Positions 1-36,124 of a DNA stretch of 36,124 nucleotides are shown piece by piece; position 1 is the stretch's first letter; the number at the start of each line of letters is the position of its first letter. Below the pieces are notes generated by a model. That model was not told the DNA's origin. It saw only the letters and a program-made list of their open reading frames with translations, and did no database searches. The translations under genes and the position numbers were made by a program. The DNA comes from a virus: the IMG/VR virus record IMGVR_UViG_3300009285_009257, positions 1-36,124 of that record. One strand, written 5' to 3'.

Positions 1-99
1 TTTTTTTGATTTTCCATAGTTTTTTGTTAATCTTTATTCTAGTAAACATAGCAGTGAAACATATATATGTTTCACCACTATGTCCTATCATTTTTATTT

Positions 100-441
100 T
101 TAATCTTTAATATAAACCCGACCACCAAAAGCACAAAGGGTTTTTTGGGCGTCATCTTCAAGGTCGTTGATAATATCAATCAAATCTTTTTGAGCCATAT
201 CATCCCACAGCTTAACATCACAATTATAAACAACCTCATAAAACCTGTTGTCCTTGTTGACTTCAACCCTCGCCTCATTCCAGTAGGAGTCGGCTGAACT
301 ATCCTCAAGGCAATAAAAATTAAATGATACAGTCCCCAAATTGCTCATGTCCTCAATTATCTTTCTAGCTTCGTTCATGGAAAACTCGGCGGGCATATCT
401 TCCGCCGTGAATTTCTTCAACTCTTTTTGTGTAATCTTCAT
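100..441 (-). CDS. Hypothetical protein, 113 aa, last gene of leftward operon
   Basis: I do not recognise this family. The product is acidic, with no signal peptide or membrane segment. It has a lysine-rich N-terminus followed by alternating short strands and helices. It is the last complete gene of the leftward block, 25 nt downstream of the next gene, and starts at an ATG with an A/T-rich leader and no Shine-Dalgarno site, like its neighbours. It is probably a soluble early phage protein, but nothing in it shows a function. Confidence 0.75.
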   Translation of the reverse strand: MKITQKELKKFTAEDMPAEFSMNEARKIIEDMSNLGTVSFNFYCLEDSSADSYWNEARVEVNKDNRFYEVVYNCDVKLWDDMAQKDLIDIINDLEDDAQKTLCAFGGRVYIKD

Positions 442-466
442 ATGAAATGTTTAGTTTAATAATTTA

Positions 467-976
467 TTATTCTACCAAATCAAATACTATTTTTTCATAC
501 CCCTTGGGCTTTTTATCCTCTACCGGTATAATATCCCTAGCCCATAAGCCGACCAAACTGTTTTCGACATGGAAGTCACCTCCACCCCTGCCATTGCCCT
601 CACAGGTTAAGAGTGGTAATGGGTTAATTTTCCAACCACTATCCCCTTCTGGGATTTCCGAAAAATCTACAAAGTATTTTTTAGAGTGATTTACTAAAAA
701 CTTATAAACAGAATTGCTATCTTTTTTCTCCGGTTCAATCTTTTTACTTTTACCGTCATCTAAAGCCTTGTTTAACTTTTCGTCATCTGCATAATCACCA
801 AGCCAAACTATTCTATTTTTATACCAACTACCATTTGGCTTTAATAGCTCACAAACTGTTTCTACAAAATCGTTTCCTACCCAAGAATGCTCCATTAGCT
901 TCAGGCCATTGTCGTAATCGTGGCTACTAAGGTGTTCTTTTTTATCCAAGTTTATTGGATGATAATACTGTCCCAT
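467..976 (-). CDS. Hypothetical protein, 169 aa (MGQYYHPINLD start)
   Basis: This is a soluble, mixed alpha/beta protein. Its N-terminus (MGQYYHPINLDKKEHL) and the segment LKLMEHSWVGND look like conserved blocks of a small phage-associated family, but I cannot attach a function. A glycine-rich stretch (GNGRGGGDFH, about residues 127-136) sits before the C-terminal strands. The next gene upstream also begins MGxYY, so the two could be distant relatives or share a start-proximal motif. It is expressed leftward with its neighbours, 18 nt from the next gene. Confidence 0.8.
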   Translation of the reverse strand: MGQYYHPINLDKKEHLSSHDYDNGLKLMEHSWVGNDFVETVCELLKPNGSWYKNRIVWLGDYADDEKLNKALDDGKSKKIEPEKKDSNSVYKFLVNHSKKYFVDFSEIPEGDSGWKINPLPLLTCEGNGRGGGDFHVENSLVGLWARDIIPVEDKKPKGYEKIVFDLVE

Positions 977-994
977 ACAAATATAAGTTAATAA

Positions 995-1369
995 TTAAAT
1001 TTCTGCATCGAAACAACAGCTCCCACTTTCTTTAAGGCATTTTTGGATTTTTTCTCCAAGTCCCAACCTAGCATACCAAACTAAAAGTTTTTTTGTTTTC
1101 ACCATAGTAATATCTAAAAACTTTCTTAACATCTCGTCATTGTAAACATTGTTTTTTTCAAAGAAAACATCCATTTGTTTTTTATACTTGCTCAATTCAG
1201 TTAAGCATTTTTTGACACCTGCATTGACCTTTTTTAAGTCTTTGGTTGAAAAGTAATACTGAAGGTTTGTGATTTCATCACCTACTACACCAAAAAAATC
1301 AGCGTCATTTGAATCTTGGACTGCAAACCAAAATTTGCCCTCGATATCCCCAGAATAATATCTCCCCAT
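995..1369 (-). CDS. Hypothetical protein, 124 aa (MGRYYSGDIEGKFWF start)
   Basis: The product opens with MGRYYSGDIEGKFWF, followed by a lysine-rich helical region and two cysteines near the end (SCCF). It has no membrane segment and no recognised catalytic motif. I do not recognise a function. It lies upstream of the MGQYY gene on the same strand. About 100 nt of intergenic DNA carrying a 60-nt repeat separates it from the next gene to the right. Confidence 0.78.
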   Translation of the reverse strand: MGRYYSGDIEGKFWFAVQDSNDADFFGVVGDEITNLQYYFSTKDLKKVNAGVKKCLTELSKYKKQMDVFFEKNNVYNDEMLRKFLDITMVKTKKLLVWYARLGLGEKIQKCLKESGSCCFDAEI

Positions 1370-1410
1370 ATTTTTTATAGTTATTAGTTATTTTAGTTAT
1401 TTATATTCTC

Positions 1411-1470
1411 GACCTTTCGCTCAAAGCCTCGAATCTTTACGGCTCAAGGCTAACTGCCAAAGGTGGAAAG
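1411..1470. repeat. 60-nt intergenic repeat, copy 1
   Basis: This segment aligns without gaps to 2071-2130, with 46 of 60 positions identical by my count. The best blocks are GGCTCAAGGCTAA and AAAGGTGGAAA. Both copies lie just after the stop codons of leftward genes. The core GGCTCAAGGCT also occurs inverted (AGCCTTGAGCC) at 5735-5745 and 6384-6394. It does not look coding. Confidence 0.75.
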
Positions 1471-1472
1471 GC

Positions 1473-1631
1473 TTATTTAGTCAACCCAATAAACACTAAA
1501 AGTATAATGGCTATTTCGGCTGTTATAATAAGCCAGTAAAGTATTTCCCCCATTATCCGTCCACACTTTAAGCGTAAATCTTTTTGTTTTAATGTTAGCC
1601 ATGACCATTTGTATTTTTGATAAAAAGTCAT
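1473..1631 (-). CDS. Small single-pass membrane protein, 52 aa
   Basis: The ATG ORF encodes a basic N-terminal half (MTFYQKYKWSWLTLKQKDLR) followed by a hydrophobic helix at about residues 31-50 (YWLIITAEIAIILLVFIGL), ending TK. This gives a type II or III single-pass membrane topology with a positively charged cytoplasmic side. It fits tightly between two leftward genes, with its stop beside the 60-nt repeat. Small phage membrane peptides of this type often affect lysis timing or superinfection, but nothing here identifies the role. Confidence 0.5.
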   Translation of the reverse strand: MTFYQKYKWSWLTLKQKDLRLKCGRIMGEILYWLIITAEIAIILLVFIGLTK

Positions 1632-1647
1632 ATTAAATTATTATTGT

Positions 1648-1803
1648 TTATTTATTAGAATCTTTTAGAATTTTTTTAAAGATAATATACGCTGATCCCT
1701 CAAAAGTGTTTTCATCTATATTGTTAAGCATATCAAAATTTGATTTCTCAAAATCTTTACACCAACTTTTTATTTTGTTTAATTGTTCTTTTGTAGTATT
1801 CAT
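1648..1803 (-). CDS. Hypothetical protein, 51 aa
   Basis: This short ATG ORF encodes a helical, highly charged protein (MNTTKEQLNKIKSWCKDFEK at the start, KKILKDSNK at the end). It lies 16 nt upstream of the small membrane protein gene and 12 nt downstream of the 63-aa gene, which is typical operon spacing. I do not recognise a family. Its support is the spacing and the phage-like codon use. Confidence 0.5.
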   Translation of the reverse strand: MNTTKEQLNKIKSWCKDFEKSNFDMLNNIDENTFEGSAYIIFKKILKDSNK

Positions 1804-1815
1804 ACATTTTTTAAA

Positions 1816-2007
1816 TTAGTTTGTAAATTTTACTCTTGTATATTTATTGCCTTTTGGCTGTCCTATTATTTCAAATTCGCCTCGCTTTATTTTTTCAGAC
1901 AAGTAATCACTAATATAATAATCCTCAAATCTTGCTACTGTTTTGAAATCTTTTACCAATCCAACTATAATCTTGCCATTTGTCGTTGTTCTTATGTAAG
2001 TTTTCAT
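1816..2007 (-). CDS. Hypothetical protein, 63 aa
   Basis: This is a small basic protein predicted to be mostly beta strand at both ends (MKTYIRTTTNGKIIVGLVKD and EIIGQPKGNKYTRVKFTN), with a short helix between. It has no cysteines and no membrane segment. It belongs to the leftward operon and has an A/T-rich leader without a Shine-Dalgarno site. I do not recognise a function. Confidence 0.6.
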   Translation of the reverse strand: MKTYIRTTTNGKIIVGLVKDFKTVARFEDYYISDYLSEKIKRGEFEIIGQPKGNKYTRVKFTN

Positions 2008-2070
2008 ACATTTTTATAGTTATTTAATTAAAATTTTCTCAAATTTAAGGTATTCAGATATTAAATTATC

Positions 2071-2130
2071 AACCTTTTGCTTATAGCCTCAAACCCCAAA
2101 GGCTCAAGGCTAATGGCTAAAGGTGGAAAA
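2071..2130. repeat. 60-nt intergenic repeat, copy 2
   Basis: This is the partner of 1411-1470, exactly 660 nt away, in the same orientation and ungapped. The ten bases GGCTCAAGGC at its centre are identical. It lies between the stop of the 97-aa gene and the start of the 63-aa gene, so it would be transcribed as part of the leftward mRNA. Confidence 0.75.
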
Positions 2131-2135
2131 CTTAC

Positions 2136-2429
2136 CTAATTTTCTGCGTAAAACCCTTCACCTTCTACCATAATTGGAGCATTCATATTCTGCACCCCTT
2201 CAATTTCATTTATTTTTTCCCAAATTTTCTCTAATTGCCAATACAGATTTACACTTCTATTACTATCGTGTTCTAAAAAAACAGTTTCGCCTTCCACTAA
2301 AACACTTGAAAAATTAAAATTCCCATTGTCATCTTCTTGTGCCATTTTTTTAAGCACTTGTTTTATTGTTTTTGTTGTTTTTTTGTTATTACAGTTGATT
2401 TCGGCAGACACTTTTGCATAAATTCCCAT
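2136..2429 (-). CDS. Hypothetical protein, 97 aa
   Basis: The product is an acidic alpha/beta protein with a basic N-terminal segment (NCNNKKTTKTIKQVLKK). It then has strands and the helix YWQLEKIWEKINEIEGV. It has no membrane region and no recognisable catalytic motif. I cannot name it. It is followed by repeat copy 2 and preceded by the frameshifted HTH gene. Confidence 0.7.
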   Translation of the reverse strand: MGIYAKVSAEINCNNKKTTKTIKQVLKKMAQEDDNGNFNFSSVLVEGETVFLEHDSNRSVNLYWQLEKIWEKINEIEGVQNMNAPIMVEGEGFYAEN

Positions 2430-2529
2430 AGATTTATATTTTATTTATTATTTAGATTTTTGAATAACTGGACATAACAGGCGTTTTTTTGCTCTTATTT
2501 TTTGTATAGCTTTACAATGTTTTTCTCTG

Positions 2530-2760
2530 TCATAATATTTTAACCATACTTTTTTTTTCTTTTCTATCAGCATACAATTTTGACAATCGTTCAAAATATA
2601 AGATAAAAACAATCAATCTTCTGCTTACTCCATAATATTTTGCGGTTTCTCGTTGCGATTTGACCGACTTATAATAAGCTCGGATTGCCTCATATTCTGA
2701 CGGCATTATTTTCCTCCGTCCGTCTTGATTCATAGTGAATGGTTTAAATTCTTGAGACAT
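2530..2760 (-). CDS. HTH DNA-binding protein, apparently shortened by a homopolymer frameshift
   Basis: Residues 35-56 (SQRETAKYYGVSRRLIVFIL and flanks) form a helix-turn-helix of the short phage type, in which the second helix follows YGVSRR. The reading frame ends soon after a run of nine A (2550-2558 on this strand). One A fewer would join it to an open frame running to 2448. That frame encodes KKVWLKYYDREKHCKAIQKI and a basic RAKKR tail, which is the C-terminal pattern I associate with such proteins. The full-length form would be about 103 aa. It is probably a transcription regulator or small DNA-binding protein. Sequencing error, true decay and slippage cannot be told apart from one sequence. 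Confidence 0.6.
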   Translation of the reverse strand: MSQEFKPFTMNQDGRRKIMPSEYEAIRAYYKSVKSQRETAKYYGVSRRLIVFILYFERLSKLYADRKEKKSMVKIL

Positions 2761-2875
2761 AAACTTATTTTTTTTGCTTTCTTTACTTTTCCGTCAAGTT
2801 GTGGCGGTTTTTCAAATTGATATTATATAAAAATTAAGCCAAACAGACCCTTTAAAATTTAAAGTAATGGTATAC

Positions 2876-2930
2876 CATTAAAAATGTAATTTTATCGCTG
2901 TACGAGGCTTGTAGAGCTTCAGAATTGAAG
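2876..2930 (+). ncRNA. Candidate structured RNA/DNA element, copy 1
   Basis: This 55-nt segment aligns without gaps to 6490-6544 (44 of 55 identical by my count). Both can fold a 5-bp stem around the same TTGTAGA loop. Here the stem is GAGGC (2904-2908) with GCTTC (2916-2920). In the other copy it is GGGGC with ACCCC, so an A-T pair becomes G-C and a G.T pair becomes G-C. The closing pair next to the loop is lost there. AGAATTGAAG follows in both. The strand is chosen by convention only. Confidence 0.5.
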
Positions 2931-2969
2931 ATATAAGCTAAACATTAAAACTATAAAACATCATTCTAT

Positions 2970-3272
2970 TTATTTTAAATATTCCTTTATCCTTTTTTCT
3001 TTTCCAAAAATATCCCTCTCTATCCCAAAACCAAAAGGCAATTTCAACTCCTCCAATTCTGCAAGGCTAAAATAACCCCACTCATCACATCCCCCACCAA
3101 AAATTGATACATAGCCAAAAAAAACTTGCTCTGTCTCGTTGTATTCTGTCGCATACCAAGTCCCAGCTCCAACTGGATTGAAAAATTTAGCTATAACAAT
3201 CGGATTAGGATTGTTTTCTTGACTACCAACTTCTCGAAAACGCTCAATAATTTTTTTTGTTAATAATTTCAT
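2970..3272 (-). CDS. DUF2958 family protein, 100 aa
   Basis: The pattern VIAKFFNPVGAGTWYATEY, FFGYVSIFGGGCDEWGYFSL, AELEELKLPFGFGIERDIFG matches my memory of DUF2958, a small family found on mobile elements and phages. Its features are a TWY motif, a G..E.GYFSL block and a terminal ERD. The length is normal for the family, and the biochemical role is unknown. It sits in the leftward operon 6 nt from the 69-aa gene. Confidence 0.8.
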   Translation of the reverse strand: MKLLTKKIIERFREVGSQENNPNPIVIAKFFNPVGAGTWYATEYNETEQVFFGYVSIFGGGCDEWGYFSLAELEELKLPFGFGIERDIFGKEKRIKEYLK

Positions 3273-3278
3273 AAATTT

Positions 3279-3488
3279 TTAATCTTCGTGAATTAAATGA
3301 AACGGCACAAAATTTTTACTTTCTGCGACTTCTTTAATTGTTTTTTCTACATCTTCACTATCATCCCATACACCTACAATAGTTTCAGAATAAACACGAA
3401 TAATTCGTTGATTGTAGATATTGACACAAAGCTCCTGTGTATTGTCATCGGGCATACAGTATATCAATGAATAATCACAATAATACAT
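3279..3488 (-). CDS. Hypothetical protein, 69 aa
   Basis: This is an acidic small protein with several aromatic residues at the N-terminus (MYYCDYSLIYCMPDD) and a helix (VEKTIKEVAES) near the end. It has no membrane segment. The downstream DUF2958 gene starts 6 nt after its stop, so the two are likely co-translated. I do not recognise a function. Confidence 0.65.
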   Translation of the reverse strand: MYYCDYSLIYCMPDDNTQELCVNIYNQRIIRVYSETIVGVWDDSEDVEKTIKEVAESKNFVPFHLIHED

Positions 3489-3555
3489 AGTTTTATTTTT
3501 ATGATTTAATGCAAAGGGGATTTATGTAATTCCCCCAAACACCAAATCGTAAAAT

Positions 3556-4332
3556 CTAATAATTGTGATCATAATCAAACCCAAAGCCCACAGACCGATT
3601 GAAGTCTATTGTCCTGTTAGTATATTCTTTTGGATGTTCTGCATTGTTAGCCAAAAACTTAAATTCAGATAATTCAAAGTCAAAGGTGTAAACCCCCTCA
3701 ATGTTTTGATTCAATGATTCAATCTCTTTATCAAAAGCCAAGCCATAAGAGATTACAGAATATTCAAAACTAATTGTTGCAGATGATATAATTATGCAAT
3801 CATCAAGAACATAAACCTCAAAATCACCGAATAAGTACATTTTTTCATTGTTTGGCGATAATAACATTGCCCTTCCAGTAAAATTGTGAGATATAGCTGT
3901 CTCATTGATTGCCTTAGTAATGCTATCATCTTTTTTATCAGTCGTATTTATTTTTTCCGCCAATTCCTCAAAAAATAGTAAACTATCAGATTTAACATTT
4001 TTTGTTCTATTCCTACCTGTCCAACCATTATGCCCGAAATGCCAACCGTCAATGTCCCATAGATGTATATTTTGATAATTCATATCCCCAGCCGTAGCAT
4101 ATCTAGCGTGAAAAACCATAAAATCAAAATCGGTTTCAATGTTCTTTTCAATCATTTTATAAAAAATTTTTGGATTGAGGGTTCTTATTTTTTGCCCTGC
4201 CGATGTGAGCATGGCGAAGCCATGCGGATTAGCATTTATTTTGGCTACCATAATTTCCAAAAAGGCTTTTTGGGTTTCCTCACTTAGTTTTTTATTTTTT
4301 TTTGTTGGAATAATTGTTGCTAGATAACACAT
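3556..4332 (-). CDS. Class-II (Ntn) glutamine amidotransferase-like protein, 258 aa
   Basis: The start is MCYLATI, which places Cys2 as the N-terminal nucleophile once Met1 is removed, as in class-II glutamine amidotransferases. The family's conserved blocks follow: FHARYATAGD (about residues 74-83), an N-x-x-H segment and HNG at 101-103. These domains release ammonia from glutamine for a partner synthase, or hydrolyse amide or gamma-glutamyl bonds. Here the domain stands alone (258 aa) and lies 6 nt downstream of an amidoligase gene. Aravind and colleagues have described this kind of neighbourhood for peptide- or metabolite-modifying systems. The substrate is unknown, and the amide chemistry is inferred. 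Confidence 0.82.
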   Translation of the reverse strand: MCYLATIIPTKKNKKLSEETQKAFLEIMVAKINANPHGFAMLTSAGQKIRTLNPKIFYKMIEKNIETDFDFMVFHARYATAGDMNYQNIHLWDIDGWHFGHNGWTGRNRTKNVKSDSLLFFEELAEKINTTDKKDDSITKAINETAISHNFTGRAMLLSPNNEKMYLFGDFEVYVLDDCIIISSATISFEYSVISYGLAFDKEIESLNQNIEGVYTFDFELSEFKFLANNAEHPKEYTNRTIDFNRSVGFGFDYDHNY

Positions 4333-4338
4333 ATTTAT

Positions 4339-5040
4339 TTAAAGATTAAGATTAATGCTAGAAGGCTGACAATTATCTATCACAATGTTTATTGTTTCTG
4401 CATTTTCTATTTTTTCAAAATTAATAATAATTTTCTGATTTTTTGTTTTTTCATCCTCAACTTCTTGCGAGTATATTTTTTTAGCTAAAAATAAATAATC
4501 ATCAATCAATGTCAATAACTTCATAATGTTGTCCTCCCTATGCTCGCAAGGAGCTAAAAACCGAAACTCAAGCGTCCCGATAGGATGAAAACGACAAAAG
4601 CGGTATTTTGTTCCGTTTTCGGCGTCGTACATAAAATTTGCCTTATTATACTTTTGACAAAAACGATTACCCTTTAATCTCGCTTGAACACATTCACACA
4701 TCGTCCCAGCCTCTCCCTGTAGTTTTGAAATAAAACTCCACGAAGTAGCAAGATTTTGTAATATGCTGGATGGATAGTCAAACAAGGACACATGCAAGTG
4801 AAGTCCACAAGTATTGTTGTAGATATAATTTTCTCCGATTATGAATGTTCGCAACAACTCAAGTGTAGGTTTAACAAAATTAGCATAACTCGCAAATTCT
4901 TCTTCTCTGATTGAATTCCCAAGATAATCGCTAACAGTGACAGATCCGTCCCCCTTATAGTCTCCTAGCTTTCTGGTCTTATAGTATATATTTTGATTAA
5001 ATTTCCCCTCGAGCTCAAATCCGATTTTAAAGTTTCTCAT
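4339..5040 (-). CDS. Amidoligase (COOH-NH2 ligase type), 233 aa
   Basis: The visible motifs fit the putative amidoligase family (Pfam Amidoligase_2), a glutamine-synthetase-like fold that couples ATP hydrolysis to amide bond formation. They are GFELEG at residues 7-12 (metal/ATP-binding acidic residues), GDGSV at 30-34, CGLHLHVSLF at 78-87, and R150 with HPIGTLEFRFL to 162. The length is slightly short but complete. It is immediately upstream of the glutamine amidotransferase-like gene in the same leftward operon, so the two probably act together on an amino or carboxyl group of a peptide, protein or metabolite. The identity of the substrate cannot be read from the sequence. Confidence 0.85.
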   Translation of the reverse strand: MRNFKIGFELEGKFNQNIYYKTRKLGDYKGDGSVTVSDYLGNSIREEEFASYANFVKPTLELLRTFIIGENYIYNNTCGLHLHVSLFDYPSSILQNLATSWSFISKLQGEAGTMCECVQARLKGNRFCQKYNKANFMYDAENGTKYRFCRFHPIGTLEFRFLAPCEHREDNIMKLLTLIDDYLFLAKKIYSQEVEDEKTKNQKIIINFEKIENAETINIVIDNCQPSSINLNL

Positions 5041-5048
5041 ATTTTTTT

Positions 5049-5504
5049 TTAAATCTCAAAAGTGACTAAAGCCTTTATTTTATCTTTTTTCAAAAAATTT
5101 TGGTATAAATCCTTAGAAAATTGTGCCAACTTCTCAATATAATTCTTCAATCCATCGTGAGTGATAAGCTCTGTTGTCCGCATTGTTAATCCTTCACTAA
5201 TCCCTACAGCTCGTAGGATAGCCACATTTATTCTGCTCCCATCAATCAGCCCAGACCCGAAATCATCAAAAAAATATTCGTCAAAATAAGATACTGACTT
5301 CTTCATTGCCTCATTGATTTTTTCATTGTTGGTATAAAACTGAAGCCCTTCATTGTTGGTATTATACCAACGACCAGAAAGCCCTGTTGAACTCTCGGAT
5401 AGATTTTTAAATAACTCCTCCAATTTTTTTGTTGCCTTGACCTTGAGGAGAAGAGCCTCCCCCTCTTTCACTGCCTCGAATTGTAATAATGTTTTTTTAG
5501 CCAT
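5049..5504 (-). CDS. Hypothetical protein, about 151 aa, first gene of leftward operon
   Basis: I place the start at ATG 5504 (MAKKTLLQFEAV) rather than at a GTG six codons upstream. The ATG has the A/T-rich leader used elsewhere in this window. The protein is soluble and helical at both ends, with a central block ESSTGLSGRWYNTNNEGLQF and a lysine-rich C-terminus. I do not recognise it. It is the first gene after the leftward promoter region and lies 8 nt before the amidoligase gene, so it may be a partner or substrate of that enzyme. That link is speculative. Confidence 0.7.
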   Translation of the reverse strand: MAKKTLLQFEAVKEGEALLLKVKATKKLEELFKNLSESSTGLSGRWYNTNNEGLQFYTNNEKINEAMKKSVSYFDEYFFDDFGSGLIDGSRINVAILRAVGISEGLTMRTTELITHDGLKNYIEKLAQFSKDLYQNFLKKDKIKALVTFEI

Positions 5505-5522
5505 ATGTTTTATCGCTTTCAC

Positions 5523-5885
5523 CTTTTTAATCTCTTATGGGTCAATTTTAAGCCCCATTTTTTGGCTAAAATTGAAAAATAAGCTAAAAATGGCGAAATG
5601 TTAAATAATTTTTGGATCTTTAAGGCTCTAAGGCGGAGGGCAATCGTCATAAGACGAAAGGGCATATGGAACGCCCAACCGCTAAGGGCGGGAATAGCCG
5701 ATGCAGTAATCAACTATTATCTTACCCGCCCCCAAGCCTTGAGCCTCCAAGCTCTACAAGCCAATTACTAACACATTGAGCCGACAAGGTGGATGAATAA
5801 TCACCCATAGTCCCTTTTTTTCGACAAAAATGTGTAAAGATATTAGCCTATATGCCAATGGTACAGTTCATTCCTTCCTATTATT
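5523..5885. other. Leader/intergenic stretch before the leftward operon
   Basis: No credible gene is visible. On the leftward transcript this would be a leader of roughly 370 nt. It contains several small inverted repeats: CGTC-ATAA-GACG at about 5646-5657, and GCCC with GGGC around 5671-5689. There is also an inverted copy of the GGCTCAAGGCT core (5735-5745) and the 14-mer AAGCTCTACAAGCC (5749-5762). That 14-mer is the reverse complement of the hairpin-loop region of the element at 2876-2930. It may be a structured 5' leader. Confidence 0.4.
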
Positions 5886-5914
5886 AGGATACAGTATTTT
5901 TTTCTGCTTGTCAA
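5886..5914 (-). promoter_or_regulatory. Leftward sigma70-like promoter
   Basis: On the minus strand TTGACA (5909-5914) is followed by a 17-nt spacer and TATCCT (5886-5891). It points at the leftward early operon, whose first gene starts about 380 nt downstream. It is the only good match to the consensus that I found between 5.5 and 6.7 kb on this strand. Confidence 0.6.
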
Positions 5915-6149
5915 GTGAGTAGTTTTTTTTATCCACAGCCCAAAGCTAAGAGTCGTAAAAGGTATATTTGCCGACACTTGAAACTAATAGAACAAGCCAA
6001 AAGACTAAAAATGTTACAGTCAAGTCTATATCATTTTCCCCGACAGGTATTTTGCCCCAAGCCCCAAGCCTCAAGCCCTAACCTAAAAAACTTACAAGCC
6101 CCCCCACAACTCACGAGCCTAAAGCCCAAAGGCGGAAGGCTTGTGGTTG

Positions 6150-6213
6150 CGTGGTGGAAGGGTGGGGGGGGAGTGTCTTGGCGGGGACTCCCCCAAATGT
6201 GCCCCCCCCTTAT
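6150..6213. other. Very GC-rich inverted repeat
   Basis: A run of eight G (about 6163-6170) faces a run of eight C (about 6202-6209), and an inner GGGGACTCCCCC hairpin lies between them. In a genome this AT-rich such a structure is conspicuous. It is preceded by GGCGGAAGGCTTG, part of the dispersed repeat family. It could be a strong transcription block between the divergent units or part of an origin. No gene is visible across 5915-6700. Confidence 0.45.
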
Positions 6214-6315
6214 ATATGGTACCCTCACGCTCTGCGGATAAAATTTTAGGAAAGAGTATGTCTATCTGGTTATGTTGCCCCATTGCTTTGTGGTTACTAA
6301 TCTTTTGGTTGCCAG

Positions 6316-6430
6316 CCTTAAGCCTTGAGCTTTTGGCTTTTGGTTTCAGGTTATGGGCTTTAAGCCTTGGGTTCTAAGCCCTAAGCCTTGAGCCCTGAGG
6401 CTTGGGTTCTAAGCCCTAGGCCTCAAAGCC
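6316..6430. repeat. Cluster of AAGCC-type repeats with an 18-nt direct repeat
   Basis: This stretch is built of degenerate AAGCCYTRAGCC units. It includes an exact 18-nt direct repeat, CTTGGGTTCTAAGCCCTA, at 6366-6383 and 6401-6418. The AGCCTTGAGCC core is at 6384-6394, and a one-base variant is at 6321-6331. There is no coding signal. The array resembles protein-binding iterons or recombination substrates, but the function is unknown. Confidence 0.55.
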
Positions 6431-6489
6431 AGGGGTCATCCAAAAAGAGTGTCAAAACAGGGGTCTAAAAAGGCTGAGTGGTACATTAT

Positions 6490-6544
6490 CATTAAAAGTA
6501 TAGTTTCGATGCTGTACGGGGCTTGTAGAACCCCAGAATTGAAG
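6490..6544 (+). ncRNA. Candidate structured RNA/DNA element, copy 2
   Basis: This is the 55-nt partner of 2876-2930. The stem GGGG with CCCC encloses CTTGTAGAA, and AGAATTGAAG follows. The conserved loop together with altered but still pairable stem bases suggests selection on structure. It lies in the gene-free control region, while the first copy lies between genes of the leftward operon. Confidence 0.5.
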
Positions 6545-6589
6545 CTGGAGGTTGAGTGTTAGTTAGGTTTTGTCCTTTTGGTGTGATGG

Positions 6590-6645
6590 TTGGGGGTAGG
6601 GGGGGGGGCAGTTGGGTAGGGTGGTGGAGAGGTGAAAAAGAGTTG
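6590..6645 (+). other. G-rich tract with G-quadruplex potential
   Basis: The + strand carries a G5 run, TA, a G-run of about ten, then GGGTAGGG and GGTGG within about 40 nt. Four or more G-tracts this close could form a quadruplex. The surrounding region has no gene. Assembly or sequencing errors are likely in the longest G-run. Confidence 0.45.
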
Positions 6646-6712
6646 GGGTCAAAAAAAATCCGGCTAGGATTTGGGTAATATTGACAGTTTTGGTGTTTTA
6701 TGGTTATTTAGA

Positions 6713-6741
6713 TTGACAAGTAAAGTTTTGTGTGTTAAGAT
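6713..6741 (+). promoter_or_regulatory. Rightward sigma70-like promoter P1
   Basis: TTGACA (6713-6718), a 17-nt spacer and TAAGAT (6736-6741). Transcription would begin near 6748 and run into a structured, gene-free stretch and then the 49-aa membrane peptide. A second, weaker TTGACA lies at 6681-6686. Confidence 0.65.
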
Positions 6742-6747
6742 AAAGAA

Positions 6748-6885
6748 ATTGCATAAAAGGTAATATTTTTAACTCTTGGCATATTGCATAAATGCCTTGG
6801 ACTCTTATAGCTGGTGGGCATCAAAGCCGATGATTGCAATATGTTTGCGACATTAACTGCCCGCAAAATCTATAAGTTTAAGATA
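6748..6885 (+). ncRNA. Candidate structured noncoding RNA
   Basis: Directly behind a good promoter lies about 130 nt with nested helices and no ORF. GGCAT (6778-6782) pairs with ATGCC (6792-6796). CTTATAG (6804-6810) pairs with CTATAAG (6870-6876). Inside that, GTGGGC (6814-6819) pairs with GCCCGC (6859-6864), with a further TGCAA/TTGCG hairpin in the centre. This could be a small regulatory RNA or the 5' leader of the next gene. It matches no RNA family I can name. Confidence 0.45.
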
Positions 6886-6951
6886 GTAGTAGTTACTAAT
6901 CATATCACCAATGTGTTGAGGGTTAAGAATATAAACTAAGAATATAAACAT

Positions 6952-7101
6952 ATGTTATTTTTAATTGATGTTGTAGTGTATAGTGTTATTGCATTGCTTG
7001 TATATTGTTTAGTTACATTTGGATTATTTATTGGTGGGGTACTGGTGGTGTATTTATGCAATTTTTATGGTAAGAGGGTGTGGAATTTGTTGGTAAAATA
7101 G
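6952..7101 (+). CDS. Small hydrophobic membrane protein, 49 aa
   Basis: The ATG ORF encodes a strongly hydrophobic peptide with one long or two short membrane segments (residues 3-36, including VIALLVYCLVTFGLFIGGVL). It ends in a positively charged tail, GKRVWNLLVK. There is no Shine-Dalgarno site, as is usual here. It is the first ORF downstream of promoter P1 and the RNA-like stretch. It could be a phage membrane peptide of the holin or host-takeover type. The evidence is composition and context only. Confidence 0.45.
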   Translation: MLFLIDVVVYSVIALLVYCLVTFGLFIGGVLVVYLCNFYGKRVWNLLVK

Positions 7102-7144
7102 GTGATATTTATGAGTTATCCACAGGGTTTTTTTTAGGGATGTC

Positions 7145-7173
7145 TTGACACAGTTAAATGCGTATGCTGTAAT
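7145..7173 (+). promoter_or_regulatory. Rightward sigma70-like promoter P2
   Basis: TTGACA (7145-7150), a 17-nt spacer and TGTAAT (7168-7173). The predicted transcript starts near 7180, just ahead of a perfect 10-bp inverted repeat, and would reach the zinc-ribbon gene at 7607. Confidence 0.65.
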
Positions 7174-7179
7174 GGGTGT

Positions 7180-7600
7180 AGAGAGAAAGAGGAAAATATG
7201 CCAACGACGAAAAGAACCACTATTTGTGGCTTTCCTGCTACCAAACTCGTCGTTGGGTATATAGGTAAGCAGTAAGCTACGAATGGTGGTTTTTTATATG
7301 GATATTATATAGATATTTTACCGTTGATCAAAAGGCTCAAAATATTTGGGCTTCCAAGATGAGTGGTAAAGACCATATTCATACATGGAGAATAGCCTTT
7401 AAATATTCTAGCGGTATGAAAGCGACGCTAAACGACCGACCGACCGCCGAAGCAGACCCAATGACCCAGACAGCATTCTGGGAGAGGGATAGTCTACCAA
7501 TACTAATATAGCAATAGATAGACTGCTTCATAGGGAGAGAGGGAGAGCAGGCAGAGCTGTGGTGGTGTGGTGGCGGTAAGGAACATAGTAATCATGATAA
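7180..7600 (+). ncRNA. Structured, gene-poor leader or noncoding RNA
   Basis: This is about 420 nt without a normal gene. CCAACGACGA (7201-7210) is perfectly complementary to TCGTCGTTGG (7247-7256), with an inner CCAC/GTGG hairpin. Further on, AGTCTA and TAGACT (about 7491-7524) can pair, and a CGAC direct repeat lies near 7432-7445. A 25-codon ORF (7198-7275, MPTTKRTTIC...) begins at the foot of the first stem behind a GAGG-like sequence. The stem would therefore cover its start, as in attenuator or leader-peptide control. Whether this is a leader of the 7607 gene or an independent RNA is unclear. Confidence 0.4.
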
Positions 7601-7606
7601 CTATGT

Positions 7607-8032
7607 ATGAGAAATAGTAATACAACTAGATTTGTTAAAGGTGTAAGATTGACAGGCAAACATTACCAATTTTTGAAGGATACAAAATACAAGAAAAGTA
7701 TAGCTGGTAGATTAGAGGAAATAAATATGGGGATGGGGAATTGTGATAAATGTTTAGACAATAATTGGAGTTTCCAGTATGTCGATGGTTGGATTATAGC
7801 TACTTGTCAGATGTGCGGTAATGCGGTTGAGTTTAAATCTAAAAAATCAACAGGAATAAAAATGGTTGATGGGTCTGTTTGTAGAAAATGTGGTGGTGAT
7901 GTTAAATATTCAGAAATTATATTTAAACCAAAACAATTAAAGAAAAAATATTATTTTACTGCGTGTTATAGGTGTGAAAAATGTAAGACAACATATTATT
8001 CAGAAGAGTTTAAAGTGTTTAATAACAAATAA
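7607..8032 (+). CDS. Zinc-ribbon protein, 141 aa
   Basis: The protein has four Cys-x2-Cys pairs: CDKC, CQMC, CRKC and CEKC. They are arranged as two treble-clef or ribbon domains (about residues 46-76 and 91-130). A basic N-terminal segment (TRFVKGVRLTGKHYQFLKD) precedes them. Paired ribbons of this sort bind zinc and often DNA, RNA or polymerase. No catalytic residues are visible. It follows the structured leader at 7180-7600. Its exact role is unknown, and a transcription-related function would be a guess. Confidence 0.75.
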   Translation: MRNSNTTRFVKGVRLTGKHYQFLKDTKYKKSIAGRLEEINMGMGNCDKCLDNNWSFQYVDGWIIATCQMCGNAVEFKSKKSTGIKMVDGSVCRKCGGDVKYSEIIFKPKQLKKKYYFTACYRCEKCKTTYYSEEFKVFNNK

Positions 8033-8101
8033 AAAGCACAAATGATTTATAAAAATGTATGGCTTGGGGTGGATTGAAATAAAACATTGTTGATAAGTGG
8101 C

Positions 8102-8130
8102 TTGACAAGCACGAAGAAGTGTGCTATTAT
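8102..8130 (+). promoter_or_regulatory. Rightward sigma70-like promoter P3
   Basis: TTGACA (8102-8107), a 17-nt spacer and TATTAT (8125-8130), about 30 nt ahead of the 29-aa acidic peptide. It probably drives the middle operon (8161 to about 11743). Confidence 0.7.
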
Positions 8131-8160
8131 AGAGTTATCTTAAAATGTTAAAATATTTTT

Positions 8161-8250
8161 ATGCCTGAATATTTGGAGCTTATTGAGGTTGATAACAATA
8201 TTTTTGAAGAGGAGGAGTTTGAAGAGGAAGGTGAGGATAAATATTTATGA
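8161..8250 (+). CDS. Short acidic peptide, 29 aa, coupled to RNA ligase
   Basis: ATG 8161 opens a 29-codon frame rich in Glu (FEEEEFEEEGEDK). Its TGA overlaps the ATG of the RNA ligase gene as ATGA. That overlap and the promoter just upstream suggest it is translated and coupled to the ligase, either as a leader peptide or as a small acidic accessory protein. It is too short for family recognition. Confidence 0.45.
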   Translation: MPEYLELIEVDNNIFEEEEFEEEGEDKYL

Positions 8251-9257
8251 GAAAATTGGTAACAATACAAAGGGTTCGAGAAAAAAGGGTTATCCCAAAA
8301 GCTGATTTCATTGAATCTGTTAGGATAAACGATTGGTGGGTCATTGTTAAAAAAGATGAGTTTAATGTCGGTGATTTAGTTTTATATTATGAGATTGATT
8401 CGTTTTTGCCAATAAAGCCTGAGTATGAGTTTTTGTTAAGAGGATCAAAGCCGAAGAAGATGTTGGTTGATGGTGTTGAGGTCGAAGGTATACGGTTAAA
8501 AACAGTAAAATTGAAAGACACAATAAGCCAAGGGCTTGTAATGCCTATCTCTTTGTTGGGTGTAGGTATAGAGGGTATGGTGGAGGGCTTGGAAGTGTCT
8601 GATTTGCTTGGGGTGATAAAGTATGAAATGCCAATCCCCGCTTATTTATCGGGTAAGGTAAAAGGGTCATTCCCAAATTTTATCCCAAAAACAGATGAAG
8701 AGAGGATTCAGAACATGGGCGGTGTTTTGTCGAGGTTCTATGTCACAGAAAAATTAGACGGATCGTCCATTACATTTTATAAATTTGATGGAGTATTTGG
8801 TGTTTGTAGTCGTAATTTGGAATTAGAGGAGAGTGACGTTACTCAGTGGCGATTAGCCAAAGAGCTTAATCTGCCAGATAAGCTTCCTGACAACATGGCT
8901 TTGCAAGGAGAGCTTGTAGGCGAGGGTATTCAAAAAAATCCATTAAAACTATCCGGGCAAAAGGTATTTTTCTTTAATGCTTATAATATAAAATCAGGGT
9001 GTTTTTTGGATTTTATAGATTTTGTTCAATTGTGTGAAGCATTAAACCTTGACGTTGTGCCTGTAATTGATGATAACTTTATCTTGCCAAAAACAGTTGA
9101 TGATATGTTAAGATATGCTGATGGCAAGAGCATGCTAAATCCAGAGGTTGATCGTGAGGGTGTTGTTGTTAGGTCAAAGGTAGAGTCTGGATATAGGGGT
9201 GGGAGGTTATCGTTTAAGGCTATTTCTAATAAATATCTTTTAGACTATGACGCATAA
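8247..9257 (+). CDS. RNA ligase, DraRnl (Rnl5)-like, 336 aa
   Basis: This is an ATP-dependent RNA ligase. Motif I is TEKLDGSS with the adenylated lysine at K169. The substrate-binding GVCSRN (about 185-190), motif IV REGVVVRS (303-310) and motif V SFKAIS (322-327) are all in order. The long N-terminal region before motif I (about 160 residues, beta-rich) fits the OB-fold placed N-terminally in the Deinococcus Rnl family, which seals nicks in RNA duplexes. In phages such enzymes can repair tRNAs cut by host anticodon nucleases, and a tRNA gene lies 570 nt downstream. The start is set by the ATGA overlap with the preceding peptide. Confidence 0.88.
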   Translation: MRKLVTIQRVREKRVIPKADFIESVRINDWWVIVKKDEFNVGDLVLYYEIDSFLPIKPEYEFLLRGSKPKKMLVDGVEVEGIRLKTVKLKDTISQGLVMPISLLGVGIEGMVEGLEVSDLLGVIKYEMPIPAYLSGKVKGSFPNFIPKTDEERIQNMGGVLSRFYVTEKLDGSSITFYKFDGVFGVCSRNLELEESDVTQWRLAKELNLPDKLPDNMALQGELVGEGIQKNPLKLSGQKVFFFNAYNIKSGCFLDFIDFVQLCEALNLDVVPVIDDNFILPKTVDDMLRYADGKSMLNPEVDREGVVVRSKVESGYRGGRLSFKAISNKYLLDYDA

Positions 9258-9438
9258 AACAAAAGTAAAAATGGCTAAGGGCATGCTTTCATATCTTGAG
9301 AGAGTCAATAACATATCTATTTTTAATAGTGTGGCTTGGAAACGTAGAAATATAAACAGGCGTATAAAGGAGTTTAAAAAGCGTGAGGCTAGAATTAAGA
9401 AAGAGGCTTTATTAAAAAAAGAATCACACAAAGATTAA
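9247..9438 (+). CDS. Small basic helical protein, 63 aa
   Basis: The ORF overlaps the last 11 nt of the ligase gene. ATG 9271 (MAKGMLSYLERV) is an alternative start. The product is lysine- and arginine-rich and predicted to be one or two long helices (RRIKEFKKREARIKKEALLK), probably coiled-coil and nucleic-acid binding. I do not recognise a family. Confidence 0.55.
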   Translation: MTHKTKVKMAKGMLSYLERVNNISIFNSVAWKRRNINRRIKEFKKREARIKKEALLKKESHKD

Positions 9439-9441
9439 TAG

Positions 9442-9816
9442 ATGGAAAGCGTTAATTACAATATAAAAATAATTGATTTGTTGACTAGAGATGTTAATCC
9501 TCATGATTTTATTAAAAAAATACGCAACGGAAAGATTCCTGATGTTTTAAAATTAAACGATATTACCGGTGAGGATGAGTACCACTTAAGGATGATTGGC
9601 GATGGGCTTGGCACTAATAATTGTTATTACATTAAGACCAATGACATTAATAAGTTTGACGCTCTTATAAGAATAAACATTAACGATATTTCTGATGCGA
9701 TTAGCGAACATGTAGCCAAAGTGGTTTTAGAGGAGAAGAATAAATTGGTATCGAATATTTTATCTTTGCCTTGGTATAAAAGGATTTTTAAAAACACCGT
9801 TAGGACGTTAGTCTAA
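9442..9816 (+). CDS. Hypothetical protein, 124 aa
   Basis: The gene starts three nt after the preceding stop. The protein is soluble, with a mixed N-terminal part (INDISDAISEHVAKVVLEEK is a clear helix) and a C-terminus ending in a basic amphipathic stretch, SLPWYKRIFKNTVRTLV. I do not recognise it. The tRNA-like gene begins 9 nt after its stop. Confidence 0.65.
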   Translation: MESVNYNIKIIDLLTRDVNPHDFIKKIRNGKIPDVLKLNDITGEDEYHLRMIGDGLGTNNCYYIKTNDINKFDALIRININDISDAISEHVAKVVLEEKNKLVSNILSLPWYKRIFKNTVRTLV

Positions 9817-9825
9817 TAATCATTC

Positions 9826-9901
9826 GCCTGTGTAGCTCAATTGGTAGAGTAGTTGATCTGTAATCAAATGGTTGTTGGTTCAAGTCCTTCCATGGGCTCC
9901 A
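9826..9901 (+). tRNA. tRNA-Thr(UGU)-like, with degenerate features
   Basis: 76 nt fold as a tRNA. The acceptor stem is GCCTGTG/CATGGGC (two G.U pairs), the D arm GCTC/GAGT, the anticodon stem GTTGA/TCAAA, the loop TCTGTAA with anticodon TGT at 9859-9861, the T loop TTCAAGT, the discriminator T, and CCA is encoded (9899-9901). Oddities: position 33 is C, not the near-universal U. G27-A43 is a mismatch. The T stem GTTGG/CCTTC has two T-T mismatches. It is either a decaying or an unusual phage tRNA. tRNA-Tyr was considered and rejected because that reading does not pair. Confidence 0.75.
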
Positions 9902-9943
9902 TTTTTGTGGGATATAATTTTAAGAGATAATTGAAATAACAAT

Positions 9944-10261
9944 ATGAACAATGAACCTTTTCAGTATGCCAACCGTGTTGATTTATCGTTGGCGGATAAG
10001 TACTTTATTATGAGTTTTATGAAGGAGTTGGATGGTGAAAGCTCTTTGATAGATAAGTTTTTACTTGATTACGAGACATTTTCAAAACTGATTGAAATCA
10101 TGAATTATAAAATAAGTGAACACAAGTTTAATGTCGCGAATAAAGACTTAGAGCAGGACAAAGAGACTTTCTTTGATGGCTTACAATCAGCAAATCCTGT
10201 TAATAATAACAGTACTCCTCTTGATGATAACGAATTTTCTTATGTCCCGATTAAAAAATAA
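9944..10261 (+). CDS. Hypothetical protein, 105 aa
   Basis: This is an acidic, mostly helical protein (SLADKYFIMSFMKELDGESS, then KLIEIMNYKISEHKF) with an Asn/Asp-rich tail. It has no membrane segment and no known motif. It starts at an ATG after an A/T-rich leader, and the next gene (GroES-like) begins 13 nt after its stop. The function is unknown. Confidence 0.65.
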   Translation: MNNEPFQYANRVDLSLADKYFIMSFMKELDGESSLIDKFLLDYETFSKLIEIMNYKISEHKFNVANKDLEQDKETFFDGLQSANPVNNNSTPLDDNEFSYVPIKK

Positions 10262-10274
10262 ATAAATATATTAT

Positions 10275-10604
10275 ATGGTAAATTTTAAAGCCATTAAAGA
10301 TGCTATACTTTTCCGCCCTCTTGCTAGCGCTACAAGTAAAAGCGGTTTAATGATACCACTTTCTGGGGGGCATACATCCAATATAGGTAAGGTTATCTCT
10401 GTTGGGGGTGAGGTTAAGAGTGTAAAAGTTGGTGATTATATTGTTGTTAATTCGTATCAATGTCCTCTTTATTATGATGAGGGAAAAACATATAACATAT
10501 ACCGAGAGGCTGATGTCCTTGGAATATTAGAAGGATTAGAGGTTGATGAAACCCAAACGTTTGATGCTGATAATAATAAACCTAAAATTGCAACACTTAA
10601 ATAA
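10275..10604 (+). CDS. GroES-like co-chaperonin (Cpn10), 109 aa
   Basis: The order of blocks follows Cpn10: an N-terminal strand with FRPL, a mobile-loop region (ATSKSGLMIPLSGGHTS), GKVISVGG, VKVGDYIVVNSY, then YNIYREADVLGIL. This is the small lid subunit that caps the GroEL chamber. Phages such as T4 (gp31) encode their own lid to help fold capsid protein. No GroEL-like gene lies in the window, so it would work with the host's chaperonin. The C-terminal 20 residues are a poorly conserved polar tail. The family call is from motif order. Confidence 0.78.
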   Translation: MVNFKAIKDAILFRPLASATSKSGLMIPLSGGHTSNIGKVISVGGEVKSVKVGDYIVVNSYQCPLYYDEGKTYNIYREADVLGILEGLEVDETQTFDADNNKPKIATLK

Positions 10605-10623
10605 ACATTAATGCAGTTCCATT

Positions 10624-11460
10624 ATGAAAATAGGATTTGTTGGTCAGGGGTTTATAGGAAAAAATTTAGCTAATAATTTTGAAACTAGAGGGTATAAAGA
10701 TATTGTTAGATATTCGTTGGAATCCGAGTATGTTAGCAATAAAGATAAAATTAAAGAGTGTGATGTCGTTTTCTTTGCTCTGCCAACACCAACAACGCAG
10801 AATGGATTTGATGATAGTATTTTAGTTAATACAATTAATGAAGTTACAAAAGAAGGCCAAATTATTGTGGTTAAATCAACTGTGATTCCTAATACATTAA
10901 GAGATTTATCTTGTAAACATAAAGATAGAATAATTTTACACAGCCCTGAGTTTTTAACTGAGGCGACTGCCCGTGAAGATACAGATAATCCTGAACGAAA
11001 TATTATAGGTATAGCTACTGATGCTGACACTGATGTGGCTAAATCTATTATTGCTATTTTGCCCAAAGCTCCTTATAATACCATTTGTAGTTATGAGGAA
11101 TCTTCACTTATAAAATATGCTGGCAATTGTTATTTTTATGTTAAGAATATGTTTTTCAATATCATGTTTGATTTGGCTGTTGCTTACAATTGTTCGTATG
11201 ACGTTATCAGAGAGGCTGTTATAAACGATTCTCGTATCCATAGAGTGCATACTGAGCCAACCCATAAAAACGGCAGGGGGGCAGGCGGAGATTGTTTGGT
11301 GAAAGACTTTGCTACATTGAGGCAGTTGTGCATTGACTCCATGTTACCATTAGAGTTTTTAACTGTTATAAGGGCAAATGAGAAAATGAATATTGCATTA
11401 TTGAAATCAAGCAATAAAGACTTGGATATTTTACATGGCGTCTATGGAGAAGATGTATGA
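10624..11460 (+). CDS. UDP-glucose/GDP-mannose dehydrogenase family protein, shortened, 278 aa
   Basis: The N-terminal Rossmann domain has GFVGQGFIG at residues 4-12. VVFFALPTPT (48-57) and VKSTVIPNTL follow. SPEFLTEATA (107-116) and IKYAGN (163-168) are next, and the catalytic cysteine is C224 in GAGGDCLVKD. These residues belong to enzymes that oxidise UDP-sugars to uronic acids with NAD. The usual C-terminal UDP-binding domain (about 100 residues) is missing, since the chain ends at 278. Either the activity is altered or the substrate is smaller. It fits with the glycan operon at 30.8-36.1 kb. Confidence 0.85.
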   Translation: MKIGFVGQGFIGKNLANNFETRGYKDIVRYSLESEYVSNKDKIKECDVVFFALPTPTTQNGFDDSILVNTINEVTKEGQIIVVKSTVIPNTLRDLSCKHKDRIILHSPEFLTEATAREDTDNPERNIIGIATDADTDVAKSIIAILPKAPYNTICSYEESSLIKYAGNCYFYVKNMFFNIMFDLAVAYNCSYDVIREAVINDSRIHRVHTEPTHKNGRGAGGDCLVKDFATLRQLCIDSMLPLEFLTVIRANEKMNIALLKSSNKDLDILHGVYGEDV

Positions 11461-11743
11461 CAAACAAAGTTTTTTCAGAGATGTTAGAGGATATTGTAAT
11501 TACATCCCAACTGATGTTGTCAGTGATGTTTATTATGGTATACTTAAAGTAATATTGAATAAATTAAAAGATAATGGCAGCATTACTCTTCCAAACTTTG
11601 GTAGAATTTTAGTAGAAAGGCGTAAGGCTAGACGTATATTTAATGTCAACACTAAAGTATACGATGTGGCAGGTAGCTCGAATATCATTAAAATTGCTCC
11701 TTGTAACGAACTCCGTGCTTATATAAATAAACAATTGTTTTAA
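11453..11743 (+). CDS. HU/IHF-family DNA-binding protein, about 96 aa
   Basis: The pattern YYGILKVILNKLKDNGSITL, PNFGRILVERRKARRIFN, then KIAPCNELRAYINKQL matches the DNABII fold. It has two N-terminal helices, the beta arm with the GxITLPNFG turn, and a C-terminal helix. I start it at ATG 11453 (MYDKQSFF), which overlaps the dehydrogenase stop. ATG 11435 would add six residues. It would bend or compact phage DNA, possibly aiding packaging or late transcription. A terminator follows about 130 nt downstream, so this is the last middle gene. Confidence 0.8.
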   Translation: MYDKQSFFRDVRGYCNYIPTDVVSDVYYGILKVILNKLKDNGSITLPNFGRILVERRKARRIFNVNTKVYDVAGSSNIIKIAPCNELRAYINKQLF

Positions 11744-11748
11744 ATCTG

Positions 11749-11779
11749 TTGGACAGCCTATTGTGCATACTCATATAAT
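11749..11779 (+). promoter_or_regulatory. Possible promoter after the HU-like gene
   Basis: TTGGAC (11749-11754) or TGGACA (11750-11755) is followed 18-19 nt later by a perfect TATAAT (11774-11779). The transcript would run into the terminator at 11876 after about 90 nt. It would therefore make a very short RNA, or be read through to the late genes. Confidence 0.4.
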
Positions 11780-11875
11780 AGAGTGCCTATAGATTTAAGG
11801 GTTTGTTAGATGTGTTTATATCAACATTTTAACGAACCTTATGTTCATTGTTATTAATTACACTAAACCCATAAA

Positions 11876-11908
11876 AGAATCAGAATTAGTGCTCTGGTTC
11901 TTTTTTTA
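11876..11908 (+). terminator. Rho-independent terminator
   Basis: AGAATCAGA (11876-11884) pairs over nine positions with TCTGGTTCT (11893-11901, one T.G pair). The loop is 8 nt and seven T follow. It separates the middle operon from the late promoter just downstream. Confidence 0.8.
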
Positions 11909-11919
11909 TAGAAAAACAA

Positions 11920-11941
11920 TGGGACTTGTGTTATAATATAA
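11920..11941 (+). promoter_or_regulatory. Late promoter, copy 1 of an exact 22-nt repeat
   Basis: The 22 nt TGGGACTTGTGTTATAAT plus ATAA are identical at 18076-18097. They contain a perfect -10 (TATAAT). There is no TTGACA at the usual distance, but the conserved GGGACTTGTGT extends upstream of the -10. It starts 11 nt after the terminator's T-run and about 40 nt before the first late gene. Confidence 0.65.
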
Positions 11942-11978
11942 ACAAATCATCTTGAAAATAATAAGAAAAAAATAATTT

Positions 11979-12455
11979 ATGCCTCAAAAAAATGATATTA
12001 AGAGAAAAATGGCATTAAAACCTGACATTATACCAAATAATGGTGATGGACAAGAAGAAATGGTTAGCACTGCTCCGCTATTGACTAAGCTTGAACGAAT
12101 AAAAAATAAAGACAGAATGCTTAATACTGAGGGTTTGATGAAAGAACAAAAGCTTAAAAAGCTAAAGATAGAGTTGCTTAAAAGCTTTTACGCAGTATTA
12201 CAGGAATCGGGAGTCGACCCTAGCGATATGAATTCTATTTCATCATTTATGCAGAAATTAGAAGAAAGAGACCCAGATTTGGTAACTTTATTTGAAAGGT
12301 TGTTTGAAGTTTTAGACCCTGACGGTAGTGCGGAGATTAAAACTTCAGATATTGGTGCCACAGATGGCGTTGCAGAGGGGGTTGGTGTTGAGCCAAGTAT
12401 TAAGAATAGAATGGGAAATGAGTTTGATTCTGCAAGACAAAGGATATTTGGATAA
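11979..12455 (+). CDS. Hypothetical late protein, 158 aa
   Basis: This is the first gene after the late promoter. The protein is largely helical and charged. It has a coiled-coil-like middle (LLTKLERIKNKDRMLNTEGL, KLKKLKIELLKSFYAVL), an acidic helix SFMQKLEERDPDLVTLFERL and a Gly/Val-rich linker near the end. It could be a head-assembly or packaging accessory protein because of its place ahead of the terminases, but no family is recognised. Confidence 0.65.
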   Translation: MPQKNDIKRKMALKPDIIPNNGDGQEEMVSTAPLLTKLERIKNKDRMLNTEGLMKEQKLKKLKIELLKSFYAVLQESGVDPSDMNSISSFMQKLEERDPDLVTLFERLFEVLDPDGSAEIKTSDIGATDGVAEGVGVEPSIKNRMGNEFDSARQRIFG

Positions 12456-12477
12456 AATAAGAGCATTATCTTAAAAT

Positions 12478-13137
12478 ATGAAGCATTATAAACGTGAATA
12501 TGAATATGTATTTTCAAATCCAAAACCAAAGAATTTTGATATAAATGACATCACAGTATTTGGCAATGCTTACGATAGAGGGACATATTTTTTGGAGTTG
12601 AAAAAGTTGTTTGGGTCCTTTGAAAATGAAGCTTTCCAGCATTTGATAAAAATTTATTGGCTGTTTTCTATGTTTTGCTATAAAGGCAGGAGAAGATTGC
12701 GGGGGAATAAAAATGGGACTAATGTTGATGGAGCGTTTTCTACCATGATGAAAAATGTCATCAATCACGACACTAAATTTTTTTTTGGTGGGAACAGTTC
12801 TTTGTTTAAGCTAACTACATATATTTATGATTTTTTTCCTGATTTCGATATCCACAGTCCATTTGAATATACTTATGAATACCCCTATAAATATATGAAT
12901 TTTGAGTGTTTATATTTTGTTCACCGCATGAATGAGAGGCTAGAGCTTTTAGCTGAGGGTGAAAAACAAAAAATGAGCTATGTAAAGTTTCTTGATTATG
13001 TCATAAACTATATTAGCTGTTATAATGAAGAACATGGTGAAAAGTATGTTTATAAATTCCCATATAACTTTTCAGCCCATTATGTAAAAAATTTAGAATC
13101 ATACCTGTATGGAACACGAAGAAAAGCCAAGGTTTAA
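12478..13137 (+). CDS. Hypothetical late protein, 219 aa
   Basis: The protein is very rich in aromatic residues (Tyr, Phe), for example SPFEYTYEYPYKYMNFECLY at about residues 125-144. It ends in a basic tail (YGTRRKAKV) that overlaps the next gene by 29 nt. It has no membrane segment and no recognised domain. Its position between the late promoter and the terminase pair suggests a packaging- or head-linked role, which the sequence does not prove. Confidence 0.65.
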   Translation: MKHYKREYEYVFSNPKPKNFDINDITVFGNAYDRGTYFLELKKLFGSFENEAFQHLIKIYWLFSMFCYKGRRRLRGNKNGTNVDGAFSTMMKNVINHDTKFFFGGNSSLFKLTTYIYDFFPDFDIHSPFEYTYEYPYKYMNFECLYFVHRMNERLELLAEGEKQKMSYVKFLDYVINYISCYNEEHGEKYVYKFPYNFSAHYVKNLESYLYGTRRKAKV

Positions 13138-13681
13138 ACCTGTTATATTAAATGCGGCAAAATCAAGATTTTATGCTCCAAACCTGTTAGCCCAAAATAT
13201 TTTATTAAAAGGTCTTGCTGATGGCATTACGGATGTTGATGAACTGAAGCGTTTGGCTGGTTTAAAGTCTGCAACCGAGGTATACAGAACTCTTGATAAA
13301 ATGTCTATTAGGAAAGAATATCATGAAGCACTAGGTCGTAGTGGTATTGGTTTTGATTATTTACTTGGGAATATAAAAAATATTATTGAGTGGTCGAAAT
13401 CAGATTCAGTAAAACTTCAGGCTATTCAAACCCTCATGAGGTCTATTGGTGTTGATAAATATGAAGACGCCCAAGTGCAAACAAAAAGCTGGGAGGAGGC
13501 TGTTATCCAAGCTGTTGAAAAAGCTGAGGATACAAAAAGGATTTTGGGCGATAATGTTATTGCCGAAGATGATGTTGACGTTAATGTTGATTATGAGGTT
13601 CACGAGCCTGAAATAACAAAAACTGAGGAGGATATTAGAAACGCTGATGATGATGCTGGAAGAAAGTTATATGAAGAATAA
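13109..13681 (+). CDS. Putative small terminase subunit (TerS), 190 aa
   Basis: Residues about 40-75 (VDELKRLAGLKSATEVYRTL followed by DKMSIRKEYHEAL) look like the N-terminal helix-turn-helix of phage small terminases. A helical middle with VKLQAIQTLMRSIGV follows, then a very acidic C-terminus. Position and length fit, since it overlaps the large terminase gene by 11 nt. TerS recognises viral DNA and stimulates the large subunit. The call rests on synteny plus the HTH-like segment, because TerS sequences are poorly conserved. Confidence 0.65.
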   Translation: MEHEEKPRFKPVILNAAKSRFYAPNLLAQNILLKGLADGITDVDELKRLAGLKSATEVYRTLDKMSIRKEYHEALGRSGIGFDYLLGNIKNIIEWSKSDSVKLQAIQTLMRSIGVDKYEDAQVQTKSWEEAVIQAVEKAEDTKRILGDNVIAEDDVDVNVDYEVHEPEITKTEEDIRNADDDAGRKLYEE

Positions 13682-15125
13682 CGATTTACAATTAAAACTT
13701 TTAAGAGACCCAAAGTTTTATCTTGAAAATTTTTGTAAGATAAAAGGAAAGAAGCCCGGAAGCCTATTGCCATTTGTGCTTAAAGAATGCCAAAAGGATC
13801 TTTTTAATACATTGCGGGTGAATAATAGGGTTATGATCTTGAAGGCCAGACAATTGGGGTTTTCTTCTGCTATGGTGGGCTATTTTTATCACAACACAAT
13901 TATGAACCCAGGAACCAATACGGCTATTATTGGATATAACAGTCAGCTTGTGACAGAGCTTTTGGATAAGGTTAAGACATTTCACCGCACAACACCAGAA
14001 GAGCTTAGGCCTACAATTGAATATAATTCAAAATATGAAATGAGTTTCCCTGCGATGGATTCTAAGATAATTGTGTTGCCATCAACGGAATATGTAGGAC
14101 GGGGCTATACTTTACACAATGTTTTGGTTACGGAGTTGTCTTTCTGGGATAAGGCAGATGAAAAAATGAGTATTTTAGAGGCTTCTGTCCCCATAGACGG
14201 AAAGATTGTTATTGAAAGTACGCCAAATCAAATTGGAGATAGGTACCATAGAATGTGGATGGATGATAATAATGGTTATATTAAAAAGTCATATGGTTAT
14301 CACTGGGGATATACTGATGACGAAATAAACTTGATTAGGAGACGCCTTAACGATCCAAAGAAGTTTGCTCGTGAATACTTGTTGCAATTCATGTCGTCAG
14401 GGCGTCCAGTATTTGACCAAAACGTTATCCTTGAATCTCGTAAAAATATTTTGGGAGAGAACGATGTGGTTGAAGTCGGTGACGGCAAAAAGCATATTGT
14501 TTCAATGGAAGATGGTTTTAGAATTTATAAACCAATAGACCCAGGAGGATTGTACATATTTGGGGTTGATACCTCTGAAGGTATGGAGGACGGTGATTAT
14601 TCTGTTATTATTGTTTGGGACAGGAAAACGGGTGAAGAGGTCGCTTTATATAGAGGACTTGTTCCTCCAGATAGGTTGGCTGATAAACTTGATGTGTGGG
14701 GTCGTAGATACAATAACGCCTTGATGGTGGTAGAGGTTAATAATCATGGACTTACTACACTCACATGTTTAAGGCAAAAACTATATCCTAATCTTTATTT
14801 TCGTCCATCGAAATTTGAAACTATGGGACAGCCTGTTAGTGATAGGTTAGGGTGGAAGACCAATAAGGTTACACGACCACTTCTTATAGACGAACTTGCA
14901 AAGGCGTTGAGGGATGGAGAGATAATTATTCACAGTAAAGAGCTTTTAGATGAAATGACCACAATGGTTTATAACGATAACGGTGATATGGTATCTCAAA
15001 GGGGGTATCATGATGACTGTATTTTTGCTGCTGGTATAGGGTTACAAGGATTTAAGGTAATGTACGATAAAGAGTTGACGCAGATAGATTATTCAAAACA
15101 CCTTCCTTCTTCATTTTCATATTAG
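13671..15125 (+). CDS. terL: Terminase large subunit (TerL), 484 aa
   Basis: This is the packaging motor. The ATPase domain has the variant Walker A KARQLGFSS (residues 58-66) and Walker B VLVTE (151-155). The nuclease domain carries its acidic residues in order: GVDTSEGMEDGDYS with D300, VVEVNNHG with E355, and YHDDC with D448/D449. I start at ATG 13671 (MKNNDLQ), which overlaps TerS, rather than at an ATG eight codons upstream. It would cut concatemers and pump DNA through the portal encoded next. All expected catalytic residues are present. Confidence 0.93.
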   Translation: MKNNDLQLKLLRDPKFYLENFCKIKGKKPGSLLPFVLKECQKDLFNTLRVNNRVMILKARQLGFSSAMVGYFYHNTIMNPGTNTAIIGYNSQLVTELLDKVKTFHRTTPEELRPTIEYNSKYEMSFPAMDSKIIVLPSTEYVGRGYTLHNVLVTELSFWDKADEKMSILEASVPIDGKIVIESTPNQIGDRYHRMWMDDNNGYIKKSYGYHWGYTDDEINLIRRRLNDPKKFAREYLLQFMSSGRPVFDQNVILESRKNILGENDVVEVGDGKKHIVSMEDGFRIYKPIDPGGLYIFGVDTSEGMEDGDYSVIIVWDRKTGEEVALYRGLVPPDRLADKLDVWGRRYNNALMVVEVNNHGLTTLTCLRQKLYPNLYFRPSKFETMGQPVSDRLGWKTNKVTRPLLIDELAKALRDGEIIIHSKELLDEMTTMVYNDNGDMVSQRGYHDDCIFAAGIGLQGFKVMYDKELTQIDYSKHLPSSFSY

Positions 15126-15147
15126 TTAATTTATATAATTTTTTGTT

Positions 15148-17250
15148 ATGGTTAGAAACCAATATTTAGCGTCTGATTTTGGTGATGTAGAGTTGATAAG
15201 AACATTCACACTTCAAAAAGATGATGCAAAGAGATATTTTGATGTTTGTATAAAACCAAGGTTTGATAGATCTTATAAGCTTTATGTCGCTTATAATGGT
15301 GACCGGGCACAGCAAATAAAGGCATGGCAGGCAAACTTTTTTGTTCCTTATGTAAACTCTGTAGTTGAGACCTTAATGCCTCGTATCCTTGATGCTAGAC
15401 CTGATTTTTCCGTTATGGGCAGAACTGAGAATGACCAGTTAAAAGCAATTAAGGTTCAACAGCTTGGAGAGTTTTCTTGGGAGATTGCAGGTATGGACCC
15501 TACAACTGAAAATTTAGTTAGAGCGTCAATGATTTATGGGATATCTTTTCTTCAGGCTAGTTGGAAACAGGATATCCGTGATGGTTTATTTTTGCAGACA
15601 AAGGATATTTCTAAAAAGAAGCTTAATTATAAAAAGGAAACAAGGACATTTTATGACGCCCCATATGCTGAATATGTTGACCCATACGACCTTTGGTATG
15701 ATTGGCATAATATAAAAAGAGAGGATAAACAGTATTGGTTTAGGCGTAGGGTTATTCCTGGTTCTGTTATTAAAAGAAGTTATCCTGGGGCAGATAAAAA
15801 GAGGTTAGAATTAGCTCTTAACAAACCAGGTGGGGATTTAACAGATTTTGCCAATATTAGAATGGAGGTAAAGTCAAATCACGATAAAATTGTAAAAAAT
15901 GCAGACAGATCTAATGCTGGTGTTGCTAGTGGTGTAAATGTATATAATGTTGATAGGTATGGGTCTGAAACGTCTAGGGATTTGCGGATGTATGAGGTTT
16001 TTGAATGGTGGAGACCATATGAGGACTCTTATGCGGTTATGGTTAATGATGTTCCAATTCTTAGGGGCGGTTCAATCCCAATACCGTATGATTTCAAGGA
16101 AGCACCATTTATAGAATTTCCTTATTTAAGACTTCCAAATGAGTTTGAAGGGTATGGATTACCAATGCTTTTAGAGAATCCACAGATAATGCTTAATATG
16201 ATTAAAAATCAGAGGTTGGATGCAGTTACCCTTAATATCCATAAAATGTGGATTGTTAATCCTCTTGCCAATGTAAACAAGGATGAATTAGTAACACGAC
16301 CATTTGGTATTGTTTATTCAGCTGACCCGAATGGTGTTAGGGAAATTCAGTTTAGTGACGTTAAAGGTAGTGCCTACAAGGAAGAAGAATTGCTTAAAGG
16401 CGATATGCGTTATGCTTCAGGCGTTGATGATTTTTCAATGGGTCAGGGCGGTGGTGCTAACAGTGCGACTGAAATTCGTCATTTAAGAGAATCAACGCTT
16501 GAGCGAGTGAGGTTGTTTGTTAATCATTTAGGCGATGGTTATGCTACTCTTTTGAGGTATTGGATTTCAATGTATAGACAGTTTTTTACTGACAATCTTA
16601 TTATTCGTATAACTGGAGATGATGGCAAAGACGCTTTTCCCTTAATAGAAAAAGATGACATATTCGGTCAATATGATTATAAGGCTACTGTAATGCCGTC
16701 TATTGCTGGGAAAAACGATATAGACAAAAAACAAGGGATGGATTTATTCCAGTTGCTTTCTCAGTTGCCTTTTGTTGACCCTAAAAAATTAACTTCAAAG
16801 GTGTTGCATAGTTGGGGGTGGTCTTTGGATTCCATTGTTAAAAAAGAAGACGACACTTTATCACCTGATATGGCTGGGATGGTTGGGCCAGACGGCATGC
16901 CTGTCCCAGGCGGTGAATTGCCGATTCCTAATGGTCAAGTGCCACCATATCAACAGCCATCAGGTCAATCATTACCAAGTATATCTTCTGGTGAAATACC
17001 GGCAGGTGTTGTGCAACAAGCAATAGCTCTTCTCGGTGGAGCAACTTCAAATTCTTCATTCAGGGAGGCAAGTGCTCCGATTAATCTTTTAAAAGCTGGG
17101 GCATTACCCCCAACAGCTCCAAAAATTGGTGGGACAACAAACCCAGGGGGTTTCAATCGTGGTGGAAAGGTTAACACTAATATACCTATTAATACTGAAT
17201 ATAACCCCGAGGCTAATTTATTAAATAGAGTAAATAATATTCAACGTTAA
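15148..17250 (+). CDS. Portal protein, 700 aa
   Basis: This large protein lies directly after TerL, as portals do. It has an N-terminal alpha/beta region with YVNSVVETLMPRILDARPDF (about 72-91), a wing/stem region, and MGQGGGANSATEIRHLRES (about 430-448), the usual portal pattern of an N/S-A-T-E segment before a long helix. The final 120 residues are Pro/Gly/Asn-rich and probably disordered. It would form the dodecameric ring for DNA entry. At 700 aa it is in the size range of podovirus-type portals. The family assignment is from synteny and pattern. Confidence 0.85.
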   Translation: MVRNQYLASDFGDVELIRTFTLQKDDAKRYFDVCIKPRFDRSYKLYVAYNGDRAQQIKAWQANFFVPYVNSVVETLMPRILDARPDFSVMGRTENDQLKAIKVQQLGEFSWEIAGMDPTTENLVRASMIYGISFLQASWKQDIRDGLFLQTKDISKKKLNYKKETRTFYDAPYAEYVDPYDLWYDWHNIKREDKQYWFRRRVIPGSVIKRSYPGADKKRLELALNKPGGDLTDFANIRMEVKSNHDKIVKNADRSNAGVASGVNVYNVDRYGSETSRDLRMYEVFEWWRPYEDSYAVMVNDVPILRGGSIPIPYDFKEAPFIEFPYLRLPNEFEGYGLPMLLENPQIMLNMIKNQRLDAVTLNIHKMWIVNPLANVNKDELVTRPFGIVYSADPNGVREIQFSDVKGSAYKEEELLKGDMRYASGVDDFSMGQGGGANSATEIRHLRESTLERVRLFVNHLGDGYATLLRYWISMYRQFFTDNLIIRITGDDGKDAFPLIEKDDIFGQYDYKATVMPSIAGKNDIDKKQGMDLFQLLSQLPFVDPKKLTSKVLHSWGWSLDSIVKKEDDTLSPDMAGMVGPDGMPVPGGELPIPNGQVPPYQQPSGQSLPSISSGEIPAGVVQQAIALLGGATSNSSFREASAPINLLKAGALPPTAPKIGGTTNPGGFNRGGKVNTNIPINTEYNPEANLLNRVNNIQR

Positions 17251-17254
17251 ATAT

Positions 17255-17425
17255 ATGGTAAACAACAAAAGAAAGTGGATGCAAGAGATTTTATCTCGTA
17301 TAACAGGAAATCGGTATAATACAAATATTAAAGAGCGTAGATATAACAAAAAGAATATTGATAAGAACACTTTAGAAAAATTAAAAAGGAAAAACCTAGA
17401 TAAAGTTTATATACACGAAGCTTAA
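17255..17425 (+). CDS. Small basic protein, 56 aa
   Basis: The ORF starts 4 nt after the portal stop. It encodes a very basic peptide (MVNNKRKWMQEILSRITGNR, then YNKKNIDKNTLEKLKRKNLD) with one or two helices. It probably binds nucleic acid or the head interior, but no family is recognised. Its support is the tight spacing and an unbroken frame from ATG to TAA. Confidence 0.55.
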   Translation: MVNNKRKWMQEILSRITGNRYNTNIKERRYNKKNIDKNTLEKLKRKNLDKVYIHEA

Positions 17426-17437
17426 TTATATCATTAT

Positions 17438-17656
17438 ATGACTAGTAAAAAAAACGGATGGGTAGTATCATTATTATCAAAATTGTTTAAGAAAAAAAAT
17501 AAAGAGCAAAAACTTAATCCATTATATGACTCAACGCTCAAGCCTACACAAAAAATATTAAAAGAAAAAACTGATTATAATAGGGAGTTGCTTCCAGATG
17601 AAAAGAAACATTGGGATAGGGTATTTAAAACAATAGACTGGACAAAGTGGCGTTAA
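17438..17656 (+). CDS. Small basic protein, 72 aa
   Basis: The N-terminal part (KKNGWVVSLLSKLFKKKNKE) could be an amphipathic helix. The C-terminus is rich in charged residues and tryptophan (KKHWDRVFKTIDWTKWR). There is no full membrane span. It lies in the run of small genes between portal and scaffold. The function is unknown. Confidence 0.6.
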   Translation: MTSKKNGWVVSLLSKLFKKKNKEQKLNPLYDSTLKPTQKILKEKTDYNRELLPDEKKHWDRVFKTIDWTKWR

Positions 17657-17682
17657 AAATTATTAATAACTTATGAAGATTT

Positions 17683-18066
17683 ATGCCTAGAAAAAAGAAG
17701 GTGGCAGGTGAGGTTACTCAAGAATCACTAAAAGGTTCTGAGGAGACTACACCAAATAGTGATGTTTATTCAATGCCAAAGGATGAGTTTGATAACTTTT
17801 TAGTCAGTATTTGTGATACTCCATTTTGGCATGCGTTAAATCGTTTTGCTCAAGAGAGAAATTATGACCTTATAAGTCTTTTGGGGTATATAGATTCATA
17901 CAAGAATCCCCATGATATGTCTAAGACTCAAGGGAAGCGTGAGGGTGAGTTTGATTTTATTAATTATGTAAATGAATTGGTAAAAAGAAAAAACATGACA
18001 CCCGAAGATTTGTTAGCACTTGAGGAAGCAGAAGCAAAATCTATGGGTAACTACACAAAATATTAG
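17683..18066 (+). CDS. Hypothetical late protein, 127 aa
   Basis: This soluble, mainly helical protein has a basic start (MPRKKKVAGE), a polar linker, then an ordered region EFDNFLVSICDTPFWHALNR and FDFINYVNELVKRKNMTPED. It ends acidic. It shares the segment NSDVYSMP with the protein starting at 18133 (NSDVYYPN), which may be chance. A late promoter repeat follows 10 nt after its stop. Confidence 0.62.
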   Translation: MPRKKKVAGEVTQESLKGSEETTPNSDVYSMPKDEFDNFLVSICDTPFWHALNRFAQERNYDLISLLGYIDSYKNPHDMSKTQGKREGEFDFINYVNELVKRKNMTPEDLLALEEAEAKSMGNYTKY

Positions 18067-18075
18067 CCAATATAG

Positions 18076-18097
18076 TGGGACTTGTGTTATAATATAA
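18076..18097 (+). promoter_or_regulatory. Late promoter, copy 2 of an exact 22-nt repeat
   Basis: Identical over 22 nt to 11920-11941, with TATAAT in the same place. The predicted start is about 30 nt before ATG 18133. It gives the scaffold/capsid genes their own late promoter. Confidence 0.65.
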
Positions 18098-18132
18098 GAA
18101 GATTTAGTAATAAAACTTTAATAATTTGCATT

Positions 18133-18432
18133 ATGGCAGATAAGTATACTAAAAATCAGATGGCTAAAGAGATAACAAAAATGGTTAAGATGAAAGATGT
18201 AGGTAAAAAAATGGAGGAAACAGAAATGCCATTAACAGCATCTAATAGTGATGTTTATTATCCCAATCTTTATTTAAGCACAAAGCAGGTACCATCATTA
18301 TCTGGCTTAGAGGTTGGTGATGAGTGTGTTTTTGTTGTCACAACAAAGGTTATTCGTCACGAGATTAACGAAACTGATAACAACTCAAAGGAATGTTTTG
18401 ATTTTGAGGTTAGAAAAATTGGTAAAATATAA
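18133..18432 (+). CDS. Hypothetical late protein, 99 aa
   Basis: I start at ATG 18133 (MADKYTKNQM), because the frame upstream is occupied by the promoter repeat. The N-terminal half is lysine- and methionine-rich and helical. The C-terminal half is beta-like (LEVGDECVFVVTTKVIRHEI, ECFDFEVRKIGKI), possibly a small barrel. It is unrecognised and lies in the head-gene cluster. Confidence 0.6.
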   Translation: MADKYTKNQMAKEITKMVKMKDVGKKMEETEMPLTASNSDVYYPNLYLSTKQVPSLSGLEVGDECVFVVTTKVIRHEINETDNNSKECFDFEVRKIGKI

Positions 18433-18439
18433 ATAATTT

Positions 18440-18589
18440 ATGATGTATGACAATATGCCAAGGACAGCCATGTCATCTAAGGTTGAAGGCAGGCTTAAAG
18501 AGTCTATGGATGTTCGTAAAAAGAAAAACAAGCTGGCTAGAAAAATGGTTGATCGATATGGTGGTGTTGGTGGTAAAAAAATGTATTAA
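18440..18589 (+). CDS. Small basic protein, 49 aa
   Basis: The ATG follows the previous stop by 7 nt. The peptide MMYDNMPRTAMSSKVEGRLK, then SMDVRKKKNKLARKMVDRYG, is basic and helical with a Gly-rich end. It is possibly a minor head or nucleic-acid-binding protein. It was found by reading the stretch between its neighbours and is unrecognised. Confidence 0.5.
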   Translation: MMYDNMPRTAMSSKVEGRLKESMDVRKKKNKLARKMVDRYGGVGGKKMY

Positions 18590-18607
18590 ATAATTTATAA
18601 AAAAACT

Positions 18608-18760
18608 ATGAAGAATGTTATCACGGGGAAAATAGTCTCTTTAATCGGAGATAAACTGAAAGAGCAAAAGTTAAAAGAAAAATCTGGTGGTGATATTAAT
18701 TTGGGTAATTTAGCGAAAAAACTGGCAGAAAGGAAGCAGACTATTTCTAGCGAACAATAG
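18608..18760 (+). CDS. Small protein, 50 aa
   Basis: ATG 18608 to TAG 18760 encodes MKNVITGKIVSLIGDKLKEQ, followed by a Lys-rich helix and NLGNLAKKLAERKQ. It is amphipathic, with no clear membrane span. It sits 18 nt after the 49-aa gene in the same direction. The function is unknown. Confidence 0.5.
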   Translation: MKNVITGKIVSLIGDKLKEQKLKEKSGGDINLGNLAKKLAERKQTISSEQ

Positions 18761-18822
18761 TGAGTTCATTTGTTTTTTACAATATATTTTGTCTAAGTAA
18801 TTATTAATTATGAAGTAAACTT

Positions 18823-19671
18823 ATGGCTAAAGAAGCAAACAACACAGAGTCCACAAACAAAGACGTGGGAGCCCCTGTCTCGGATCTACCTAAATCGCCA
18901 AATGATTTAGGCAGGCAGCCCGAACCGTCTTCAAACGCTAACAATGAAGGTGAAAAGAAGGAAGATGTTAATCTTAGTGATTATGTCCCTAAGACTGACT
19001 ACGAAAATTTAGTTGAGAAGCTTACTGAGCAGGGTGGTGAACTTGGAGACCTTAGAAAATTCTTCAATGAAATATCACCCCTATTAGAAAAGCTTCACAG
19101 CGACCCTGAATTAGCTGAGGCTATCTTGGATGACAAGATTAACTCCAGTTTATTACAGGATGTTTTAAGTGGTAAAATTAATAAAGAAGATGCAACCACA
19201 ATGACTAGTGCCTATAAAGAGGTGAAAAAAGAATTGGGGGATAAAAAGCTTGAAACTTTAAATTCCGATGCGATTGAGGAGCTTGTTGAGAAAAAAATGC
19301 AGGAAAAAATGTCTAAGGTCGAAAAAGACCTTACTCATAACATTTCTGAAATTGAAGAAAAGCGAAGCTTTGAAAAAAGCGTTGAAAGTTTTATCAATAC
19401 GACAAGCGATTTTCCTGAATACGCAGACGCAATAACCAAATGGCTTGAAGACCATCCTGATGTTTATGACATTAATGTGGCTTACTATGCGGTTAAGGGT
19501 GAAAATGAAGCCCAAAAGGCGGTTAAGGATAAAGAAAAAGAGGAAGCCGAAATAGCTAAAGGTAACGCCTTAAACGCTAGTGGCGGAGGGTCTCAAGGTG
19601 GTCGAATGCCATCACAGACTCCAACCATTGACGATTTTATTGGAGGACCTAGTAATCCAAATTCTTTTTAA
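18823..19671 (+). CDS. Putative capsid scaffolding protein, 282 aa
   Basis: The N-terminal 50 residues are polar and probably disordered. Then come long charged helices with coiled-coil character (about 50-200, for example EELVEKKMQEKMSKVEKDLT). A Gly/Ser-rich linker and a short C-terminal helix TPTIDDFIGG follow. This design and the place immediately before the major capsid gene are typical of phage scaffolds, whose C-terminal helix binds capsid protein. No protease motif is visible. The call rests on architecture and synteny. Confidence 0.7.
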   Translation: MAKEANNTESTNKDVGAPVSDLPKSPNDLGRQPEPSSNANNEGEKKEDVNLSDYVPKTDYENLVEKLTEQGGELGDLRKFFNEISPLLEKLHSDPELAEAILDDKINSSLLQDVLSGKINKEDATTMTSAYKEVKKELGDKKLETLNSDAIEELVEKKMQEKMSKVEKDLTHNISEIEEKRSFEKSVESFINTTSDFPEYADAITKWLEDHPDVYDINVAYYAVKGENEAQKAVKDKEKEEAEIAKGNALNASGGGSQGGRMPSQTPTIDDFIGGPSNPNSF

Positions 19672-19712
19672 TCTCATTTCAAGGTATTGGGATTATGGTT
19701 TAAAGATTTTAT

Positions 19713-22700
19713 ATGGCACAATTTCCATATTATAGCGAGCCTAAAAATGGGTGGGCACCCGTGCAGTAATGCACGGAGGGTAATATTGGAAAACAACAAA
19801 ATGCTGGAAATTCTTGTTAGAAATTCATTACCTAAGAGTAAAAATATGGATTTAGAGAAAATCAGCAGCGAGAATATTAATAAAGAATTAGCCTATTTGT
19901 TTGGAGTTTATCTTACTGATGGGTGTATATCTAAAAGTAAAGATAAATATGGATATTATTATAATTTTTCTTTAAGGACGATAGACATTGAGTTTGCAGA
20001 TAGAACACTTGCTTGTATAAAACTGTTAATACCGTCTTGTCGTGCGAATATTAATCGCCTCGAGCCGATAGACAGGCATTGGCCAAACGGTCACGTGTCA
20101 AAAACACAAGTACAATACTGTATAAATGTTGGGTTTAAAAAGTTAAAAGATATATTTTGGGAGCAGACAAACAAGAAAACGCATATACCCTTTGTCATAT
20201 GGCGTGCACCAGATGTGATAAAAAAACATTTTATCGCAGGAGTGATGGATGGTGATGGGTGGATATCTAAAACTTTGAGACCAGATAAGGAAAACATTCA
20301 ATATAGAATTGGTGTTGGCAAAACTGAGGGTAGTTGGATATTAGAGTTTAAAGACTTTTTAGAAAAATTAGGTGTAAAAACATTAAAAATAGAACGTAAT
20401 TTCTCTTCTGGTAGAAAAAAGGTGTTAATCTGTTTTGGGATAAGAGTAGAATCGTTTATTGATCACGGTTTGTTTTTCACTATATTCAGAAAACAAAGTA
20501 GAATAATTGATTTTATTAATAGACGTTCAGAGACTAAACGTTGTGAATCCTTTGGGATTAAGATATAGTCCGATCTTTATAGAGATATAAAGTAAACATT
20601 GATTGACCCACAATCAGGGGGCGGTGGCTTCTGCTGCTAGAGATACTTCAACGTCATCTACTGAGCAGCGATTAGTAGTGGATGCCGTTGATAAAGTCTT
20701 CTTACTTGAACCTCGCAAGCATCCGCTTACAACCTTACTGACTACTGTTGGTAAAGTGTATGATGGTAAGGCTTGGACGGGAGCTGGTATTCTTAAAAAG
20801 GAAACAGGCAACCCAGAGTTTAAAAAATCCACTTGGACTCTGGTTTAACAAAAACTTTGCTTATATGCTGGAAACTCCGAGTATCTAATAGTACTGATTA
20901 GTAAAAATCTATTAGTGCGGACAATCAGCAGGGAAAAAATAAAATATATGATTAATGATAGTGACTTTTTTTGGTTGGCCGGAATTATTGATGGAGAGGG
21001 ATATTTAACAACCAATAAACGTCAAGGAGTTCATAAGAAAAGAAACAATGGTAATGGACAATATTCGTTTATTACAAGGATAGGTGTTGGTAATACTGAT
21101 GTTGAATTGATAAAGAAGGTTTCTGAAATATTTTATGTGCTTGGAGCTAAATTTTATTTTACTCTTCATACTCCTAATAAAAAGTTTGTCAATGCAATGG
21201 ATTATCTGTCTATTAACGTAGAGGGATATAGATCAACTAAAAAAATACTAGATGCAATAATAGATAAATTGCACTCTAACAAAAAAAGACAAGCTAAAAA
21301 AATACTCGAATACATAGAGTATAGACTATCAATGTTTCAAAAGAGAAATGTTAATGGTACACTGTGCTCTAAAATTAAGAAAGAGCAGTTTGAGTCTATT
21401 GATAAAAAGTTCGAAGAATCTCTTAGATATCTTAAGCATTATCAAATTTTGCCCTCAACGACTAGACGCAAAGCGTCTACCCCTTTAGAAATAATAGGTG
21501 GTAGTAAAGATATAGTCTGATCTATATAGCGATATATAGAGGCATATGCCCCAGAGTAAGTCTGGTAACAAGCTTCAATGAAGTGGTTTAGAAAATTCTC
21601 GGACCACTAAAAATTTAACTATTTGCTGGAATAACCTAAAGTCATAATTACTACTAAGTAAAAATATTATGAATAATACAATGGTCAATCAGCAGGTAAC
21701 TACACATCAAATTGCATGGTTAGCGGGCGTATGGGATGGAGAGGGAACATTCACCATAGTATATGATACTAATAAACGATATGTTCCAAGAATAACTCTA
21801 TCTAACACCGATGTAGTAATGATAAATGAGATTATAAAAATATTTGATGCATCTGGCATCAATGGTCACATTTGGCAAGAAACAACATCTAGAAAACCTA
21901 ATCATAAAAAAGCTTATCACATAACGGTCAATAAAATGGAAGACGTTAAGGTGATAACAAAATTGATGCTACCGTATCTGATTTCAAAAAAGCCAAGGGC
22001 TGAATTACTTTTAAGATTCTTAGAATCTAGGAGTTATTATAAGTCTAAGGCTGAGAGAGATTCTAAAACTGGTCGTGTTCTTGGGATAATAAAACAAGGA
22101 TATAGTGATGAAGAAAAATCATTATTTGACCAGATGAAGGAATTAAATCAAGTAGGTATTAAAGTAGAAACCTCAGAGACTACACGTTAAACATCCTTAT
22201 GGATGATGATATAGTCCGACCTCGTGCGATATCACGAGAATTACACAGAAATGATGTAATACCCAATTATGGGTTAACAAATGCGAAGATTTTTATGGCG
22301 GACGTTACGCAAAGGTAAGTGGAACTTATTCCGCTTCAGGTGGTGTAACAATTACTGTAACTAGTGCTGGGTCTAGCTCGGCTTATATTTTCACGGTTGG
22401 TGACGTTATTCTTAACGCCAGAACTGGTGAAAGAATGCTTGTAGCTACGATTGCTGGTGCAACAACAATTACTATTGCTTCAGGTGGCCGTTCGCTCGGT
22501 GCGACTGCGGCTGCTGCTGGAGCTGATGGTGATGGTTTGTTCTTGATTGGTAATGCGAATGAGGAAAATTCAAGTGCTAAGAACATTAACACTACACAAT
22601 CCTCTCCGCTGACCAACTATACTTTAATAAAAATTTGGGTATAGTAAAATTCAACTATATGCTGGGATATCTTGTTATGGTGTAAATAGGATACTAGGCG

Positions 22701-24304
22701 GTGAAAACTACTAGCGAACCCTAAGAATTTTACACATAGAGACAATCAGCAGAAAAGATAACTATGTATATTAATTGTAAACAGTGCAACAAACTATTTT
22801 ATCAAAATAGAAAAGATAAAATATTTTGTTCAAAAAAATGTGTTTATAAAAATTATAACGACAGAAGACCTAGAAAAACAAATAAAAGTTATTCTAAGGC
22901 TAGAACATTAAAAGGTGAAAGTATATCAAAAGAGAAAATGTCAATTATTTACGGCACATTATTGGGTGATTCATCATTGATATTACAAACTGACGGTTTT
23001 CATAGATTGTCACTATGTCATTGTGAAAAGCAATTAGATTATCTCTTGTTTAAGAAGCAATTGTTGAATGAAATTTTTTTACAAGATAATGTTAATAGGT
23101 ATAACAATAACGGTAATATTCAATATCATACTCACTCTATTTCTCATCCAAGCTTAACTAACATATATGGAATTTTTTATAGAAATAAAAAAAGATATAT
23201 AACAAGACGTGGGTTAAACTTGTTAGATGAGGATTCTTTATTATTTTGGTATCTTGACGATGGATCTTATATAAAATCAAATGACTCTATAATTATTTGT
23301 ACTGATAGTTATACATTATCTGAAGTTAAAGGTATAAAAAAGTGGTTTTGGCAAAAATTTAATATAGAGGTTAAAATACTTCCAGTTAAAGGGGTATATG
23401 GTGGTGATAGAATGTATTATCGTATTAGATTAAATAAAAAACCATCGTTTAAGTTCTTGTCGTTATTATCGCATAGCCAATATTTTAATGGTGTACCATT
23501 ATCTATACGGTATAAATTTAATAGTTAAATTCTCACAGACTATACGTTGAACACACATTTGTGAAGATATAGTCGAGTCTATATGGTGACATATAGTGGT
23601 AAACAGAGATGTTTACCCATCATTATTGATGCAATATAAAGCAAATATTTAAAACGACCATTGGTGTTTCTGACACAGAGAAGAATGCTAATTTGTACGG
23701 TGGCCCAGACTTGGTTTATCAAAGAGCCAAAAAGGCGACTGAACATGCCCTTGATATTGAACGAGCTTTCATTTGGGGTGAAAAAGCTTCTACTACAGGT
23801 AGTAACAGTAAACCGTTACGAACTACAGGTGGTCTCCTTGAATTTATTGAGGGTGGTACAGGATTTGTTCAAAATCAAGGTGGCCCATTAACAGCTCCAG
23901 ACTTTAACACATTTTTACGAGAAGGCTTCACTTATGGTGATAACCAAAAAGTATTAATGTGTGGTGGTGTTGTTTTGCAGGCAATAAATGAAATGGCTCG
24001 TGGTCAGCTGAGAACCAAAACAGGAGATAAATCTTACGGTTTGGAAATCAGTGAGTACATGACCCCATTTGGTTCAATCAACATCGTGCACAATCCATTG
24101 TTTGTTGAAGAATATTCAGGCTATGCGTTCTTGCTTGATCTTAATTGTTTCCGATATCGCTTTATGGCGAATCGTGACACTAAGCTCATGATGAACGTTC
24201 AGGCCCCTGATGTTGATGGAGAGATTGACCAGTTCATTACTGAAGCTGGTTTGGAACGAAAACAAAGCCCACTTTGTGCTTTGCTTAAAGGTGTAACTGA
24301 CTAA
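19713..24304 (+). CDS. Major capsid protein (SU10/DUF5309 type), five exons interrupted by four group I introns
   Basis: Proposed exons: 19713-19733, 20606-20821, 21581-21588, 22284-22623, 23642-24304. They total 1248 nt, giving 415 aa in one frame. The joined protein begins MAQFPYY-THNQGAVASAARD. It contains PEF-KWF-EDFYGGRYAK across exons 2-4 and NYT-QIFKTTIGVSDTE across exons 4-5, ending with the KKATEHALDIERAFIWGEK helix. These blocks are what I recall of SU10-type HK97-fold capsid proteins. Introns 2-4 are fixed by P1, P10 and a terminal G. Intron 1 is fixed by P1, a terminal G and reading frame. Without splicing no full capsid protein could be made. The start ATG has an A/T-rich leader. 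Confidence 0.9.
19734..20605 (+). ncRNA. Group I intron 1 in capsid gene (872 nt)
   Basis: Core elements are P at about 19800-19811 (ATGCTGGAA), Q at 19858-19868 (AAATCAGCAG), R at 20525-20541 (TTCAGAGACTAAACG) and S at 20560-20571 (AAGATATAGTCC). A P9 hairpin CTTTATA/TATAAAG follows. P1: exon AUAUUAU ends at U19733 and pairs with GUAAUAU (19780-19786), placing U.G at the splice site. The intron ends at G20605. The P1 loop is 46 nt and contains two GC hairpins. P10 is weak, so this 5' junction is less certain than the others. Confidence 0.82.
19846..20568 (+). CDS. LAGLIDADG homing endonuclease in intron 1, about 240 aa
   Basis: Two LAGLIDADG-type helices are present, LAYLFGVYLTDG (residues 16-27) and FIAGVMDGDG (about 128-137), each ending in the catalytic Asp. 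This is the monomeric two-repeat type, which cuts the intronless allele and promotes intron transfer. I place the start at ATG 19846, since upstream sequence belongs to the capsid exon, P1 and the P element. The coding region overlaps ribozyme element Q at its start and R and S at its end, with the stop inside S. Confidence 0.85.
   Translation: MDLEKISSENINKELAYLFGVYLTDGCISKSKDKYGYYYNFSLRTIDIEFADRTLACIKLLIPSCRANINRLEPIDRHWPNGHVSKTQVQYCINVGFKKLKDIFWEQTNKKTHIPFVIWRAPDVIKKHFIAGVMDGDGWISKTLRPDKENIQYRIGVGKTEGSWILEFKDFLEKLGVKTLKIERNFSSGRKKVLICFGIRVESFIDHGLFFTIFRKQSRIIDFINRRSETKRCESFGIKI
20606..20821 (+). CDS. Capsid exon 2 (72 codons)
   Basis: It encodes THNQGAVASAARDTSTSSTE through GILKKETGNPEF. 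Before the 3' boundary the exon reads CCAGAGTTT, which pairs with the intron 2 guide GGACTCTGG (20835-20843). This gives seven Watson-Crick pairs and two U.G pairs, the last at the splice site. The exon starts in phase 0 after G20605 and ends in phase 0. Confidence 0.88.
20822..21580 (+). ncRNA. Group I intron 2 in capsid gene (759 nt)
   Basis: The guide CCACTT-G-GACTCTGG (20829-20843) does two jobs. Its right half pairs with exon 2 (P1), and CCACTT pairs perfectly with AAGTGG of exon 3 (P10, 6 bp). Core: P at 20865-20875 (ATGCTGGAAAC), Q at 20920-20932 (GACAATCAGCAGG), R at 21456-21468 and S at 21507-21518 (AAGATATAGTCT). A P9 helix follows. The terminal base is G21580. The junctions are well determined. 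Confidence 0.93.
20948..21520 (+). CDS. LAGLIDADG homing endonuclease in intron 2, about 190 aa
   Basis: A single LAGLIDADG motif, FFWLAGIIDGEGYLT (residues 7-21), suggests a homodimeric enzyme or a one-motif subtype. A beta-rich core follows (YSFITRIGVGNTDVELIKKV). ATG 20948 lies after element Q. A GTG at 20915 would include Q. The C-terminal residues run through R and into S, where the TGA sits. It resembles the intron 3 enzyme in motif and layout, so the two may share ancestry. Confidence 0.85.
   Translation: MINDSDFFWLAGIIDGEGYLTTNKRQGVHKKRNNGNGQYSFITRIGVGNTDVELIKKVSEIFYVLGAKFYFTLHTPNKKFVNAMDYLSINVEGYRSTKKILDAIIDKLHSNKKRQAKKILEYIEYRLSMFQKRNVNGTLCSKIKKEQFESIDKKFEESLRYLKHYQILPSTTRRKASTPLEIIGGSKDIV
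21581..21588 (+). other. Capsid micro-exon 3, 8 nt (AAGTGGTT)
   Basis: It encodes Lys-Trp and the first two bases of Phe, joining PEF to EDFYGG as PEFKWFEDFYGG. AAGTGG is the perfect P10 partner of intron 2 (CCACTT), while AGTGGTT pairs with the intron 3 guide GACCACT (21602-21608), ending in U.G. The boundaries follow from G21580, U21588 and the frame: exon 4 must begin with C22284 to complete TTC. Confidence 0.85.
21589..22283 (+). ncRNA. Group I intron 3 in capsid gene (695 nt)
   Basis: P1 is exon AGUGGUU with GACCACU (21602-21608). P10 is CGA of exon 4 with UCG (21599-21601), then one mismatch and three more pairs. Core: P at about 21622-21633 (TTTGCTGGAATA), Q at 21684-21696 (GTCAATCAGCAGG), R at 22173-22188 and S at 22207-22217 (TGATATAGTCC). 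P9-type hairpins are CTCGTG/CACGAG and CCCA/TGGG. The last base is G22283. Confidence 0.9.
21669..22190 (+). CDS. LAGLIDADG homing endonuclease in intron 3, 173 aa
   Basis: A single motif, IAWLAGVWDGEGTFT (residues 15-29), is followed by a beta-sheet region (RYVPRITLSNTDVVMINEII) and a basic helical C-terminus. ATG 21669 precedes element Q and ATG 21681 is an alternative, so the coding sequence overlaps Q. The TAA overlaps the end of R. Its likely target is the intronless capsid sequence around codons for FKWFE, the same stretch invaded by intron 2. Confidence 0.85.
   Translation: MNNTMVNQQVTTHQIAWLAGVWDGEGTFTIVYDTNKRYVPRITLSNTDVVMINEIIKIFDASGINGHIWQETTSRKPNHKKAYHITVNKMEDVKVITKLMLPYLISKKPRAELLLRFLESRSYYKSKAERDSKTGRVLGIIKQGYSDEEKSLFDQMKELNQVGIKVETSETTR
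22284..22623 (+). CDS. Capsid exon 4 (340 nt)
   Basis: After the split Phe codon it reads EDFYGGRYAKVSGTYSASGG, followed by beta-rich, Ala/Thr/Gly-rich sequence (VTITVTSAGSSSAYIFTVGD), and ends SPLTNYT. This probably forms part of the capsid core plus an inserted beta domain. Its last eight bases, ACTATACT, pair with the intron 4 guide GGTATAGT (22638-22645). Confidence 0.88.
22624..23641 (+). ncRNA. Group I intron 4 in capsid gene (1018 nt)
   Basis: P1 is an 8-bp helix, ACUAUACU with GGUAUAGU, ending in U22623.G22638. P10 is CAAAU of exon 5 with AUUUG (22633-22637). Core: P at 22659-22668, Q at 22741-22753 (GACAATCAGCAGA), R at 23533-23552 (CACAGACTATACGTTGAAC region) and S at 23564-23575 (AAGATATAGTCG). 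Three hairpins follow before the terminal G23641. This is the best-defined of the four. Confidence 0.95.
22764..23528 (+). CDS. LAGLIDADG endonuclease with N-terminal zinc finger in intron 4, 254 aa
   Basis: Residues 1-30 hold a Cys4 finger (CKQC...CSKKC), followed by a basic linker. The rest is of the LAGLIDADG_2 type: SIIYGTLLGDSSL (about 60-72), FWYLDDGSY (about 165-173), then IKKWFWQKFNIEVKIL and a final FKFLSLLSH. Unlike the other three, its ORF lies clear of the ribozyme core (after Q, before R). A separate DNA-binding finger on an intron endonuclease could lengthen target recognition. It belongs to a different subfamily from the enzymes of introns 1-3. Confidence 0.85.
   Translation: MYINCKQCNKLFYQNRKDKIFCSKKCVYKNYNDRRPRKTNKSYSKARTLKGESISKEKMSIIYGTLLGDSSLILQTDGFHRLSLCHCEKQLDYLLFKKQLLNEIFLQDNVNRYNNNGNIQYHTHSISHPSLTNIYGIFYRNKKRYITRRGLNLLDEDSLLFWYLDDGSYIKSNDSIIICTDSYTLSEVKGIKKWFWQKFNIEVKILPVKGVYGGDRMYYRIRLNKKPSFKFLSLLSHSQYFNGVPLSIRYKFNS
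23642..24304 (+). CDS. Capsid exon 5 (220 codons plus stop)
   Basis: It starts CAA ATA TTT AAA, giving QIFKTTIGVSDTEKNANLYG and the helix QRAKKATEHALDIERAFIWG. The C-terminal half follows (MCGGVVLQAINEMARGQLRT, then SINIVHNPLFVEEYSGYAFL), ending LLKGVTD. The QIF start directly after NYT of exon 4 restores a block (NYTQIF) that I regard as characteristic of SU10-type capsid proteins. Confidence 0.92.
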   Translation, partial: QIFKTTIGVSDTEKNANLYGGPDLVYQRAKKATEHALDIERAFIWGEKASTTGSNSKPLRTTGGLLEFIEGGTGFVQNQGGPLTAPDFNTFLREGFTYGDNQKVLMCGGVVLQAINEMARGQLRTKTGDKSYGLEISEYMTPFGSINIVHNPLFVEEYSGYAFLLDLNCFRYRFMANRDTKLMMNVQAPDVDGEIDQFITEAGLERKQSPLCALLKGVTD

Positions 24305-24349
24305 CTCAAATTAGTTCTCTTACATATCCTAATTTATTAGGCGTCGTAA

Positions 24350-24378
24350 GCGGGGATGTGACGTAAAATCATTCCCGC
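24350..24378 (+). terminator. GC-rich hairpin after capsid gene
   Basis: GCGGGGATG (24350-24358) pairs with CATTCCCGC (24370-24378), nine pairs including one G.T. No T-run follows, so it may be an mRNA 3'-end stabiliser or processing site rather than a terminator. It separates the capsid gene from the next structural gene. Confidence 0.5.
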
Positions 24379-24439
24379 CTATATGCTTTGACATATGGCC
24401 CGAAACAGCCACGGGTGATTGGCTTTAAAACAATTTATT

Positions 24440-25144
24440 ATGGCTTCTTTAGATTCATTGCAAATGCGAAGTCTTTCTAAAAAAGGCTTTGTACAGCAAA
24501 TTTATGACGATGAGGGTATTGCCCTTCGCCTTAGACCGACAGCTGCGGCTGGTGCTGTTACTTCCGTAACAGTTACAACAGGCACAAGCATTGTTGCTAT
24601 TTCGGCTAGTGGTGGGACTGAAACATGGGCATTTGCCACTTATGACACCGTTGCAAAATTGAAGGCGGTTATTGATGTGAGTGCTTATTGGGATTGTATT
24701 GTTCTTGATACATTGCTTTCCGAGACGACTGCAACACAGTTTGTTGACGGTGCTATTTCTGCTACGGTTGTTGATAGTGTTTCTTATTACGATGTTAAAG
24801 TTGACACAAGTGCGGCTGATTACATGGCTGTTTGTGTCACTAAAACAAGAACTGTTGGTGAGAGTAAACCAAAAGGATCAATGCGTGTTCATCTTAGAGA
24901 GATTGAATACAACATTACTTTTGGTGGTGGCGTAGATTCTCAAGGATTGCGTGTTTATGAACGAAAGGGTTCTATTGAAAACCTTTTGTATTCAAGCACT
25001 CCTGCAGATGCAGCGGTGACAAACAAAAATTTTGCTTCTGGTGAGGGGATTATTACTACACAAGATGGTTACGAATTAGTTGTTTACATGGTTGATGCGA
25101 CTTCGGTTACTGGCTATGTTGCTGCTATTGGCGAGATTGAATAG
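24440..25144 (+). CDS. Putative structural protein, 234 aa
   Basis: I start at ATG 24440 (MASLDSLQMR). The sequence is beta-rich with repeated Val/Thr/Ala strands (AGAVTSVTVTTGTSIVAISA, YYDVKVDTSAADYMAVCVTK). It ends VTGYVAAIGEIE, the look of a virion surface or decoration protein. Position right after the capsid gene and before a terminator supports a head role. I recognise no family. Confidence 0.7.
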   Translation: MASLDSLQMRSLSKKGFVQQIYDDEGIALRLRPTAAAGAVTSVTVTTGTSIVAISASGGTETWAFATYDTVAKLKAVIDVSAYWDCIVLDTLLSETTATQFVDGAISATVVDSVSYYDVKVDTSAADYMAVCVTKTRTVGESKPKGSMRVHLREIEYNITFGGGVDSQGLRVYERKGSIENLLYSSTPADAAVTNKNFASGEGIITTQDGYELVVYMVDATSVTGYVAAIGEIE

Positions 25145-25151
25145 TTTAATT

Positions 25152-25180
25152 GGGGGGATGGGTTACTCATCTCCCCTTTT
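25152..25180 (+). terminator. Rho-independent terminator
   Basis: GGGGGGATG (25152-25160) pairs with CATCTCCCC (25168-25176), one G.T, with a 7-nt loop followed by TTTT. It closes the capsid and structural-gene unit. Confidence 0.72.
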
Positions 25181-25211
25181 AACATATAATTATGAATTAA
25201 TTTAAAATAAT

Positions 25212-25775
25212 ATGAAGTTTGTATCTAAACAAATAAATTTAATGCTTACCTTAAAGCCAGCACTTCAAAGAGAGCCTTTGACTGGCAGACCCGCAGACCC
25301 TGGTATACATGTTAGGTTTGCACAGGGTTTGTTTTCCACCGACAACGATGATTTAATAACAGCACTTAAAAATCACCCTAGCTTTGGGTATGATTTTGTC
25401 CAGGCTGATTCTATGTCTGAAGAAGATATGAAAAGAAATCTTGATAAGGTTGAGCCTGCTCATGTTATAACTGAGCTGAAATATGGGACACCTGAAAGTG
25501 TTGTTGGAGAAAAAAGAATGTTAAAGCTTACGCCTGAAATGGAAAGATATGTTTCAATTCTAGCAGAAAAAAAGGCATTGGATATTTTGAAACAGATTGC
25601 TGAGAATCAAACTGATACTGTTCAGGTAGAACAGCCAGTATTAGAGAGTAAACCATCAACCGAAATCAATCCATTGTCTACTCCAGGTAATAACTCTAAT
25701 GATGTTTTAGATGAACAGGCTGTCAATGCTGACGCTGAAAAAATAAAAAAAGGTAAGCCAAAAAAGAAAGTATAA
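25212..25775 (+). CDS. Hypothetical structural-region protein, 187 aa
   Basis: The N-terminal half (VSKQINLMLTLKPALQREPL, HVRFAQGLFSTDNDDLITAL) looks like the small phage family whose members sit between capsid and tail genes. They describe a parameter-like FxxG.f.T.d..l...L pattern, but I cannot name it. The C-terminal 60 residues are polar, disordered and end KKGKPKKKV. It starts at ATG 25212 with an A/T leader and lies 8 nt before the repeat-protein gene. Confidence 0.6.
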   Translation: MKFVSKQINLMLTLKPALQREPLTGRPADPGIHVRFAQGLFSTDNDDLITALKNHPSFGYDFVQADSMSEEDMKRNLDKVEPAHVITELKYGTPESVVGEKRMLKLTPEMERYVSILAEKKALDILKQIAENQTDTVQVEQPVLESKPSTEINPLSTPGNNSNDVLDEQAVNADAEKIKKGKPKKKV

Positions 25776-25783
25776 TTTAATTT

Positions 25784-26680
25784 ATGGCACACGTAAAAAC
25801 AGTTAGTGATCGTTATCACTTTCTCTATGACCCATATCTTTCAGGATTCGACACAACAGAATTGAGAAGGTTTAGTGGCGATGCGAAAGTTTTGGACGGG
25901 AAAATTAGATTACACACTGCCAGTATTAGTACCCTCAGGGTGTTTATGCACGGTAACTTTGAAATGAAGCTTACTGTGCCGACAGCCCCAACAGGCGGAG
26001 ATTCTCGAGTTTTTGGTTTATATTCAAAAGCATTCGGGAATCGGAATGCTGCGTACTTTTTTATCAGTGGAACTAATTTTTACGTTAGATCTTATAACGA
26101 TGATAGTGCAACCCCAGAACAGACAACTGTTCCGTGGGATGCAACATGGACAAATACACCAACTTCTTTTGAGGTTCGGACAAGAATAGAACGTGTTGAA
26201 TTTTGGATTGGCAATGGTGATGATAAACGTAAGGTTGCAGAGCATAATACCACATTCCCAAAGCAGGTTTTACTCCCTGTATATTTTTCTAATGTAGCAA
26301 ATGATGCTTTTTATATTAACCTATTAAACTTTGGGGAGGTTAGAAAATCAATCATTGTTCCAAGTAATACGTATTTATCAAGCACCTCAAGCACCTCAAG
26401 CTCTACAAGTTCTAGTACCTCAAGCTCTACAAGCTCAAGTACTTCAAGCTCTACGTCTTCAAGTACCTCAAGCTCTACAAGTTCTAGTACCTCAAGCTCT
26501 ACGTCTTCAAGTACTTCAAGCTCTACAAGCTCAAGTACTTCAAGCTCTACGTCTTCAAGTACCTCAAGCTCTACAAGCTCTACATCTTCAAGTACTTCAA
26601 GCACAAGCTCAAGCACAAGCTCAAGTACCACAAGTTCTACAAGCTCAAGTACTTCAAGTTCTACAAGTTTGCTCGGATAG
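25784..26680 (+). CDS. Virion-type protein with C-terminal Ser/Thr repeat stalk, 298 aa
   Basis: Residues 1-195 form a beta-sandwich-like domain (LRVFMHGNFEMKLTVPTAPT, AAYFFISGTNFYVRSYNDDS, RVEFWIGNGDDKRKVAEHNT), similar in style to lectin or laminin-G-like phage surface domains. Residues 199-295 are almost only Ser and Thr in STSSS units, then SLLG. Such a stalk resembles mucin-like linkers and is a natural O-glycosylation target. The phage encodes glycosyltransferases at 30.8 kb and beyond. A receptor-binding or head-fibre role is plausible but unproved. Long ORFs in other frames here arise from the repeat. Confidence 0.8.
   Translation: MAHVKTVSDRYHFLYDPYLSGFDTTELRRFSGDAKVLDGKIRLHTASISTLRVFMHGNFEMKLTVPTAPTGGDSRVFGLYSKAFGNRNAAYFFISGTNFYVRSYNDDSATPEQTTVPWDATWTNTPTSFEVRTRIERVEFWIGNGDDKRKVAEHNTTFPKQVLLPVYFSNVANDAFYINLLNFGEVRKSIIVPSNTYLSSTSSTSSSTSSSTSSSTSSSTSSSTSSSTSSSTSSSTSSSTSSSTSSSTSSSTSSSTSSSTSSSTSSTSSSTSSTSSSTSSSTTSSTSSSTSSSTSLLG
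26378..26668 (+). repeat. Tandem 15-nt/30-nt coding repeat (STSSS units)
   Basis: Imperfect 15-nt units alternate between TCAAGCTCTACAAGT-like and TCAAGTACTTCAAGC-like sequences, giving about 19-20 units. Codon variants (AGC/TCA/TCT/AGT for Ser, ACC/ACT/ACA/ACG for Thr) are mixed within the array. That suggests repeated duplication plus drift under protein-level constraint. The copy number may vary between isolates and may be misassembled. Confidence 0.85.
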
Positions 26681-26691
26681 TTTAGTTATTA

Positions 26692-26719
26692 CTAAGGCAA
26701 TAAAAACTTATTGCCTTAG
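26692..26719 (+). terminator. Perfect 12-bp hairpin after repeat protein
   Basis: CTAAGGCAATAA (26692-26703) pairs fully with TTATTGCCTTAG (26708-26719) around an AAAC loop. There is no T-run afterwards, so it may act as a processing or stability element, or terminate in the reverse sense. It lies between the stalk-protein gene and the coiled-coil membrane gene. Confidence 0.5.
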
Positions 26720-26748
26720 ATAAGCATTAAACAAAAAAAAGAAAAAAT

Positions 26749-27063
26749 ATGGAGCTACAAAATAACGACAGCATAATCCGCAAGGTATTAAAAAGCGAAA
26801 TAACAATGGTTGTGGCGTTGATTGGCTGTATCTCGGGTGTTATTTTTTGGATTGTTAACCCACAAAATGCTCTGGAGAAACAGATAATCAGACTTGAATC
26901 ACAGATTGAGAATAATGAGATTGTGGCATCAAAACTGCAAGCAATTAAAGACAATGATTTACACGAGATACAGCTTAGAATGGATAGAATTGAGAGCCGA
27001 CAGATTCAACAACTTGAATCCACAGCTAGAATTGAGTCATTACTGAAAAGCCACACAGAATAG
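26749..27063 (+). CDS. Membrane-anchored coiled-coil protein, 104 aa
   Basis: A short polar N-terminus is followed by a membrane helix at about residues 19-37 (TMVVALIGCISGVIFWIVNP). A long coiled coil to residue 100 follows (LEKQIIRLESQIENNEIVAS and ELRMDRIESRQIQQL-like heptads). The topology (helix, then periplasmic or cytoplasmic coil) resembles inner-membrane spanins and some holin partners, but the order is opposite to XhlA. It lies downstream of the structural genes. A lysis role is a reasonable guess only. Confidence 0.6.
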   Translation: MELQNNDSIIRKVLKSEITMVVALIGCISGVIFWIVNPQNALEKQIIRLESQIENNEIVASKLQAIKDNDLHEIQLRMDRIESRQIQQLESTARIESLLKSHTE

Positions 27064-27087
27064 TCCTTTACAACCAAAGGAGGAAAC

Positions 27088-27315
27088 ATGAGCCGATTGC
27101 AGTGTGGTTGTGGGCGAAAAACTGGACAGATTGATGACGGCAAGAAAGGAACATACACTTTAGAATGTGAAGAGTGCTGTAAAACTGGCGATTACACGAA
27201 GTCAAGCTGTTGGGACCACGAAAGGGACAAGGCTGAAGATAAGAAAGTGGCGTGTGCGATGAAATACAAGGCGGCAATGGAAGGTGTGAAACCTCTCAAG
27301 AAAAGGAAGAAGTAA
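27088..27315 (+). CDS. Zinc-binding miniprotein, 75 aa, with strong ribosome-binding site
   Basis: AAAGGAGG ends 4 nt before the ATG, a textbook Shine-Dalgarno site that most genes here lack. The peptide contains CGCG at the start, a CEECC cluster and two more cysteines, then a basic tail (KPLKKRKK). It probably binds a metal. It opens a tight cassette of small genes through 28777. The function is unknown. Confidence 0.65.
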   Translation: MSRLQCGCGRKTGQIDDGKKGTYTLECEECCKTGDYTKSSCWDHERDKAEDKKVACAMKYKAAMEGVKPLKKRKK

Positions 27316-27393
27316 GTGAAAGTGTTGCTATTGATTGTGATTATAATTCTCTTGATGTTGTTTGACCACCACTACCCGAAAGGAAGGCATTGA
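27316..27393 (+). CDS. Possible 25-aa membrane peptide (GTG start)
   Basis: GTG 27316 follows the previous TAA directly, with AAGGA about 10 nt upstream. The peptide VKVLLLIVIIILLMLFDHHY ends PKGRH. Its TGA overlaps the ATG of the next gene (TGATG). The hydrophobic span is long enough to cross a membrane. The overlap and the ribosome-binding site support translation, but the length makes it uncertain. Confidence 0.4.
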   Translation: MKVLLLIVIIILLMLFDHHYPKGRH

Positions 27394-27605
27394 TGAGCGA
27401 GGTCAAATATCGCTGTTGGTGCAAGTTTTGTGAAGCTAGTGTTTGGCAGGTTTATATCGCATATACGCACACGACTGGGGCTGTATTAGGTGTTTTGACA
27501 ACTTTATGTGTTGATAGGAGGTGTAGAGGTACAAACTATCATTACATCGCTCATACGGCATTTGTAGATGGCGAGGAAGCCATTAGAAAGGAGCTTGTAC
27601 GATGA
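27393..27605 (+). CDS. Zinc-ribbon miniprotein, 70 aa
   Basis: The start ATG 27393 follows GAAAGGAAGG. Cysteines occur as CWCKFC near the N-terminus and CVDRRCRG at about 47-54, consistent with a small zinc ribbon. A beta/helix pattern follows. Its stop overlaps the next start (ATGA). It is one of four adjacent Cys-rich proteins that look like divergent paralogues, or at least like folds. Confidence 0.65.
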   Translation: MSEVKYRCWCKFCEASVWQVYIAYTHTTGAVLGVLTTLCVDRRCRGTNYHYIAHTAFVDGEEAIRKELVR

Positions 27606-27802
27606 GCAGAGTGGCTGTGTTCAAAGGAGCGACTGGTGTGTGTGTGAAATGTAAATTTCATGTCATATTCAAGGTTGTTGATGTTGTCTACATTACTAAA
27701 CGGACAATTCTGATAATGGTATGTCATAAGTGTGGTCATGTCATCAAAGTTTGCTTAACCAAAGCCAATATGGCTTGGCTGATAGACTGGGGGGACAAAT
27801 GA
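27602..27802 (+). CDS. Zinc-ribbon miniprotein, 66 aa
   Basis: CVKC (about 14-17) and CHKCGH (about 41-46) form a simple two-knuckle ribbon, with hydrophobic strands between (VDVVYITKRTILIMV). AAAGGAG precedes its ATG within the end of the previous gene, and both ends overlap neighbours by 4 nt. It probably binds zinc. The partner is unknown. Confidence 0.65.
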   Translation: MSRVAVFKGATGVCVKCKFHVIFKVVDVVYITKRTILIMVCHKCGHVIKVCLTKANMAWLIDWGDK

Positions 27803-28026
27803 ACAACGAGCGGTGGCGACTACTGATAAAGGCATTTAATTGTCCATACTGTCATGATGTGACTGAACAGGTAGCTGATCCTGCATCAATGGATATTCTT
27901 GAAGGTAATTTGGTATGTAAGTACATCTGTTTAGTGTGTGGCAATGCTTGGACACACGAGCTCGGTGAACTTGAAGCCATGAAAAAGCTTTTTTGTGAGG
28001 AGGGAAAAAATGAAAACAAAGTATAA
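27799..28026 (+). CDS. Zinc-ribbon miniprotein, 75 aa
   Basis: ATG 27799 overlaps the previous TGA and has GGGGGGA just upstream. CPYC (about 15-18) and CLVCGN (about 44-49) make a zinc ribbon, followed by an acidic helix (HELGELEAMKKLFCEEG). The metallophosphoesterase start lies inside its 3' end. It could chaperone or regulate that enzyme, which is an inference from overlap only. Confidence 0.65.
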   Translation: MNNERWRLLIKAFNCPYCHDVTEQVADPASMDILEGNLVCKYICLVCGNAWTHELGELEAMKKLFCEEGKNENKV

Positions 28027-28777
28027 AAAATATCCAAAGACGGTCATTGCAAACGATTTGCATATACCGTATGAGGATAAAAAAGCAGTTGAGCTGTGGT
28101 TTCAGTTTATTCAATGGTTCAAGCCTGAATTGATTGTGCTAAATGGCGATGTAGCGGATTTTTTCATGGTGTCTAAATTTTCTCGCAGTCCACTTGAAGG
28201 CAAACGATTGAAAGAAGAGATTGATTTGGTCAAGAAGTTTTTAGAGCGGATTCGCAAGGTGTGTCCGCATGCAAGAGTTATTTACATTTTGGGGAATCAT
28301 GAAATTAGACTGGAAAAGTATATGATGCGAAACGCTGGTGAGATATTTGAGCTGGTAAAGATTGAAGACTTGCTCCATATTGACGGCGTTGAACTGGTAA
28401 ATGAAAGCACGACAGAGAATTTTGTTCAGGTAGTAGATTTGTTCATTGGTCATTATAACAGGGTGAGCAAGCACGCAGGCTATACGGTTAAGAATATCAT
28501 GGATGATAGGGGAGTGAATATTGTTCAGGCTCATACGCACCGTATGGGGTTTTATACTAAGAGATTATTGAATGGCAAGACTTTATATGGCTGGGAAAAC
28601 GGTTGTCTATGTAATTTAAATCCTCCTTATGTGGTAGTGCCGAACTGGCAGTTGGGCTTTTCGGTGATAGACCCGTATTTCAATGGTGAGAAATACACTT
28701 ATTTCCTCATCAAAATAAATAACGGTGGTAATGGCTATCATTTTAAGTTCAATGGGAAAGTGTTTCATGTTAAGTAA
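28010..28777 (+). CDS. Calcineurin-like metallophosphoesterase, 255 aa
   Basis: The two-metal phosphoesterase blocks appear in order: NDLHIPY with D16/H18, LNGDVAD (45-51), GNHE (95-98), GHYN with H148, and AHTH (174-177). GAGGAGGG lies 6 nt before ATG 28010, which decides the start. Substrates of this superfamily range from nucleic acids to cyclic nucleotides and phosphoproteins. In phages they may act in DNA processing or host-signal removal. All metal ligands are present, so it should be active. The substrate is unknown. Confidence 0.85.
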   Translation: MKTKYKKYPKTVIANDLHIPYEDKKAVELWFQFIQWFKPELIVLNGDVADFFMVSKFSRSPLEGKRLKEEIDLVKKFLERIRKVCPHARVIYILGNHEIRLEKYMMRNAGEIFELVKIEDLLHIDGVELVNESTTENFVQVVDLFIGHYNRVSKHAGYTVKNIMDDRGVNIVQAHTHRMGFYTKRLLNGKTLYGWENGCLCNLNPPYVVVPNWQLGFSVIDPYFNGEKYTYFLIKINNGGNGYHFKFNGKVFHVK

Positions 28778-28778
28778 A

Positions 28779-28800
28779 GGGGGGCAAAGATTTACTCCCC
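28779..28800 (+). terminator. Terminator-like hairpin after phosphoesterase gene
   Basis: GGGGGG (28779-28784) pairs with CTCCCC (28795-28800, one G.T), and the loop is CAAAGATTTA. Only a broken T-rich stretch (TAATTTC) follows, so termination may be partial. It closes the Shine-Dalgarno-bearing cassette. Confidence 0.5.
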
Positions 28801-28911
28801 TAATTTCAAAAACAATTATTTTAGATATTCAATGTTCATTTATAACTATGGTTAAGTTAAATAAAGATACTTTAATTAAAATCATTGACCCTAGTTATTA
28901 GTGAATTTCAG

Positions 28912-28972
28912 ATAAGTCATAAACTAACATTAACCTACGTTAATAAGTCATAACCTAACATTAACCTATGTT
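28912..28972. repeat. Tandem 30-nt direct repeat, two copies
   Basis: Copies at 28912-28941 and 28943-28972 (ATAAGTCATAA, then a CTAACATTAACCTA core) differ at two positions. They lie in a 190-nt gene-free gap between the phosphoesterase cassette and the peptidase operon, possibly as a regulatory protein-binding site. I see no good sigma70 -35 next to them. Confidence 0.6.
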
Positions 28973-29069
28973 TATCTTTGACTTTCTTTTCAACGATTAT
29001 CCGTGGCAAAGTCTGTCGGTATTTATATTTTTAATATTACTTTGGTTTATTTATCCTTATATAAAATAG
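28968..29069 (+). CDS. Possible 33-aa membrane peptide
   Basis: ATG 28968 opens a short frame, MFIFDFLFNDYPWQSLSVFI followed by FLILLWFIYPYIK, with one hydrophobic span. It stops 1 nt before the peptidase ATG, suggesting coupling. It begins inside the second 30-nt repeat. Size and composition leave it uncertain. Confidence 0.35.
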   Translation: MFIFDFLFNDYPWQSLSVFIFLILLWFIYPYIK

Positions 29070-29070
29070 T

Positions 29071-30045
29071 ATGACGAATTACGGATATAAACAAGAAAAA
29101 TATCCTAAGAATAGCCATTGGTATTTTGGTGGTTATACTGGGATTATAGATGATTTAGTTGTTGATGATTGGACTGCTTATTTGCCTAGTTTTGAAAGGC
29201 AAAAGAAACAAGTTGATATGTTTGCTTGTGTGACATTTTCTGCCTTGAATGTTATTGAAACCATTTTTAATTACTATATTGCAGAAGATATTCTAAGTAA
29301 TGATGATTATGTTTGGTTAAAAGAACGAGGGTACATTGATATTGCTACTGATAAGATAAATTTCAGCGATAGGTATATTGCCAAGTTAAGTGGTACTACT
29401 AAAAGTGGTAATTATGTTTATAAAGTTGGAGATGCTATTCGTGAATATGGACTTATACCTGAATGTGATTGGGATTTTCCTGACATTCTTACATGGGAAC
29501 AATATTATCAAGAAGTACCTGAAGATTTAAAACGAAAAGGTAAAGAGTTCATAGAGAGATTTCCGATTAATTATGAGTTTGTTTTAAGTGAGGATATTGC
29601 AGAAGCATTAAAATATTCACCACTTCAAGTCGGAGTATACGCATGGACAACACCTGTTAATGGTGTTTATCCGGACAATAATAAAAGAAGGAATCATTTC
29701 GTGATGAAGTTTAGAAACAATACGATATTTGACCATTATTTGCCTGATATAAAAAGACTTGAAGATGGATATAAACATACGGGTATAACAAAATATAAAA
29801 TAACATTGAATAAACCTATGGGGTATAACATTCCGAACAATACACTTATACAGTTAATTGAGGGAGTGGGAGGATTTGCACTTGTTTTAGACGGGAAAAA
29901 GATAGTAGATGATTTAGCTAAGGTCCAAGCTAGTTTCTTGATGAGAAACAATGGGTACATAATGGAAAAGTGTCTTACGGTAAAACAAGATGTATGGGAT
30001 TCTATGCCCACTATAAACCTAAAAAAAGAACCAATAGGCGAGTAA
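29071..30045 (+). CDS. Papain-like cysteine peptidase, 324 aa
   Basis: The likely catalytic set is a Gln a few residues before C53 in QVDMFACVTFSALN, H209 in RRNHFVMKF, and an acidic residue in FDHYLPD (D221). The spacing and the hydrophobic strand after His match C1-type peptidases. No signal peptide is visible. It lies before two holin-like genes, so a cell-wall peptide-cleaving lysin is possible. A virion or prohead protease is the alternative. The family is called from the active-site pattern only. Confidence 0.65.
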   Translation: MTNYGYKQEKYPKNSHWYFGGYTGIIDDLVVDDWTAYLPSFERQKKQVDMFACVTFSALNVIETIFNYYIAEDILSNDDYVWLKERGYIDIATDKINFSDRYIAKLSGTTKSGNYVYKVGDAIREYGLIPECDWDFPDILTWEQYYQEVPEDLKRKGKEFIERFPINYEFVLSEDIAEALKYSPLQVGVYAWTTPVNGVYPDNNKRRNHFVMKFRNNTIFDHYLPDIKRLEDGYKHTGITKYKITLNKPMGYNIPNNTLIQLIEGVGGFALVLDGKKIVDDLAKVQASFLMRNNGYIMEKCLTVKQDVWDSMPTINLKKEPIGE

Positions 30046-30293
30046 TCCGAGAGTTAAGAAAATATGTACTTAGTTTGAAACCAAGCGATAAATTATTAAG
30101 ATATAAACAAATTTTAATATGTCAGATGCAAGCACAAAGAAAGGAGGGGAAAAAGAGTGTACTCGCCAGAGGTGTGAGGTATACTCTCGATCGTATAGTT
30201 GGTTATTTAAGCCCAATTTCTCGCTGGAATAAGGGCAAAAAGCAGGAATGGGTTAATAGAGTTACATACGATAAACAATTAAAAGATAAATAA
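29994..30293 (+). CDS. Small basic protein, 99 aa
   Basis: ATG 29994 (MGFYAHYKPKKR) overlaps the peptidase gene by 52 nt in another frame. The product is very basic with a helical middle (RVIRELRKYVLSLKPSDKLL) and an Arg/Lys/Trp-rich end. It has no membrane span. It is probably nucleic-acid or envelope binding, and is unrecognised. The long overlap makes the exact start uncertain. Confidence 0.5.
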   Translation: MGFYAHYKPKKRTNRRVIRELRKYVLSLKPSDKLLRYKQILICQMQAQRKEGKKSVLARGVRYTLDRIVGYLSPISRWNKGKKQEWVNRVTYDKQLKDK

Positions 30294-30294
30294 T

Positions 30295-30471
30295 ATGAAC
30301 AAATTGATTTCAATTTTGATTGCGGCAGTGGCATTTTGGGTAATGGTGAGTTATCTCATCCCGATGTTGCCAAACCCAATTAGAACAATAGCGTTAGTGG
30401 TCGTGGTGTTGTGTGCGATTGTGTTTTTAATTTCATTATTCGTAGATTATTCATTTCCTTGGAAAAAATAA
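30295..30471 (+). CDS. Holin-like protein with two membrane helices, 58 aa
   Basis: ATG 30295 to TAA 30471 encodes two hydrophobic helices (about residues 4-25, ISILIAAVAFWVMVSYLIPM, and 31-50, IALVVVVLCAIVFLISLF). A short loop with N and R separates them, and a charged end (FPWKK) follows. Size and topology fit class II holins. It directly precedes another two-helix protein, and the pair may be holin and antiholin. Confidence 0.55.
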   Translation: MNKLISILIAAVAFWVMVSYLIPMLPNPIRTIALVVVVLCAIVFLISLFVDYSFPWKK

Positions 30472-30473
30472 AT

Positions 30474-30713
30474 ATGACAAAAAAAGAAACCGAAGTGGTC
30501 TACCCAAGCTGGGAAACGATTAAAAGAAGTTTGTTTCGAGCGTTATATACAATGATTGGGTCGGGATTAACAACCGCAATCCTTATTACATTTTCCCCGA
30601 CTTCATTTGGCGATTTTAGGGCGTATGGTCAAGCGGTGTTATTCGCATTTATCGTTGGCGCGGTAATGGGGTTTTGGAAATTTGTTAGTGGGTACTTAAA
30701 ATATGATGTTTAA
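30474..30713 (+). CDS. Holin-like protein with two membrane helices, 79 aa
   Basis: I start at ATG 30474 (MTKKETEVVYPSWETI). The hydrophobic segments at about 22-41 (ALYTMIGSGLTTAILITF) and 53-72 (AVLFAFIVGAVMGFWKFV) are joined by a polar loop, and the end is basic/aromatic (SGYLKYDV). It starts 2 nt after the preceding holin-like gene. A role in membrane permeabilisation is inferred from topology and position. Confidence 0.6.
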   Translation: MTKKETEVVYPSWETIKRSLFRALYTMIGSGLTTAILITFSPTSFGDFRAYGQAVLFAFIVGAVMGFWKFVSGYLKYDV

Positions 30714-30758
30714 ACATGATAATGTAGTTTAATGAATGGTTTGTCTGTGGATATGTTG

Positions 30759-30787
30759 TTGACAAATGTGTTTTTATATGATATGAT
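30759..30787 (+). promoter_or_regulatory. Sigma70-like promoter of the glycan operon
   Basis: TTGACA (30759-30764), a 17-nt spacer and TATGAT (30782-30787). The -10 ends 8 nt before ATG 30796, so the transcript would be leaderless or nearly so. Either the ATG is the start of a leaderless mRNA, or the true start codon is a little downstream. Confidence 0.65.
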
Positions 30788-30795
30788 AAAAAAAT

Positions 30796-32235
30796 ATGAA
30801 TGAAGATTTGGCTAATATATTTTTAGAGGCTAGTAAACATAATAGTTATTTTATTACCGCTACGATACGAGATAAAACTGTTGATGAGGGTGATTTGAAA
30901 CATTATACTATTCGTAACGATTTTCCGGTAGATGATATCATCCATGCTCTTGATGAATCTGTTAGAAGTTTGAAAGTAAAAAACTCTCCAGCCATTGAGG
31001 TTAAAAGAGCTCCTCTTATTAGTAAAAACAAAAAGCCATTAAAAATAGCCATTATCAGTCATTTTAATAGGGCACCATCTTATTATTCTCCAGCTAGAGC
31101 CGTAAGGCATCAAATAAAAATGCTGAAAGAGTTTGGACACGAGGTGGTGTTTTTTGTTCAAGAAGGAAGCACGTTAGATTGGGATTGTGAGATGAGACCT
31201 GTGGTTACAAGGTTTAAGAGAGAAAAAAATGTTGTGGACGAAGTTGCTAAAAATAAATTTATTGAAGTTCTCAAAAAAGAGTTAGTTGGTTTTGATATTG
31301 TTATTACGCATGATTTATTTATAGATGACTGTATTACATATAGAGAGGCTATAAAGGAGTGTGGTGTTAATATTGAGTGGTTACATTGGGCAAGAAGTGG
31401 AGTTGGTTTTCCGATAGATTTTGATATGCCGAATGCTAGATATGTTTATATGAATTATGCCGATACGGCTGAGTTTGCCTCAATGATAGGTGTTAATCAC
31501 AACAAAGTTAGGGTTGTCTTTAATGAAAAAGATCCATCAAATCTTTTCAATTGGTCCCCAATTACGATAAATATTTCAAATGTAATGAGACTTTGGGATA
31601 AAAATATTATTCAGAGTTATCCTTTATGTACTACAAGGTTTGACGCAAAGGGTGGAGATTTAGTTATAAAGACGTTTGGGATGTTAAAGTCTTTAGGAAA
31701 AAAAGTTGCTTTAATTTTTTGCAATGCCAATGGCCATAAAAGACTTAATGATATTGAGAGTAAACTAAAATTAGCTAAAGAGTATGGTTTGATAAATGGA
31801 GAAGATATTATGTTTACTAGCTTATTGGCAAATGACACTGATATGCCAATTAAAAAATCTGTGCCTCATGAAGTTGTTGCGAATTTATTCCAAGTATCAA
31901 ATTTATTTATATTCCCTACTATGGCAGAGGTTTGTAGTAATGTTTTGCTTGAGGCTTCAATGGCTAAAAACTTACTTGTTATAAACAGAGATTTGCCATC
32001 GCTTAGTGATTTTGTTGATAGCAACGCTGTTTTGTACCACAACTTTACATCGTTTAAAAACATGCACTATCAGGGTAGAGATGACGAAACATTAAAAAGG
32101 CTTGCCGTGGCAATTGTTGATAGATTAGACAAAAATGATGCTGATAAGCAATTTAGACATGTGTGGAAAACTCACAATACTAAACAAATATATTATGGTA
32201 TGCTTGAACCATTACTTTATGAAAAAATAAAATAA
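30796..32235 (+). CDS. Glycosyltransferase, GT-B fold (GT4-like), 479 aa
   Basis: An N-terminal extension of about 75 residues precedes KPLKIAIISHFNRAPSYYSP, the first Rossmann strand and loop. The C-terminal domain shows the GT4 nucleotide-sugar signature VSNLFIFPTMAEVCSNVLLE, with E377 and E385 spaced as in E-x7-E. It would transfer a sugar from a nucleotide donor with retention of configuration. It leads the glycan operon, and the next gene starts 4 nt after its stop. Donor and acceptor are unknown. Confidence 0.85.
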   Translation: MNEDLANIFLEASKHNSYFITATIRDKTVDEGDLKHYTIRNDFPVDDIIHALDESVRSLKVKNSPAIEVKRAPLISKNKKPLKIAIISHFNRAPSYYSPARAVRHQIKMLKEFGHEVVFFVQEGSTLDWDCEMRPVVTRFKREKNVVDEVAKNKFIEVLKKELVGFDIVITHDLFIDDCITYREAIKECGVNIEWLHWARSGVGFPIDFDMPNARYVYMNYADTAEFASMIGVNHNKVRVVFNEKDPSNLFNWSPITINISNVMRLWDKNIIQSYPLCTTRFDAKGGDLVIKTFGMLKSLGKKVALIFCNANGHKRLNDIESKLKLAKEYGLINGEDIMFTSLLANDTDMPIKKSVPHEVVANLFQVSNLFIFPTMAEVCSNVLLEASMAKNLLVINRDLPSLSDFVDSNAVLYHNFTSFKNMHYQGRDDETLKRLAVAIVDRLDKNDADKQFRHVWKTHNTKQIYYGMLEPLLYEKIK

Positions 32236-32239
32236 TTTT

Positions 32240-33592
32240 ATGGATGAAGAAACAAATCAACAAGATAGTCAAGTAAGAGAGGTATCTTTTAACTCCAAAG
32301 ATTTACCTCGAGAACCAATAGACATTCTCTTAGTAACATATCAGCGTAGACGGTTTTTAGAACAAACGATTAGAAGCATTAAGGAAAGAACATTTTACCC
32401 TCATAGGATTATTGTTATAGATAACGCTTCGACTGATTCTACTAAAGATTTTTTAAAGCATGCTGAAGTTTTGGGTCTTGTTGATAAAATTGTTTGGATG
32501 CCAGAAAATGTGGGTCAACCAGAGGCTTTAAATGAAGGATTTAAGCATGTTAAATCCGATGTTTTTGTTACAACACAAGATGATTTACTTCCACCAGATT
32601 TAAGGCCATGCTGGCTTGAGCGGTTGCAACATTTGTTTAATGAGCATTATCCTGATTACGGGTCTATTTGTATGAGGATAGAGAGGACGAAGAGAGCCGA
32701 GTGGATTGAAACTGATAAAATAATTAGAAATAATAAAACAATGCCATCTGTTTTTAGAATGCAGAAAAAATCAGATTTATCGCTTTTGGGAGATGCTCCG
32801 TTTGGTCATCGGAAGCATTGGGAGTCCCATAGTTATGCTGACGCAATGAAAACATTAAAAAAGAAGTTTGGGATGGCTGTCCATTTATATGCGAATCACA
32901 CGGGGTTTATGTGGGAGAACAAAGGTTATGAAAAAGATTTCAATGAATATTTAACATATTCAAAAGAAAGAGTTAATCAGGGAGAACAAAAGCCGTATCC
33001 AACCATTGATCCAAAGACAAATATCCCAATGGAAATTAATCATCCTGAAGACCAACCTGAGCACAATAAGCGTTTAAGCTATTGGGGATTGGATACAGGT
33101 GTCCAATCAGAACAAGAAACAAAAAGAAAGTTTAATCAAAGATATTTACTTGGCGAATATTGCAAAACTGGTAAATGTATTGATGTTGGTTGTGGGACTG
33201 AAAAGTGTCATCCCAATTGTATTGGTATTGATACTTACCCCGGGTCGGCAGCTGATATAATAGCTAATGGTGATGACTTATGGTTTTTTGAAGATGGAGA
33301 ACTTGATGCCTTAGTTGCTTGTCATAATTTAGAGCATATGGTTGATACCAAAAAGACACTGTTAGAATGGAGCCGTGTATTAAAGGTTGGCGGAATTTTA
33401 GGTATAATTGTGCCTGATGGGTTATCACGCCCAAGTACTATTAGAGAGGTTTCGCATAAAGTTGCTTTTACCATGGACGTTTTAATTCAACTGTTTAGTA
33501 GAGTATTGGGATATAAAATTATTAGGTGTGAGTTTGTTCCAGGTCTTGATGAGCGTAAAAAATCAATAATAATTGTTGGTAAAAAAAGATAG
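32240..33592 (+). CDS. GT2 glycosyltransferase fused to SAM methyltransferase, 450 aa
   Basis: Residues about 28-210 are a GT-A family 2 domain: IDILLVTYQRRRFLEQTI, VIDNASTDST, and TTQDDLLPPD with the metal-binding DD. Residues about 310-430 form a class I methyltransferase: CIDVGCGTEKC, IGIDTYPG, LDALVACHNLEH, and RVLKVGGILGIIVPDG. One protein could thus add a sugar and then methylate it. Fusions of this kind are typical of glycan-building operons. It overlaps none of its neighbours, and the next gene starts 1 nt after its stop. Confidence 0.85.
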   Translation: MDEETNQQDSQVREVSFNSKDLPREPIDILLVTYQRRRFLEQTIRSIKERTFYPHRIIVIDNASTDSTKDFLKHAEVLGLVDKIVWMPENVGQPEALNEGFKHVKSDVFVTTQDDLLPPDLRPCWLERLQHLFNEHYPDYGSICMRIERTKRAEWIETDKIIRNNKTMPSVFRMQKKSDLSLLGDAPFGHRKHWESHSYADAMKTLKKKFGMAVHLYANHTGFMWENKGYEKDFNEYLTYSKERVNQGEQKPYPTIDPKTNIPMEINHPEDQPEHNKRLSYWGLDTGVQSEQETKRKFNQRYLLGEYCKTGKCIDVGCGTEKCHPNCIGIDTYPGSAADIIANGDDLWFFEDGELDALVACHNLEHMVDTKKTLLEWSRVLKVGGILGIIVPDGLSRPSTIREVSHKVAFTMDVLIQLFSRVLGYKIIRCEFVPGLDERKKSIIIVGKKR

Positions 33593-33593
33593 T

Positions 33594-34103
33594 ATGCAAA
33601 GCAAAGATGATTTAGAAAGTTTTTATAAAACTGAAGACCCTTGGGGATATAAAAGTAATGGTGATGATATAAAGAGGAAGGATATTATTATTAGTAGTTT
33701 AGACTTTATTTGTGGCTTTAACGGGCTATGTCTTAAAAATGCCTTAGATATTGGTTGTGGTGAGGGGTGGATAACAAAAGACATTCCTGCTGAAATGCTT
33801 TATGGTTATGATTTATCTGATAGAGCAACATCTAGACTTCCTGAAAATATTATTAATCTTGATAGCCTTAATGAACCGATGAAGTTTGATTTGGTGACAA
33901 CCATGGGGACACTTTATAGGCAATATAATTATATGTGGATTCTTGAAAAAATAAGACTGCACGCTAGACGGTTTATATTAACTTGCAATATATCATCATG
34001 GGAGAGAAATGATATAGATAAAAAGTATCAAATATTTGAATATAAATTTAAGTATAGACGATTTATTGAAAGGTTAGCCATATATGACTTATCTTTGCCA
34101 TAA
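33594..34103 (+). CDS. SAM-dependent methyltransferase, NodS-like, 169 aa
   Basis: I start at ATG 33594 (MQSKDDLESFYKTEDPWGYK), with the TEDPWGY motif seen ahead of NodS-type methyltransferases. Motif I is ALDIGCGEGWITKDIP, followed by YGYDLSDRA and FDLVTTMGTLY. It would methylate a sugar or small acceptor. Its end overlaps the deacetylase gene by 20 nt. The next gene is NodB-like, and NodS and NodB activities act together in rhizobial oligosaccharide synthesis, a suggestive pairing. Confidence 0.75.
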   Translation: MQSKDDLESFYKTEDPWGYKSNGDDIKRKDIIISSLDFICGFNGLCLKNALDIGCGEGWITKDIPAEMLYGYDLSDRATSRLPENIINLDSLNEPMKFDLVTTMGTLYRQYNYMWILEKIRLHARRFILTCNISSWERNDIDKKYQIFEYKFKYRRFIERLAIYDLSLP

Positions 34104-34572
34104 TATTGGAGAGAAATTAACTAGTAACTATAATACATCAAAAGAAATTAAAAAAGCTGAAGGGCAATTAACCTTTGATGGTGTTTACGAAAATGTTTGG
34201 AGACATAGAAAAATTATTTGTAAAAAAGATGTTATTATTTTTGTTATGGGTAATTATGTTGGTGGAGATAATTCGTTCGATGTTGGTCAGCCATTTGAAA
34301 GGTTTTGTACATGGAAACAAATAGAAAGCCTTGTTAATAATGGGACTAAGCTTGGTTGGCATACGTGGTCACATCCAAATTTAACAAGATTATCTTATAG
34401 GGATATACTAAAAGAATTAACGCCTCCATTCCCAATGGATTATGTCGCATATCCTTATGGGAAGTTTAATGATTTATGTTTAAAGGCCGTTGAAGAGTTG
34501 GGATATAAAGAGGCATTTTCTGTAAGGCGGGGTGATGATTCAAGGTTTCAAAGGTTACGCAGATATTTATGA
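34084..34572 (+). CDS. Polysaccharide deacetylase-like (NodB homology), 162 aa, short
   Basis: The sequence has GQLTFDGVYENV (a modified TFDDG, in which only one Asp is kept before Gly), KLGWHTWSHPNLTRLS with the metal-binding H-x3-H, and DYVAYPYGKFND. These are the NodB-domain metal and substrate sites. The domain is shortened (162 aa), and the missing second Asp of TFDDG could lower or change activity. It overlaps both neighbours. It would remove an N- or O-acyl group from a glycan. Confidence 0.72.
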   Translation: MTYLCHNIGEKLTSNYNTSKEIKKAEGQLTFDGVYENVWRHRKIICKKDVIIFVMGNYVGGDNSFDVGQPFERFCTWKQIESLVNNGTKLGWHTWSHPNLTRLSYRDILKELTPPFPMDYVAYPYGKFNDLCLKAVEELGYKEAFSVRRGDDSRFQRLRRYL

Positions 34573-35228
34573 AAAAAGAAATAACTGTTGTTATTGTGGG
34601 GTATAATTATGGACATTTAGTTGCGCACGCGATTGATTCTGTTTTATCACAAACGGTACTGCCAAAAAGGATTTTAGCAGTTGATGATGCTTCTGATGAT
34701 GGTATGTGTGAAACAGCTTCACGGTATGGTGTTGACGTGATGAAACGAGAAAAAAACATGGGGACATTAGATAACTTTAATGATATTTTAATGAACCATA
34801 TCTTTACTGAGTATGTAATGTATCTTGGGGCTGATAATTGGCTTAGACCCGATGCGTTGGAGCTTATGTCAAATGTTGACGCTGACATTGTTTCTTCTGA
34901 TATGTATATAACGGGATCAGATGTTGCAAGTGCTAGGGCTGGGATGAAGACGGAAAAAAAACATGGTTATTATATTTGGAGGATGAGATCTCTACATGGT
35001 AAAATAAATAGGAGTAATTTTATCCACGGGTCGTCTCTTTATAATGCGAATATAGCAAAAAAATTTGGCTATAAGGCTATAAGAAAAACAGAAACAGGCA
35101 AACGTTTGCATGAAGATTGGGGTCTTTGGCGTCAAATGATATTACTTGGTAAGGCTACTCATGAGCACATAGATGAACCATTGTTATATTATCGAAGACA
35201 TAAATTTAATTTTAACGGTTATTATTAA
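34569..35228 (+). CDS. GT2 glycosyltransferase, 219 aa
   Basis: ITVVIVGYNYGHLVAHAIDS is the first strand and helix of a GT-A fold, followed by AVDDASDDG. EYVMYLGADNWLRPDA carries the D-x-D-like ADN, and HEDWGLWRQMILLG matches the usual ED-W acceptor helix. It would be an inverting nucleotide-sugar transferase. It overlaps the deacetylase stop by 4 nt (ATGA). The acceptor is unknown. Confidence 0.85.
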   Translation: MKKEITVVIVGYNYGHLVAHAIDSVLSQTVLPKRILAVDDASDDGMCETASRYGVDVMKREKNMGTLDNFNDILMNHIFTEYVMYLGADNWLRPDALELMSNVDADIVSSDMYITGSDVASARAGMKTEKKHGYYIWRMRSLHGKINRSNFIHGSSLYNANIAKKFGYKAIRKTETGKRLHEDWGLWRQMILLGKATHEHIDEPLLYYRRHKFNFNGYY

Positions 35229-35231
35229 TTT

Positions 35232-35729
35232 ATGATACCTAACATAAACAAAGAGAAAGGTAAGCCGTTTTATACCGAAAGACTTTCTATTTTGATGTAT
35301 GGACTTTTGGTTGCGATAGATGCAAAAAGTTATTTAGAGATTGGAGTTGGTTGGGGATATACTGCCCTATTCGGCATCAGTGCTGTCAAATCAAATGACA
35401 CCAAAAATTATAAGGCATGGGGTTATGACATTAAGAATCATAGACTAAATTATGCCAAAAAGCTATTAGCAGAATATAGTCTTAATGCAGAACTGACATG
35501 GAAAGATTTTATGCAAGAAAACTGGAAACATGCTGTTGATGTGGTCTTTATAGATGCCGGACATAAGCACAATCAAGCGATAATAGACAAACTAAACAAC
35601 TTTGTTACCTCTGCATTTATTGTCCATGATGTTGATAAAAAATTAAATTTTCCTTATGGATTTAATCCAGTATATATAGACAGATTTAATTGTGCAATAG
35701 CGGTTAAGAATCATATAAATCTACTATAA
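35232..35729 (+). CDS. Class I SAM methyltransferase (Methyltransf_24-like), 165 aa
   Basis: SYLEIGVGWGYTALFGISAV is motif I, WGYDIKNHRLNYAKKLL a motif II-like segment, and VDVVFIDAGHKHNQAIIDKL the typical FIDA-GH block of the Methyltransf_24 group. IVHDVDKKLNFPYG follows. It begins 3 nt after the GT2 stop and continues the operon. The likely target is a sugar or glycan end, inferred from context. Confidence 0.78.
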   Translation: MIPNINKEKGKPFYTERLSILMYGLLVAIDAKSYLEIGVGWGYTALFGISAVKSNDTKNYKAWGYDIKNHRLNYAKKLLAEYSLNAELTWKDFMQENWKHAVDVVFIDAGHKHNQAIIDKLNNFVTSAFIVHDVDKKLNFPYGFNPVYIDRFNCAIAVKNHINLL

Positions 35730-35731
35730 TT

Positions 35732-36124
35732 ATGAAGATAAGCGTAGTAACAGCAGGGTGGCGTCCTGATGGAGTGAAGAACGTAATAAAATCATTAGAC
35801 GAGCAAACGTTTCAAAATTGGGAACATTTAATTATTAATGACAATATTTTATTATACTGCAGCATTGTAGACTTACCTTATGCAAATAAGTTTAATGTTT
35901 CTGCTGATATTAATATAGATGACAATCAAGGAAACATAAGCATTCATATTTTTGAATTTGATTCTAACATTAATCTTGCTTTCAACAAAAAAGGAGACTG
36001 CACATTAAGAAACAGTCCTGGCCAAACACAGAGCTGCATTGTTAACACAGGTTCTTATTTAAGCGGGGAACATTTTGTTTGTTTTTACAATTCTGAAAAC
36101 CAAGGAAGTTATCTCTTGAGCCTG
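35732..36124 (+). CDS. Partial gene running off the window: GT2-like start, unrelated-looking remainder
   Basis: ATG 35732 opens a frame that stays open to the last base (131 codons). The first 38 residues (MKISVVTAGWRPDGVKNVIK, then SLDEQTFQNWEHLIINDN) are a normal GT2 start. After NDN one expects the next GT2 blocks, but the text turns to NVSADINIDDNQGNISIHIF and Cys-containing beta-like sequence (GDCTLRNSPGQTQSC). Codon use also shifts, with TGC and AAC becoming common. It may be a real multidomain protein or a chimeric join near 35855. Confidence 0.55.
   Translation, partial: MKISVVTAGWRPDGVKNVIKSLDEQTFQNWEHLIINDNILLYCSIVDLPYANKFNVSADINIDDNQGNISIHIFEFDSNINLAFNKKGDCTLRNSPGQTQSCIVNTGSYLSGEHFVCFYNSENQGSYLLSL

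Follow-up and report, generated by a model that had tools for sequence, protein, structure and literature searches.

Why a phage whose genes otherwise start behind A/T-rich leaders should carry a cassette in which every gene starts behind a strong Shine-Dalgarno (SD) site is the question raised by this locus. The window, the whole stretch of 36,124 bases that was analysed, is IMG/VR virus record IMGVR_UViG_3300009285_009257 and is from a tailed phage, with genes for terminase, portal and capsid. A sister contig (G001, IMGVR_UViG_3300025087_001553, 43,263 bases) is from the same phage: the 12 window proteins with a match there are 100% identical over the stretches compared. It adds about 16.5 kb to the left of the window and stops within the Ser/Thr repeat ahead of the cassette. 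This repeat (26330-26680) is the Thr/Ser-rich tail of the protein encoded at 25784, the end of the contig within it is probably an assembly break, and repeats that are similar or of the GYTGYTG type occur in relatives. Between 19687 and 24304 the major capsid gene appears to be interrupted several times by stretches that contain LAGLIDADG ORFs (those at 19687, 21669 and 22764 from Pfam matches, that at 20915 by eye). Group I intron matches in this region number three, all sub-threshold (E 3e-10, 7e-7 and 1.5e-6), and the capsid ORF of the relative G003 is unbroken at 336 aa.

Leaders in the rest of the phage have a median pairing energy of -1.7 (kcal/mol here and below), calculated with an assumed anti-SD tail that may differ from that of the host, and a G frequency of 0.124. 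They resemble the leaders of a Flavobacterium phage (median -0.7, G 0.09), unlike those of Pseudomonas phage 119X (-7.4, G 0.275). We use "SD-less" for this property of leaders, with no host phylum implied. The cassette and its flanks are given in Table 1.

Table 1. Features of the SD-led cassette and its flanks, in window coordinates.
Feature	Position	Strand	Description	SD and pairing (kcal/mol)
'up'	26749..27063	+	104-aa membrane/coiled-coil protein; left neighbour, outside cassette	SD-less (-2.5)
Z1	27088..27315	+	75-aa Cys-rich miniprotein	AAAGGAGG, -12.1
Candidate sixth gene	27316..27393	+	GTG-started 25-aa membrane ORF between Z1 and Z2	-6.5 only
Z2	27393..27605	+	70-aa Cys-rich miniprotein	AAAGGAAGG, -12.0
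Z3	27602..27802	+	66-aa zinc-ribbon-like miniprotein, two CxxC; ATGA junction	AAAGGAG, -12.5
Z4	27799..28026	+	75-aa zinc-ribbon-like miniprotein, two CxxC; ATGA junction	-10.9
MPE	28010..28777	+	255-aa calcineurin-like metallophosphoesterase	GAGGAGGG, -12.5
Hairpin	28778..28801	+	G-rich, closes cassette, no T-run; fold -10.7 for the 61-nt stretch 28770-28830	
Direct repeat	28912..28973	+	31 nt, two copies, in gap 3' of cassette	
'dn'	29071..30045	+	right neighbour, outside cassette; papain-like by eye only	SD-less (1.8)

All five cassette genes, at their predicted starts, have strong SD sites. The comparison set is 67 other genes predicted in the window and the phage's left extension, each 60 aa or longer: only 2 reach -9.5 when scored at the first ATG, and 5/67 when the most favourable early start is taken. 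The two are an RNA ligase gene at 8247 and an antisense ORF at 22383. The RNA ligase gene (8247-9257), near a tRNA-Thr at 9826, has the clearest sense-strand strong SD-like leader outside the cassette (-11.5). Cassette genes are also distinguished by third-position GC (GC3; 0.431 vs 0.297, sd 0.046, 42 genes). A GC-rich stretch at 5500-6600 has no convincing genes and coincides with a sign change in GC skew and a flip in gene direction. Junctions within the cassette are tight, with ATGA at Z2/Z3 and Z3/Z4, TGATG before Z2 and a 17-nt overlap of Z4 and MPE. The small membrane ORF that ends in this TGATG with Z2 was overlooked in the earlier note; another cassette (L039) includes an SD-led membrane ORF of 28 aa. 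A promoter scan at the cassette was no better than shuffles. A perfect 10-bp hairpin (CTAAGGCAAT/ATTGCCTTAG, 26692-26719) lies directly ahead of 'up'.

The earlier note had described the five genes, their strong SD sites and their overlapping ATGA/TGATG junctions correctly, in coordinates as in leaders. Its other descriptive claims need adjustment. The remaining leaders are indeed A/T-rich, and two of those genes reach -9.5; the higher GC is borne out at third codon positions but not in plain GC, which is equally high at 5.5-6.5 kb and 24-25 kb. All four miniproteins are Cys-rich, but two CxxC knuckles are found in Z3 and Z4 only, Z1 and Z2 being irregular. The hairpin said to resemble a terminator is present, but it lacks a T-run and was not listed by a terminator scan, and what was called a repeat gap holds just one direct repeat in two copies.

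Gene order in two relatives indicates how the cassette came to lie where it does. In G004 (L013, L031) a Ser/Thr-rich protein is followed by 'up' (10361-10690; 30.5% identity over 59 aa in L013, E 7e-5), a papain-family peptidase (10683-11747; PF00112, E 2.9e-5) and a gene 59% identical to the window's 30796 gene, with no gene between 'up' and its next gene. The window's 'up' also has weak PHROG matches to holin/spanin-like families, and 'dn' does not resemble the L013 peptidase. In G003, a coiled-coil and membrane gene of the 'up' type (L026 1842-2144) precedes a homologue of 'dn' (L026:2238-3125; 33.6% over 140 aa, E 1.6e-12). Judged by gene order, the 1.7-kb block is either an insertion in the window phage or a loss in both relatives, and insertion is simpler. 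A search for Z4 across 12 relatives found none. That the block is an acquired module, as proposed earlier, is well supported by its SD leaders, its GC3 and the two syntenic relatives without it, whereas "recently" is something that we would only infer: identity to the nearest MPE relatives is only about 45%, and these mostly reside in SD-less phages.

The MPE belongs to a recognizable family (PF00149, E 1.1e-7, 32.9 bits over a cut-off of 21.5; phrog_221, E 1.1e-38) and has intact D-x-H, GDxxD, GNH, H and HxH motifs (D16, H18, D47, D50, N96, H97, H148, H175, H177); metal-ligand substitutions occur in two members of the family (L039 H18Q, L085 D47E). The closest folds to its AF2 model (pLDDT 85.4, pTM 0.88) are the exonuclease subunit of archaeal PolD (DP1; Z 16.8, rmsd 2.9, 207 aligned), LpxH (Z 14.2; 3.1, 178), Mre11 (Z 13.5; 3.5, 184) and SbcD, the absence of other folds from this PDB comparison list not being evidence. 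By tblastn, 1087 named phages have a relative, with the best about 30 to 34% identical; 844 of them are mycobacteriophages, and two Chryseobacterium phage records also hold an MPE; a scan of genome contigs gave 2 loci only, in Acidobacteria and Desulfuromonadales MAGs. The small proteins are harder to place. None of them passes curated family cut-offs, and Z1 has no family over cut-off among Pfam and PHROG profiles. Z3 has weak matches to DUF7479 and Lar-like families (best Lar-like PHROG E 0.018), and the Z4 model (AF2, pLDDT 72) has as top PDB matches, none significant, the zinc ribbons of NrdR and an RNA polymerase II subunit. From their sequences, Z3 and Z4 look like zinc ribbons. Com and Lar profiles scored below cut-off against a protein of L057.

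Is the association of SD-led genes with an MPE peculiar to this phage? Five further distinct SD-less phages have an SD-led MPE; two of them (L212, L220) came to light in a scan that followed recognition of the pattern, and in four, other small genes (for a zinc ribbon, a membrane peptide or HNH) are SD-led too. Across the six phages 22/23 cassette genes, some of them with starts picked with the SD in view, pair at -9 kcal/mol or better, the exception being L002 10767 at only -7.2, against 0/23 for mock positions. The nearest MPE, 45% identical, is in one SD-less phage seen as two contigs (L002, L003); it follows a small coiled-coil and membrane gene, zinc-ribbon ORFs flank it on both sides (two upstream, three downstream), junctions overlap, and all six genes are SD-led to some degree (-7.2 to -15.8). 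The L039 cassette consists of an MPE, the membrane ORF and two zinc-ribbon-like ORFs, all SD-led; the ORFs after these have no strong SDs and resemble amidase, holin and lysozyme by sequence. L085 has an SD-led MPE alone (-17.2). In L212 an HNH-like ORF, itself SD-led, follows the MPE (-13.3), and in L220 five SD-led genes stand in a row: membrane ORF, HNH-like ORF, secreted-looking ORF, zinc ribbon and MPE. In two SD-less phages the MPE module has a neighbouring HNH-like ORF with a strong SD (L273:14818-15030; L274:17717-18037, reverse complement), and an HNH-like ORF without a strong SD lies ahead of the MPE in L038. The SD-using phages L057 and L008 show the same association of MPE and zinc ribbons.

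Outside MPE neighbourhoods, 7/571 genes of 45 AT-rich SD-less loci reach -9.5, a low background that is partly by construction, the SD-less class being defined by low SD scores. A two-gene SD-led run near 11846 in L142 is the only such run away from an MPE in the SD-less loci scanned. The initial classification counted 56 distinct MPE loci as SD-less, and in 5 of these the MPE leader pairs at -8 or better. Four of the 5 are in phages discussed here, and the other loci mostly hold more distant MPE subfamilies. The fifth, L095, was dropped although its leader (-8.8) met the thresholds: it has 65% GC, begins with GTG and falls in a different part of the first MPE tree. L270 (-14.0) was dropped as an MPE fragment at a contig edge without a readable leader. 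Mini zinc-ribbon ORFs are enriched within 1.5 kb of MPEs, with 37 near (0.10/kb) vs 20 far (0.02/kb) in 131 distinct loci, which are related to one another so that significance is overstated; without the six loci seen first the figures are 22 and 18 (0.062 vs 0.020/kb, 125 loci). The 131-locus figure is the fair one, a "close" set of 24 loci having been picked by eye from the tree. Recurrence and enrichment together support the earlier view that zinc ribbons and phosphoesterase belong together. No publication describing such cassettes appeared among the open-licence papers listed.

The scenario that we favour, and to which we give about an even chance, is that the cassette is a mobile accessory (moron-like) module imported from an SD-using gene pool. 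The block would have been inserted between the membrane/coiled-coil gene and the next gene of a phage whose own genes are SD-less, retaining the SD leaders, coupled small genes and GC3 of its donors. At least five other SD-less phages would have received similar modules, usually beside tail-fibre or lysis genes, and the marks of import would fade with long residence. In each of the six phages the MPE has a higher GC3 than the phage itself (z 2.31, 4.40, 1.14, 2.14, 1.18 and 3.14), though weakly in L039 and L212, and over 53 SD-less MPE loci SD strength tracks the GC3 shift (Spearman -0.44, p 0.001). In L038, a close relative from the same clade, the SD is weak (-7.4) and the GC3 z is -0.57; both marks are lost there. 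As to function, the MPE may act as a two-metal phosphodiesterase on host nucleic acid or nucleotides, with the mini zinc ribbons as small nucleic-acid- or protein-binding helpers co-made with it by translational coupling. The likely benefit would be counter-defence or takeover of the host, in line with reports on distant mycobacteriophage homologues; by analogy with these (about 30% identity), counter-defence would perhaps be directed at nucleic acid. The defence or counter-defence role suggested in the earlier note is likewise inferred from such homologues.

Phylogeny argues against import. A first MPE tree was a quick one; in the later, careful tree, from which the clade supports are taken, six of the 11 members of one clade (100/100) are from SD-less phages, and five of these six are SD-led. 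The closest MPEs (L036, L212) are in SD-less phages and form with the window a sub-clade (97/82) on long branches that is wholly SD-less and yet SD-led. Since it holds no SD-using phage, independent imports need unsampled donors. This pattern fits a rival reading in which the SDs are kept by selection, the cassette being a switchable SD-gated operon read mainly by ribosomes with an exposed anti-SD, for example ribosomes poor in bS21 during infection. We regard this as rather unlikely, but several observations fit it. SDs persist in six distinct phages whose MPEs are no more than about 46% identical, and the two phages picked up by the later scan conform too. Many SD-using relatives have weaker SDs: a strong MPE SD is present in 6/7 of these phages vs 11/34 SD-using phages (Fisher p 0.014), or vs 5/12 when only the strongest SD users are considered (p 0.08). 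There is also precedent in PMC9976891, which reports that Flavobacterium ribosomes without bS21 prefer SD mRNAs. Against selection, SD strength accompanies foreign GC3, the SD was lost in L038, no bS21 gene was found in the 9 phage records searched, and Bacteroidota hosts are presumed. Most cassette energies (-9 to -13) are also weaker than those that the same paper gives for rpsU (-14 to -21), which were obtained with another tail. Import is favoured over selection, but the two may combine if the module travels within a pool where SDs matter.

More doubtful still is that the hosts do use SDs, most phage genes being weakly initiated and the cassette merely a highly translated operon. A Bacteroidota promoter motif is not enriched in the window (3 vs 2.55 expected), and the nearest named relatives of capsid and portal are from phages of Pseudomonadota and cyanobacteria (about 30% identity or less). 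Comparisons of the portal and a glycosyltransferase gave no decisive pointer to a host; a DNA-level search of named phages with the window gave no match. However, the leaders match those of the Flavobacterium phage and not those of 119X, and the high-output portal and tail genes have no SDs. It is highly improbable that chance produced the SD-like strings, or that they are by-products of overlap and of coding constraint in genes rich in G and Cys: several SDs do lie within the preceding gene, but the mock windows and the first genes of cassettes, which are SD-led without overlapping, contradict this, and overlap alone does not explain the SDs because five overlapping starts outside the cassette pair at 0.2 to -7.4.

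According to PMC9976891, only rpsU has an obvious SD in Flavobacteriales. A set of strong-SD genes in SD-less phages would for this reason be either a tracer of gene flow across translation systems or a first sign that viruses use SD-specialized ribosomes. The latter, an SD-gated accessory module read only by ribosomes with an exposed anti-SD and hence a specialized-ribosome switch used by a virus, we think unlikely. The recurrence of the cassette suggests a travelling accessory module that crosses bacteria with different modes of starting protein synthesis, and the partnership of MPE and mini zinc ribbons that it reveals is a candidate for counter-defence.

Lar, which alleviates restriction, and Com of phage Mu, a translational activator, are small zinc-ribbon phage proteins. 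The cassette miniproteins are like them in size and CxxC knuckles, but their matches are sub-threshold and several occur per cassette. Like phage morons, the cassette sits between conserved genes, is of odd composition and is missing in the relatives G004 and G003; unlike them, it is multi-gene and recurs as a set. Its hairpin has no T-run, and the 24-nt gap ahead of it gives no promoter evidence. With the SD-led rpsU of Bacteroidota it shares a strong SD in an otherwise SD-less setting, but it is a whole phage operon and not a ribosomal gene, and its pairing is weaker. The closest parallels are the PHROG 221 MPEs of cluster A mycobacteriophages (Bxb1 gp47, D29 gp66 and A10ZJ24 gp48), which are likewise stand-alone phage proteins of about 250 aa with the calcineurin-like fold and motifs, and which match over most of their length. 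In PMC12287305, Bxb1 gp47 is described as a recombination directionality factor that lacks phosphoesterase activity, and D29 gp66 appears, from a reference title, as a 2',3'-cyclic nucleotide phosphodiesterase; A10ZJ24 gp48 has a phosphodiesterase activity, which is abolished by D10G, and this protein harms host DNA integrity, silences defence genes and counters defence. The window MPE differs from these in its identity of about 30% and in having no known integrase partner, and whereas the MPE of the mycobacteriophage MyraDee lies among replication genes, that of the window lies with zinc ribbons in the late region.
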